Virus record (IMG/VR): IMGVR_UViG_3300028800_000022
Location: 1 to 44,134 of that record
Strand: one strand, 5' to 3'
Source of the DNA: a virus
Length of the DNA stretch: 44,134 bases
Below are positions 1 through 44,134 of the stretch, in pieces (the first letter of the stretch is position 1; every line of letters begins with the position of its first letter). Below the pieces are notes generated by a model that was not told where the DNA came from, did not search any database, and was given only the letters and a program-made list of their open reading frames with translations. Position numbers and translations under genes: made by a program.

Positions 1-127
1 ATCATCGAAGATGGCGTAGTGGTTTACCGGCCTTCCGCCACGGGCAAGGATGGCCTCGAATATCGCAAATTCCTTGCTTGTGAGAACCGCCGCGCTCTGA
101 AAGCCTTCGCGCCGGACAGTGTGAAGG
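1..127. repeat. Terminal direct repeat, left copy
   Basis: Identical to 44008-44134. The exact length of 127 equals a common assembler k-mer. With the open frame crossing it, this points to a circular contig overlap more than to a biological terminal repeat. Confidence 0.95.
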
Positions 128-198
128 CCCCGGTCCATAGTAACCCCGGCGATAGGCTCAAATGGCCTGCCGCATTCCGTGCAACAAATCTTTTTCAT
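1..198 (-). CDS. Lone OmpR/PhoB-type winged-helix regulator, N-terminal part (continues at 43792-44134)
   Basis: The gene starts at the ATG at 198 and runs off position 1. Through the 127-base overlap it continues in frame to the stop at 43792, giving 137 residues. GAGG lies about 9 bases before the ATG. The N-terminus has a CxxC pair (KKICCTECGRPF). Next come LTSKEFAIFEAIL and, in the other half, the recognition-helix and wing pattern of the response-regulator C-terminal domain (VKVFMIRIRVKL, then GHGYGLEFE). There is no receiver domain. The gene follows the replication genes and precedes a DUF6456-like gene and the late promoter, the usual place of a late-gene activator. Family assignment is firm; the late-activator role is inference. 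Confidence 0.85.
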   Translation of the reverse strand, partial: MKKICCTECGRPFEPIAGVTMDRGLHTVRREGFQSAAVLTSKEFAIFEAILARGGRPVNHYAIFDD

Positions 199-246
199 CG
201 GGTGGCCTCACTAGTTATTCGTAAAGATTGCTTCACGTGAAACGTC

Positions 247-765
247 TCAGAACACGACACGCTCAGGCTCCCGCCATTTGCCGTTGTGCTTGACCTTCTC
301 GCCCATCGGGACATCGCGTTCGCTCCAATTCCGATCCCAATGCTCTCGCGGTTTCATCCACCACAAATTTGGGCGGTCGCCCTGCGCTGGCTGCGCCATT
401 GCCTGTGGAGGACTGGCTGAGGCGGTGGCACGTGCACGGCGCTCGTTCTGCGCCTCTGCCGCGAGCTCTCTAAGCTGCCCAGGTGTCGGGAATTTCTTCG
501 ACGCCGGGTTTCGTCGGTAGGTTTCGACAGCGGCGCGAATGTCCGAAATATCGAAATCTCGTAGATCGCTCACGAAGTCGAGAAGCACCTGACGCGCCAA
601 GCCTTCCGCCATCTCTGGGCGGTAGAAATGGCCGGTGAGGCCAGCAAGCAAGGCCGCAATGATCTTCGGCCTGTCCGGTGCTTCCTCGCGCTCAGATGGA
701 AGCTGCTGCGGCAAGGAATGTGTCGTGAGCTGACCGAACGCTTTGGGCCCCTTCTCGATCGTCAT
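247..765 (-). CDS. Putative helicase loader (lambda P / G39P-like position and fold)
   Basis: 172 residues. I chose the ATG at 765 because GGAAGG stands 7 bases upstream; an upstream in-frame ATG at 924 lies deep inside the preceding gene and lacks such a site. The gene overlaps the end of the O-like gene by 74 bases. The central part has an alternating helical pattern (GHFYRPEMAEGLARQ, then IRAAVETYRRN, then FPTPGQLREL). That pattern resembles the small phage helicase-loader domain, in which a conserved P-T-P-x-x-L segment follows an arginine-rich helix. The C-terminus is Trp/Lys-rich (NLWWMKPREHWDRNW). The loader role rests on this pattern and on being the next gene after the initiator; a primase-accessory role is possible. 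Confidence 0.55.
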   Translation of the reverse strand: MTIEKGPKAFGQLTTHSLPQQLPSEREEAPDRPKIIAALLAGLTGHFYRPEMAEGLARQVLLDFVSDLRDFDISDIRAAVETYRRNPASKKFPTPGQLRELAAEAQNERRARATASASPPQAMAQPAQGDRPNLWWMKPREHWDRNWSERDVPMGEKVKHNGKWREPERVVF

Positions 766-1444
766 ATTTGCCTTCCATGAGTTTGGTGAATGCGCTCTGC
801 TGCAAGAAGAAATCCAAATCCGGCACCCATTTTTCGTGAGCTTTGTCGCGGCCAGATTCGCCACGAAGGAACGGCGATGCGCGCGCCTTCGCCATCGCCG
901 CTCGCCAGCCGGACAAGCCACCAACTTCGGAAAGACGGGCTTTGAGCGCTGCGCGCCGTTTGGGCGTGAGAGCTTGTGCTTTCGGCCAATCGAGTTCTTC
1001 GGCTACGAGGTTGTAGGCTTCGAACGCGGGCTCGAGTTCGTCCGCGCCAGCGGACCTTGCATTCTTCTCTGTCTGATCTTGTTCTAAACTTGTAACTTGC
1101 CTCTTGTTCTCTGGGCTAGCGACGCGCTCCGATTCTGCTAGCGGGTCGCTAGCGCCTGTCTCCAATTCGAAAAACCCAGCATCAATCAATGCCTTAAGCG
1201 CATCCCTCATTTCGTTCTCAGAGCAACGCAGGCGGAATGCCAGTTTCTTAGGGTTGGCGTCGAACCACCCATCCTTGTCCTCGCTCGCAATAAGCCAAAG
1301 CATCGGTGCTAGCGCCCTGCTAGCAAGCGGCAAGCATTGAAATTCGTAATCGTCCAGCAGACGTTTGTGGAGCTTTATCCATGTCGGATCGCGGTCTTTG
1401 TAGTGCTGATAGGAGCCCCAATTCTTTGGACGAATGCGCGCCAT
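692..1444 (-). CDS. Replication initiator, phage O-like
   Basis: 250 residues. The ATG at 1444 overlaps the stop of the DnaA-IV gene (TAATG), with AGGA about 9 bases upstream. The N-terminus (PTWIKLHKRLLDDYEF, LIASEDKDGWF, LRCSENEMRDALKALIDAGFFEL) is the winged-helix DNA-binding module of phage replication O/DnaD-like initiators. A charged linker follows, then a second helical domain (LTPKRRAALKARLSEVGGLSGW) common in phage initiators. As in lambda O, the origin may lie inside the gene: five GCTAGC sites with 11- or 22-bp phasing fall at 1115-1324. It probably binds the origin and recruits the following loader. Confidence 0.75.
   Translation of the reverse strand: MARIRPKNWGSYQHYKDRDPTWIKLHKRLLDDYEFQCLPLASRALAPMLWLIASEDKDGWFDANPKKLAFRLRCSENEMRDALKALIDAGFFELETGASDPLAESERVASPENKRQVTSLEQDQTEKNARSAGADELEPAFEAYNLVAEELDWPKAQALTPKRRAALKARLSEVGGLSGWRAAMAKARASPFLRGESGRDKAHEKWVPDLDFFLQQSAFTKLMEGKYDDREGAQSVRSAHDTFLAAAASI
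1115..1324. repeat. Candidate origin iterons (five GCTAGC sites, 11-bp phased)
   Basis: GCTAGC begins at 1115, 1137, 1148, 1308 and 1319. Steps are 22, 11, 160 and 11 bases, so members of each cluster sit on the same face of the helix. Four continue as GCTAGCG. They lie inside the O-like initiator gene, where lambdoid phages keep their origin. A T-rich stretch on the + strand lies just left of 1115. No perfect DnaA box was seen by eye. Confidence 0.45.
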
Positions 1445-1812
1445 TACGCAGCCGTCCTTTCCGCTGCCGTGAAAAGCTCGACCTTCGGCTTGACGTATTG
1501 CGGGATTTGGGATGTCAGGAAGCGATATTCGATGTCACGGCGCAGGGCGCGCATGGAACGCAGAACGTCTATGTCTTCCAGTTCGAGTGCGCGCATCGTT
1601 CGAACGGCATGGTAGACCGTGGTGTGGTCACGCTTGGAAAATGCTTTGGCAATTTTAGGATACGATGCCCCGGTGAACTCCCGGCACAAAGCCATTGCCA
1701 TCTGCCGGGGGCGGTGGACAGAGCGATAGCCCATGCCCGGTGCCCAAAATACCTTTGGATCGAGGACGAAGTGTGCGCAGACCACGCGGCCTATTTCGTG
1801 ACAGGTGATCAT
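1444..1812 (-). CDS. Stand-alone DnaA domain IV-like DNA-binding protein
   Basis: 122 residues. The ATG at 1812 forms ATGA with the resolvase stop and has GGAGG 8 bases upstream, which fixes the start. Residues 34-70 (RPRQMAMALCREFTGAS, then KRDHTTVYHA) are the DnaA domain IV signature that reads the DnaA box. The AAA+ ATPase domain is absent. It sits directly before the O-like initiator, so it may bind DnaA-box-like sites in the phage origin, or act as a competitor or modulator of host DnaA. Domain call firm, role inferred. Confidence 0.85.
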   Translation of the reverse strand: MITCHEIGRVVCAHFVLDPKVFWAPGMGYRSVHRPRQMAMALCREFTGASYPKIAKAFSKRDHTTVYHAVRTMRALELEDIDVLRSMRALRRDIEYRFLTSQIPQYVKPKVELFTAAERTAA

Positions 1813-2246
1813 GCCGCGGTCCTCCGGCATGTGCATTCGGAGGGGTTCTGATCGGCGTGGTAATCGCAGTTGGTGGCATGATTGGCTACACCGGGAAGAA
1901 TGAACGGTTGGTCTGCACTCTTGCGGTCCCCGGCGTAGTAGAATTCGATTTTGCGTTTTGGGGCACACGCAAATAGGCCGACCACATCGCAGCGATAGAC
2001 GAGCTCTAGAAATTCCTCACGCTCTTTTGTTCCAAACGCGCCCTTGGCTTTGCATTGGATAAAATGGGCACATTCATCGAAACGCTGACGATGAAGAACA
2101 CCGCGTTCATTCGAAGGGCAAAAGGCAATCAAATCCGCCTTCGTTTTACTTCCAGCCATGCGGAAGACGGTCCAACCCAATTCCTCAAGATATGTTCTGA
2201 TCCTGCGTTCGAATTGAGCGCCGCGTTGATAGTTCTTGTTTGTCAC
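1809..2246 (-). CDS. Hjc-like Holliday-junction resolvase / RecB-fold endonuclease
   Basis: 145 residues from a GTG at 2246, preceded by a G-rich site (GGGGG). The N-terminal two thirds match the archaeal Hjc-type PD-(D/E)xK fold: GAQFERRIRTYLEELGW (catalytic Glu helix), FRMAGSKTKADLIAF (catalytic Asp), then HFIQCKAKG (the QxK strand) and a GTKEREEFLELV helix. The C-terminus holds extra Cys/His residues (CDYHADQNPSECTC) that could bind zinc. It probably resolves recombination or replication intermediates. ATGA coupling to DnaA-IV places it in the replication operon. Confidence 0.75.
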   Translation of the reverse strand: MTNKNYQRGAQFERRIRTYLEELGWTVFRMAGSKTKADLIAFCPSNERGVLHRQRFDECAHFIQCKAKGAFGTKEREEFLELVYRCDVVGLFACAPKRKIEFYYAGDRKSADQPFILPGVANHATNCDYHADQNPSECTCRRTAA

Positions 2247-2321
2247 TTACAGCCCCCGCGTTCTGCGGTTTCGACAGCGTTATGCCCATGTGATGCGCCC
2301 CTCAGCGCCGGTAACGTTAAG

Positions 2322-2462
2322 TCAGGTCCATCGGAAATAGGCGTCGATCAGGATGAACCAGAAGGCAAAGCCTGACAGGATGATCGACCATGTAATCCTT
2401 GGCGGCATGGATGGCGGACGGTCGCGATACATCGGCATCCTTTCATATTGGCGGTAGGTCAT
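2322..2462 (-). CDS. Small single-pass membrane protein
   Basis: 46 residues. The start at 2462 is coupled to the upstream stop (ATGA) and has GAGAGG about 8 bases before it. An N-terminal Arg/Tyr/Pro-rich cytoplasmic part (MTYRQYERMPMYRDRP) is followed by one hydrophobic helix (WSIILSGFAFWFILIDAYF). Not recognised. An early membrane protein at this point could affect superinfection or host physiology; no function can be assigned. Confidence 0.6.
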   Translation of the reverse strand: MTYRQYERMPMYRDRPPSMPPRITWSIILSGFAFWFILIDAYFRWT

Positions 2463-2857
2463 GGCGTTATCCTCTCCGCAAACATGGTGACCATCTTGGC
2501 GCGCGCTTCCGCGCCTTCTTCGCCGGGCATCATGGCTTGCTGTTGAAGCAGCGTCATTTCGGCTAATTTGCGTTTGTTGGGATCGATCTTGCCTTCGAGC
2601 CACAAGCCGACAGGCGGCAGATTCTGGGCGAGGATGATCAGTTTCCCGGCGTTCGGAAGTGCGCGGCCTTTCTTGTAAGCCTTCGCGGTATCCTTACAGC
2701 AACCAGCGGCACGAGCGATTTGTCCAACACTGAAAAGCCGAAGGACGTTCGATAGCTCAGCCGCAAGCGTGTTGTCGTTGTCGGGTACATATTTCTGCCG
2801 GGGTGAAAAGTTTTGACCCCCTAAGGAAATAGCGGCAGAAGTTCCCCCGTGCATCAT
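2459..2857 (-). CDS. HTH DNA-binding protein, early regulator
   Basis: 132 residues from the ATG at 2857, which overlaps the stop of the Cro-like gene (ATGA), with GAGG 7 bases upstream. A helix-turn-helix is visible near the middle (SVGQIARAAGCCKDTAKAYKKGRALP). It resembles phage regulators that carry an XRE-like HTH followed by a short C-terminal region (PPVGLWLEGKID). Second gene of the leftward operon, so a candidate early activator in the position of lambda CII. Exact family not recognised. Confidence 0.6.
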   Translation of the reverse strand: MMHGGTSAAISLGGQNFSPRQKYVPDNDNTLAAELSNVLRLFSVGQIARAAGCCKDTAKAYKKGRALPNAGKLIILAQNLPPVGLWLEGKIDPNKRKLAEMTLLQQQAMMPGEEGAEARAKMVTMFAERITP

Positions 2858-3066
2858 GCAGCCTCGTTCGATGAAATGCGTTCAGCGGCCTCTATGTCTT
2901 TTGTGGTCGCACCGATCAGGGGGCCAAACTTGAGACCTGTTTCACGGAATATCTTGAGGGCCAGCCGCAGGCTGGGCTTCCGAAGGCCGCGTGCAATCTG
3001 GCTCGCGTATGGGCGAGTGATGCCAATGGCAACAAGGCGGGAATAATGCTCGCGGCTCTCTATCAT
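2854..3066 (-). CDS. Cro-like HTH regulator
   Basis: 70 residues with the ATG at 3066, only 9 bases from operator O1, so the leader would be very short or absent. The HTH is AIGITRPYASQIARGLRKPSLRLALKIF split over two helices: recognition of operator-like DNA is typical of small Cro/C.AhdI-like proteins. First gene of the leftward operon and divergent from the repressor gene, which is the position of Cro. In-frame upstream ATGs reach 3189 but would run through the operators and into the repressor gene. Confidence 0.65.
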   Translation of the reverse strand: MIESREHYSRLVAIGITRPYASQIARGLRKPSLRLALKIFRETGLKFGPLIGATTKDIEAAERISSNEAA

Positions 3067-3074
3067 TCCGGCAG

Positions 3075-3091
3075 GTTTGCATATTGCAAAC
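3075..3091 (-). promoter_or_regulatory. Operator O1 (leftward early promoter)
   Basis: On the minus strand it reads GTTTGCAATATGCAAAC, identical to O5. TTGACG lies 4 bases upstream of it (3096-3101), a good -35 element for leftward transcription, so O1 covers the rest of the promoter. The -10 is not obvious. Confidence 0.75.
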
Positions 3092-3108
3092 TTCCCGTCA
3101 ACCCCACG

Positions 3109-3125
3109 GTTTGCAATTTCGATAA
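3109..3125 (+). promoter_or_regulatory. Operator O2 (degenerate)
   Basis: GTTTGCAATTTCGATAA matches the 17-bp consensus at 12 positions. The left half-site is perfect. It begins exactly 34 bases after O1 begins. Confidence 0.55.
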
Positions 3126-3142
3126 CGACCGCATGCCTTCGC

Positions 3143-3159
3143 GGTTGCAAAATGGCTAC
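3143..3159 (+). promoter_or_regulatory. Operator O3 (degenerate), abutting the repressor start
   Basis: GGTTGCAAAATGGCTAC matches at 12 of 17 positions and begins 34 bases after O2. The repressor ATG follows immediately at 3160, so filling O3 would probably autorepress the repressor gene. Confidence 0.5.
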
Positions 3160-3477
3160 ATGAGCAATCGAGAGAACGAGCCGAAGCACTTCCTAGCGGC
3201 TTGGCGTGAGTTCCGCGAACTTACCCAAGAGGAGCTTGCGGCGCTGGTCGGAACTGACAAATCTGTAATTAGCCTATTAGAAGACCGTAAGAGAGGTCTT
3301 TCCAACAAGTGGCTCCACAGGCTTGCCCCGGCCCTACGCACGACGCCGGGGGCTATTCTCGATTATGACCCGCACCTGGTCCCCACGGCCATTCTGGAGG
3401 TCTGGGCAGCCATCCCAGACGAGGACCGGGCAAGGGCCTCCTCGATTCTAGAGGCATTCCGGCGTAAGGTCGCATAA
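3160..3477 (+). CDS. Short CI-type repressor (HTH only)
   Basis: 105 residues. The ATG at 3160 directly abuts O3 and lacks a clear ribosome site, so the message may be leaderless, as for lambda cI from PRM. An XRE-type HTH spans residues about 11-45 (FRELTQEELAALVGTDKSVISLLEDRKRG split across helices). The C-terminal half (LEVWAAIPDEDRARASSILEAF) resembles the short dimerisation tail of rhizobial XRE regulators. There is no S24/LexA-type self-cleavage domain, so induction cannot be by RecA-stimulated autoproteolysis of this protein. It is bounded by operators on both sides of its transcription unit, the expected layout for the prophage repressor. Confidence 0.75.
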   Translation: MSNRENEPKHFLAAWREFRELTQEELAALVGTDKSVISLLEDRKRGLSNKWLHRLAPALRTTPGAILDYDPHLVPTAILEVWAAIPDEDRARASSILEAFRRKVA

Positions 3478-3498
3478 TCTAGGCGGGAGGGGCCGCAG

Positions 3499-4032
3499 AT
3501 GAAGCTCGCTAAGGTTGCTTGTTGTAGTATCGGGATTACATTGGCTGGGTGTGCGGCGGCATATGACGAAACCGCCGTTCCCATGGCGCAGGCCAACTAC
3601 CAGCTCGCGTTCCAACAATGCATCCGGCAGGGCAAGGACGGCACTTTCAAGAATATGACCGCCCTGAACGGCTGCGTGATGGACGCGCAGCTTACCATGT
3701 TCAAAGCCATTAAGTTTTCGGAGATGGGGATATTCACGGTCTACCGCCAGCGGATGGACCTCTTGGCCTCAGACTTCGACGCCGGTCGGATCACCGACAA
3801 GGAACTCATCAGCGGCGCACAGACGGCCTATGACGACTTCGAAAGCAATGTGACCCAAGCAGTCCAGATAAACGCCGAACGCCGCCAGCGGGCCGCGCTC
3901 GCGCTTGCTGCCATGGGTCAGAGCTTACAGAACGCCGCCGCCCAGCAGCAGGCTTATCGGGCAAGCCTGCCCAAGCCCGTCCATTGCACCAGCAGCACGA
4001 TGGGCACATTTACCTCGACTGACTGTTATTAG
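3499..4032 (+). CDS. Lipoprotein in the immunity operon (possible lysogenic conversion gene)
   Basis: 177 residues, with GGGAGGGG before the ATG at 3499 and 21 bases after the repressor stop. The N-terminus is a lipoprotein signal (KLAKVACCSIGITLAGC, cleavage before the Cys of LAGC). The mature part is helical (PMAQANYQLAFQQCIRQ; AERRQRAALALAAMGQSL) and ends in a short Cys-containing tail (HCTSSTMGTFTSTDCY) seen in alphaproteobacterial envelope proteins of unknown function. It is in line with the repressor and inside the operator bracket, so it is probably made in the lysogen. Superinfection exclusion or host envelope change are plausible roles, unproven. Confidence 0.75.
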   Translation: MKLAKVACCSIGITLAGCAAAYDETAVPMAQANYQLAFQQCIRQGKDGTFKNMTALNGCVMDAQLTMFKAIKFSEMGIFTVYRQRMDLLASDFDAGRITDKELISGAQTAYDDFESNVTQAVQINAERRQRAALALAAMGQSLQNAAAQQQAYRASLPKPVHCTSSTMGTFTSTDCY

Positions 4033-4090
4033 TCCTAAGCCATTGGAATGACTCGGGTTTGCGGAATCGTAATCGCACGCCCTGAAAAAA

Positions 4091-4107
4091 GTTTGCAATC
4101 TGCAAAT
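4091..4107 (+). promoter_or_regulatory. Operator O4
   Basis: GTTTGCAATCTGCAAAT matches the consensus at 15 of 17 positions and begins 34 bases before O5. Confidence 0.7.
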
Positions 4108-4124
4108 TTTCCCCTTGCCATCTA

Positions 4125-4141
4125 GTTTGCAATATGCAAAC
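4125..4141 (+). promoter_or_regulatory. Operator O5 (rightward early promoter)
   Basis: GTTTGCAATATGCAAAC is identical to O1 read on the opposite strand. TTGCCA (4115-4120) lies 4 bases upstream, the same spacing as TTGACG before O1. The 150-base gap at 4033-4181 is thus the rightward early promoter region; no convincing terminator for the lipoprotein gene was found in it. Confidence 0.75.
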
Positions 4142-4181
4142 CTTCTCCCCATCACACACGGTTACTGGATGGAGGACGACG

Positions 4182-4400
4182 ATGACGAACGAAGCGGAAA
4201 TCAAAAGAACCGGCTGGGTCGAATTCGGTCACCACGGCGTTTCGCACTATCGCATCTGGAAGCAGCAAGACGGTCACCGCTGGTTTCAGCGCCACGAATG
4301 GAAGCGTGAAGACGGCTCCATTGAGATGGACGATTGGATCCCGTCAGCCGGACCATTCGGACTGACCTTCCAAGATATATCTGGGGCGAGCGCGGAATGA
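4182..4400 (+). CDS. Hypothetical early protein
   Basis: 72 residues. The ATG at 4182 has GGAGGACGACG before it; the earlier in-frame ATG at 4134 is inside O5 and is rejected. First gene of the rightward operon. Aromatic, polar sequence (HHGVSHYRIWKQQDGHRWFQRHEW) split by charged residues; not recognised. Confidence 0.65.
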   Translation: MTNEAEIKRTGWVEFGHHGVSHYRIWKQQDGHRWFQRHEWKREDGSIEMDDWIPSAGPFGLTFQDISGASAE

Positions 4401-4603
4401 TTACGTTCGCTGACCTTGCGCGAGAGATCGACCCCGATGCTTGGGACAAATATCCGACCCAATATCAAATCGAATTGTCTCCCATCTGGCGAAACCGCGC
4501 ACAGCGATATCGCGGGCGGCAACGCAAGGCCCTCAAGCAAGCGGTGGCGGTCGCAGCGAGTTTAGCAGCCACCCCAACTAACCCAACTTTCACTGGCATA
4601 TGA
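4397..4603 (+). CDS. Hypothetical early protein
   Basis: 68 residues, start coupled to the preceding stop by ATGA. Basic middle (WRNRAQRYRGRQRKALKQ) may bind nucleic acid. Not recognised. Confidence 0.55.
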   Translation: MITFADLAREIDPDAWDKYPTQYQIELSPIWRNRAQRYRGRQRKALKQAVAVAASLAATPTNPTFTGI

Positions 4604-4615
4604 GGGAGAATGGAA

Positions 4616-4807
4616 ATGGCGACCGAAGAACAAATGATAGCGCACTACACGGGCCTGCTTTCGAGCAGAGCAGCGCTCGAACTGGTGCGTGCAGCAAAGG
4701 CAATGTCAGACTATTGGCCGTCAATACTGCCGAGCAAGGGTGTCATCCCGAACAATTTAATTGTTGATCTCAGGGCCGCCATTGCCAAAGCCGAGGGCGC
4801 ACAATGA
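4616..4807 (+). CDS. Hypothetical protein ending in AKAEGAQ
   Basis: 63 residues. ATG 4616 has GGAG 7 bases before it; ATG 4610 is too close to that site. Helical, with the C-terminal LRAAIAKAEGAQ typical of short rhizobial phage proteins. Its last codons and the start of the next gene form a 31-base sequence repeated at 5071-5101. Confidence 0.6.
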   Translation: MATEEQMIAHYTGLLSSRAALELVRAAKAMSDYWPSILPSKGVIPNNLIVDLRAAIAKAEGAQ

Positions 4808-4811
4808 ACGC
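4781..4811 (+). repeat. Gene-junction repeat, copy 1
   Basis: 31 bases, one mismatch to 5071-5101. It encodes IAKAEGAQ-stop overlapping Met-Asn-Ala of the next gene. Confidence 0.8.
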
Positions 4812-5097
4812 CCCCGCAAAAACTGGCCTTCGCGTCAAAAGCCCGGTCCCTTCGCGTTATCCGGCGTATCGGATTGTAAGCGAGGCTGACGAACTGCTCG
4901 CGACGGTTCCGATCTCAGCGAGCGGTGACAGCGGCAAGCTCGCTCACGCGATGGCTGCCGCGCCTGAAATGCTCGATGCCCTGAAAGGCCTGACGCACGG
5001 CCTGCCCGAACTTCTGAAAAGCATCGGATACACCGACGAAGAAAACCTAATCGGAAAAGCTCTCGCCGTCATCGCCAAAGCCGAGGGCGCACAATGA
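4804..5097 (+). CDS. Hypothetical protein ending in AKAEGAQ
   Basis: 97 residues, ATGA-coupled to the previous gene. The middle (KLAHAMAAAPEMLDALKGL) and end (LAVIAKAEGAQ) match a common small phage protein pattern in which a residue set H-x-M-A-A-A-P-E-M-L precedes a helical tail. Function unknown. Confidence 0.65.
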   Translation: MNAPAKTGLRVKSPVPSRYPAYRIVSEADELLATVPISASGDSGKLAHAMAAAPEMLDALKGLTHGLPELLKSIGYTDEENLIGKALAVIAKAEGAQ

Positions 5098-5101
5098 ACG
5101 C
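5071..5101 (+). repeat. Gene-junction repeat, copy 2
   Basis: Near-identical to 4781-4811. The core GCACAATGAACGC also occurs at 5709-5721 and 14604-14616. Confidence 0.8.
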
Positions 5102-5123
5102 TCTGCATCTCACGGAGAAAGAT

Positions 5124-5717
5124 ATGTCCGCCAAGAAAGAGAATATCTACGAAGGCAATTTGATTATCCGCACAGATGCGGATGCCAAAAAATATGCTTC
5201 GCTCACGAAGGTTACAGGCTACCTGTACATCTACAGCAAAGGATCGCTCTCGGCGGGAAAGCTCTATTGCGGCGGATACGACAAGTTCAAAGTGATCGAC
5301 GGCATCGGATGCGTTGTTCTTTCGGAAAAGCGACAAGGCGACATAACTGTCCTCATGTGCCGCCGTTCCAAGATCAAAAACCAGAAGGTGATCGGCGATA
5401 AATTCTATGTCGCACAAAAGGGCAGCGACAACGCTCACGGAAAGACCATTGCGGAAGCCACGCAAGAACTGATGTTCAAGATCGGGCCGCGCGATGTTTC
5501 ACAATACCGGAACATGCCGAAGGACACGAAGAAGACGCCGAACGAATGGGCCTTGGTCTACCGCATGGTAACTGGGGCATGTTCCTATGGGACCAATCAA
5601 TTCATCGAAAGCCAAGGCAAGCTAAAGCGCAGTTACACACTGGCGGAAATCCTCGAACGCACCAAGGGCCAATTCGGAGCCGAACGGTTCCGTGACGTTG
5701 TGGAGTCCGCACAATGA
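5124..5717 (+). CDS. Hypothetical protein with repeat-like N-terminus
   Basis: 197 residues from the ATG at 5124, which has GGAG 6 bases before it. A coupled alternative ATG at 5094 would add ten residues (MNALHLTEKD). The N-terminus (YEGNLIIRTDADAKKYASL, TKVTGYLYIYSKGSL) looks like a beta-strand repeat unit of the kind seen in leucine-rich-repeat-like phage proteins. The remainder is mixed alpha/beta with Lys-rich segments. Conserved-looking in rhizobial phages, function not known. Confidence 0.65.
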   Translation: MSAKKENIYEGNLIIRTDADAKKYASLTKVTGYLYIYSKGSLSAGKLYCGGYDKFKVIDGIGCVVLSEKRQGDITVLMCRRSKIKNQKVIGDKFYVAQKGSDNAHGKTIAEATQELMFKIGPRDVSQYRNMPKDTKKTPNEWALVYRMVTGACSYGTNQFIESQGKLKRSYTLAEILERTKGQFGAERFRDVVESAQ

Positions 5718-5721
5718 ACGC
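5709..5721 (+). repeat. Gene-junction repeat, core copy 3
   Basis: GCACAATGAACGC, joining an ...SAQ stop to an MNA start. Confidence 0.65.
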
Positions 5722-5977
5722 TCCAGCAACTACACGACGCTACTGCGAAGATTGCAAGTTCTGTGATGCGACACCCAGCATGAAGTTCGCGCGCTGCCAT
5801 GCGCCGCAGAATATCTTATCGGAAACCGCAGATCACCTCGTATCGCGTGCACTCAAGAACGAGGTGACATGGCGCATTGAATATTGCTCAAGCCAGCGTG
5901 GTCCTAAATCCATCGGCACATGCGGCACGGATGCGAACTGGTTCGAGCCCAAAGACGCCGAACAGGCCGTAGCATGA
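5714..5977 (+). CDS. Cysteine-rich putative zinc-binding protein
   Basis: 87 residues, ATGA-coupled. Cysteines are arranged YCEDCKFC, ARCHA, EYCSS and GTCGT, enough for one or two zinc sites. It ends in ANWFEPKD, a pattern I associate with short phage cysteine-rich proteins of unknown role. Confidence 0.6.
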   Translation: MNAPATTRRYCEDCKFCDATPSMKFARCHAPQNILSETADHLVSRALKNEVTWRIEYCSSQRGPKSIGTCGTDANWFEPKDAEQAVA

Positions 5978-6159
5978 CCAAACACTGCCCCATCTGCGAA
6001 GACGAACTCTATTCCGACGATGCTGGAATACGTGTCGGTCAGTCCGACATCTGCCAGTCATGCTTCGATGAACAAGTGAGTTACAGCATGGATGAAATGT
6101 CTATGTGGCTGAACCACACTTTCTGGACGCCGGAATTTGATGCGCGGGTGGCAGCATGA
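5974..6159 (+). CDS. Small zinc-finger protein
   Basis: 61 residues, ATGA-coupled at 5974. One four-cysteine knuckle (CPICEDEL, then ICQSCFDE) fills the first half; the second half is acidic and aromatic. Not recognised. Confidence 0.6.
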   Translation: MTKHCPICEDELYSDDAGIRVGQSDICQSCFDEQVSYSMDEMSMWLNHTFWTPEFDARVAA

Positions 6160-6641
6160 CACTGGCACAAGATCGCGTTCTCAGAGGGCAATGCCCGAAC
6201 TGCGGGGAGGAAGCCGCTCCGTATCGTCTATGCGGTGCATGCCGCCTTAAGACGAAGATCATCCGCATCATGCGGCGTGGTGCCAAGGTTGGCGGCTTTA
6301 AAATCGACAAGCAAGGTAGGGAAAACCTCTATTCGATAGCAGACGCAGAAAAGCTGCACACTATCCAGTGGCGCGCCGATCCTAAGCATGACGACCGTCG
6401 AAGCGACCCCCGGTTACACGGCATTCGAATTGATGTTGAAGCCACCTTGCTTGAGGTGGTCCGGTTTATTGGTCGCCCATGCACCATCGAAGAAATCACC
6501 GCTGCTTGGGGCAGGCTGCGTGCGGAGCGCACGACGCCATTACCAATCGACCTCGCACGCATCATCCGCGCTGCTGATAAGCGCAAACGTAAAGCAGAGA
6601 AGGCAGCAAAGGCGTTTGCAAATCAAGGAGCCGCAGCATGA
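6156..6641 (+). CDS. Zinc-ribbon protein with basic tail
   Basis: 161 residues, ATGA-coupled. An N-terminal ribbon (CPNCGEEAAPYRLCGAC, residues about 13-29) is followed by a helical region (TIEEITAAWGRLRAE) and a Lys-rich C-terminus (KRKRKAEKAAKAF). Probably nucleic-acid binding; no named family recognised. Confidence 0.6.
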   Translation: MTLAQDRVLRGQCPNCGEEAAPYRLCGACRLKTKIIRIMRRGAKVGGFKIDKQGRENLYSIADAEKLHTIQWRADPKHDDRRSDPRLHGIRIDVEATLLEVVRFIGRPCTIEEITAAWGRLRAERTTPLPIDLARIIRAADKRKRKAEKAAKAFANQGAAA

Positions 6642-6829
6642 CCCCCACCAATCTCCCGCACAATTTCCCGCAACGAGTCCTGACGTTATTCCGGCGCGAC
6701 CGTCTCGATGAATTATCAGCAGATGAAATCCGTCGCCGGATGAAGGCTGGCGCAGACACACAAACGCATTTCGATGCGTTGTGCCGCCAGAACAGGGCGA
6801 AGCAGCTTAACGCGATGTTGGAGGGTTGA
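6638..6829 (+). CDS. Hypothetical protein
   Basis: 63 residues, ATGA-coupled. Charged and helical (LDELSADEIRRRMKAG). Not recognised. Confidence 0.55.
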   Translation: MTPTNLPHNFPQRVLTLFRRDRLDELSADEIRRRMKAGADTQTHFDALCRQNRAKQLNAMLEG

Positions 6830-6830
6830 G

Positions 6831-7142
6831 ATGGGCGTCACCATGAAGGAAGTCGTTGAGCAGATCGGCTGGCTTGGCATCATCCGAGAGGTTCATTCAA
6901 TCGGCCCTTACGATCTCGCAGAATACGAGCAGCGGGAGATCAACAACTCGAAAACTAACGGTAAGACATTCTATCTGGTCTTTGTTGACGGAGAGAACAC
7001 AAGCAACAGCTTCCTCGACATCGACGAGGCCCTGATTTTCGCGATCTCGAAACGTAATCTGAGGGAGCCGGACACGGCTCGCTGGTATGCGCGGGTCGCA
7101 ACCAAAATCCTGATGTTCCCGGAGCCTCCCCATGCCCAATAA
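6831..7142 (+). CDS. Hypothetical protein
   Basis: 103 residues. The ATG at 6831 has GGAGGG about 7 bases upstream; the in-frame ATG at 6774 inside the previous gene is rejected. Mixed alpha/beta, with a central FYLVFVDGENTSNSF strand pair. Not recognised. Confidence 0.6.
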   Translation: MGVTMKEVVEQIGWLGIIREVHSIGPYDLAEYEQREINNSKTNGKTFYLVFVDGENTSNSFLDIDEALIFAISKRNLREPDTARWYARVATKILMFPEPPHAQ

Positions 7143-7206
7143 CACAACCCTCTATCTCTGCTGTCTGGTGTGTGTGGCTTCTTTGGTTATTGGGGTGGTG
7201 GGATGA
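7132..7206 (+). CDS. Hydrophobic micropeptide (24 residues)
   Basis: MPNNTTLYLCCLVCVASLVI followed by GVVG. GGAG precedes the ATG, the start overlaps the end of the previous gene, and the stop is ATGA-coupled to the next start. One transmembrane helix. Possibly a genuine membrane microprotein. Confidence 0.45.
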   Translation: MPNNTTLYLCCLVCVASLVIGVVG

Positions 7207-7406
7207 GTACCGAAACCGACACCCGCCCCTGGAACATAGAGAGTTCTTACTATCAGGCCACACGTTCTCAAGTCAGAACGCAGTTTGATGGTCTGACGCT
7301 TCAAAAGATCAAACCTGTCAAAGCGTGGGGTGGTTACTTCCTCAACGCATTGGGCTGGTCAGGTGTGATTGTGTTGCTCGCTGTTTGGCTCTTGGGGAGG
7401 TGGTGA
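7203..7406 (+). CDS. Small C-tail-anchored membrane protein
   Basis: 67 residues from ATG 7203. A polar N-terminal part precedes a C-terminal hydrophobic helix (NALGWSGVIVLLAVWLLGRW). The last codons (LGRW) belong to a 20-base sequence repeated at 7671. Confidence 0.55.
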   Translation: MSTETDTRPWNIESSYYQATRSQVRTQFDGLTLQKIKPVKAWGGYFLNALGWSGVIVLLAVWLLGRW

Positions 7407-7410
7407 TGGC
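7391..7410 (+). repeat. 20-base gene-junction repeat, copy 1
   Basis: CTTGGGGAGGTGGTGATGGC, identical to 7671-7690. It holds the end of one gene (LGRW-stop), a strong ribosome site and the start Met-Ala of the next. Confidence 0.85.
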
Positions 7411-7645
7411 TAGTTTCAAGCTCTGTAAAGACTGCAAGCATTGTAGTCCAGCATACGAATGGTGGCTATTGCTGTTTCCGGTCGTCGGGTGGCTGCTGTT
7501 TCTCATTCTCATGCTTACGAACTGGAGATGGCGTTTCTCGAGGTGCAGCCGAGCCCCGAATTACGGCGGATTTTATTTCTGTTCTACGGAGAGAGCATTC
7601 GACTGTGGCGCGCACGGAAAATATTTTGAGGCTAATAAGCCATGA
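7406..7645 (+). CDS. Cysteine-rich membrane protein
   Basis: 79 residues from ATG 7406, which overlaps the upstream stop (TGATG) and has GGGGAGG before it. The sequence has an N-terminal CKDCKHC knuckle, one strong membrane segment (WWLLLFPVVGWLLFLILML) and further cysteines at the end (YFCSTERAFDCG). Both cysteine sets could lie on one side if the helix forms a hairpin. Not recognised. Confidence 0.6.
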   Translation: MASFKLCKDCKHCSPAYEWWLLLFPVVGWLLFLILMLTNWRWRFSRCSRAPNYGGFYFCSTERAFDCGAHGKYFEANKP

Positions 7646-7686
7646 CCCACCAACAAACAGAATACGACTGCTTGGGGAGGTGGTGA
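7642..7686 (+). CDS. 14-codon remnant ORF ending in the junction repeat
   Basis: MTHQQTEYDCLGRW. It starts by ATGA coupling and ends in the same LGRW-stop sequence as the gene ending at 7406. Best read as a gene shortened by recombination at the repeated junction, although it could still couple translation. Confidence 0.35.
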   Translation: MTHQQTEYDCLGRW

Positions 7687-7690
7687 TGGC
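7671..7690 (+). repeat. 20-base gene-junction repeat, copy 2
   Basis: Identical to 7391-7410. Confidence 0.85.
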
Positions 7691-7871
7691 CGTAATCGAA
7701 GAAAAGGTCGAATACGCCGTCGATGACGTTTGGCGCTCGATCAAGCGTCTTGAGGAAATCGTCAGCGACCATCCGGATTTTTTCGGAAGCCACGGTCCGG
7801 CGCTCTGGGATGCGCAGATGACGTTGACCAGAGTGATTCATAGGTTGCGCGACAAGAAGGTGGCCGCATGA
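7686..7871 (+). CDS. Hypothetical helical protein
   Basis: 61 residues from ATG 7686, with the repeated GGGGAGG site upstream. Amphipathic helices (VDDVWRSIKRLEEIVSDH; DAQMTLTRVIHRLRDKK). Directly before the RecB-like nuclease and ATGA-coupled to it. Confidence 0.55.
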   Translation: MAVIEEKVEYAVDDVWRSIKRLEEIVSDHPDFFGSHGPALWDAQMTLTRVIHRLRDKKVAA

Positions 7872-8608
7872 ACCCGTTCGAGAAATTCGGCATCAAGCAT
7901 TTGAGCCCTTCGTCGCTCAACCTCTATGCCGTCAACCCAAGTTTGTGGTGTGGCAGATACTTATTCGGGTGGCGAGACGAAATGGGGCCCGCCGGTCACC
8001 GTGGAACGGCCGTGGAAGCCGGGCTCGATCTCTGGCTGTTCCATCGTAACCAGGGCGATGCGATTGCCAAGGCCCTTGCTCACTTCGCAGAGCTTACGCA
8101 GGGCGAGGCCAGCGACGACCATGAGGCGGAGCGCGCCAATATCGCGCCCATGCTGCAACAGGCCATCGGCGCGCTCAAGGACGTTCCTACGCCCGTAGGC
8201 AGGCAGTTAAAGATCGAGCACTACGTCAACGGCGTGGAAGTGCCGGTCTTGGGTTTTATCGACTACCTTTGGGATGACTTCGGCATTGACCTGAAAACCA
8301 CCAAGGCGTGCCCGTCTGCGATCAAAGCCGACCATGGCAGACAGGTTGCGACATACGCAGAGGCGAAGCAGCGCCCCTTCAAGGTCTTATACGTTACGGC
8401 CAAAAAGTCCGCTCTATACGATCTGACGGATAACGAGCAGGCGATGCACTTGCGCGACCTCGAACGGCAGGCGCGCGCCGTCCGCCACCTTCTCAATAAG
8501 TCTGTGGATGCCGCCGAAGCAGCGAAGTTCTTCGGCCCGGTGAGAGAAGATTTCCGTTGGAACGAACAGCTTCTGGACAAGGCTGACGAACTATGGAGGG
8601 CAGCATGA
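7868..8608 (+). CDS. RecB-family PD-(D/E)xK exonuclease
   Basis: 246 residues. Motifs of the RecB/Cas4-type nuclease are in order: LSPSSLNLYAVNPSLW at the N-terminus, GTAVEAGLD (helix with the early acidic residue), VLGFIDYLWDDFGIDLKTTK (Asp then D-x-K) and HGRQVATYAEAK (the Q-x-x-x-Y motif). It is ATGA-coupled to a Rad52-type annealing protein, the classical two-gene phage recombination set in which the nuclease makes 3' overhangs. Confidence 0.8.
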   Translation: MNPFEKFGIKHLSPSSLNLYAVNPSLWCGRYLFGWRDEMGPAGHRGTAVEAGLDLWLFHRNQGDAIAKALAHFAELTQGEASDDHEAERANIAPMLQQAIGALKDVPTPVGRQLKIEHYVNGVEVPVLGFIDYLWDDFGIDLKTTKACPSAIKADHGRQVATYAEAKQRPFKVLYVTAKKSALYDLTDNEQAMHLRDLERQARAVRHLLNKSVDAAEAAKFFGPVREDFRWNEQLLDKADELWRAA

Positions 8609-9288
8609 GTTTCACACCCGAGCAGATTGGATTTCTCACGGCCCCCCTTGGGCGCTCGCACGTTAAGAGCCGCAAGCAGGCCGGGCGCGACCTATCCTAC
8701 ATCGAAGGATGGCACGCAATCGCGGAGGCCAATCGCATCTTCGGCTACGACAAATGGAACCGGCACACTCAGAAGCTCAGGCAATTGGGTGAGCCGCGCG
8801 AGGTTGATGGTAAGTGGCGCGTCGCCTACATGGCTAAGGTCGCTATCATTGTCGTGACCGGCGACGATCATCCCGTCATTCGCGAAGGCACAGGCTACGG
8901 CTCCGGTATAGACCGTGACGTTGGGTCGGCCCACGAAAGCGCCATCAAAGAAGCCGAGACGGACGCGATGAAACGCGCCCTGATGACCTTCGGCAATCCT
9001 TTTGGTCTCGCGCTGTACGACAAGGAACAGAACGGCGTTGAGGATGAAGCGCCAAAGACTGCCGATACTAAGCCTGCAACCGGCGACCGTGCCGCAAAGG
9101 CTTGGGCATGGGCTCAGGAACAATCCGAACTCATCCGCAAGATGGGCGACTCCAAACGCTTCAACCAATGGCATGACGATAATACCACGGCGATGGCAAC
9201 GCTCAAGGATGTAGCGCCGGAAGCGCACGCACGCCTGCTGGAAGAAATCGACAACTGCATGAGCCGCTTCAACCCGATGGCGGCATAA
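8605..9288 (+). CDS. Rad52/22-type single-strand annealing protein
   Basis: 227 residues from ATG 8605, with GGAGGG upstream and the previous stop overlapping. The Rad52 core is clear: SYIEGWHAIAEANRIFGYDKW in two segments, the strand YMAKVAIIVVTG, then GTGYGSGIDRD and the helix AIKEAETDAMKRALMTFGNP. A variable acidic C-terminal region follows. It anneals single strands produced by the adjacent nuclease and supports the mosaic gene shuffling evident in this block. Confidence 0.88.
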   Translation: MSFTPEQIGFLTAPLGRSHVKSRKQAGRDLSYIEGWHAIAEANRIFGYDKWNRHTQKLRQLGEPREVDGKWRVAYMAKVAIIVVTGDDHPVIREGTGYGSGIDRDVGSAHESAIKEAETDAMKRALMTFGNPFGLALYDKEQNGVEDEAPKTADTKPATGDRAAKAWAWAQEQSELIRKMGDSKRFNQWHDDNTTAMATLKDVAPEAHARLLEEIDNCMSRFNPMAA

Positions 9289-9297
9289 GGAGAGACC

Positions 9298-9534
9298 ATG
9301 GCTAAATCTAAGAAAATTTCCCAGCAGAAATATCTACAATCGCTGGCGCTCTTCACCATGGCGCACAATCACTATACGCGCGGTAAAGAATACGAAGCTG
9401 AACTGGGCGAACTGCTGGGCTACGAAGACAGCTACCTCAATCACATCTCAGACGAAATCTTTGATGGCGGCGACCTTAAAAAAGCGCTGGCAAAAGAAGG
9501 ATTTGCAATCATCCCCAAAAGAGCTCGCAAGTAG
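9298..9534 (+). CDS. Hypothetical protein next to the recombination genes
   Basis: 78 residues, GGAGAGACC before the ATG. Basic N-terminus (AKSKKISQQKY) and helical middle. Not recognised. Confidence 0.6.
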   Translation: MAKSKKISQQKYLQSLALFTMAHNHYTRGKEYEAELGELLGYEDSYLNHISDEIFDGGDLKKALAKEGFAIIPKRARK

Positions 9535-9542
9535 GAGAAACC

Positions 9543-9743
9543 ATGGCTGAATATTTCGACTGCGTGAAGTTCATCGAGACCAAGAACGGGAAGAAGTTTG
9601 CCCGTCAGCTAGGCTCGGCAAAAAAGCGGGATGATGGCGGGTTTTCTGTCTACCTCGACGCCTTACCACCTGATGGCCAATTCGCAATCGTGCCACAACG
9701 TGAGCGCAAGAGCGGCTCCAGCGACAGCGGGGCACCGTTTTAA
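9543..9743 (+). CDS. Hypothetical small beta protein
   Basis: 66 residues, GGAGAAACC before the ATG. NGKKFARQLGSAKKR and GGFSVYLDALPPDGQFAIVP suggest a small beta fold of the kind often found next to phage recombinases. Its end SGAPF is short and acidic-free, so it is not an SSB. Function unknown. Confidence 0.6.
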   Translation: MAEYFDCVKFIETKNGKKFARQLGSAKKRDDGGFSVYLDALPPDGQFAIVPQRERKSGSSDSGAPF

Positions 9744-9746
9744 GCC

Positions 9747-10268
9747 ATGTCCGAAGCGTCCCCGATCCTGCTTTCCTACGAAGGCGAAGGCGAGTTCAAG
9801 CCTGCTGGACCCTACTGGGCGAAGCAGGCCGACCGTCACTATGTCATCGGGGAACGCTACAATCTCGTCCAGCATCACGACCGGACAACGGCAAGCCACA
9901 ACCACGAATTCGCTTGGCTGAAAGAGGCTTGGCAGACGTTACCGGAACACATTGCCGACAGCTACCCAACGGTGGAGCACCTTCGCAAGCGAGCGCTGAT
10001 CGAAGCGGGATACTTCGACGAACAGGTGATCGACGCCGGGACCAATGCTGCGGCGCTCCGCGTGGCTGCTGGCATCAGATCATTTCCGGGCGAGGAATTT
10101 AGCCTGGTTATTGTTCGCGGCCCTGCCGTGGTCGTGCGCCGCGCCAGGTCGCAATCCCGACGCGCCATGAACCGTCAAGAGTTTCAGGATTCCAAATCCA
10201 AGATCATGGAAGTTGTTGCTGCGCTGATCGGTGTTGCGCCTGCCGATCTGAGAAAGGCGGCAGCATGA
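9747..10268 (+). CDS. Conserved phage protein, DUF1367-like outline
   Basis: 173 residues, without a good ribosome site (TTTTAAGCC before ATG). The layout is that of a nin-region protein common in rhizobial prophages: RTTASHNHEFAWLKEAW, then YPTVEHLRKRALIEAGYFDE, a strand GEEFSLVIVRGPAVVVRRA and a final helix KSKIMEVVAALIGV. The similarity to DUF1367 is one of outline only. Confidence 0.5.
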   Translation: MSEASPILLSYEGEGEFKPAGPYWAKQADRHYVIGERYNLVQHHDRTTASHNHEFAWLKEAWQTLPEHIADSYPTVEHLRKRALIEAGYFDEQVIDAGTNAAALRVAAGIRSFPGEEFSLVIVRGPAVVVRRARSQSRRAMNRQEFQDSKSKIMEVVAALIGVAPADLRKAAA

Positions 10269-10654
10269 GCCGCGCTGAGTTCGACAAAGCTACCAAGAAG
10301 GCTGCTCTAAAGCGTGCCGCTGGCAAATGCGAAGCGGTCGGCACCTGGTACGGCCTCAAGCCGGGACAGCGCTGCGAGGCACCCTTGGGTTACGGCTTTG
10401 ACTTCGACCACATCATTTTGGACGCAAACTCCAAGGACAACAGCCTAGAGAATTGCGCGTGTGTTTGCAGGCCATGTCACAAGATCAAAACCACGAAGCA
10501 TGACATTCCGCTCGCAGCCAAGACGGTTCGCCAGCAAGACAAGCACCTTGGCATCCGCAAGCGCAGCACCTTCTCCTGCTCAAGAGATAGCAGGTTCAAG
10601 AAGAAAATAGACGGCACAGTAGTCCCACGCACAGCTACAGGGGGAGAGAGATGA
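10265..10654 (+). CDS. HNH endonuclease
   Basis: 129 residues, ATGA-coupled. The HNH core is FDFDHIILDANSKDNSLENC then VCRPCHKIKTTKHD: the DH pair, the Asn of SLENC and the final His. The CxxC pairs would bind a structural zinc. It is ATGA-coupled to the methyltransferase gene, but phage HNH proteins usually act in packaging or recombination, so a restriction-modification pairing is not implied. Confidence 0.75.
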   Translation: MSRAEFDKATKKAALKRAAGKCEAVGTWYGLKPGQRCEAPLGYGFDFDHIILDANSKDNSLENCACVCRPCHKIKTTKHDIPLAAKTVRQQDKHLGIRKRSTFSCSRDSRFKKKIDGTVVPRTATGGER

Positions 10655-11727
10655 GCGAGAAGCTTCGCGCCCTTGATCTCTTTTCCGGCATCGGCGGTTT
10701 CAGCCTGGGCTTAGAGCGCACAGGCGGGTTTGAAACGGTTGCGTTCTGCGAGATTGATCCTTTTTGTCGTGCCGTTCTGGCGAAGCATTGGCCCGACGTT
10801 CCCTGCCACGACGATATCACCACACGCGAGTTCACGAAAGGCGAAGCAGATGTCATCTGCGGAGGATTTCCCTGCCAGGACATTAGTTTTGCTGGCTCAG
10901 GCGCCGGACTTGCCGGAAAGCGTTCGGGACTCTGGCGGGAATTACTTCGAGCCATTCGCTTGGTTCGACCAAAGTTCGCAGTCGTGGAGAACGTGGCAGC
11001 GTTGCTTGGTAGAGGGCTGGACGTTGTTCTCTGGGACTTGGCCTCGATCGGGTATGACACGGAATGGCATTGCATACCGGCGAGCGCCGTTGGTGCCCCT
11101 CACCGCAGAGACAGAATTTGGATTATTGCCCACGCCAGAAGCGAGCAACACAAAGGCTATCGCACTCCGATCAGCGGGGAGATCACCTCGCAACTTTCTG
11201 CTTCCAACGCCAACACGAATGTATACGCGCGAGAATTGGACGCCAGAACAAATCTTAGCACGTCAAGCCGAGGTGAAGGCAGCCACCTTGAAGAAGGGCA
11301 AGCATCACACTGGGAACGGCTTTGGTTTGAACCTGGCTCAAGCAATCCGGAACTGGCCGACACCGAGAGCGAACGACGCGGAGAAGCGCGGCAACATTGC
11401 GAACGACAAGCGGAATGGATTGCCGGCGGCAGTGAGATATTGGCCGACACCATCTGCAACGGACTTCAAGGGCTCCCCTTCATTGGAAGCAGTGGAGCGC
11501 AGAGCAATGGAGAGCAGGCGCGGCGTGAGATTGCCGGAGTTCCTAACGAAGGATTCTGGGTTGGCAGTTGGTGGTCAACTGAACCCGACGTGGGTCGAGT
11601 GGCTCATGGGATTCCCGCTCGCGTGGACCGCCTTAGAAGTCTTGGCAACGCCGTTGTCCCGCAAATCCCGGAAATCATCGGCCGCGCCATCCTCCAAGCC
11701 CAAGAGCAAATGAGGAAAGCAGCATGA
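10651..11727 (+). CDS. DNA C5-cytosine methyltransferase
   Basis: 358 residues, GGGGGAGAG before the ATG. Motifs in order: I (ALDLFSGIGGFSLGL), II (EIDPFC), IV (GGFPCQDISFAGSG, catalytic Cys75), VI (FAVVENV), VIII (PHRRDRIWIIA), a variable target-recognition region of about 150 residues, and IX/X (RVDRLRSLGNAVVPQIPEIIGRAI). The variable region has the LADT motifs seen in phage enzymes of this type. From the catalytic motif onward the gene is also read in the +1 frame (see 10850). It probably modifies phage DNA against host restriction. Confidence 0.92.
   Translation: MSEKLRALDLFSGIGGFSLGLERTGGFETVAFCEIDPFCRAVLAKHWPDVPCHDDITTREFTKGEADVICGGFPCQDISFAGSGAGLAGKRSGLWRELLRAIRLVRPKFAVVENVAALLGRGLDVVLWDLASIGYDTEWHCIPASAVGAPHRRDRIWIIAHARSEQHKGYRTPISGEITSQLSASNANTNVYARELDARTNLSTSSRGEGSHLEEGQASHWERLWFEPGSSNPELADTESERRGEARQHCERQAEWIAGGSEILADTICNGLQGLPFIGSSGAQSNGEQARREIAGVPNEGFWVGSWWSTEPDVGRVAHGIPARVDRLRSLGNAVVPQIPEIIGRAILQAQEQMRKAA
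10850..11713 (+). CDS. Overprinted PTP-repeat protein nested in the methyltransferase gene (+1 frame)
   Basis: 287 residues wholly inside the methyltransferase gene. ATG 10850 has AAAGG upstream. It reads DFPARTL where the enzyme reads GFPCQDI. SVRDSGGNYFEPFAWFD, WRTWQRCLVEGWTLFSGTW and PRSGMTRNGIAYRRAPL follow. Then come four P-T-P units (LLPTPEAS, LLPTPTRM, NWPTPRAND, YWPTPSATD) and the close LNPTWVEWLMGFPLAWTALE. I know this as a recurrent phage/metagenome protein pattern, found beside or inside cytosine methyltransferases. The enzyme's LADT motif and this protein's WPTP motif are the same DNA. Function unknown; real translation here is inference. Confidence 0.6.
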   Translation: MSSAEDFPARTLVLLAQAPDLPESVRDSGGNYFEPFAWFDQSSQSWRTWQRCLVEGWTLFSGTWPRSGMTRNGIAYRRAPLVPLTAETEFGLLPTPEASNTKAIALRSAGRSPRNFLLPTPTRMYTRENWTPEQILARQAEVKAATLKKGKHHTGNGFGLNLAQAIRNWPTPRANDAEKRGNIANDKRNGLPAAVRYWPTPSATDFKGSPSLEAVERRAMESRRGVRLPEFLTKDSGLAVGGQLNPTWVEWLMGFPLAWTALEVLATPLSRKSRKSSAAPSSKPKSK

Positions 11728-11807
11728 CCCTCTCCCCACAAACAGCACAAGCGTTACTGGAAGCGGCAAAGTTATTTGCTGCCATATCGAAAGGCTACCC
11801 GTCGTGA
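11724..11807 (+). CDS. 27-residue micropeptide
   Basis: MTLSPQTAQALLEAAKLFAA followed by ISKGYPS, coupled at both ends (ATGA with the methyltransferase, GTGA with the next gene). Amphipathic helix. Existence is supported only by the coupling. Confidence 0.4.
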   Translation: MTLSPQTAQALLEAAKLFAAISKGYPS

Positions 11808-12043
11808 CCGGACAGGAGAAGACGCGGACTAAGGAACAGGATCGTTGGCATGAGCGCGGGTTTGCCGCCGGGATCGCCGTCGCCTGCGCGATTCTTTACG
11901 GGACGTTTGGGGAAGAAGTCGCAACCAAGGAAATTCTTGGTGCTTCTGGACTTGTTACAGCCGCAAAAATGCGGCGATTGGGCGTAGATGACTATGACAT
12001 AAAAATTCTGCGGCCCGTCTTCAAAACGCTGAGGGGCAAATGA
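11804..12043 (+). CDS. Hypothetical protein
   Basis: 79 residues from GTG 11804. WHERGFAAGIAVACAILYGTF suggests a weakly hydrophobic helix; KILRPVFKTLRGK ends it. Not recognised. Confidence 0.55.
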   Translation: MTGQEKTRTKEQDRWHERGFAAGIAVACAILYGTFGEEVATKEILGASGLVTAAKMRRLGVDDYDIKILRPVFKTLRGK

Positions 12044-12783
12044 CCAACACCACCCAACCCCCTGCCGGAGATGTGGAAGCGCGAGAGGCTGCGGTGAGCA
12101 CGGCCCTTGATACTATGGGGCCGACAACGCGCCGGTATTGCAGCGAATGGCTCGCCCCTGCGATCAACGCTGCCATCGACGCTTATCTCGCAAAGCTCAC
12201 CCCCACCAAAGCCGAGCCCGGACGGATTGCGGAGATACGGGAACGCAAGCCATTTAAACTTCTGGTTTCAAAAGAATGGCTGATGAAGGCCATTTCTTCT
12301 GATCCAGACGACGAAAGCTGTGAAGCTGGCGTTTTGCACCCAGAAGCCCCCCGCTTTTCAATCGACCACGGCGTCATCCATGACCGCAACACCGGCAAGC
12401 ACGTTCGAACCTGCAATTGCCTGCATCCTCTCGAAGATGGAGTTGACGCCGCACTAGCACTGCTAAACGAACTCGACCGAGACGCGCGCCTCGCTCCCTA
12501 TCTTGAAACGGCCCTCTCCCACATCACCGCCATAGAGGCGGATAGAGACCGCATGCGGGAGGCGTTGGAGAATATCCTGCGATGTGATGATGAGGCACGG
12601 GAGGCGGCTGGTATAGAGGGCGCGACGTTGAATGGATACGGCCTCGTGGATTTATTCGACGTGTTAGATCACCCATTCGGTTCTGGAGCGCATAAGCAGT
12701 CGGCGTATCGCTCCAACGATTTGAACAATGCATTATCGAACGCCCGCGCCGCCCTCAAATCTTCTAAACCAGGGGAGGGGTGA
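12040..12783 (+). CDS. Hypothetical protein, composite
   Basis: 247 residues, ATGA-coupled. The end (LNNALSNARAALKSS) and the middle (YLETALSHITAIEADRDRMREALENIL) match the helical modules found in many small phage accessory proteins. The N-terminal half looks unrelated. Probably a mosaic of two modules; function unknown. Confidence 0.55.
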   Translation: MTNTTQPPAGDVEAREAAVSTALDTMGPTTRRYCSEWLAPAINAAIDAYLAKLTPTKAEPGRIAEIRERKPFKLLVSKEWLMKAISSDPDDESCEAGVLHPEAPRFSIDHGVIHDRNTGKHVRTCNCLHPLEDGVDAALALLNELDRDARLAPYLETALSHITAIEADRDRMREALENILRCDDEAREAAGIEGATLNGYGLVDLFDVLDHPFGSGAHKQSAYRSNDLNNALSNARAALKSSKPGEG

Positions 12784-13151
12784 TGATACCGGTAGATCAA
12801 ACTCAATTCCGCGATCAAGGATATCACGGCAATTGCTTTCAAGCATGTGTTGCGTCGATTTTGGAACGACCGCTTGATCATGTGCCGAACTTCTCGGAGG
12901 TTCACGGGCCATACTTCATGCGCGGATTTCGCGGCTGGTTAGTCGAGCAAGGACTTGGTGCCGTATACCTAAATGGTTCTGCGGTGTGGCCTGTCGGGGC
13001 GCATTCCATAGCAACGGGGAAGAGCCCTCGCGGCGATTTTCTGCATTCCGTTGTGTGGCTCGGCAGGAAGATTGCGCATGATCCGCATCCTAGCCGTGCG
13101 GGCATAATTGGTGAGCCGCACGAATTTATTATTTTGACGGCCAAGCCATGA
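12783..13151 (+). CDS. Papain-like / C39-like cysteine peptidase-fold protein
   Basis: 122 residues from ATG 12783 (TGATG with the upstream stop), with AGGGGAGGGG upstream. GYHGNCFQACVASILERPLD gives the nucleophile Cys at the start of a helix, FLHSVVW gives the His and IAHDPHPSRAG the Asp/Asn, the C39/NlpC order. No signal peptide, so cytoplasmic. Known in many phages, without an assigned substrate. Confidence 0.65.
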   Translation: MIPVDQTQFRDQGYHGNCFQACVASILERPLDHVPNFSEVHGPYFMRGFRGWLVEQGLGAVYLNGSAVWPVGAHSIATGKSPRGDFLHSVVWLGRKIAHDPHPSRAGIIGEPHEFIILTAKP

Positions 13152-13504
13152 CCACCCCCACCTACACCCTATCCGATCTTGAAGCTCTGCGGGAGAGATG
13201 CGCGAAGGTGGCGGACCGTCTAGCGCAGAATATTGCCGATGAAAGTCATAGATCGGCTTCAGTAGAAGCTATCGCCCGAGCAAGAGAGGGAGCGGTTTGT
13301 GCAGTGGCGGAACGAATCCGCGCCCTCCCCCTCACCCCACAGACAGAGGAAGTCTGGCGCTGCCCGAATACCAATCGCGGCTTACACCATTGTGGTGCCT
13401 CTGCCCACCCGAAGCATGGCGGCGGTCACTTCTATTCTTGTACGCTCATAGATTGCCCGCTTATGGCGAGGGCCACCACACAGACAGAGGAAGGGAAGAA
13501 ATGA
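13148..13504 (+). CDS. Hypothetical protein with an inserted Cys/His segment
   Basis: 118 residues, ATGA-coupled. An N-terminal helical module (LEALRERCAKVADRLAQ; EAIARAREGAVCAVAERIRAL) is typical of rhizobial phage small proteins. A 15-base direct repeat (13338-13352 and 13479-13493) brackets a Cys/His-rich segment (CPNTNRGLHHCGASAH). Confidence 0.55.
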   Translation: MTTPTYTLSDLEALRERCAKVADRLAQNIADESHRSASVEAIARAREGAVCAVAERIRALPLTPQTEEVWRCPNTNRGLHHCGASAHPKHGGGHFYSCTLIDCPLMARATTQTEEGKK

Positions 13505-13701
13505 GCTTTGTATTCGATGCTTGGGCTGGAAAGTCTGAAGAAGAATTGAAGGCCGACCTTCGAAGACTGAACCGCGCGGTTGGCTTATGGCAACGCATCG
13601 CCATGGCGCTAGCATCGAACGGCGGTCAAGTAGAGACGTTGCCAGAAGAATGGAAGCAGAAAATTACGAACCTCATTGCGTCTTACGAGGACTATCCATG
13701 A
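13501..13701 (+). CDS. Hypothetical protein
   Basis: 66 residues, ATGA-coupled. Acidic, helical (SEEELKADLRRLNRAVGLW). Not recognised. Confidence 0.55.
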   Translation: MSFVFDAWAGKSEEELKADLRRLNRAVGLWQRIAMALASNGGQVETLPEEWKQKITNLIASYEDYP

Positions 13702-14021
13702 CCAAAACCATTCTAGTCCCTGTAGAGCCTAGTGAGGAGATGGTTAGTGCAGCTTACGCGGTAGCTCATGATCCCATATGGTCCACAGTCGTGCGTCACG
13801 TGTGGGCCGCAATGCTGCGAGCCGCTCCCAAGCCTATCCCAGCAGATGATGTGCGAGAAGACGTTATTCGAGCAATTGACGCGGCTGAAGTGGAGTTCGG
13901 TGGCCATTCATATCAGTTGCGCGATATGCCTGCGTCCGAAGAGGTATTCTCGGCACTCATTGTTGCTGCGGGAGACGCCGCCATCTCAACACTTCAAGGT
14001 CTGGGATGGGGGAAGAAATGA
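13698..14021 (+). CDS. Hypothetical protein (PSEEMVSAAYAV type)
   Basis: 107 residues, ATGA-coupled. The N-terminal PSEEMVSAAYAVAHDP and WAAMLRAAPKP belong to a module that also appears, diverged, in the gene at 14266 (PSEGMVAAG, then TLRAML). Confidence 0.55.
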   Translation: MTKTILVPVEPSEEMVSAAYAVAHDPIWSTVVRHVWAAMLRAAPKPIPADDVREDVIRAIDAAEVEFGGHSYQLRDMPASEEVFSALIVAAGDAAISTLQGLGWGKK

Positions 14022-14269
14022 GCGAGTGGCAACCAATCGAAACTGCACCGAAGGATAACACGGTTGTTGATCTTTGGGTTCGCCGAAACTGGGAGCCGCC
14101 TGAAGCAGAGGTGAGATTTCCAGAATGGTTCTGGTGCACGATTCATCGCTGTTGGCGTAAGGCGGACGAGTTGGAATGGGTGCATTCACTCGATAAAGAA
14201 GACGTCACCGCTCTGTATTGGATGCCGGTTCCTTTACCGCCCTCCCCCACCCCAAAGGCACAGGAATGA
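14018..14269 (+). CDS. DUF551-like protein
   Basis: 83 residues, ATGA-coupled. The start SEWQPIETAPKDNTVVDLW and the end ALYWMPVPLPP are the DUF551 hallmarks. Small phage accessory family, role unknown. Confidence 0.75.
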   Translation: MSEWQPIETAPKDNTVVDLWVRRNWEPPEAEVRFPEWFWCTIHRCWRKADELEWVHSLDKEDVTALYWMPVPLPPSPTPKAQE

Positions 14270-14571
14270 CGAAACTTCAAGAATGCGCGAGAGCCGTAGT
14301 TCCGCATATTTGTCGGGCTACGCAGGATTGCGATTCAGAGCAAGATGCGCGCGATCTGCGACAGGCCAGAGAAATCTCCCGCGCCGTCATCCGCTGCTTG
14401 ATGGAGCCGAGCGAGGGAATGGTTGCTGCTGGCGGCGCCGAGATTTACGGCCATCCACGCGAAAAAGCCGAGGAATGGGCGAAGGAAGAGAAATTCGATT
14501 CCTGTGCTTATCAGGCAACCGACACCCTCCGCGCCATGCTCCAATCTGTTCTCGATGAGAACAAGGAATGA
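14266..14571 (+). CDS. Hypothetical protein
   Basis: 101 residues, ATGA-coupled. A central PSEGMVAAGGAEIYG module is shared in outline with the gene at 13698. Confidence 0.55.
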   Translation: MTKLQECARAVVPHICRATQDCDSEQDARDLRQAREISRAVIRCLMEPSEGMVAAGGAEIYGHPREKAEEWAKEEKFDSCAYQATDTLRAMLQSVLDENKE

Positions 14572-14612
14572 CCGAGCCAGCAGCCTATAGCGTGCAGACC
14601 TTGGCACAATGA
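14568..14612 (+). CDS. 14-codon remnant ORF
   Basis: MTEPAAYSVQTLAQ, ATGA-coupled on both sides. YSVQTLA resembles the first helix of AlpA/excisionase-type HTH proteins, so it may be the stub of an earlier Xis gene cut at the GCACAATGAACGC junction. Confidence 0.35.
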   Translation: MTEPAAYSVQTLAQ

Positions 14613-14616
14613 ACGC
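14604..14616 (+). repeat. Gene-junction repeat, core copy 4
   Basis: GCACAATGAACGC, the same core as at 4799, 5089 and 5709, here 9 kb away. Confidence 0.65.
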
Positions 14617-14857
14617 AAAACACCGCAAACAAATAGAGCCCCGCCTCCTGTCTCGAGAACAGGCTGCGACCTATTGTGGTGTCAGCGCCCCTACGTTTAT
14701 TTCCGAGTGCCCAGTTACCCCCATAAAAATCCGCACCCGCGTCCTCTATGACCGCAGGTCGCTTGATCGGTGGCTTGACTCCCTTTCCGCCGATGAAGCG
14801 AAGTCCCTCTCGCGGGAAAAGTGGCTGGCGCTCTTAGATGGTGATCATGCGGCTTAA
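14609..14857 (+). CDS. AlpA/excisionase-like HTH protein
   Basis: 82 residues, ATGA-coupled. RLLSREQAATYCGVSAPTFI is the winged HTH of the AlpA/MerR-like excisionase group, and YDRRSLDRWLDSL is the usual wing plus C-terminal helix. It is immediately upstream of, and overlaps, the integrase gene, so it probably directs excision or controls integrase. Confidence 0.7.
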   Translation: MNAKHRKQIEPRLLSREQAATYCGVSAPTFISECPVTPIKIRTRVLYDRRSLDRWLDSLSADEAKSLSREKWLALLDGDHAA

Positions 14858-15950
14858 GGGCGTCAAGCGGGTGGTCTCCCGCAAGAATGGCCGGATTGTC
14901 GAATACTATTACCACCGCAAAACGAACTGCCGGATCAAGGCCAAGTGGGGGAGCGATGAATTCGGCGCCGAAGTGCTCGCGCTCGAGCAGAAGGTCAATG
15001 CCACCAAGCCGAGGGATGGCACGCTGGGGGCTCTGATCGTCGCCTATAAGTCCTCGCCGGAGTTTGAACGGCTCGCACGGCGGACACAGGCTGATTACAA
15101 CCGGGTGTTTGATTACCTCGCGCCGATCCGGGCCATCGCTGTCAGCGACATAGATGCCGGGATGATTTACGGGTCCCGCGACAAGGCCCTCAGAAAGCAT
15201 GGCAGGCGCTTTGCAAACTATGTGGTGCAGGTTTTTAGGCTGCTACTCGGCTGGGGAAAGAGGCGCGACCACGTTGAAATCAATGCTGGAGAAGGCGTGG
15301 ATCTTCTCAAGCGGCCTAAGACCATGAAAATTGCGAACAGGGCTTGGAAGGACGAGGAGCGCGAGGCCGTTCTTGCGGAAGCCCCGCTCGAGCAGTTGAA
15401 GGTCATTGCGCTGGGGATGTTTGCCGGGCTTCGGGAGGGGGATGCTGTTCGGCTCGAGAAGTCCGAGTTCGACGGTAAGGTCATCACCACGATCATCAGC
15501 AAAACAGGCGAGCCGCACTGGATACCGGCTCACTACCGCCTGCGGGAAATCCTGTCTCGAGAGCCACAGCCGCCCAAGAGGACGCGAGAGAGTCGAGAGC
15601 GGGCTACAACGCTCGCGGTGAACAAGTGGGGCCGAGCGTGGACGGAAAGCGGCTTCCGGGCCAGCTTCTTCAAGCTGCTGCGCCGGTTGGAATTAGAGGG
15701 GAAGGTTGGGCCTGACCTCACGTTTCACGGCTTGCGCCATACGGTCGGCAAGCTCGTGATCGAGGCTGGCGGGTCGGTTGAAGATGTCGCGGCGATACTT
15801 GGGCATAAGTCCCAAGTGATGGCAAAACACTACAGCAAAGAGGCCGATACGAAGCGCCGAATGGCCGGAGTTGTGCAGCGGATGGAGCGCACGGAACGCC
15901 GGAGAATTGGAAAACTCGCGGATAAAAGTGGAAAATCCGGCAAGGCTTGA
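14838..15950 (+). CDS. Tyrosine integrase
   Basis: 370 residues from ATG 14838 (an in-frame ATG at 14847 is also possible; neither has a strong ribosome site). Catalytic set: Arg199 (FAGLREGDAV), Lys222, HGLRH at 297-301, His323 (ILGHKS) and Tyr332 (AKHYSK). The N-terminus has the SAM-like core-binding domain. The attP core lies 24 bases after the stop, as usual for tRNA-targeting integrases. Confidence 0.92.
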   Translation: MVIMRLKGVKRVVSRKNGRIVEYYYHRKTNCRIKAKWGSDEFGAEVLALEQKVNATKPRDGTLGALIVAYKSSPEFERLARRTQADYNRVFDYLAPIRAIAVSDIDAGMIYGSRDKALRKHGRRFANYVVQVFRLLLGWGKRRDHVEINAGEGVDLLKRPKTMKIANRAWKDEEREAVLAEAPLEQLKVIALGMFAGLREGDAVRLEKSEFDGKVITTIISKTGEPHWIPAHYRLREILSREPQPPKRTRESRERATTLAVNKWGRAWTESGFRASFFKLLRRLELEGKVGPDLTFHGLRHTVGKLVIEAGGSVEDVAAILGHKSQVMAKHYSKEADTKRRMAGVVQRMERTERRRIGKLADKSGKSGKA

Positions 15951-15973
15951 AATGCTAAGCCATTGTTTTATAA

Positions 15974-16021
15974 TGGTGCCTAGGGGCGGAATCGAACCAC
16001 CGACACGCGGATTTTCAGTCC
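15974..16021 (-). other. attP core: 3' half of tRNA-Phe(GAA)
   Basis: On the minus strand it reads GGACTGAAAATCC, the anticodon arm with GAA, followed by GGTGGTTCGATTCC (T arm) and CCTAGGCACCA (acceptor and CCA). The match ends inside the anticodon stem and no D arm follows, so it is an attachment core and not a functional tRNA. Integration would restore the host tRNA-Phe 3' end. The remaining sequence of the gap at 15951-16114 holds nothing else recognised. Confidence 0.85.
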
Positions 16022-16114
16022 AACGCTATTGCTTTTGCATCATGGGCTTAACATCTAGCGCGCTGGAAAACGCCCAGCAAAGAATCAAGGACTTAGCAGC
16101 CAAATGGAAAACTT

Positions 16115-16417
16115 ATGAGCGGCCTGTGGACGACGGATGGGGTCTCGACTCTCACCACTCCCGGATTCGTCTATTTCATTCAAGGTGTAAATGGCGGATG
16201 GTTCGAGCCGGTAGAGGAGTTGTTGGCCTGCATTGAGAGATTCCGTGAGAGCCCGCCAGAGCCGCCCACGCTGCCACCTAAGCCGCCAAAGGCTTCTCCG
16301 CCCGTCGAGGCATATAGGCCCCCAAAGCGGGCGAAAGAGCCTGTCGATTGGAGCCTGACCCCGGAAGAGGTGGCCCGCGCCGAGAGGCTGAGAGATGTCG
16401 TAAGGGCGCTCGAGTGA
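16115..16417 (+). CDS. Proline-rich hypothetical protein beside attP
   Basis: 100 residues, weak ribosome site. N-terminal compact part (FVYFIQGVNGGWFEP), a proline-rich linker (SPPEPPTLPPKPPKASPP) and a charged helical end (LTPEEVARAERLRDVVRAL). Beside attP, a place where cargo genes are common. Not recognised. Confidence 0.5.
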   Translation: MSGLWTTDGVSTLTTPGFVYFIQGVNGGWFEPVEELLACIERFRESPPEPPTLPPKPPKASPPVEAYRPPKRAKEPVDWSLTPEEVARAERLRDVVRALE

Positions 16418-16506
16418 CCAGGCCCCTGAGCCTGGCCGATCTGTTGGCCGATGTTTCGACATATCTGGGGAACGTGTCGAAGCATTTACCGGAGGGGTGG
16501 GGGTAA
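16414..16506 (+). CDS. 30-residue hypothetical peptide
   Basis: GTG 16414, coupled to the previous gene by GTGA. Sequence MTRPLSLADLLADVSTYLGN followed by VSKHLPEGWG. Supported only by coupling. Confidence 0.35.
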   Translation: MTRPLSLADLLADVSTYLGNVSKHLPEGWG

Positions 16507-16554
16507 GAGGACCGACCCGTACGCTTTCGCGCAGAGGGGCCGGCCATATCATAG

Positions 16555-16687
16555 TTTGCTGCGGGCGGGACTCGACACCCGCTCTAGCTTTTGCCGTTAA
16601 GAACGTCTTCCGAACGGCTCCGACTCGTTTGCAACCGAGGCTAGACGAAGGGGATGCTCCTGCTTCCTTCAGCGCCGCCGCAGCAAA
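16555..16687. ncRNA. Multi-helix inverted-repeat element, candidate structured RNA
   Basis: A 10-bp perfect inverted repeat (TTTGCTGCGG at 16555, CCGCAGCAAA at 16678) closes a 133-base element. Inside are GCGGG/CCCGC (16565, 16578) directly abutting the outer helix; TCTAGC/GCTAGA (16583, 16640) enclosing GCCGTT/AACGGC (16593, 16613), which has an inner AAGA/TCTT, and CTCG/CGAG (16624, 16636); and GAAGG/CCTTC (16647, 16666). All are mutually compatible. On the minus strand the outer helix and GCGGG arm resemble a tRNA acceptor plus T arm (loop TGTCGAGT), but no full tRNA folds and CCA is absent. It fills the gap between convergent operons; it may simply end both transcripts. Confidence 0.4.
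16565..16592 (+). terminator. Possible terminator of the rightward operon
   Basis: Stem GCGGG/CCCGC with an 8-base loop, then TCTAGCTTTT. Weak alone; part of the larger fold. Confidence 0.35.
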
Positions 16688-16696
16688 TTCCTTATA

Positions 16697-18832
16697 TCAC
16701 ATCTCGAAGCTATATTTCCAGCCGCACCCGAGTTTCGCCGCTGCCATATCGGCAATCATGTCGGGGACAAGTGCTGCAATGTCTGGACGGTTCTTGGAGA
16801 ATGCCAGCATGGCTCCGAGATATTCCTGACTGTAGTCGTTTGTGCCCGTGATCGATGGGTTATAGCCGGGAGCGTTGGCGTTCACCTCATCGAACTCAGC
16901 CCATGAGGTTAGTTCTGTAACGAGGAATGTAGCGCCGTCACCAGCCTTTGGCGTTCCTGTCAGTGTGATGCTTGGCCCAAGACCTCCGGCGAAATAGTTG
17001 GCCCCGAGCACGCCTTTCAGGATTCTGCCGTCTCTGGTCGTGAGCGTGTAATTCTTGTCATCGACCATTTTCAGCCGATACGTCCCAGGCGCGTTGTATG
17101 CGTTCTTGCCAAACTCAGGCCAGCCCATGAAGAACAGGGTGCTTACGCCCATCGTTCCCTGGTTGGTACTGTCAGGCGTGAACGTGATCTTGGCACCATA
17201 GGCATTGTAGGATGTGGGATGCTTGATGTTTGCGCCAGATGTGGGGTCACGCCGATCCTTCACATTCTTGGCGCAATAGTCGTAGATCGGCTGCCAGTCG
17301 GGAAGCCTGCCCGACCGTTCCATGATGGCGACGGTTTTATTGAACATGTCTTGCATCCATGGATCGTAGCTCCAAGGATGCGGCATGGTGTGGAAGATAG
17401 CGCAGCGGGCTTCCTTGTTGTTCACGAACTCCTCGATCAGGAAGTCGCGAGTGTGATCGAGGCCGAGCTTGAAGAAGTCAGCGCTCGGAAGCGTTTCGTC
17501 TTCGATTTCCTGCGCTGCGATCCATGAAAGAAACCACAGACGTAAATCCCACGCGGATTCGCGCTCTTGCCCTAGGCCGACGATGAAGGTCTTGGGGCCA
17601 TACTTCGCCTGTTGTTTGATGTGGGCTCCTCCACCATCGCCATGCTCAATACCCATGATGTAGTGGGTCTGCATGAGAAGGTTACGGACGTGCCACGGGT
17701 CACCCGTGATCATTGCCTCGGGGTACGAAAGATTCGGGAAGTGCGCGGCGTCCGGCTGTAGAAGATCGGGGTAGGCCGCAACCTTGTTGGGTGCCATATA
17801 GAGCGGTGGGTTACCCGTGTCGCTATGGAAGATGGTCGAGCCGGGATACTTCTGGAAATCCCAAGCGCGGCCTTCATCGTCGTAGACATGCCACGGACCT
17901 GCGTTCGCGACCTCTGCCCAGATGTGCATCGAACGACGCATACCCGCATCCTGCGTTCCAATGTAAGCAGCGGCCCGTTCGTGGAAGAAACCAATATCGG
18001 ACCTGCCACCTGTGCCACCCATGTAAACGTAAACGTCTGAGACCGACATCGGTCCTGTGCGTTCTTTTGCCAGCGTCGGCATGTGTGTTGGCAGGCTTGT
18101 AGCCTTAATGCCTGGGACCATTTTTGAGGCTACGAGTTGAGCCACGGTACGAACGTCTGGTCTGTCACCAGTCGAGAAGCGTTCTTCCGAGCACCACTGC
18201 ATATAGGGGAATTTGATGGCCCCGAGAAGCGTATCGCCATAACGTACATTCGCCGTGAACGCTCCGAACAGTTTGGCGGCGTTGACCGTCACGCTGCCAT
18301 AACGCAGCCCGATATCGAGGTGCTTTCCATCCACATCCGGCATGAACCGGACTTGCCACAACTTGTCTGCTGAAACCGTCCGCCAGTGATATTGCTCGAT
18401 GCCGTAGTTCGGCATCTTGATGTTGGAATATTTCTGCTGGGCGTCCGACGCGCGCAGCATAACCGGAGCAAGCGTTGCATCATCCGGCACGATTTCGACG
18501 GAAAGGCTGTCGGGCAACGCAGAGCCGGATGGTGGCATGTCGATATGAAGCGATACCTGATCGCCCGGAGGTGTCGTCACGGGCGGAGGTGGGGGTGGAG
18601 GAGGCGGGGGCGGTGGAGGTGGCGGTGGTGGCGGATCGACGGGAACTGGCGTCAGCGCAGCTACAGAAGCCTTTAACGAGGCTATATCAGTTTTGATATT
18701 AGCTATGTCGGTTTGCAATGCCGATACGGTTGCATCAACTGAGCCTAAACCGGACTTAAGGCCCAGTATATTGGTCTCTGTTTCATCTACCCAAGCACTT
18801 AGAGCGGATTTCAGGTTATCGGTAGCGGTCAT
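16697..18832 (-). CDS. Polyproline-linked tail-spike/depolymerase candidate
   Basis: 711 residues, last gene of the late operon. Residues 1-62 are a coiled coil (LGSVDATVSALQTDIANI; KTDIASLKASVAAL), a likely trimeric anchor. Residues 67-84 are 18 consecutive prolines. A beta-rich domain (SLSVEIVPDDATLAPVMLR) and a large helical domain with conserved-looking Trp, His and Asp residues (ANAGPWHVYDDEGRAWDF; GDPWHVRNLLMQTHYIMG; HGDGGGAH) follow, then a small beta domain. The outline suggests a polysaccharide-acting enzyme with an (alpha/alpha) toroid, but no family is recognised with confidence. It could bind or cut host surface polysaccharide. Confidence 0.6.
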   Translation of the reverse strand: MTATDNLKSALSAWVDETETNILGLKSGLGSVDATVSALQTDIANIKTDIASLKASVAALTPVPVDPPPPPPPPPPPPPPPPPPVTTPPGDQVSLHIDMPPSGSALPDSLSVEIVPDDATLAPVMLRASDAQQKYSNIKMPNYGIEQYHWRTVSADKLWQVRFMPDVDGKHLDIGLRYGSVTVNAAKLFGAFTANVRYGDTLLGAIKFPYMQWCSEERFSTGDRPDVRTVAQLVASKMVPGIKATSLPTHMPTLAKERTGPMSVSDVYVYMGGTGGRSDIGFFHERAAAYIGTQDAGMRRSMHIWAEVANAGPWHVYDDEGRAWDFQKYPGSTIFHSDTGNPPLYMAPNKVAAYPDLLQPDAAHFPNLSYPEAMITGDPWHVRNLLMQTHYIMGIEHGDGGGAHIKQQAKYGPKTFIVGLGQERESAWDLRLWFLSWIAAQEIEDETLPSADFFKLGLDHTRDFLIEEFVNNKEARCAIFHTMPHPWSYDPWMQDMFNKTVAIMERSGRLPDWQPIYDYCAKNVKDRRDPTSGANIKHPTSYNAYGAKITFTPDSTNQGTMGVSTLFFMGWPEFGKNAYNAPGTYRLKMVDDKNYTLTTRDGRILKGVLGANYFAGGLGPSITLTGTPKAGDGATFLVTELTSWAEFDEVNANAPGYNPSITGTNDYSQEYLGAMLAFSKNRPDIAALVPDMIADMAAAKLGCGWKYSFEM

Positions 18833-19185
18833 TAGAAAGCCTTTGGGTCAAGGAGGTGGTAACGGCAAACTGTCTTTGCCGCCGTCAGGAATGCGGTTCC
18901 GTGGTGCGATTGATCGTTCGGGCAGGCTATTTGTTGCCGCAGATGAATCATCTCGTGCGCCAGAAGGCGAAGGAGGCCCCAGATGGAGCCGATCCACTTT
19001 GCGTTGGCGCGGATGCAGTGTGTCCCGTCAGAGAGACGTTCGTAGTCCCCGCACCGGTCATTGCAATGAATGACCTTGAAGGCCACCTCATCGCCCGGAG
19101 GAAGCTTCCAGCCCCTAAAGGGCGGCGTAGTTCGGAGTAATTCGTAGGAGGCCTCCATCATCGCGGGCGTGATGTGGAGGCTCAT
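18832..19185 (-). CDS. SprT-like zinc metallopeptidase
   Basis: 117 residues; start overlaps the upstream stop (TGATG). LLAHEMIHLRQ (HExxH, residues 77-81) and a third ligand near SHHGTAFLTAAKTVC are the SprT/Wss1-type metallopeptidase layout in a minimal domain. Sits between lysis genes and the terminal spike-like gene. Substrate unknown; processing of virion protein or host wall-linked protein is possible. Confidence 0.7.
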   Translation of the reverse strand: MSLHITPAMMEASYELLRTTPPFRGWKLPPGDEVAFKVIHCNDRCGDYERLSDGTHCIRANAKWIGSIWGLLRLLAHEMIHLRQQIACPNDQSHHGTAFLTAAKTVCRYHLLDPKAF

Positions 19186-19394
19186 CAGTCACCCTTTATC
19201 GGTTCTGCGTTGATGCGGCGTGCATAGGTGTTCGGGAAGGCTTTCAGAACGCGCTCGCCGCATTCCACAACAAGCCTGCACATGACTTCCGGCCCGATCT
19301 CGAAACGGTCGAACTTCGATCTTTCGTCGTCCAGAACGCATAGGTAATCCTTGCCGCCCTCTGTGATGATGTAGGCGAGGCATTTACCCATCAT
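19185..19394 (-). CDS. Hypothetical protein
   Basis: 69 residues, ATGA-coupled. Mixed alpha/beta (CLAYIITEGGKDYLCVLD; VMCRLVVECGERVLKAF). Not recognised. Confidence 0.55.
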   Translation of the reverse strand: MMGKCLAYIITEGGKDYLCVLDDERSKFDRFEIGPEVMCRLVVECGERVLKAFPNTYARRINAEPIKGD

Positions 19395-19579
19395 CGGCCC
19401 TGTATCGCCTTGGAGACCTTGATCCCGACCCTGTAGAGAATCTCGTCTAGGTCGTGTCCGGGCTTGCCCCTATCAATGAAGAACGCGCTCTTTGGCTTCC
19501 ATCCGTTCTTCACGTCGTAGTCGATGCCAACGGTGAAGGGTCCAAAATCCTCTAGCTCAAGAGCAAACCGTGTTGTCAT
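19391..19579 (-). CDS. Hypothetical protein
   Basis: 62 residues, GGAAGAAGTGA before the ATG. Strand-rich (ALELEDFGPFTVGIDYDV) with a C-terminal helix. Not recognised. Confidence 0.55.
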   Translation of the reverse strand: MTTRFALELEDFGPFTVGIDYDVKNGWKPKSAFFIDRGKPGHDLDEILYRVGIKVSKAIQGR

Positions 19580-19582
19580 GCT

Positions 19583-20635
19583 TCACTTCTTCCGCCTCTT
19601 GAATTTCAGGAACTCAGCGCCTTCCTGCACGTCAGGAATGACAGTCACCAACCGCGTGTCATCGTCTGCGTATCTCGGATCAATGATCGTTACACACGCC
19701 GGGAAAGCGTTTTGATCCGGCAAGCCCTTTTCTTCCGCGTACCGATCATACGTCTTGTAACCTGCGCAGCGAATCGCCCACGACAACAAACCTGTGGAAG
19801 GGTCTTTCAGAGGGCCGCCGACGAATGACGTGTGCTTGTGACCGCAAGTCAGGACGTGATCTCGCCAGCCGCCCTGCACAGCCTTCATTGGCCCATGGGC
19901 GGGGTTCCACATCGAATGCCCTGAGAAGTCGTGGCGGGCATTGATGCGAACGCTCTTGCCGTTCGGGAATTTCAGATTGAGACGCGCACCGTGATAGCTG
20001 AGTTGGTTGTCTGACTGTTTCGCAATCCATTTGAGCGGATCGCCAGCGCCAGACCAGCAATCGTGGTTACCCCCTACGAGGTAAAGCCAGTGGATCAGCT
20101 TCACCAGCCATTCGGTGAGTATCCACGCTTCGGATGCGGAGGTGGCCTGCTCGCCATAAAGCCGGGCTAAACGACCGATCCAGTTGTTCTGGATGTCGCC
20201 GAGGTTGGCCCCGAAAAGCCCCTCGGTCTTGTTTATGATTCTGCCGTGTTCCTCGATGAGGCCGATGTCCGTGCCATCATCGTCCACATGTGGATCGCCC
20301 ATATGAACGATGCCGATAGGGCCATCTATGCGAATGGGGATTTCAACGAGCTTACGGGCTTCCTTCGATTCCCGAACGCGGCTGAAATCCTTCTTTCGGC
20401 GTTCTAGTATCTCGTCAGCATCCGGTGAGCCATCGGGAAGCTTGGGAAGATCGAACGGCTTTTCGACGCGCAGAGAGCCTTCGGCAACCCTACTCTTGGC
20501 AGCATTAAGACGGCTGATGAGGGTTGAGCGGGGTATGCCTAGATAGTGAGCGGCTTGTACCTGGTTGTTGTCAAAGCGTTTGAGTGTGTGGAGAGTGTTA
20601 AGCAGTATGTCATCGGGTACGCCCGGATTTGCCAT
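19583..20635 (-). CDS. Calcineurin-like metallophosphoesterase with N-terminal HTH
   Basis: 350 residues. Residues 10-50 form a Fis-like HTH (NNQVQAAHYLGIPRSTLISRL split over two helices). The phosphoesterase motifs are GDPH (113-116), GD at 146-147, GGNHD (188-192) and CGHKH near 270, so the metal site looks complete. This HTH-plus-phosphoesterase form is frequent in podovirus genomes. Substrate unknown: nucleic-acid or cyclic-nucleotide hydrolysis are both possible. It starts one base after the XhlA-like gene ends. Confidence 0.78.
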   Translation of the reverse strand: MANPGVPDDILLNTLHTLKRFDNNQVQAAHYLGIPRSTLISRLNAAKSRVAEGSLRVEKPFDLPKLPDGSPDADEILERRKKDFSRVRESKEARKLVEIPIRIDGPIGIVHMGDPHVDDDGTDIGLIEEHGRIINKTEGLFGANLGDIQNNWIGRLARLYGEQATSASEAWILTEWLVKLIHWLYLVGGNHDCWSGAGDPLKWIAKQSDNQLSYHGARLNLKFPNGKSVRINARHDFSGHSMWNPAHGPMKAVQGGWRDHVLTCGHKHTSFVGGPLKDPSTGLLSWAIRCAGYKTYDRYAEEKGLPDQNAFPACVTIIDPRYADDDTRLVTVIPDVQEGAEFLKFKRRKK

Positions 20636-20636
20636 A

Positions 20637-20858
20637 TCAGCCCCAGTGCAGCTTGCCAGAGAACATCGCGGCTATCATTGTGACGATACCTCCTAGGACG
20701 GCGAACAGACCCCACAGGGCTTTCTTGCCGCCTGATAATTCGGCCAACTTGCCGAGAATCGCTTTCACGTCTTCTTCGATGCCGTCGATTTTGCGTGTGC
20801 GCTCTTCGAGAACCGCAACGCGCTCGCGCAGTTCGTTTATGACTTGCTCGTCAGTCAT
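20637..20858 (-). CDS. XhlA-like membrane protein (holin/antiholin candidate)
   Basis: 73 residues from ATG 20858, ATGA-coupled to Rz. An N-terminal coiled coil (VINELRERVAVLEERTRKID) and a C-terminal membrane helix (LWGLFAVLGGIVTMIAAMF) are the XhlA/haemolysin layout. A second lysis-timing protein alongside the DUF7940-like holin. Confidence 0.6.
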   Translation of the reverse strand: MTDEQVINELRERVAVLEERTRKIDGIEEDVKAILGKLAELSGGKKALWGLFAVLGGIVTMIAAMFSGKLHWG

Positions 20859-21442
20859 GGGGCTGTACCCCGAAGCGACACGCGCGCCCACGATTGCAGC
20901 GAGAGAAGTTGCGCCACGACCGCGCGGTCATGCTGTCCAAGATTCAGGTAGCCGGTTTGTAGCTGGTCGATGGTAACGCAGGCGTCGGGGCTGGAGCCTC
21001 CATGAGCACCGCCGGAGGCGTTGGGATTGGCGGACACAGACTGTTCTGGTCTTGCTCCACTGGCTTTGTCGAAGAGCACGCGCCCAGCAGCAGACAGAAT
21101 GCAAGTATCGGGATTGATCGCATGATTTGACCTCTGCTCTATGCGAAGCTGTGCAAGGGCGGCTTCGTAATCCGTTTTCGCCTTGTCGCGAGCCGCAACC
21201 ACTTGTTTGTAGGCGTCATCGTCACGCTTCTTTTGTTCCTGCGCACTCACCTTGAGCTTGGCGTACACGCCAGCGAGATAGTCGATGCGGGCCTGCTTCT
21301 GGTTTATGACGGTCTTTTGGAGTTCCGCGACCTGGCTTTGACCGTCTAGATAACCGTAGTGGTATCCGCCGTATGCGCCGCCGCCTAGCAATGCGACGAT
21401 GGCCCCAATGATGATCCATGGGGAGATTGTAAGGCCGAACAT
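20855..21442 (-). CDS. i-spanin (Rz-like)
   Basis: 195 residues. An N-terminal membrane helix (SPWIIIGAIVALLGGGAYG) is followed by a long periplasmic coiled coil (VAELQKTVINQKQARIDYL; QEQKKRDDDAYKQVVAARDK). The outer-membrane partner Rz1 is nested in another frame (20944-21123). Together they would join inner and outer membranes to finish lysis. Confidence 0.8.
   Translation of the reverse strand: MFGLTISPWIIIGAIVALLGGGAYGGYHYGYLDGQSQVAELQKTVINQKQARIDYLAGVYAKLKVSAQEQKKRDDDAYKQVVAARDKAKTDYEAALAQLRIEQRSNHAINPDTCILSAAGRVLFDKASGARPEQSVSANPNASGGAHGGSSPDACVTIDQLQTGYLNLGQHDRAVVAQLLSLQSWARVSLRGTAP
20944..21123 (-). CDS. o-spanin (Rz1-like lipoprotein), nested in Rz
   Basis: 59 residues in a different frame inside the Rz gene, too short to be noticed easily. 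ATG 21123 has AGAGG 4 bases upstream. The signal peptide RSIPILAFCLLLGAC gives a lipobox with acylated Cys16. The mature part is proline-rich (PPIPTPPAV; APAPTPALP), as in lambda Rz1. Confidence 0.82.
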   Translation of the reverse strand: MRSIPILAFCLLLGACSSTKPVEQDQNSLCPPIPTPPAVLMEAPAPTPALPSTSYKPAT

Positions 21443-21664
21443 CTATTCGCCCTTCTGCTTCTTTGGCTGCTTCACCAAGCGCCCGCTCACACCGAACACC
21501 AGCAAGCCGATGGAAAGCGTGGTCGCTATCCAATGGGGGAAATGCTCACGCAGATCGTCAGAGAGAGATGACCATGTGGCTTGCACCACACCGGACAGGA
21601 TCATCGCCTGCACTGAAAACCAGCGCCAAGCTTTCTTGGCGTCGTCAACGAGTTCGAATTTCAT
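21443..21664 (-). CDS. Holin, DUF7940-like
   Basis: 73 residues. KFELVDDAKKAWRWFSVQAM, then the helix MILSGVVQATWSSL, and a second hydrophobic helix WIATTLSIGLLVFGVSGRLV with a Lys-rich tail. This N-terminal pattern and size fit the small alphaproteobacterial phage holins. One base separates it from the endolysin gene and it abuts Rz. Confidence 0.75.
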   Translation of the reverse strand: MKFELVDDAKKAWRWFSVQAMILSGVVQATWSSLSDDLREHFPHWIATTLSIGLLVFGVSGRLVKQPKKQKGE

Positions 21665-21665
21665 G

Positions 21666-22109
21666 TTAGAGTCCCGCTAAATCCAAGCCATCGGCCAGCG
21701 CATCGTCTGACCAATACGGCTCCCATGATCCGGTTTCGTGCTTCGCAATCGCCTTGCACAGATGAAAGTTGATGATGCGCCGCGTGGTGTCGATTTGATC
21801 GTCAGGCCCGACGCCAACTTGATCGCAGACGCTTTGAATGTAGGCTGTCGTATCGTTCTCGTTTTTAGGGGCGAACCGAGAAATGATCTGAAAAATGGTT
21901 TTGCGCCCATACATCGTGTGATAGTTCTTGAGCAGGATCGCCAGAGCGCGAAAGCCCCACTTAGGCTCTTTGAACACCGCAAACGATGTCTCTGCCCTTT
22001 GATCCGGCGTCATCTGGTCTTTGGGCATGAGGCCCTGCCAAGGCTGGCCGATACGGAGGTTGCCGGGATTGTTGTTCCGTGCCGCCCTTGGGATCATGCT
22101 CACGTCCAT
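21666..22109 (-). CDS. Endolysin (P5-like lytic transglycosylase fold)
   Basis: 147 residues from ATG 22109; ATG 22097 (MIPRAARNN) is an alternative. RAARNNNPGNLRIGQPWQGL, then SFAVFKEPKWGFRALAILL, a TIFQIISRFAP segment and ENDTTAYIQSVC match phage muralytic enzymes of the structural-protein-P5 type. No signal or SAR sequence, so it depends on the holin for export. Confidence 0.78.
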   Translation of the reverse strand: MDVSMIPRAARNNNPGNLRIGQPWQGLMPKDQMTPDQRAETSFAVFKEPKWGFRALAILLKNYHTMYGRKTIFQIISRFAPKNENDTTAYIQSVCDQVGVGPDDQIDTTRRIINFHLCKAIAKHETGSWEPYWSDDALADGLDLAGL

Positions 22110-22678
22110 ACGAAAGAGATTGAACCGTCGCCGCCATTGCCGCCCGGTATGAGATCGGCAGAGAATCCTTGTGTGCCCCCCGCTCCGCCCGCGCCCGCAT
22201 TCAAGGTGTCGTATCCAGCATCTGTGTCGCCTGACAGACCGCCTTTCGCGAGGATGCTCTTTGAGCCAGACGCAAGTGTCCCGGTGATGGTCGATGAGCC
22301 GCCGGGGGCGCGCGAGGTATTTGTCTTACCAAGCCCCCCCGCACCTGCACTGTAAGATAGCGTTCCGCCCCAGTCTGAGGACGATATTGCGAGGGTAGTT
22401 ATCGTCTCATCGCCAGCTACCCCGGCGTTGTTGTAGTTGCCGCCACTCCCGGCACCCTTAGCCGTGATTACGACTTGAGAAGCATTCGACGGAATAGTTT
22501 CGGAGCCGCTACCTGCACCATAAGCATGGGTGACAGGCGTGAACGCAGTGTAGAACAACTTCCATGCACCGCCCGCACCAACCCAACCTTGGCGAACAGA
22601 TTTCCACGCGCCAGATGCGCCTACCCATAGGGAATTGACCGTCTTGTATGCGCCGGACTTCCCAACGCTGATCGTCAT
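22100..22678 (-). CDS. Minor tail protein, Gly-rich with three GAW repeats
   Basis: 192 residues. It opens with three short repeats (VGKSGAYKTV, VGASGAWKSV, VGAGGAWKLF), then a beta/glycine-rich domain (GAGSGGNYNNAGVAG; GAGGAGGTQGF) ending GDGSISFVW. The Gly-rich part is a small relative of the tip-type protein at 32487. Confidence 0.65.
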   Translation of the reverse strand: MTISVGKSGAYKTVNSLWVGASGAWKSVRQGWVGAGGAWKLFYTAFTPVTHAYGAGSGSETIPSNASQVVITAKGAGSGGNYNNAGVAGDETITTLAISSSDWGGTLSYSAGAGGLGKTNTSRAPGGSSTITGTLASGSKSILAKGGLSGDTDAGYDTLNAGAGGAGGTQGFSADLIPGGNGGDGSISFVWT

Positions 22679-23394
22679 GTCGCGCGCTTAAGCCAGATGT
22701 CGCCGTCTGCCGGTGTGCCGGAAGGGCTGGCCGTGGAGACGTTCAGTGCCTTCGTAGCGATAGAACCTAGACCGAGACCTGTACGCGCACCCGACGCCGA
22801 TGTTGCGCCCGTGCCGCCGCTTGTAATGGCGAGAGCCGTTGCAAATGTCGGGGCTTGGGAAAAGGAGTTCGTGCTTGTGAAAGCGTTGGCCGCGTTCTCC
22901 AGAACCACATTCGAGGATAGGCGTGAGTCGGATAGCGTACCCGATCCAATGTCAGAAGCGCTGACAACTGGCCGCTGCGAACTCAGGAACTGGAACTGCG
23001 TCCCATCATATGCGACGATTACAAGATCACCACTCTTGAACGCATTGGCCGCAAGGGCTGCTTGGGCATAATAGATATTCTTGGCCCCAAGCGTGTCCAC
23101 GTTGAGCGTGGTCGCTCCCGAACAATCCGAAGCCGCCTTGAACATGAAACGCTGACCGGCGGCATAGGCGTCTATCGTAGGCGAGCATGTCAGGGTGATT
23201 GCCGAGGCCGTACCGCCGACCGTGCCGGAGTAGATCGTTCCGGCCTTGATCTGCGCATACCAGGAGGCAATCTGCGCCATCGTCGCCCGAGCGGAATCAT
23301 TGACGGAGGCAGCATTCATGCCCTCGTCCCAATTGATCCCGGTATTTGCTTGGATGTTGCTCCCTGCGGTCGATGACCAGTCCTTGACGGCCAT
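22675..23394 (-). CDS. Tail fibre B (short, paralogous anchor)
   Basis: 239 residues from ATG 23394 (TAATG with the upstream stop). Residues 1-90 are a paralogue of the larger fibre anchor (INWDEGMNAASVNDSAR; WYAQIKAGTIY; AITLTCSPTIDAYAAGQRF). The C-terminus has beta-helix-like repeats (GTLSDSRLSSNVVL; ITSGGTGATSASGAR). Probably attaches to the same baseplate site or to the large fibre. Confidence 0.7.
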   Translation of the reverse strand: MAVKDWSSTAGSNIQANTGINWDEGMNAASVNDSARATMAQIASWYAQIKAGTIYSGTVGGTASAITLTCSPTIDAYAAGQRFMFKAASDCSGATTLNVDTLGAKNIYYAQAALAANAFKSGDLVIVAYDGTQFQFLSSQRPVVSASDIGSGTLSDSRLSSNVVLENAANAFTSTNSFSQAPTFATALAITSGGTGATSASGARTGLGLGSIATKALNVSTASPSGTPADGDIWLKRAT

Positions 23395-25190
23395 TACGGA
23401 ATCTTCCTGACAGAGAAGCTGCGAATTGTGATCGTCCCGCTGGGTGCTGTGCCGGAGCAATCCGCCTGAATATTCAAGAACACATCGACGGTTTCAGCCG
23501 AGCTTGAAAGCGTAAAAGCGTGCGTTTTGATAAGGCGGCGACAGCTTGCAACCGTGCGATCCCCCGTAATGCCGGAGGGACTGAGGCCGTACCATGTGCT
23601 TGTGGTTCCACTGCTGATGAGTGCGGAGATGTTCTTGACGTTGGTGAGATTTGCCTGTTCAACGTCGATTTCCAGAACGAATTTGTCGCCAGCGGTGAAC
23701 ACAGAGAAGTTGAAATCGAAATGCGTTTGCTTCATGCGGATGTTCTCGCCATCCACACCGGTTCCGCTTGCGCCAAGCGTGATGATCTGCGTCACGCCGT
23801 TCTGCGGCGCGCTGTCCGTTCCCTTGCTTGCAGTTGCGGTGAAGGTAGAGCCTGAATTGCGCTCTATCGTGTAGTTGGTCGCGACACTGCCAGTTACCCC
23901 CGTTCCGGCAGTGCCGCTCGTCCCGGTCATGAACGGATTGAGATTTATGTAGCCATACGGATTGTACGTCGCGTCGTAAGCGTCGGCCTGGTTGTTGAAA
24001 TAAATGGGCTGCGTTGGGAACAGGACTGAGTAATAGGAGGAAATCACCTGTCCCATGAGCGTTGCGCCGTAGTCCATGGGATGTAGGAACTTCCCGTCAG
24101 CTTCAGGGAAAAAGCCGCCCGTGATGGTGTCGCCGGTCGATGAATTCTTGTCGATGAGCGGAATGTTTGCGGGTATGACACCATAGAAGTTAGGATTCCG
24201 GCTTCCAACTTCATTCAGGATAAGGTGGTTCAGGTGGTTCAATACCTTCCGTTTCGTCGCGTCCATGTTATAGGTGCGCGGGAGAACCGGAATTATGTCT
24301 ACCGGGATACCAGCGTCGTTTAGTGTGTCGAGAACGGATTGGATTTTTGTAAAGATGGTCGGTGCGTCGTCGCCGCCGCTGAGATCGTTTGTCCCGCCAA
24401 GGAAGATGACGCGCGCGGGGTCTGACGCCACCACATCGCTTATGCGGTCAATCATGTCTTGAACGGTATCGCCAGCAACGCCGAAATTAAGTGTGGAGTC
24501 GTAATAGAAGCGGTTCATGGAAAGCGCGTGGGCTTGGACCATGTACCCGCGCGCCTGGTTCGATTGGGCGTTCGTGGACGTGTTCTGAGCCGTGATGCTG
24601 TCGCCAAAGATCGCAATCTTGGAGTTCGGCCTACCGATGAAGTTTACGGAGCGCTGCGTATTCGTAGTCAGCGTCGAGATGTTAGTGGCGTTGGTTGTGA
24701 TGTTCGTTTCTGCTGTGTCGAGATCGGTCTGCAACGTACTCACGTCCCCTTGTATTGTTGTGGTGATGCGAGAGGCGGAAAGAAGCTGGAAGTCGGTGCC
24801 GTCATAGGACACGACTACGAGGTCGCCGGAGGTGATCGCTCCAGCAGTGAGATTGGCACCGCCGAACTTGATGGTTTTCGCACCAAGGCCATCGACGTTG
24901 ATCGTCGTCGTGGTGGTATTGGTGTTTGTCGCCTTGAACAGGAACCGCTGCCCCGTGGCGTAGGCATCGACGGTTGGGGAACATGTCAGGGTAATGGCGT
25001 TTGCCGTGCCCCCGATGGAGGCGGGGTAGATCGTTCCGCCCTTTATCTGGGCGTACCAATCGGCAATCTGGGCAAGCGTACCGCGCGCGCTATCGTTAAC
25101 GGCGGCGGCATTCATCCCCTCGTTCCAGTTGATACCCGTCAGCCCGGAGACGTTTGACGCCGCCGTGCTTGACCAATTCTTGACTGCCAT
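23394..25190 (-). CDS. Tail fibre A with SGNH/GDSL hydrolase domain
   Basis: 598 residues. The anchor is at 1-140, followed by a coiled coil (DVSTLQTDLDTAETNIT) and an SGNH hydrolase at about 190-385: IAIFGDSIT (Ser198), FGVAG (Gly block), LGGTNDL (Asn268), ADGKFLHP (Asp365, His370). The C-terminal domain is beta-rich. It probably removes acetyl groups from host surface polysaccharide. The D-to-H spacing is longer than the usual DxxH. Confidence 0.8.
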   Translation of the reverse strand: MAVKNWSSTAASNVSGLTGINWNEGMNAAAVNDSARGTLAQIADWYAQIKGGTIYPASIGGTANAITLTCSPTVDAYATGQRFLFKATNTNTTTTTINVDGLGAKTIKFGGANLTAGAITSGDLVVVSYDGTDFQLLSASRITTTIQGDVSTLQTDLDTAETNITTNATNISTLTTNTQRSVNFIGRPNSKIAIFGDSITAQNTSTNAQSNQARGYMVQAHALSMNRFYYDSTLNFGVAGDTVQDMIDRISDVVASDPARVIFLGGTNDLSGGDDAPTIFTKIQSVLDTLNDAGIPVDIIPVLPRTYNMDATKRKVLNHLNHLILNEVGSRNPNFYGVIPANIPLIDKNSSTGDTITGGFFPEADGKFLHPMDYGATLMGQVISSYYSVLFPTQPIYFNNQADAYDATYNPYGYINLNPFMTGTSGTAGTGVTGSVATNYTIERNSGSTFTATASKGTDSAPQNGVTQIITLGASGTGVDGENIRMKQTHFDFNFSVFTAGDKFVLEIDVEQANLTNVKNISALISSGTTSTWYGLSPSGITGDRTVASCRRLIKTHAFTLSSSAETVDVFLNIQADCSGTAPSGTITIRSFSVRKIP

Positions 25191-25224
25191 TCAAGAAGGC
25201 TCCGAAGTGTGATATTGAGGGGGT

Positions 25225-25329
25225 ATGGAGCGAGAACCATTCTTCGGGCCGTGGCGGAATATTCTCGCCTTCAGCCTTTTCATCGGGTCGCTGGTATTGT
25301 GGCGGCTGTTGCCGTCAATATTGAGGTGA
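25225..25329 (+). CDS. 34-residue membrane peptide on the opposite strand of the late operon
   Basis: MEREPFFGPWRNILAFSLFI then GSLVLWRLLPSILR: one membrane helix with basic end. GAGGGGGT before the ATG is close to an ideal ribosome site. It fills most of the 124-base gap between fibre and ejection genes and overlaps the ejection gene end by 15 bases. No clear promoter. Confidence 0.4.
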   Translation: MEREPFFGPWRNILAFSLFIGSLVLWRLLPSILR

Positions 25330-26829
25330 CAAGCCCCAAGGCTGATATTGCTGTTGCTCGTAGCCGGAGCCGATCAGGCCAAGGGGCAACGGACGCGGCC
25401 CAGCGGCGGCAGGCGCAAGCTGCGGGCCAAGCGCGGCAGCATCTCCGCCATTGCGGACGAGGTTTGCAGCCCTGCTGGCATTGGAGAGCGTGGCCTTCGT
25501 CGCCAATGCCTTTGCGCCTTCACCGGCCAGCATGAACGGGGCAACGCCCGCGCCCGTCGCGTGGCCAAGAGCAATATCACCCATGGCAGAGACGACGCCA
25601 CGAGGCGCGAGTTTCCCGGCCCACCGCAACACGTTGTCGAGCTTGCCGCCACGAACCACCAGCTTAATCGCGTCCTGCTCGGCTTTGGAGAAGGCGTTCA
25701 TCTTCTTGGGGCTGTTGGCGATCTGGCGGAACTGGCCGCGAAGGGCGTTTTCATATCCCGATTGTGTAAGCTGAGATGCGTTCTGCGCGCGCTCGAAAGC
25801 GTCAGAGATCATCTGAGACTTCTTGGCCGTCTTCCATGTCTCGCGGGCGGTCTGGAGCGTTTGCGCCGCTGCGGGGTCTCCGCTCGCGATCTGCGAAGGG
25901 TGCAAATCCTCAACCAAGCTGTCGATATGATCTTGGATGATCCCCGCCATGTGAGAGTCGGAGGGGTTTGTCATTGCAGCTTTTGACGCCTGCCCAGCGA
26001 CCTTGCGTTCCGTCTCAAGTTGGGTGAGCGGGACAACGCTTGTGTCACCCGTGGCCAGTTCATTGAGGCGAGCGAGCGAGCGTGCCGTGTTGGGATGCAG
26101 AACGGGGTCGAACCCATCTTCCGCAAGCTTCGTGCTCACGTCCTTGACCATGTTGCGAACCGGATCGACTGAGATTTCCAGCCCGGCAGATTTCACTTGG
26201 TCGTACGCTGTTTTGGCGGACTTCTTGAGTTCTTCCACGGTCGGCGCTTCGGCTGCGGAAAGCAGCTTGGCCCCGCCCTGCGGTACGGCGGCAAACCCTC
26301 CGGTCAATCCCTGCACGGCTGCTAGGCCGGGATTGTCCTTGCGATATTGTTCCTGATGCTGCGAGGCCGCATCCGCCATCGCATTGGACATATCGAGATT
26401 GCCAGTCATAAGGCCCGGTAGCCCTGCAATCGAGGACTGAACGCTCGGAAGGAATGCACCCGATGCAGCGCCGCTCGGTAAGTTGGATTGATCAACCTGC
26501 GCCCTCGCCTCCGCATATCCCGGCGTATTGCGATTGCGGGCGAGTGCTGCGTCGTACCCACCCGTTTCCGCATTCTGCATCGTGTCAACGCGGGGGTCGT
26601 TTGTGACCGCGTGCGAAAGCATCGTTCCCAACCCAAGAGCCGGGGCTACGACGTTCTCTTGTGCGAAGCGGCCTACGGGGCTTGCGATGATACGGTCTAG
26701 CGTCGAGGGCTGCGCGGTGTCCTGCGGCTGCGCCTGGGGCATCTTGCCGAGGCGCGCCATCAACTGCGATTGGGTGATCCCTTCGGGCACGTTCTGGACG
26801 ATTGTGCCGTCAGGAAGTCTAACGTCCAT
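25315..26829 (-). CDS. Internal virion / DNA-ejection protein C
   Basis: 504 residues. N-terminus (VRLPDGTIVQNVPEGITQSQL) is the short beta module of large phage internal proteins. The rest is helical with Ala/Gly-rich amphipathic stretches (VVSAMGDIALGHATGAGVAPFMLAG). Last of three consecutive large ejection candidates. Confidence 0.6.
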   Translation of the reverse strand: MDVRLPDGTIVQNVPEGITQSQLMARLGKMPQAQPQDTAQPSTLDRIIASPVGRFAQENVVAPALGLGTMLSHAVTNDPRVDTMQNAETGGYDAALARNRNTPGYAEARAQVDQSNLPSGAASGAFLPSVQSSIAGLPGLMTGNLDMSNAMADAASQHQEQYRKDNPGLAAVQGLTGGFAAVPQGGAKLLSAAEAPTVEELKKSAKTAYDQVKSAGLEISVDPVRNMVKDVSTKLAEDGFDPVLHPNTARSLARLNELATGDTSVVPLTQLETERKVAGQASKAAMTNPSDSHMAGIIQDHIDSLVEDLHPSQIASGDPAAAQTLQTARETWKTAKKSQMISDAFERAQNASQLTQSGYENALRGQFRQIANSPKKMNAFSKAEQDAIKLVVRGGKLDNVLRWAGKLAPRGVVSAMGDIALGHATGAGVAPFMLAGEGAKALATKATLSNASRAANLVRNGGDAAALGPQLAPAAAGPRPLPLGLIGSGYEQQQYQPWGLSPQY

Positions 26830-26838
26830 GTGCGCGGC

Positions 26839-28227
26839 CTATTGGGGCAGAGAGTTGAAGTCGATAACTTTGGCAGCGGCCTGGCCCGGAGCCTGAACGC
26901 TTTGTGGATCGCGGATGCCCGGAATGTTCGGCAAGTCGCTTCCACCGCTTAGGCCTGTACGCAGCGCACCCTCTTGAGCACGCAGCGCGCGGGCACGATT
27001 GCCTGTTTCCTTCGTCATGTAGTCGAAGTTTGCCATGATCTGCTGCGGGGTCATGTTCGGATTGACCATGCTCTCCGCTTCTTTGCGGGAAGCATCCGAA
27101 ACAGGTGTGTTGCCGATAGAGCCGGATTGAATTTTGGCGTATTCGTTCTTGACGGTTTGAATAGCCGTGTTGAACGCCGCCACATCGGGGTCGCCCTTGT
27201 ACTCGCCCTTGATGTAACGCTGCCAGCGGTTGATGACCGGAACGCCGGTAGTACCCGCGCCCTTGGCGATCATCTGCTTGGCCGCATCCATGTTCTGCAA
27301 CATGGTGTTTTCGTAGGCTTCGGTTGCCGCGCGCAACGGCGTGATCTTGGCAAGCGTGCTGACGTTGGCCTTGTAGCTGCCCGTGACCGCGTTCTGATCT
27401 GCACCGGATTTGCCGGAAGCAGTCTGCATCTTGGCGACCTCAGAGAGGATGGCCTGACGATAACCGGCCGCTTGTTTGCCCATGCCGAGCGTGGGCATAG
27501 GAGCGCCGCCCGCCACCGATTGCGCCCAATATTTAACGGTGTTGGGGTCTGGCGGTGTGTCGGAGGCCGATTCCGCAGCCTGATTGTGACGGCGCGTCTC
27601 GGCAAGGCGCTGACGCTCCAAATCCAACTGTGGGTCGGTCGCGCGATAGTCCGCCTTCTGCTGCATCGCCTCCGGCGACATCACATCCGAATTGCCGACA
27701 GGCTTCGGAACGCCATCTTCGCCCACCGAATAGGTCTGGTTCTGCCAGTTCGGGAGGTTCTTGTCCTTGGCTTCCTGCTGCGAAAGGATGCGTTCGGGCT
27801 TCTTGTTGAACGTGTCTGCCTTGAGCAAAAGCGGGAGCGCGGACTGCGGATCAAGCTGCTGTAGGAACGGCAGGAGCGGCGAGATGTTCGATCCGGCCAA
27901 CATTCCCTGATCGGAGAAGGGCTTCGCGTTGACCGCATTTGCTACCTGCCGCTGTTCAGCTTGCGCCTGAGTATCGCCAAGCGGGCCGGTCTGAGGTGTA
28001 ACCGCCACTTCGTTCGGCATGGAGCCCGGCGCGAACATCTTGGCGAGCGAGTCTTGGTACTGCTGGCGCTGTGCGTATTGACCGAGGTTTTGCACGCCAG
28101 CCTGTAGACCGGAGCCGAAGTTCCTGGCACCGATCATCCCATGACCGAGCTGCGCGATAAGCTGCTGCCACGGGATCGAACTCGTTCCCGAACCACCGAA
28201 CGAACTGAAAATGTCTGAGAAGGCCAT
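26839..28227 (-). CDS. Internal virion / DNA-ejection protein B
   Basis: 462 residues, Gln/Ala-rich and largely helical (LQAGVQNLGQYAQRQQYQDS; ATEAYENTMLQNMDAAKQ; NPNMTPQQIMANFDYMTKE). Size, composition and position after the hub gene suggest an ejected protein; no catalytic motif seen. Confidence 0.6.
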   Translation of the reverse strand: MAFSDIFSSFGGSGTSSIPWQQLIAQLGHGMIGARNFGSGLQAGVQNLGQYAQRQQYQDSLAKMFAPGSMPNEVAVTPQTGPLGDTQAQAEQRQVANAVNAKPFSDQGMLAGSNISPLLPFLQQLDPQSALPLLLKADTFNKKPERILSQQEAKDKNLPNWQNQTYSVGEDGVPKPVGNSDVMSPEAMQQKADYRATDPQLDLERQRLAETRRHNQAAESASDTPPDPNTVKYWAQSVAGGAPMPTLGMGKQAAGYRQAILSEVAKMQTASGKSGADQNAVTGSYKANVSTLAKITPLRAATEAYENTMLQNMDAAKQMIAKGAGTTGVPVINRWQRYIKGEYKGDPDVAAFNTAIQTVKNEYAKIQSGSIGNTPVSDASRKEAESMVNPNMTPQQIMANFDYMTKETGNRARALRAQEGALRTGLSGGSDLPNIPGIRDPQSVQAPGQAAAKVIDFNSLPQ

Positions 28228-28236
28228 CGCTTTGCC

Positions 28237-29100
28237 TCAGAATATAAAGGGCAGAATGGACATTGCCGTACCGAGCAACGTAGGCAGCGGGCTTTGTCCC
28301 GGCTGCGTTTGCGTGCCGGTCGAACTTGTCGTGCCACCCAAAGAACCAAGGCCGGACACCGCGCCTGCGTAATTTTGCAGGTTGTTCCACGGCTGCTGTT
28401 GCGTGAAGTTCCAGCGGTTGAGCGCGTCCTGCGTGTACTGCTGGGCTTGGGAGTCGTATGCGCCACCCACATTGAGCAGGTTTTGCAGGTCGGTGTAGTC
28501 CTGCCCGGCAAGGTTAGGAGCAAGCGCGCCAGCCTGTAGCTGCTGCTGCTGGCCCGTGTTGTAATTGTTCGACAGAAGGCCAAGAGCCTGATCGCGGGAG
28601 CCGATCTGCGTATCGTAATTGTGGCCGTACATATTGGCCGCGAGGTCGGACAGGTTCTTTCCGAGGAAATCCTGATTGGTCCCCGAACCGCCACGGCCTG
28701 CCCCACCGAATACCGCGTTCACGTTGTCCGTGACGCCGCGCGCCGCCGCGTTGAAGTTTTGATCAATGTACGGATTGGAATTGAGCGTGGAGCCGTTCGC
28801 AATGCTTGTGAGCAGCGGATTGGCCCCGTTGTTCGTGCCGCCGTTGTTCAGGATGTTTGTGGTTGCCGCGTCTGCCGCCTGCGTGACAGGAGATCCGCCT
28901 AGAGCGCGTTGCGACGTGAGGTTTAGGGCCTGCTGCGTGACGGGCGAATATGGCGTGACGGTGGAGAATGGCGCGTATTGCGAGCCTTGGCGGTACAGGC
29001 TTTGCGCCTGAGACATCACGTCCTTGAGATATGGCTGTGCGCCAGACCAAGGATCGGTGTTCTGATTCGTGTTTGTCGAGGTAGTCTGTCCACCGCCCAT
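28237..29100 (-). CDS. DNA-ejection (pilot) protein A
   Basis: 287 residues, Asn/Gln/Gly-rich. The start (DPWSGAQPYLKDVMSQAQSLY) is the pilot-protein pattern common in podoviruses. The C-terminus is hydrophobic (LPTLLGTAMSILPFIF), consistent with membrane insertion during ejection. Confidence 0.65.
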   Translation of the reverse strand: MGGGQTTSTNTNQNTDPWSGAQPYLKDVMSQAQSLYRQGSQYAPFSTVTPYSPVTQQALNLTSQRALGGSPVTQAADAATTNILNNGGTNNGANPLLTSIANGSTLNSNPYIDQNFNAAARGVTDNVNAVFGGAGRGGSGTNQDFLGKNLSDLAANMYGHNYDTQIGSRDQALGLLSNNYNTGQQQQLQAGALAPNLAGQDYTDLQNLLNVGGAYDSQAQQYTQDALNRWNFTQQQPWNNLQNYAGAVSGLGSLGGTTSSTGTQTQPGQSPLPTLLGTAMSILPFIF

Positions 29101-29516
29101 TAGGCTAGTTCCTTACGCATCAGGTATCGTGCAATCCGGTAGTCCGGCAGATGCTTGGCCCAGCCTTTGCGCGCCCACATATTGAGTTCGGCGCAACCTT
29201 CGCTTTTTGCCCATGCTTCGATTTCAGGCTTGAGAGAGAACCATTGCTTCATGTTCTCCCCGCCCAGTAATTCGATGAATGCTGTCTTCACCCCTCCTTC
29301 GTATGTCACCAGCGATGTAACGCCTGCCGCCATCGCCCTGTTCTGGTTCTCATCATCCAGAACCACCCAAAGCTGCTTGCGATGCTCGGCAACATCTCGC
29401 GCAACACCTTCAAGCGTGAAGATGCCCTCGGATTGCGCGACGGCGGTTTCGAGTAACGGCGCAATAAGCGGCCATGCCTGACCGATAACGTCAGGCGGAA
29501 TCTGTATGAGCTTCAT
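29100..29516 (-). CDS. T7 gp13-like / GNAT-fold internal protein
   Basis: 138 residues. FIELLGGENMKQWF, IEAWAKSEGCAELNMWARKGWAKHLP split by the turn, and YRIARYLMRKEL match the GNAT-like fold of T7 gp13-type proteins. The acetyl-CoA loop is not preserved, so it is probably structural or an assembly aid. Confidence 0.65.
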   Translation of the reverse strand: MKLIQIPPDVIGQAWPLIAPLLETAVAQSEGIFTLEGVARDVAEHRKQLWVVLDDENQNRAMAAGVTSLVTYEGGVKTAFIELLGGENMKQWFSLKPEIEAWAKSEGCAELNMWARKGWAKHLPDYRIARYLMRKELA

Positions 29517-29858
29517 TCAGCGGCTGGACATGACTTGGCGAAGGATCGCGTCCCAGATCGGATGCGCCCCGCCACTGCCACCACCGAGCATTCCAGATCC
29601 GATCATCCCGCCCAGACCTCCGAGGCCACCCAAACCTCCCAATCCGCCCAGCCCGCCACCGGGAGGCTGTTGCGGCGGCTGCTGCGGAGGCGGGGCCATC
29701 TGCGGGAGCTGTGCGCCCGGCGTCATGCTCTGCGGGATGTTCGGCGTGACGTTGAAGATGTTGGGTGGCGTTTGATTGTATCCGGGAATGACGTATTGAC
29801 CCCCAACCCAATAGTTTTGAGCCGGGTTCATGTTCGCGGTAACTGCGCCGTTTGCCAT
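29517..29858 (-). CDS. Pro/Gly-rich virion protein
   Basis: 113 residues: a polar start, a Pro/Gln tract (PPPQQPPQQPPGGG), five GLG repeats (GLGGLGGLGG...), and a short helical end. Likely a flexible linker between hub and ejection genes. Confidence 0.55.
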   Translation of the reverse strand: MANGAVTANMNPAQNYWVGGQYVIPGYNQTPPNIFNVTPNIPQSMTPGAQLPQMAPPPQQPPQQPPGGGLGGLGGLGGLGGLGGMIGSGMLGGGSGGAHPIWDAILRQVMSSR

Positions 29859-29861
29859 GTC

Positions 29862-30191
29862 TTAAGGTCCTAGGATTGCGTAAGCGAATGTGCGGTCGCT
29901 TTGCGTACTGCTGTTATGGGTTACGTCGAAACTCTCGCCATTGGTGTAATTGGCCGGGTCCACATACGTTGTCGCCCATGACGCCGCCGCATGTAGCGTT
30001 TGCGCCATCAGGAAGACCTTCGATGTCTTGCCGACCAGAGAGTTATTCACCGTTGTCTTTGTCGTGCTCTGGTTGAGCGTTACCGTCCCAACGGAATTGA
30101 TCTTTCCCCTTAAAGCCTGGGCGATGGCCTGAGACATTTCACGCGGTGTTCCACCTCCAATCGGAGGGACGCGGGTATATGCGGCCGTCAT
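29862..30191 (-). CDS. Virion protein, possible tail-attachment domain
   Basis: 109 residues, ATGA-coupled to the hub gene. It starts with a Pro-rich arm and ends in a beta domain (KVFLMAQTLHAAASWATTYV). Not recognised beyond position. Confidence 0.55.
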   Translation of the reverse strand: MTAAYTRVPPIGGGTPREMSQAIAQALRGKINSVGTVTLNQSTTKTTVNNSLVGKTSKVFLMAQTLHAAASWATTYVDPANYTNGESFDVTHNSSTQSDRTFAYAILGP

Positions 30192-31642
30192 ATCTCGCCT
30201 TCGTCGGAAATCGCCACATCAACGCCGTTGGCCTTGGACCAATCCGAGCCAGACGGGATCACAGCCTGAATCCTGTGATAGAGCCCGGCGGACAGAACCG
30301 TTGCCACGCCGTTCGATTCCACGGCAGTTGCCGCCGTATCCGTCAGGTCTGCGAAAGGTGCGTCCTTGCTTCTGACAATGACCGTCGCGTCGGAGGCGTC
30401 TATGAGCGGGCGAACACCGCTCACGACCGAGCGCCGGCCCTCCACCAATTCCAGTTCCTGCGTTTCTATTGTTGCCTGTAGAGCAGGCCCTGTGAACGTC
30501 GCGAGGTAATGCGAACTATCGAATGCCCCGAACACTGGCGCACCGCCCGCCCAAGCCTTCGCATCTAGCGAGGATGGAACGTCCTCAACCGTGCTGTAGA
30601 GCGCGCCGATCTGCTCTAGGGTCAATCCCTCGGACAGGAGTGCAAAGATGAAATCGTGTTCGGTTTTGGCCGGGGCGAACCGTTTGGCCGCATAGTTGTA
30701 GATCAAAAGCAAATCCGGCACGGTCGGAGTGGTCGGGTTGTTGCTGACAAAGCCCCAGATGATAAGCTTGTTCAACGCATCGTGCGCGACCGTCATGGAC
30801 GACAGAGAATCCGGGTCCGCATTTTGCGTGAACCACTGGTCTACCTGCTCATTGCCGATAGATTGGCTTCCGTTTCCATCTGTGACGGAAAATCCGCTGC
30901 TACCGTAATAGTAGACTTGGCTTCCAACCTTGATGATCGAACCGGGGACAGAACACCCGCGCTCGGTTTCGATGGCGTCGAACTGGAAGATGACCGGAGG
31001 GCCGATATAGGTCATGCGCGTGACCGCATGTTCCTGAAAGATCAGCCCGAACTCACCGCCCACAACCCCATTGACCTGCCCACCATCATAGAGCGGTTGA
31101 ATGCTCGACTGGTTTGTGCCGACCGTCCATTGCGTTGCGTCTTCAAAGCCTGACCATTGGACAGCGCGCGGGTCGGAAGACAGGTTGCCCAGAAGAACGA
31201 AGTCTCGCACAGTTGCGCAATACTTGGCCTCCGGTGGTGTGCCGCCCAAATCTGTAAACACCGTATCCGTGCCCAACAGGAACACTTGCGGATTCTGATT
31301 TGGAGCTGTCGCGATCAGATAGAACCCGAACTTCGCGAAGCTCCAGTAATCCCCATCTGACAGCGTGTAATCGCTGCTGGCTCTTGTTACGTCCGTGAAA
31401 GTTCCGCCCGAATAGGTGTAGAGCTTGGTCGCCGTCCCGACGAATGTTCCTGCCGTTCCATCGGGATATTGCACCGAAACAGCGCCAACGCATTTCGCGG
31501 CGAGCGCATCTGTCGATTGCCGGGCCAACGATGGAAGCGGCCTATATCCCCAGCTTGTCGGGATGACGTTTTCCACATTCTCCGAGCTTGAGCCGCCGAA
31601 TGCAGGTTGATCCGGCATCCAGGGGGCGAATGGGAAACGCAT
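30188..31642 (-). CDS. Tail hub/nozzle protein (P22 gp10-like beta-propeller)
   Basis: 484 residues. Repeating blades (ADGTYWSFAKFG-type: DGDYWSFAKFGFYLIATA; VRDFVLLGNLSSDPRAVQW; EFGLIFQEHAVTRMTYIG) and the GSQVYYYGSSGF and ALYSTVEDVPSSLDAKAW segments are those of podovirus nozzle/stabilisation proteins. Overlap with the adaptor gene fits the tail-assembly order. Confidence 0.75.
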   Translation of the reverse strand: MRFPFAPWMPDQPAFGGSSSENVENVIPTSWGYRPLPSLARQSTDALAAKCVGAVSVQYPDGTAGTFVGTATKLYTYSGGTFTDVTRASSDYTLSDGDYWSFAKFGFYLIATAPNQNPQVFLLGTDTVFTDLGGTPPEAKYCATVRDFVLLGNLSSDPRAVQWSGFEDATQWTVGTNQSSIQPLYDGGQVNGVVGGEFGLIFQEHAVTRMTYIGPPVIFQFDAIETERGCSVPGSIIKVGSQVYYYGSSGFSVTDGNGSQSIGNEQVDQWFTQNADPDSLSSMTVAHDALNKLIIWGFVSNNPTTPTVPDLLLIYNYAAKRFAPAKTEHDFIFALLSEGLTLEQIGALYSTVEDVPSSLDAKAWAGGAPVFGAFDSSHYLATFTGPALQATIETQELELVEGRRSVVSGVRPLIDASDATVIVRSKDAPFADLTDTAATAVESNGVATVLSAGLYHRIQAVIPSGSDWSKANGVDVAISDEGEI

Positions 31643-32290
31643 TTACGGGTTTCCAACGTCCGTTTTTGCAACCCACGGGGTCGCATAGCGATCTGCCTTA
31701 TCAGACGAATTGAGCGCGTTGATGATGCCCACAAATTGCGCCAGAGCCAGTTGCGCCTTGTCGAAGGCCCTTGCATACCCAAACGCTTCTGCGAGAGCAC
31801 CATAGAGATACGCATTCGGCACATTCGTCAGGAGCCAGTTTGTGTCAGTGTCGCCGGAGAGCGCGTCGAATTTCTTGTAGTAGAGGATGCGGCCAGAGTA
31901 TGTGCCGTCCGGCGTCGGGCCAAAGACAAGGTTTTCGCCTTCGATTGTGTAGGCTGTCGGCTGTGCTGTGGTCGAACTCATATAGGTTTCCCAGAACACG
32001 TCCGGGGTGACGAAATCCAGCTTCGCAATAGGATCAGTGGCGAGATAGAGCCGCCTCGATTGCAGATAGCCGCTGGGTAATGCCACGGTCTGCGCGTCAA
32101 CCGTCAACGTTGAACTCGTCTCCATAGACCGGATACGCAAAGGCTCCGAGACCATGCTTGGTATCTTGGAACCGTAGGCGATGCGGCTTTCGGCAAACTG
32201 GATGAACTCTGGAATGCGTGAGGTCAGGTCAGAGCGGAGCATGTAATTTGCTACCGCTGTTTTAAGCTCGCTGTAGTTTGTGATGCTCAT
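31643..32290 (-). CDS. Head-tail adaptor (gp4/SU10-adaptor type)
   Basis: 215 residues. The start TNYSELKTAVANYMLRSDLT, IPEFIQFAESRIAYG and the ALPSGYLQSRRLYL strand are hallmarks of the podovirus adaptor that binds the portal. The end is helical (LYGALAEAFGYARAFDKAQL). Confidence 0.75.
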   Translation of the reverse strand: MSITNYSELKTAVANYMLRSDLTSRIPEFIQFAESRIAYGSKIPSMVSEPLRIRSMETSSTLTVDAQTVALPSGYLQSRRLYLATDPIAKLDFVTPDVFWETYMSSTTAQPTAYTIEGENLVFGPTPDGTYSGRILYYKKFDALSGDTDTNWLLTNVPNAYLYGALAEAFGYARAFDKAQLALAQFVGIINALNSSDKADRYATPWVAKTDVGNP

Positions 32291-32487
32291 CAGCGGCCAA
32301 CCAGTTTCTTGAGGCGTTGCAATAAGGTCTGGGGGACAATCGCCTCAGCGGCGTAGGACTTCCCGTCTTTCAAGCCCAATTCCGTTACATAAGCGTGCGG
32401 ATCGTCAGCCTCGAATGTAATGCCGGTGTTGAAGAACGCGCGCGATCCGATCAATGGATTGCGTTCGACCAACAGCCGCCATTTCAT
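32290..32487 (-). CDS. Hypothetical virion-region protein
   Basis: 65 residues between adaptor and Gly-rich gene, coupled at both ends. Includes ITFEADDPHAYVTELGLKDG and a basic C-terminus (LQRLKKLVGR). Not recognised. Confidence 0.55.
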   Translation of the reverse strand: MKWRLLVERNPLIGSRAFFNTGITFEADDPHAYVTELGLKDGKSYAAEAIVPQTLLQRLKKLVGR

Positions 32488-33482
32488 TAGTTGACTCCGA
32501 GAAGAAGTAAGGTGCTTGCAGGATTGAAACGAGGGGTAGAGCCGCCACCTCCGCCGCTCGGCGTGTAGGTGATGACGATGATGCCTTGCGCGCCCGCGCC
32601 GCCGGGGCCAGAGGGCGAAGATGCACCACCGGAGCCACCGCCACCGCCACCGCCGCCGTAGAGTCCACCGCCGCCACCGTCGCCAGCTACAGGGCCAGTG
32701 CTTCCGTTGCGCCCGCCACCACCGCCTGCGCCGCCGCCGGGTCCTGCCGTCGCGCTATCGGAAGTCTGCGTCCAGTTGATTCCAGCGCCGCCGTTGCCGC
32801 CGAGATTGATTGACGTACTGGCCGTTGAATTCGGGCCACCGCCGCCGCCACCGGAGCCGTGCGAACCTGCGCCGCCCGGATTGTTTCCGGTCCCGCCCGT
32901 TCCGCCTGCTGTGCTGTCAAAGGCCGCGCCGCCGTTTCCACCTGGATTTGAAGTCCCCGAAGGTGCAACACCGGCCGATCCACCGTCTGCCGCGCCACCA
33001 CCAGCACCAGCAATTAGGACCGCTGCAATAGCCGCGCCAGCCGCACCCGCACCATTCGGCCCACCGGCACCGCCGCCGCCCGCAGCGCCATAGCGCGTAT
33101 TGGTTAAACCGCCGTCGCCGCCAGAATGTGTAGTGTCTCCGGTGTTCGTCTGTGAACGGTTGTTTGGGGTGTTGAGTGTGGCGCTGCCGCCGTAATCGCC
33201 TTGAACAATGATCGTGCTGGCGTTGTTCTTAAGCCATGTTGGGTTTGTCGATCCGCCAGCGCCGATCTGGATTGAGAGCGTGTCGCCGACATTGATGTTG
33301 GACGGCGACGTGACCTTGCCATAGCCGCCGCCTTGACCGCCCGCACCGGCAAAGTTGGCGCTGGCTCGCCCATCACCACCATTACCACCCGGCCCAATGG
33401 CTTCGATGGTCGCACCCGTGGCGTTCCAGTCGCTCGGAACGGTCCATGTCGAGCCGGAGGTGAGGAATATCGTAGTCGTCAA
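32487..33482 (-). CDS. Glycine-rich fibre/tip-type adhesin
   Basis: 331 residues, about a third glycine in long GGAGGGGG tracts separated by short variable loops. Start (TTTIFLTSGSTWTVPSDW) and end (GIIVITYTPSGGGG) are the conserved flanks of phage polyglycine receptor-binding tips of the gp38 kind. The position among head-tail genes, away from the fibres, is unusual. Confidence 0.65.
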   Translation of the reverse strand: MTTTIFLTSGSTWTVPSDWNATGATIEAIGPGGNGGDGRASANFAGAGGQGGGYGKVTSPSNINVGDTLSIQIGAGGSTNPTWLKNNASTIIVQGDYGGSATLNTPNNRSQTNTGDTTHSGGDGGLTNTRYGAAGGGGAGGPNGAGAAGAAIAAVLIAGAGGGAADGGSAGVAPSGTSNPGGNGGAAFDSTAGGTGGTGNNPGGAGSHGSGGGGGGPNSTASTSINLGGNGGAGINWTQTSDSATAGPGGGAGGGGGRNGSTGPVAGDGGGGGLYGGGGGGGGSGGASSPSGPGGAGAQGIIVITYTPSGGGGGSTPRFNPASTLLLLGVN

Positions 33483-34906
33483 GTGGACGCCTGGTAATAG
33501 CTGGCGGTGACTTCAATCGGGACGCCGGTAGTGGCTACGAGCGCAACCCATTTCTTGTTCTTGGTGGCTTGCGGCCATGCGGCCTCTACAGGACCGGAAA
33601 ACCCGCCATTCGTCATCGCGCGCAAGGCAATCTTTGCCAGCGTGTTGCCAGCGGTGGAGTCCTTGATCGTGACGTATGTGTCCGTTCCGGTGCTTCTGTT
33701 GGTCAAAAGCAGGCGGAAGATGTCTAGCTTGTACGTCGCGTCGGCCGGGACGATCTGATATTCGGTCGAAGACGATGTGGCAGAGATGGCCGTGTATTGC
33801 GTCTTGGTCTTTGCGCGCGTCGTGGTGCGGACAAGCCCATCCGTGCCAATCGAGACAAGGTTCGTCGTACCCGGCGTGGTTAAATCGGTCTTGAAGGCGG
33901 GGATGGCAGCATAAGCGGGGAGTGTGCCGGAAATCCCGAAGGATGTGTTTCCAATCGATGCGCCAGCTTGGAAAGGCGAACCCAGCGCAGTAATGATGCT
34001 GTCTTGCTTGGCAGAAGTTGCCGCACCATTGAGCGTGCCGAGATTGAAGGTCGGCGTTGCAGCGAAGGCAGGAAGCGTGCCCGATACGCCAAATGACGTG
34101 TTGCCGATGGAGCCACCCGCCTGAAAGGGCGAGCCAAGGGCGGTGATGATCGAATCCTGCTTGGCGCTTGTGGACGCACCAGAGGGCAACGGAAGCGAAG
34201 CAGCACTGACCGGCTGTGTGGCCTGATAGAACGTGCCGGAGACCGCAACCGTGTTGCCGACATAGACCTTGTTGGTCGTCCCGTCTGTCGTCTGATCGAT
34301 GCCGACCTTGCCGACAATCGCCGTACCGGCCACAAGAGCGGGGAGTGTCGAAAGGCTGACAGGCTGCGTCTCGCCGCTCTGAACCTGTGTCCCACGGAGA
34401 TAAGCGTCCGCTGACGTTGTGCCGGAGCCGCCGTAAACGCTCTGACGAAGGCGGAAATACAGCGCATCGCAGGGGAAGACGTAAACCCCCGTGGACGTGA
34501 AGCTTGAGTTGCCCTTTACGTCCTTGATCGCAACCCATGTCGAATTGTCGTTCGAGACTTCTCCGACCAGCGTGGACGAGCCCGCAATGGCCGTGATCTG
34601 TACCGCAACCGAATGGTAATCGGTCGTGTCGCTCGTAAAGAGCGTGGCGGCAGATGAAGCCGTTCCCGTGACATGGGACGCATCGGACAATGCAACGCTG
34701 ACGGATGCAGCTACCCGCAGATTGCCGCTGAGATCGAGCGATAGGGGCGCGTCGCTCTGGCCTTCAGTATAGCTCGGGGCCGAGGCAGTGGCCGTGCCGA
34801 CCGTGCTTGCCGTCGCCGTTACGCTCGCATTGACGGGCAAGGGGTTCAACCCGGAGACGGGCGTTGGGTTTGACGCCCCGTCTTTCAGGAAGTGCATCAC
34901 AGACAT
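33479..34906 (-). CDS. Virion protein with tandem 51-residue repeats
   Basis: 475 residues, Ser/Thr/Ala-rich beta protein. Residues 246-296 and 297-338 are tandem copies starting TSAKQDSIITALGSPFQAG. The C-terminal domain (LDIFRLLLTNRSTGTDTYVT) is compact. Decoration or head-fibre function is plausible; not recognised. Confidence 0.6.
   Translation of the reverse strand: MSVMHFLKDGASNPTPVSGLNPLPVNASVTATASTVGTATASAPSYTEGQSDAPLSLDLSGNLRVAASVSVALSDASHVTGTASSAATLFTSDTTDYHSVAVQITAIAGSSTLVGEVSNDNSTWVAIKDVKGNSSFTSTGVYVFPCDALYFRLRQSVYGGSGTTSADAYLRGTQVQSGETQPVSLSTLPALVAGTAIVGKVGIDQTTDGTTNKVYVGNTVAVSGTFYQATQPVSAASLPLPSGASTSAKQDSIITALGSPFQAGGSIGNTSFGVSGTLPAFAATPTFNLGTLNGAATSAKQDSIITALGSPFQAGASIGNTSFGISGTLPAYAAIPAFKTDLTTPGTTNLVSIGTDGLVRTTTRAKTKTQYTAISATSSSTEYQIVPADATYKLDIFRLLLTNRSTGTDTYVTIKDSTAGNTLAKIALRAMTNGGFSGPVEAAWPQATKNKKWVALVATTGVPIEVTASYYQAST
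33893..34171 (-). repeat. Tandem 153-base coding repeat
   Basis: Two in-frame units of 51 codons; the second is cut short after about 42 codons. Third positions differ more than amino acids, so the duplication is not recent. Confidence 0.75.
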
Positions 34907-34916
34907 CGACTATTCC

Positions 34917-35480
34917 CTAGGAGGTAGCGCCCCAGCCCGGAAAACCGTATGGCGCGCCGCGTTCGTGTGTGAGCAACGAACTCTCCGGCGGGACCGTGAC
35001 GGTGATGCCACGTCCTCGCGCTAGTCCGATGAGATATTCCATGTTTGGTTTTTGATACGAGTATTCGGAGTTGACCTGTAGATCGATGCCCCAAAGGCCG
35101 ATCCTGTCATCCGGTTCTAATTCCAGGATCGCCAGACCCATCATGTAGGCGAGCGAGGATTCAAGATATGGCGTTCCCTGTGCCGTGCGGCCAACAATGC
35201 GGGCCACATCATCGAAGGGATACGCAACCGAAGTCGGTATGTCCGGCTCTTTCTCCAGCATGTAGACGGGAACGTCTTGCTGGGAGAGATAAAGCTGGTG
35301 AAGCCGTGCCTCCTCCCCGCCTTCGCCGTGAAACTCTCTCCAGTTTGAATGAATCTCGAATAGCCGGTGATAACGCGGGACCGGATCCCAGCCTAACACC
35401 CACATTTCCCAGTCCGGGGAATGAATAGGTGCGTCCTGCCGCGTATTTGAGCAACGGCCCAGAATGCAGACCTTTCTCAA
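34917..35480 (-). CDS. Conserved phage protein, glycosyltransferase-operon partner
   Basis: 187 residues, ATGA-coupled to the DxD protein. WEMWVLGWD, RLFEIHSNW, PVYMLEKEPDIPTSVAYPF, YLESSLAYMMGLAILE, RIGLWGIDL and YLIGLARGRGI form a pattern recurring in tailed-phage structural operons. Rossmann-like outline as in DUF115/MptE-type proteins; no enzyme activity can be named. Confidence 0.6.
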   Translation of the reverse strand: MRKVCILGRCSNTRQDAPIHSPDWEMWVLGWDPVPRYHRLFEIHSNWREFHGEGGEEARLHQLYLSQQDVPVYMLEKEPDIPTSVAYPFDDVARIVGRTAQGTPYLESSLAYMMGLAILELEPDDRIGLWGIDLQVNSEYSYQKPNMEYLIGLARGRGITVTVPPESSLLTHERGAPYGFPGWGATS

Positions 35481-36217
35481 AGCGGCAAGTCCCGATACTG
35501 CTTGAGTTTGATCGTTTTGGCCGCGTTCGCCATGTCGTGCGTGTAGACGAACTCGCCGATATGGCCGATGTTCTGCGAAAGCGTCTGGTCGACGTAAATC
35601 TTGAGGCCCGCCTGCCGCAATTTCCGGCAGAAATACACATCCTCCGCCATCTGAATGACGTTTGTTGGCGCTGCGGGCTCAAATACGAAATACGGAAGGT
35701 CGATAGTCTCGAAAATCCGCATGTCGTTGACCATGAGGCCAAAGCCGCAATGCGCGACCTCTACAAGGCCGTTGGTTTCGTCCTTGGTCCACAGCGGGCC
35801 AGTGTATTCGTCGCCGTCCACGAACGCCGTAGGGCGCGCTTCCATGGTCTTTTGGGCGTAATTCACCCCGACCACAGGCTTGTTATGGTTCAATAGCTGC
35901 GGGAACGCATCGGGAGGAAACAGCATGTCGCTATCCGCCCAGATCAGGTGCGTTGCGTTCATCTCAAAGGCTTTGGAGACGATGCGGGTGCGTACATCGG
36001 GGAGCAATGACCCCTGACACGCAAACACATCAATCGTCTTTTCCGCCCCGTATGGCAGCGATTGAAAGTATGTCATCGCCCTTGCTAGCGATGTGGTGAA
36101 ACCTATCGGGCAATGCCCATGACTCGGAACACCGACCAATACCCTCAATGGGTCTGGAGTAACCTCTGTGGTTGCATCCGGTAGTTCTGCGAAACTCGTA
36201 ACGGCTTCTGCCGCCAT
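35477..36217 (-). CDS. GT-A-type glycosyltransferase-like protein
   Basis: 246 residues, AGGAGGGTGAC before the ATG. LRVLVGVPSHGH (first strand), THLIWADSDMLFPPDAF with DSD at 95-97 as the metal-binding DxD, and a later EDVYFCRKLRQAGLKIYVD (the ED region of GT2 enzymes). It opens the post-terminator half of the late operon. It may glycosylate a virion protein or alter a host glycan. Activity inferred. Confidence 0.7.
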   Translation of the reverse strand: MAAEAVTSFAELPDATTEVTPDPLRVLVGVPSHGHCPIGFTTSLARAMTYFQSLPYGAEKTIDVFACQGSLLPDVRTRIVSKAFEMNATHLIWADSDMLFPPDAFPQLLNHNKPVVGVNYAQKTMEARPTAFVDGDEYTGPLWTKDETNGLVEVAHCGFGLMVNDMRIFETIDLPYFVFEPAAPTNVIQMAEDVYFCRKLRQAGLKIYVDQTLSQNIGHIGEFVYTHDMANAAKTIKLKQYRDLPL

Positions 36218-36235
36218 GTCACCCTCCTAAGGCTG

Positions 36236-36538
36236 TTAAAGTCTTCCCGGCCACGTCCGAAAGGCACGATTGTCGGGGTCGTTCATCACTTGCTTCCATC
36301 TCTTGCGGTCGTTCAGCCATCCCTCTCGCTTGGCTTGAGCCATCAAGAAGTCCGGGATGAACCCGACATGGCGAAAATCCTTGCCGGGAGACATTTCGGA
36401 CAGGCGTCTTGCCATCTCTATGATGGGCTCGCAGTCCTGTTCGGTCTCAATGATGAGATCGTCTGGTCTATCTGGATCGTGGATGACGTATTCGCGATAT
36501 GAGCCGTGGACCGAGAGAAGTCTGCGTCTGTTGTCCAT
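36236..36538 (-). CDS. Conserved protein following the capsid gene
   Basis: 100 residues from ATG 36538 (AAGG upstream). DFRHVGFIPDFLMAQAKREG, then WLNDRKRWKQVMNDPDN and RAFRTWPGRL are a conserved podovirus pattern just after the capsid gene. Role unknown. Confidence 0.65.
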   Translation of the reverse strand: MDNRRRLLSVHGSYREYVIHDPDRPDDLIIETEQDCEPIIEMARRLSEMSPGKDFRHVGFIPDFLMAQAKREGWLNDRKRWKQVMNDPDNRAFRTWPGRL

Positions 36539-36549
36539 GTTCACCTTGA

Positions 36550-36591
36550 GAAAAATGGGCGGGGAGCCGGAGGGGGCGAACTCCCCGCCCC
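36550..36591 (-). terminator. Rho-independent terminator after the capsid gene
   Basis: On the minus strand, GGGCGGGGAG pairs with CTCCCCGCCC across a 14-base loop, followed by ATTTTTCTC. Strong. It would lower transcription of the tail half relative to capsid. Confidence 0.85.
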
Positions 36592-36613
36592 GTCAAGCGA
36601 TCTCAGTTAAGGA

Positions 36614-37582
36614 TCAGCTCGACGTTTTCAGGTCTGCGATCACGCCATGCGCGGCTTCGTTGCGCATTTCCAGCGTGTATTCCGCAAGCATGTACTTACG
36701 GAGAGAGTCGCCAGTCTTCGCCAGATCGTAAGCACGGATCGGGCGGAGATACGCAACAGCCGCATATTCCGGGTCGATGACCAACGCGGAACGGCCACGG
36801 CTGAAACGGTTCGGAACGATCTTCACGTCACCGAAGTCCGACGCATACATGGACGCCGCACCGAGGATGGTGTCGGAGTCGATGCTCTGTCGTGCCTGCG
36901 AACGGCCGGTGAAGGTCGAGGCGACCTGCTTGTTATGAGAGCCGACCATGATCATCGTCGGTTCGGCACCCGCGTCATAGCAGCTTGCCAGCACGGTCTT
37001 GAGCAATGCTTCGGTGAACGAGCGCTGATGCGTCGCGTCCGTCGCCTTGCCCGTCGCCGAGGTGGCCGACTTGCCCTTGGTGCCACCGGACGAAGCCGTG
37101 GTGTCGCGGTTCGTGTTGGTGGTAAGCCATGCTTCGAAGGAGCGAAGCTTGCGAGCGGTTGCCGTCGCACCGGAAACCTTGGCCTGGTTACCGGCGAGGA
37201 TCGACTCCATGTCGCGCTTCAATTCCTTGCCGCGCTTGGCCATCTGATAGGCCATTTCCGAGTTGCGGCCCGCCTTGTCCACGACTTCCTGCGTGCCGGT
37301 CACAACCGCGTCTTTGCGGCTGATCTGGCAGATGTTGGAGAGTCGGGTCGTGGCAGTGGACGCCGTACCGCTTACGACATCGCCTTCGAGTTGCGCGTTG
37401 GCGCTATCGACGTTGGCGAGCGAGTCGGACTGCCATTCATGGAGAACGGCCTTGGCCTTGGTCCGTCCAATGGCCGTGATGAACGGCGTTTCGGTCGGGC
37501 TGATGTTGTAGATGACATCAGTCAAGTCTTCACGATTGCCGATAGCTCCATAGGAGTTAAAGGCATTGGTCTGGATAGTCAT
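36614..37582 (-). CDS. Major capsid protein (SU10/DUF5309 family)
   Basis: 322 residues. NREDLTDVIYNISPTETPFI, then IGRTKAKAVLHEWQSDSLANV and QISRKDAVVTGTQEVVDKAG are diagnostic of the SU10-like HK97-fold capsid group. PTMIMVGSHNKQVASTF and VDLNRFSRGRSALVIDPEY-type segments follow. Scaffold upstream and terminator downstream fit. Confidence 0.9.
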   Translation of the reverse strand: MTIQTNAFNSYGAIGNREDLTDVIYNISPTETPFITAIGRTKAKAVLHEWQSDSLANVDSANAQLEGDVVSGTASTATTRLSNICQISRKDAVVTGTQEVVDKAGRNSEMAYQMAKRGKELKRDMESILAGNQAKVSGATATARKLRSFEAWLTTNTNRDTTASSGGTKGKSATSATGKATDATHQRSFTEALLKTVLASCYDAGAEPTMIMVGSHNKQVASTFTGRSQARQSIDSDTILGAASMYASDFGDVKIVPNRFSRGRSALVIDPEYAAVAYLRPIRAYDLAKTGDSLRKYMLAEYTLEMRNEAAHGVIADLKTSS

Positions 37583-37595
37583 TGAAGTGGTTCCG

Positions 37596-38543
37596 TCAGT
37601 TGAGGATTCGCTGGAAAATCAGGGCCGCGTCATCGACACGTCCTGACTTGCGGAGCCGCTTCTTCTCTGCCTCAATCTGATCTGCTACCGAGTTCTGCTG
37701 CCGTGTGGTGGCCGGTTTCTGCACCGGCGGCACGTTGGCAACCTTCTTCTCGGCGATCTTCTTTGCAGCCGCTTGGGCTTTCGCCTGATCGGCCTGCATC
37801 TTCTCGAATTGCATTGCGCGGTGAAGGATGATGACATCCTGCGCCGAGGCTTGGGCCATCTGCTGATCGGAATATCCGACCTTGCGAGCATAGGTCACGA
37901 TTTCTGCCTTGGCCTTGTCGTCAAGGTTCGGCAACTCTTTCGCGAGCTTTTGCTGTTCGGCCTGTAACCACTGCGTACGTGCTTGGGTTACCGCGTCGGC
38001 CTGCGCTCTTTGAGCCTGTTGAAGCTCTTGGGAACGAATGACGAAGCGGTTGTAGCGGCTGGGATCGTTCTCGGCCATCGTCCTGAGGTCTTCCCAGGTC
38101 TTGATGTCGGAGAACTCACCCGCGACCGCTGCCTGTAGCTGCGGAACGAGAGTGTTCAGTTGATTGAGGTATTGAAGTCTTGCGGCGTCGGCTTCTGCTG
38201 CCTTCCTGTTCGCTTCCGCAATGGCCGGATCGTCTGGCTTGGGCTCTGGAACGGTGGGCTTGGCTTCTGCCGTGACGGGCGCTTCCTCGGCTTCTGCTTC
38301 GGCAACCTCTGGGGCTGCGTCCTGTGCGTCGGCTTGCGGTTGGTCCGTCTCCGCGTCGGGGCGATCTTCATTGTCATCGCCTGCGGCTGCGGTATTCTCG
38401 GTCTCCTCTGCCGCCGCTGGTTGAGCGGCCTCTGGCTTTGGAGAGGAATTCTGTTCGTCTCTGGCGTTCAGGAAACGCTCAAAGAACTCTGTGGCGTTGG
38501 TTGGGACATCTTGGGCCGTTTCGGCCTGCGCTGTGTCCGTCAT
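37596..38543 (-). CDS. Scaffolding protein
   Basis: 315 residues, very acidic/Ala/Pro/Gln-rich N-terminus, long helices (QYLNQLNTLVPQLQAAVAG; LQQAQRAQADAVTQARTQW) and a basic C-terminus (IEAEKKRLRKSGRVDDAAL), the usual scaffold polarity. Immediately before the capsid gene. Confidence 0.8.
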   Translation of the reverse strand: MTDTAQAETAQDVPTNATEFFERFLNARDEQNSSPKPEAAQPAAAEETENTAAAGDDNEDRPDAETDQPQADAQDAAPEVAEAEAEEAPVTAEAKPTVPEPKPDDPAIAEANRKAAEADAARLQYLNQLNTLVPQLQAAVAGEFSDIKTWEDLRTMAENDPSRYNRFVIRSQELQQAQRAQADAVTQARTQWLQAEQQKLAKELPNLDDKAKAEIVTYARKVGYSDQQMAQASAQDVIILHRAMQFEKMQADQAKAQAAAKKIAEKKVANVPPVQKPATTRQQNSVADQIEAEKKRLRKSGRVDDAALIFQRILN

Positions 38544-38842
38544 ACAATCTCCTTGAGAGAGCTAAGCCACGATTTGCGTGGCGGCACGTATTCTTCACCG
38601 CGCAATTCAGCCTCACGGGCTTCTGTCATCACCCCATTGACGGCGATGTCGCGGATGTCTTTGACGATCTCGAACAGGAGGATCACTCTGCGATGTAAAT
38701 CCTCCCGGAGATCGGGCGTTTGTGCGTTGCGCCATTCCTGAACGTATTTCTTGTCCAGCGTGGCGATGACTTCGTTGAATAGGGCTGAGTCGAGGATGGC
38801 GGCTGCGGATTGGCCGCGATTGATCTTGTCCTGTTCGGTCAA
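38540..38842 (-). CDS. Hypothetical protein between portal and scaffold
   Basis: 100 residues, ATGA-coupled on both sides. Helical (LHRRVILLFEIVKDIRDIAV) with a Lys/Trp end. Possibly a scaffold cofactor; not recognised. Confidence 0.6.
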   Translation of the reverse strand: MTEQDKINRGQSAAAILDSALFNEVIATLDKKYVQEWRNAQTPDLREDLHRRVILLFEIVKDIRDIAVNGVMTEAREAELRGEEYVPPRKSWLSSLKEIV

Positions 38843-40953
38843 CCCGGCTTCCCTCCGATATTCACTTGAGCCGCCTTCGCAAGCTCAGTGTGAGACTTGG
38901 TGGCTTGCGTATGTGCGTTCGTCGCAATGTCTGTATGGGCGTTGATGAGCGCGATACGCTCTTTGGCGGCAACCTCAGCTTCGATCTGGTAGAGATCGGT
39001 CTGCGCCTTCGCGTCGGTCGTGTATTTGTCGCTGGCGAGCTTGGCCTGCGCCATGATGTTCGCCGCCTGAATCTTGGCTTGAGCCTGCGCCGCGTTCGGG
39101 TCCGAGCCTTGCGGAGGCGGTTGGTCAAGAGCCTGGAAGTTGAAGAACCGCTCCGGCCCTTTGATCCCCATGCCGCTGAGAGCAAGCTCAGCCGTGTTCA
39201 TGAAATTGTCGGCAGAGACCGCGTTCGGGTTGAACGTCTTGGCCTGCTGCTGAATGCTGAATATCAGCATGGCGTTCTGTAGCTGCTGGGCACGGTCGCC
39301 GATGCCAAGGGCGACCGATACCGTCACATCCGCGTCGTCGTAGAACATCGTGGGGTCGATTGGCACCCACTTGTTCCTCAGCCGAACGATGCGCTTTTCC
39401 TGCTGATACTGGCAGACGAGACCGAGGATAAGCTGCATCGCACGCTTGACGCCGGTTTCGGCAAACACACGCGCGATAAGCTCAATCTTGCCCCGCGCCG
39501 CGTCCATGAGCATTTGCTCGCCGGATGCGGTGTCGTGCAGCTTGTTGGCACCGATGCCTTGCGTCTTGTCGCTGACGCCTGTGCGGTTTTCTCTGATCTG
39601 GTCGATGTAGGCAAGACCGGCCAACGCGCCCTGACCAAGGTCGGGGACCATGATCGGGGTGATGGACCCCTGCATCTTCACCCGGATTTTCTGGCCGGGA
39701 ACGCTGGAGAGCAGTTCGGTCGGATCAACGATGTTGTCGGCTACGACTTCTTCACGCTGATTGTTCTGGAGATAGAGATTGTCCAGATATTGCCGGAGGA
39801 TCGTCGTCTTGATGACCTGAATGTCCGAGATCAGGTCAACAATCGAAAAGCCCCACATGCGATGCGGGACGGGAACGGGCGTGAGAGAGGCGTACGGAAC
39901 CTCGCCTTCCCATTCCTCCTGTTCAAGAATCTCGTTGCCTGCACCAGCCACCACAATGCGGCGTAGCTCGGCTATCCCATCCCGGTCGTAATCGACCTTG
40001 AGATACAGTTCAGACTTCCAAACTGTGCGTGTGGAGTCGTCGGATGGGGAATCGTCGTCATTGTCCCCGAAGTTCTCTACTGTATCGCGGGCCGCTGCCT
40101 CGCCAGAGCTTGCCGCGTTATCTTCCGCGCTTCCTGCACACCGTCTAACGAGAGCTTCATCAAACCCTTCTTCAAGTAGCTCAGAAACAGTCGTTCTGAT
40201 CTTGTCTCCCACGAGCCGAGCGTTTTCAATGCTTGTCGCATCGCGGGATATGATGAAGTACTCAGGAGTAATGACCTCAACACAGCACTGCCCCTGCTTC
40301 TTCGCGCGGCGGATGACGACATCGTGGCCCGTCTGTTCCTGCTGCTGGAATGCCTCCTGCCCGGTGTTCGGGTCCTGTGACGGCACATCGACCGTCATTG
40401 GGTATTCGGAATGCTCTAGAACCTCAACGCTATCGTCCGACACCAGCATCTGAAACTGCTGATCGGTCAGCCCATCGAAGCGAGACTTGCGGTAGCCGGT
40501 CTTTTCTTCCCACCAGGCTTTGATGATCCCGTTCTTTGAGATCAGCGCATCCTTGAACCACACTAGGAAGTTCATGAAGCCCGGATTGTCGTGCATCCAG
40601 ACGTAATTGACGTATTCCGTCATTTCGTCAGCGACGCTTACGTCTTCTGCACTCCTGGGCTCGAATTGAACGACCTGTTCGCCGCTTGTGAAGATGCGGA
40701 TGAGGTACGGGAGTATCCACTCGACCGTGTCCCGAACGTCTGTGGAGACCACAGAAGAGCGCCCCGCGCGCTCGTTCCCAAGAAGACGGCCGTAATAATA
40801 GTCAAGGGCCTTCTGCCGCTCGTTCGCAAGCTCCGACGCATTCACACCCTCTGCGTTGTTAAGCTCCGCGCTGACGATTGCGCGTAGTTCCTCGGTCGTC
40901 ATGGGTTTGCGGTTTTTGGCTGGCGACTTGGTTTCCTTGTCGTCAGTTGCCAT
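38839..40953 (-). CDS. Portal protein (P22 type)
   Basis: 704 residues from ATG 40953 (TGATG). ALDYYYGRLLGNERAGRSSV, VVSTDVRDTVEWILPYLIRI and DALISKNGIIKAWWEE are the P22-portal wing region; the clip/crown end is a long helical Gln/Ala barrel (QAQAKIQAANIMAQAKLASD). Its length suits the P22 class. Confidence 0.88.
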   Translation of the reverse strand: MATDDKETKSPAKNRKPMTTEELRAIVSAELNNAEGVNASELANERQKALDYYYGRLLGNERAGRSSVVSTDVRDTVEWILPYLIRIFTSGEQVVQFEPRSAEDVSVADEMTEYVNYVWMHDNPGFMNFLVWFKDALISKNGIIKAWWEEKTGYRKSRFDGLTDQQFQMLVSDDSVEVLEHSEYPMTVDVPSQDPNTGQEAFQQQEQTGHDVVIRRAKKQGQCCVEVITPEYFIISRDATSIENARLVGDKIRTTVSELLEEGFDEALVRRCAGSAEDNAASSGEAAARDTVENFGDNDDDSPSDDSTRTVWKSELYLKVDYDRDGIAELRRIVVAGAGNEILEQEEWEGEVPYASLTPVPVPHRMWGFSIVDLISDIQVIKTTILRQYLDNLYLQNNQREEVVADNIVDPTELLSSVPGQKIRVKMQGSITPIMVPDLGQGALAGLAYIDQIRENRTGVSDKTQGIGANKLHDTASGEQMLMDAARGKIELIARVFAETGVKRAMQLILGLVCQYQQEKRIVRLRNKWVPIDPTMFYDDADVTVSVALGIGDRAQQLQNAMLIFSIQQQAKTFNPNAVSADNFMNTAELALSGMGIKGPERFFNFQALDQPPPQGSDPNAAQAQAKIQAANIMAQAKLASDKYTTDAKAQTDLYQIEAEVAAKERIALINAHTDIATNAHTQATKSHTELAKAAQVNIGGKPG

Positions 40954-41129
40954 CAAGCAATCCCTGGTAATCTGTGAATCTGGAAGAACGAGCGCGTGTT
41001 CTTAAGCTCCCGCTCCCAATAGCGATTGCGCGAGATGCTCGGCTTGAGAATGTATTTGCCAACACCGCTCCAATGGGCCCGGCAGAGGTAGAAATGCCAT
41101 GGCCCAAAGCTGACGTTCACAACAACCAT
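40953..41129 (-). CDS. 58-residue protein between terminase and portal
   Basis: MVVVNVSFGPWHFYLCRAHW, SGVGKYILKPSISRNRYWER and a basic aromatic end. ATG 41129 abuts the TerL stop and its stop overlaps the portal start. Basic, aromatic; could serve head-to-packaging contact. Not recognised. Confidence 0.6.
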   Translation of the reverse strand: MVVVNVSFGPWHFYLCRAHWSGVGKYILKPSISRNRYWERELKNTRSFFQIHRLPGIA

Positions 41130-42665
41130 TCACACAATCCATTTCGTGTCGGGCGCTGGCCACGACTTCGCGTTCGGGTTCACAGGCTCGGCAAACGTCA
41201 ACGCAACCGCGTCCCATTCATCCGGGCTGCGTATCTTTCTCACTAATCGCATGTGCTCTTTGGATTCGAGGACAAGCTGTTGAGTTGTGATGTCGTAGGA
41301 ATAGCCCGGCGCACACGCATCGGTCTGTAACGAGTCCAAGTCTGGAATGTCTGCCCCGCCCTCGCCTTGCAGCCATTCCTTGGACAGCATCCACATTTCG
41401 GCCCGGCGATTCTTTGGGCCAGCCATCTTCTTGCCGTCTTTGTCGATACGGGGCGGATAGATCGGCGCAGAACCGAAGTTCACCAGCCGAAGCTTATCGC
41501 CATAACCCCAATCGCACAGAATGTCGTAAATCCCGCCACCCCCACCAGCATCAATGAACATGCGAGCCGGAAGATCACGGTCGAGGATCGTCTTGAGCTT
41601 TGCTGCCGCCACAGTATTGGTGATGGGGCTGGCGTCACTCTCGACCTTCTCAAGCTTGCGTCCCCGTCTCCATGCGATTGAGAATCTATCCGTGCCCTCT
41701 CGCTTCGGATCGACGCCGATAATGAGTGGGCCAGTTGCTTCGACCTTGGCCTTACGAGCCTTGAGCACAAGCTCGGATGGGATGTAACTGTCGTGGCCTG
41801 TGGTCTGGAATGCTTCTGCCGCTGTCGCAGGATATTCCTGCTTGAACAATAGCGGGTCGTTCAACTCTGCGAGCTTGGCTCGTCTCCATGCGATCTGTTG
41901 ATCGTCAAGGTTATAGAGGTGCTTGTACTCGGATTCCTCAGGATCACAGACGAACCCGGCTCCAGGGTCACGTCGATACTCGTCTGACCAGAACCAGGGA
42001 CAGAAAATCGCTGCGTAATCTCCAACTCCGGCTTCTGCTTTTTGCCATCGCTCATGGAACTCGTTTCCCATTCCGTTTGCGGTGGATTCGAGGATGATTT
42101 CTGTTCCGGGCAAATCTGGGACGGCCTGTACCACTCCGGCGAAATGCGCTCCTGCATTTGGCCAGAAAGCGACTTCGGACCCATGAAAGAGTTGGATAGT
42201 CTTGCTTCGTCCGGTAGCCTTGGTACCTGCGGTTCCCACCGAGTACCCTGAGTCCAATCTGTCGAAGATAAGCTCTTTCGCATTCGACGCCCCTGTCGAT
42301 GGTGCTAATGGATTGTGCTTGTGAAAGCGTTCAACCATTCCGAAAAGGTTGTTCGTCGCTTCCTGTTCGTGTGTGAGGATGTAGGTCTGTACACCCGGCG
42401 TAGTCGATGTGCGGTGGTAGAACCTGCCGCCTGCGTAGGTGGAATACCCACCCTGTCTGCCTTTCAGAAGCAGCGCGCGAACCTTGCCGGTCTTTGCTCT
42501 CTGTTCCTCAAGCTTCTGGTGTAAGTATCTCTGCCCTCGGTTCAGATTGAATGGGTTGATCTGTCCCGTCTTGTCCTTGATGCGCAAGCAGTCCCGCGCG
42601 AATGTCGGGAAGTCGTTCAGCAGTTCCATCAATAATTTCTGGTCTGCTTCGTCTAATTCGCTCAA
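41130..42665 (-). CDS. Terminase large subunit
   Basis: 511 residues from TTG 42665 with GAGG 10 bases upstream. Walker A variant KGRQGGYST (68-76), ATPase Glu193 in GTEIILESTANG, and nuclease acidic residues at IIGVDPKREG (Asp319), MFIDAGGGG and DEWDAVALTF. Overlaps the small subunit gene by 158 bases. Confidence 0.92.
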   Translation of the reverse strand: MSELDEADQKLLMELLNDFPTFARDCLRIKDKTGQINPFNLNRGQRYLHQKLEEQRAKTGKVRALLLKGRQGGYSTYAGGRFYHRTSTTPGVQTYILTHEQEATNNLFGMVERFHKHNPLAPSTGASNAKELIFDRLDSGYSVGTAGTKATGRSKTIQLFHGSEVAFWPNAGAHFAGVVQAVPDLPGTEIILESTANGMGNEFHERWQKAEAGVGDYAAIFCPWFWSDEYRRDPGAGFVCDPEESEYKHLYNLDDQQIAWRRAKLAELNDPLLFKQEYPATAAEAFQTTGHDSYIPSELVLKARKAKVEATGPLIIGVDPKREGTDRFSIAWRRGRKLEKVESDASPITNTVAAAKLKTILDRDLPARMFIDAGGGGGIYDILCDWGYGDKLRLVNFGSAPIYPPRIDKDGKKMAGPKNRRAEMWMLSKEWLQGEGGADIPDLDSLQTDACAPGYSYDITTQQLVLESKEHMRLVRKIRSPDEWDAVALTFAEPVNPNAKSWPAPDTKWIV

Positions 42666-42900
42666 GCGCGTCCTCTAGGCTGACATTGACATCAACCTCT
42701 GCTCGCATCTCCTGCGGTAACAGCTTTGCGGATAGTTTGTAGAACTCGGTTTTGTTTTCTCTCGCCCACTCGGTCAAACCATCAGCACCGCCGAGGTTCT
42801 CGAAGGTGAGAAGAAACGCCTCTTTGAGAGCACGGTTGATCTTATTGACGGCCCCCCTGGGCTTGCCCGCCGGGTTACCTGATTGGCCGGGCTGAAACAT
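42508..42900 (-). CDS. Terminase small subunit (DUF5681-type)
   Basis: 130 residues, poor ribosome site. The start FQPGQSGNPAGKPRGAVNKI is the K-G-x-S-G-N-P-x-G DNA-binding pattern often found as TerS; a helical middle and an acidic end overlapping TerL follow. Confidence 0.7.
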   Translation of the reverse strand: MFQPGQSGNPAGKPRGAVNKINRALKEAFLLTFENLGGADGLTEWARENKTEFYKLSAKLLPQEMRAEVDVNVSLEDALERIRRSRPEIIDGTAERLPDIRAGLLAHQGQDGTDQPIQSEPRAEILTPEA

Positions 42901-42923
42901 TGTTAGGGCCTGTAAATTTCAGT

Positions 42924-43133
42924 TTATGAACTGACATGGTGCGGATGATAGTCGGATGCTTCACCGAACCCACCCTCTCCGATTTCGATTGAGCCGAAGC
43001 GTTTGATCCGGTTGATAATATCTTGGAGACAACCCGGTTCGTCGTCGAAGTCTCCATCTACTGCCCAACGCTCCGCTTCGCCTTCACCGATCAGACCGGT
43101 AAGGAAGGCTGGGAAACGTCTGCGGCGAGGCAT
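42924..43133 (-). CDS. Hypothetical protein
   Basis: 69 residues, weak start, one base after the 20-residue gene. PRRRRFPAFLTGLIGEGEAE then acidic. First mid-size gene of the late operon; not recognised. Confidence 0.45.
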   Translation of the reverse strand: MPRRRRFPAFLTGLIGEGEAERWAVDGDFDDEPGCLQDIINRIKRFGSIEIGEGGFGEASDYHPHHVSS

Positions 43134-43134
43134 G

Positions 43135-43197
43135 TCAAAGCGTCGTGCCGCCGTCAGGCTTAAACGTGATCTTGCCGCCCGGATGAGCCTTGCTCAT
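43135..43197 (-). CDS. 20-residue micropeptide, first late ORF
   Basis: MSKAHPGGKITFKPDGGTTL. ATG 43197 has GAGG 6 bases upstream and lies about 35 bases after the predicted late promoter. Could be a leader peptide or a small virion or assembly protein. Confidence 0.45.
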   Translation of the reverse strand: MSKAHPGGKITFKPDGGTTL

Positions 43198-43232
43198 GGG
43201 TTACCTCAGACGCAGTTTTTTGGAATACAGAA

Positions 43233-43262
43233 ATTGTCGCATGTTTTTCGGAAGAAAGTCAA
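43233..43262 (-). promoter_or_regulatory. Sigma70-like late promoter
   Basis: Minus-strand TTGACT (43257-43262), 18-base spacer, GACAAT (43233-43238). It overlaps the end of the DUF6456-like gene and faces the packaging and virion genes. Confidence 0.65.
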
Positions 43263-43792
43263 GAGGCAAGTGATGTGCGTATCACAAAGCTGGTTTTAGT
43301 AATTGCTACGGAAAGCTTACTGAGTGCGAGCTTGATCGTGGGCTTCACGTCTCGCGGATTTTTGAAGCCTGCCGCCCTACATGCTTCCGCTGGCGTGTGA
43401 CGCTCCCCGCAGAGCTTACGCACGAGGACCGCATAGCGTGAGCCATCCGAGCCTTGGGCTCTAAGATTGGTCTCCATGCCCTCCACAATGCGCATGGCGT
43501 CAATCTGGTTGTCTGTGAGGGGCGTTGCATCGCCAGACACGACCACGAACTGCGTCGAGTCCTTGCCGGGTCGCTGCATCTTCTCCCAGAATGCGCGGTA
43601 GCATTCACCCGCCGCGAACTCATCATCGTCAATCAACCCCTTGAACCAGGCTATCGAAAGAGGGTGTTCGCCCATGTTGCGCCACGCTTTTGGAGCACCA
43701 GCAACCGTGCTTATGAGGCGGTCGCGGACATGCGTCGACGTGACAACGGCCGGGCCTTCCGGTTCGGGCATTGCTGGGCGGGGCTTAGCCAT
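43259..43792 (-). CDS. DUF6456-like protein, candidate late regulator
   Basis: 177 residues, TGATG-coupled to the winged-helix gene. HPLSIAWFKGLIDDDEFAAGECYRAFWEK in two parts, PLTDNQIDAMRIVEGME, a KLCGERHTPAEACRAAG segment and a final helix KPTIKLALSKLSVA match the DUF6456 layout of alphaproteobacteria and their phages. Second gene of a regulator pair placed just before the late promoter. Role inferred. Confidence 0.55.
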   Translation of the reverse strand: MAKPRPAMPEPEGPAVVTSTHVRDRLISTVAGAPKAWRNMGEHPLSIAWFKGLIDDDEFAAGECYRAFWEKMQRPGKDSTQFVVVSGDATPLTDNQIDAMRIVEGMETNLRAQGSDGSRYAVLVRKLCGERHTPAEACRAAGFKNPRDVKPTIKLALSKLSVAITKTSFVIRTSLAS

Positions 43793-44134
43793 CAGGCTGC
43801 CTCCATATGAACCGACTTGAGCGTTGGTTTCCGGATTTGCCGCGTGGGCCTTTCGATGGGCCGATCTTCAAACTCAAGCCCGTACCCATGGCCATACACG
43901 TTCACAATTCGGATACCCAAAAGGGCAAGCTTGACCCGAATCCGGATCATGAAAACCTTCACGATCTCAGGGTCTGGCTGGTCGCATTCCGGCAAAAGTG
44001 AATACACATCATCGAAGATGGCGTAGTGGTTTACCGGCCTTCCGCCACGGGCAAGGATGGCCTCGAATATCGCAAATTCCTTGCTTGTGAGAACCGCCGC
44101 GCTCTGAAAGCCTTCGCGCCGGACAGTGTGAAGG
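43792..44134 (-). CDS. Lone OmpR/PhoB-type winged-helix regulator, C-terminal part
   Basis: Continuation of the gene starting at 198. This part holds VNHYAIFDDVYSLLPE, the recognition helix VKVFMIRIRVKLALLG and the wing VNVYGHGYGLEFE, then a basic tail (RPTRQIRKPTLKSVHMEAA). Bases 44008-44134 duplicate 1-127. Confidence 0.85.
   Translation of the reverse strand, partial: LHTVRREGFQSAAVLTSKEFAIFEAILARGGRPVNHYAIFDDVYSLLPECDQPDPEIVKVFMIRIRVKLALLGIRIVNVYGHGYGLEFEDRPIERPTRQIRKPTLKSVHMEAA
44008..44134. repeat. Terminal direct repeat, right copy
   Basis: Exact copy of 1-127. Confidence 0.95.

Follow-up and report, generated by a model that had tools for sequence, protein, structure and literature searches.

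C5-cytosine DNA methyltransferases that naturally consist of two polypeptides have been described, namely M.AquI and M.EcoHK31I (PMC3404938). The larger chain of M.EcoHK31I (YGGCCR) contains motifs I-VIII and X and the predicted target-recognition domain (TRD), and its smaller chain contains motif IX only; M.AquI (CYCGRG) is split in the variable region, and its second chain carries motifs IX and X (PMC3404938).

We analyzed a viral DNA of 44,134 nucleotides (IMG/VR record IMGVR_UViG_3300028800_000022, the whole stretch being referred to as the window), where a methyltransferase gene (alpha, frame 0) contains a second gene (beta) in its +1 frame. The M.EcoHK31I beta gene is also located inside alpha, in another frame. 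As in M.EcoHK31I, the large chain of the window has motifs I-VIII and X and is without motif IX, which is assigned to the small chain by position, natural fusions and constraint. Unlike M.EcoHK31I, with its TRD predicted in the large chain, the window alpha is neutral between motifs VIII and IX (1.02), while beta is constrained there (0.65) and carries PTP repeats. The constraint on the TRD region in beta therefore suggests a variant working like M.EcoHK31I, a likeness based on the published module layout. The gene pairs of phages Peaches (gp77/76) and Samy (49/50) are similar to M.AquI, with IX and X in the second chain; unlike M.AquI, the window keeps motif X in alpha and has a nested second gene. 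The two frames very probably encode both polypeptides of a single C5-cytosine DNA methyltransferase. The features of the locus are as follows.

10651-11727, plus strand: proposed alpha subunit gene, C5-cytosine methyltransferase, 358 aa, motifs I-VIII and X, without motif IX
10850-11713, plus strand: proposed beta subunit gene, +1 frame of alpha, nested ATG, four PTP units and motif IX
10835-10852, plus strand: predicted beta ribosome-binding site (AAAGG-type) and ATG, AAAGGCGAAGCAGATG, from the sequence; such sites are in excess across homologues
10870-10878, plus strand: alpha motif IV PCQ, read as PAR in beta, one base shifted
10982-11077, plus strand: beta N-terminal conserved blocks SWRTWQ and TWPRSGMTRNGIAY, over alpha motifs VI-VIII
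11095-11115, plus strand: alpha motif VIII APHRRDR
11129-11452, plus strand: beta PTP region, PTP at 11129, 11204, 11357 and 11444; alpha neutral here
11579-11626, plus strand: beta motif IX LNPTWVEWLMGFPLAW; the alpha reading is EPDVGRVAHGIP
11641-11655, plus strand: alpha motif X (LGNAV), under selection in alpha

Alpha matches PF00145 (4.8e-43, Pfam profile) and M.HhaI (E 2e-19), contains motifs I-VIII with the PCQ nucleophile and ENV, and has phrog_363 (4.5e-84) and phrog_116 among its PHROGs v4 profile matches. The +1 frame is open at 10730-11713 and encodes 287 aa (864 bases) from the ATG at 10850. Beta, read from 10730, matches phrog_1008 (3.5e-32, residues 30-307 on 25-286 of 329). The Pfam search with beta gave no family and no PF00145 match, and beta is therefore not assigned to PF00145. 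In the window, the strict motif IX pattern is absent in frame 0 and present in +1. Directly 5' of alpha, an HNH endonuclease (phrog_333, 2e-16) was found at 10265-10651, its frame reaching the alpha start codon. The window also contains a tyrosine-type integrase (phrog_1) in the region 14838-16047, followed by a minus-strand tRNA match (15977-16047), suggesting a possible attachment site, and portal and terminase genes at 38839-42665.

The initial annotation had proposed two overprinted proteins at 10850-11713, and the comparative data place them far above chance. For the single gene, alpha was reshuffled synonymously 5000 times to estimate chance: 1.1-1.3% of the reshuffles had an open +1 frame, which is mildly unusual by itself, 0-1 of them contained four or more PTP, and WVEWLMGFP never appeared. 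The tblastn search with the +1 protein detected 205 phage records, with the +1 offset to the methyltransferase frame in 8 of the 8 records checked; in two of the records both genes are already annotated as an overlapping pair, Escherichia phage K1ind2 (ORF29/ORF28) and Paenibacillus phage Leyra (gp61/gp62). The IMG/VR scan with beta detected at least 594 relatives, and sequences were retrieved for 80 of them. Beta was at +1 to alpha in all 82 motif-paired loci retrieved by beta, and alpha was also present in nearly all beta-retrieved loci with enough sequence.

A second scan was blind to beta, with alpha motifs I-VIII alone as the query; the two sets share a few contigs. Frequent +1 stops among homologues had been named initially as evidence against a second protein. 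The 69 beta-blind viral loci with motif X have 6 such stops vs 237 expected, and the +1 frame is open in 63 of them (2.6 expected), while the +2 control frame of the same loci is at chance level (707 stops vs 687). The bacterial set, in which families are mixed, has 118 +1 stops vs 238 expected (open in 29 vs 1.8), and ten single-chain enzymes with motif IX in frame have 122 vs 142. Single-chain enzymes also give weak beta-HMM echoes (up to 25-bit) over motifs IV-VIII, and beta was therefore assessed from stops and from its C-terminal region. These echoes, together with the openness in one GC-rich gene, which alone is not very rare, are what would be expected if the +1 ORF were a passive consequence of conserved alpha sequence and codon bias; the stop deficit with a clean +2 control, and a neutral alpha opposite a constrained beta between VIII and IX, refute this explanation and leave it practically no probability.

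The division of selection between the frames was estimated by classing pairwise substitutions as synonymous or nonsynonymous per frame in the OLGenie manner (approximate counts; 95% bootstrap intervals, in brackets, by resampling loci; sequence pairs are not independent). The alpha dNN/dSN was 0.27 (0.23-0.30) in IV-VIII, 1.02 (0.97-1.09) in the TRD region (VIII to IX), 0.89 (0.74-1.07) in IX and 0.36 (0.25-0.52) in X, and the beta dNN/dNS in the same regions was 0.59 (0.52-0.67), 0.65 (0.60-0.68), 0.32 (0.28-0.37) and 0.84 (0.66-1.07), with the strongest selection at LNPTWVEWLMGFP in IX. Alpha is thus selected in IV-VIII and X and neutral between them, and beta is selected from IV to IX, the excess constraint in the +1 frame that the initial annotation had asked to be sought among homologues. 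The +1 measure upstream of beta, the negative control, was neutral (0.91-0.99), and an alpha-based alignment gave the same result for the TRD region (alpha 0.93, beta 0.69). According to positional entropy, the most variable base between VIII and IX is the wobble base of beta, not that of alpha.

The motif couplings between the frames were confirmed as described initially: GFPCQDI is DFPARTL in beta, IIAHA is LLPTP, and both LADT motifs (11353-11364 and 11440-11451) lie under WPTP. LADT and WPTP co-occur out of phase among the homologues, 94 of 96 alpha xAD[TPSA] tetrads being over PTP. LADT had been suggested to be a by-product of selection on WPTP, or the reverse. In the 313 PTP units compared, the residue at the alpha D position is D in 141, Y in 71, N in 54 and H in 47, and the alpha residues over PTP differ (D, Y, N, H; A, P, T, S) where the base is silent in beta. 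The beta codons behind alpha D and T show the ordinary codon usage of beta (CCG 0.45 and ACA 0.20 vs 0.48 and 0.25 for other beta Pro/Thr), which supports the by-product and rejects LADT as the driver of WPTP. LADT is an echo of WPTP, because the alpha D/T positions vary as the silent bases of beta; a functional alpha motif is ruled out by the variable D, the beta-like codon usage and the tetrad positions.

The closing segment of beta, LNPTWVEWLMGFP, corresponds in position and pattern to motif IX, whose classical form is LTPRECFRLQGFP. With a looser pattern, motif IX is found in both frames in 15 loci, the window included; these four- to five-letter matches are due to chance, and the strict pattern was therefore used. 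It places motif IX in +1 at 177 loci and in frame 0 at 19, and no locus has it in both frames. Motif IX is carried by one frame or the other, and likewise motif X. In the window, K1ind2 and Leyra, alpha contains I-VIII and X and beta the PTP region and IX. In phages Peaches and Samy, alpha stops after VIII, and beta contains PTP, IX and X. Natural fusions in Streptomyces (loci L201 and L206) have I-VIII, PTP, IX and X all in one chain, and in a viral contig (L099) and several actinobacterial loci (L209, L215, L248), frame 0 contains IX and X, with the PTP units still in +1. Phrog_116 and phrog_363 match along the length of the L201 fusion, and phrog_1008 matches its residues 205-395; the C-terminal part of phrog_116 is matched by Peaches gp76 and L175 beta. 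The FastTree tree of the catalytic domain, weakly supported and taken as a hint only, has about 7 frame changes for IX and 5 for X.

Other arrangements were detected among the relatives. In three viral contigs (L015:2215-3192, L017:2185-3306, L063:1051-1968), the beta frame contains motif I, continuous with beta, and the other frame carries IV-VIII and X; this is either another natural split point, located between I and IV, or the result of frameshifts. In locus L077 (1837-3097), alpha motifs IV and VIII are separated by an insert of about 175 aa. Both frames stay open through it, and the beta frame encodes a LAGLIDADG endonuclease there (PF00961, 6.6e-05); a group I intron was considered for this insert, with no Rfam match. 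In Mycobacterium phage prophi91-4 gp24 (L008:1862-3436), PTP repeats occur first in +1 and then in frame 0, the latter together with IX and X. The bacterial loci L228 and L239 have a short alpha without IX and a +1 frame that ends in RWLSGPESLRLQGFPPDWM or RWLSGSERLNMMGFASDWM, with no PTP; they probably represent overlapping pairs whose motif IX is of the classical form, and they may be closer to M.EcoHK31I.

These module exchanges bear on the possibility that beta is an unrelated overprinted protein with its own function, for example anti-restriction. Beta has no Pfam family, and the comparison of its sequence with the PDB gave no relative of solved structure, as would suit such a protein; however, beta co-occurs with alpha, alpha is without motif IX where beta has it, and other lineages join the same segments to alpha in one chain or move motif X along with them. 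We consider an unrelated beta very improbable. The PTP protein, described in the initial annotation as a recurrent, unexplained phage family, instead appears to be the missing part of the methyltransferase (motif IX, and TRD by position), and it falls in phrog_1008, labelled 'DNA methyltransferase'.

Structure and profile comparisons were performed for the fusion and for beta. The L201 model aligned to M.HhaI end to end, residues 1-401 of the model against 16-327 of the chain (Z 25.1 over 241 residues). Motifs IX and X were at pLDDT above 90, and the PTP part was predicted to be disordered, at low confidence; 13 short rows of the L201 alignment were misplaced by MAFFT. In hhalign, beta IX matched classical motif IX weakly (E 0.013 and a probability of 3%; 0.0025 and 12% with the fused set), with the residues aligning as expected. 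In artificial alpha-beta chimeras, the PF00145 match was not extended by beta, and beta alone (AlphaFold, pLDDT 62.7) matched no PDB fold by Foldseek. Because of the poor beta fold and the disordered PTP part of L201, the TRD role of beta is based on position, constraint and the fusions.

For beta expression, the initial annotation had offered the nested start at 10850 or a +1 frameshift. An in-frame nested ATG is present 5' of the conserved part of beta in 125 of 147 pairs (62 expected from synonymous reshuffling), and an ATG with an SD-like site in 67 of 147 (14.5 expected), so internal initiation is favored. A programmed +1 frameshift in alpha translation would produce a fusion of the catalytic half with PTP and IX and no separate nested protein, in agreement with beta being always exactly +1 to alpha and with the one-chain natural fusions of the same modules. 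However, it leaves the excess of nested starts unexplained, the window fusion would be without motif X, and the product of a late shift would not contain the beta N-terminal blocks over alpha IV-VIII, which are conserved (0.59). A frameshift is thus not needed and is an unlikely route.

In the proposed two-chain enzyme, alpha would bind AdoMet and perform catalysis through motifs I-VIII, which include the PCQ nucleophile, and would also contribute the closing motif X; the sequence of the linker between VIII and X would be immaterial. Translation of beta would begin within alpha, with the ATG at 10850 as the probable start, and beta would supply the conserved N-terminal blocks, the PTP region in place of a target-recognition domain, and motif IX. 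Both chains would be translated and fold together into an active enzyme, with beta as the DNA-reading small domain and its PTP region potentially contacting DNA bases. Protection of phage DNA from host restriction by phage methyltransferases is established biology, and by analogy the phage may methylate its own DNA with this enzyme, against host restriction.

Phages commonly have this overlapping arrangement, and in most cases just one half of it is annotated. Phrog_1008, to which beta belongs, and phrog_363 and phrog_116, matched by alpha, are all labelled DNA methyltransferase in PHROGs v4, whose listings are labelled sequence clusters that do not state a two-chain or overlapping layout. The overlapping +1 pairs of K1ind2 and Leyra, which are like the window, are labelled 'C-specific methylase' and 'Mte8-like protein' in the former and as two methyltransferases in the latter, with no relation stated. 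We found no description of the overlapping phage pair in the openly licensed literature. Phage and prophage C5 methyltransferases of this type likely form a large class, for the most part unannotated, where specificity (PTP-type recognition and IX) is a nested +1 gene inside the catalytic subunit; IX and X would have moved between frames more than once, making the overlap a stable evolutionary state, and the specificity half of many such enzymes would have been overlooked.

Overlapping genes are normally an old protein and an unrelated new one, whereas here the two frames would make complementary parts of one enzyme with selection split module by module, so that the pair is well suited to studying how constraint is shared between frames. 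The recurring LADT pattern is explained away as the WPTP echo. For many phage methyltransferases the annotation covers alpha alone, and a clone made accordingly would probably lack activity or have the wrong specificity; the second ORF needing expression can now be identified.
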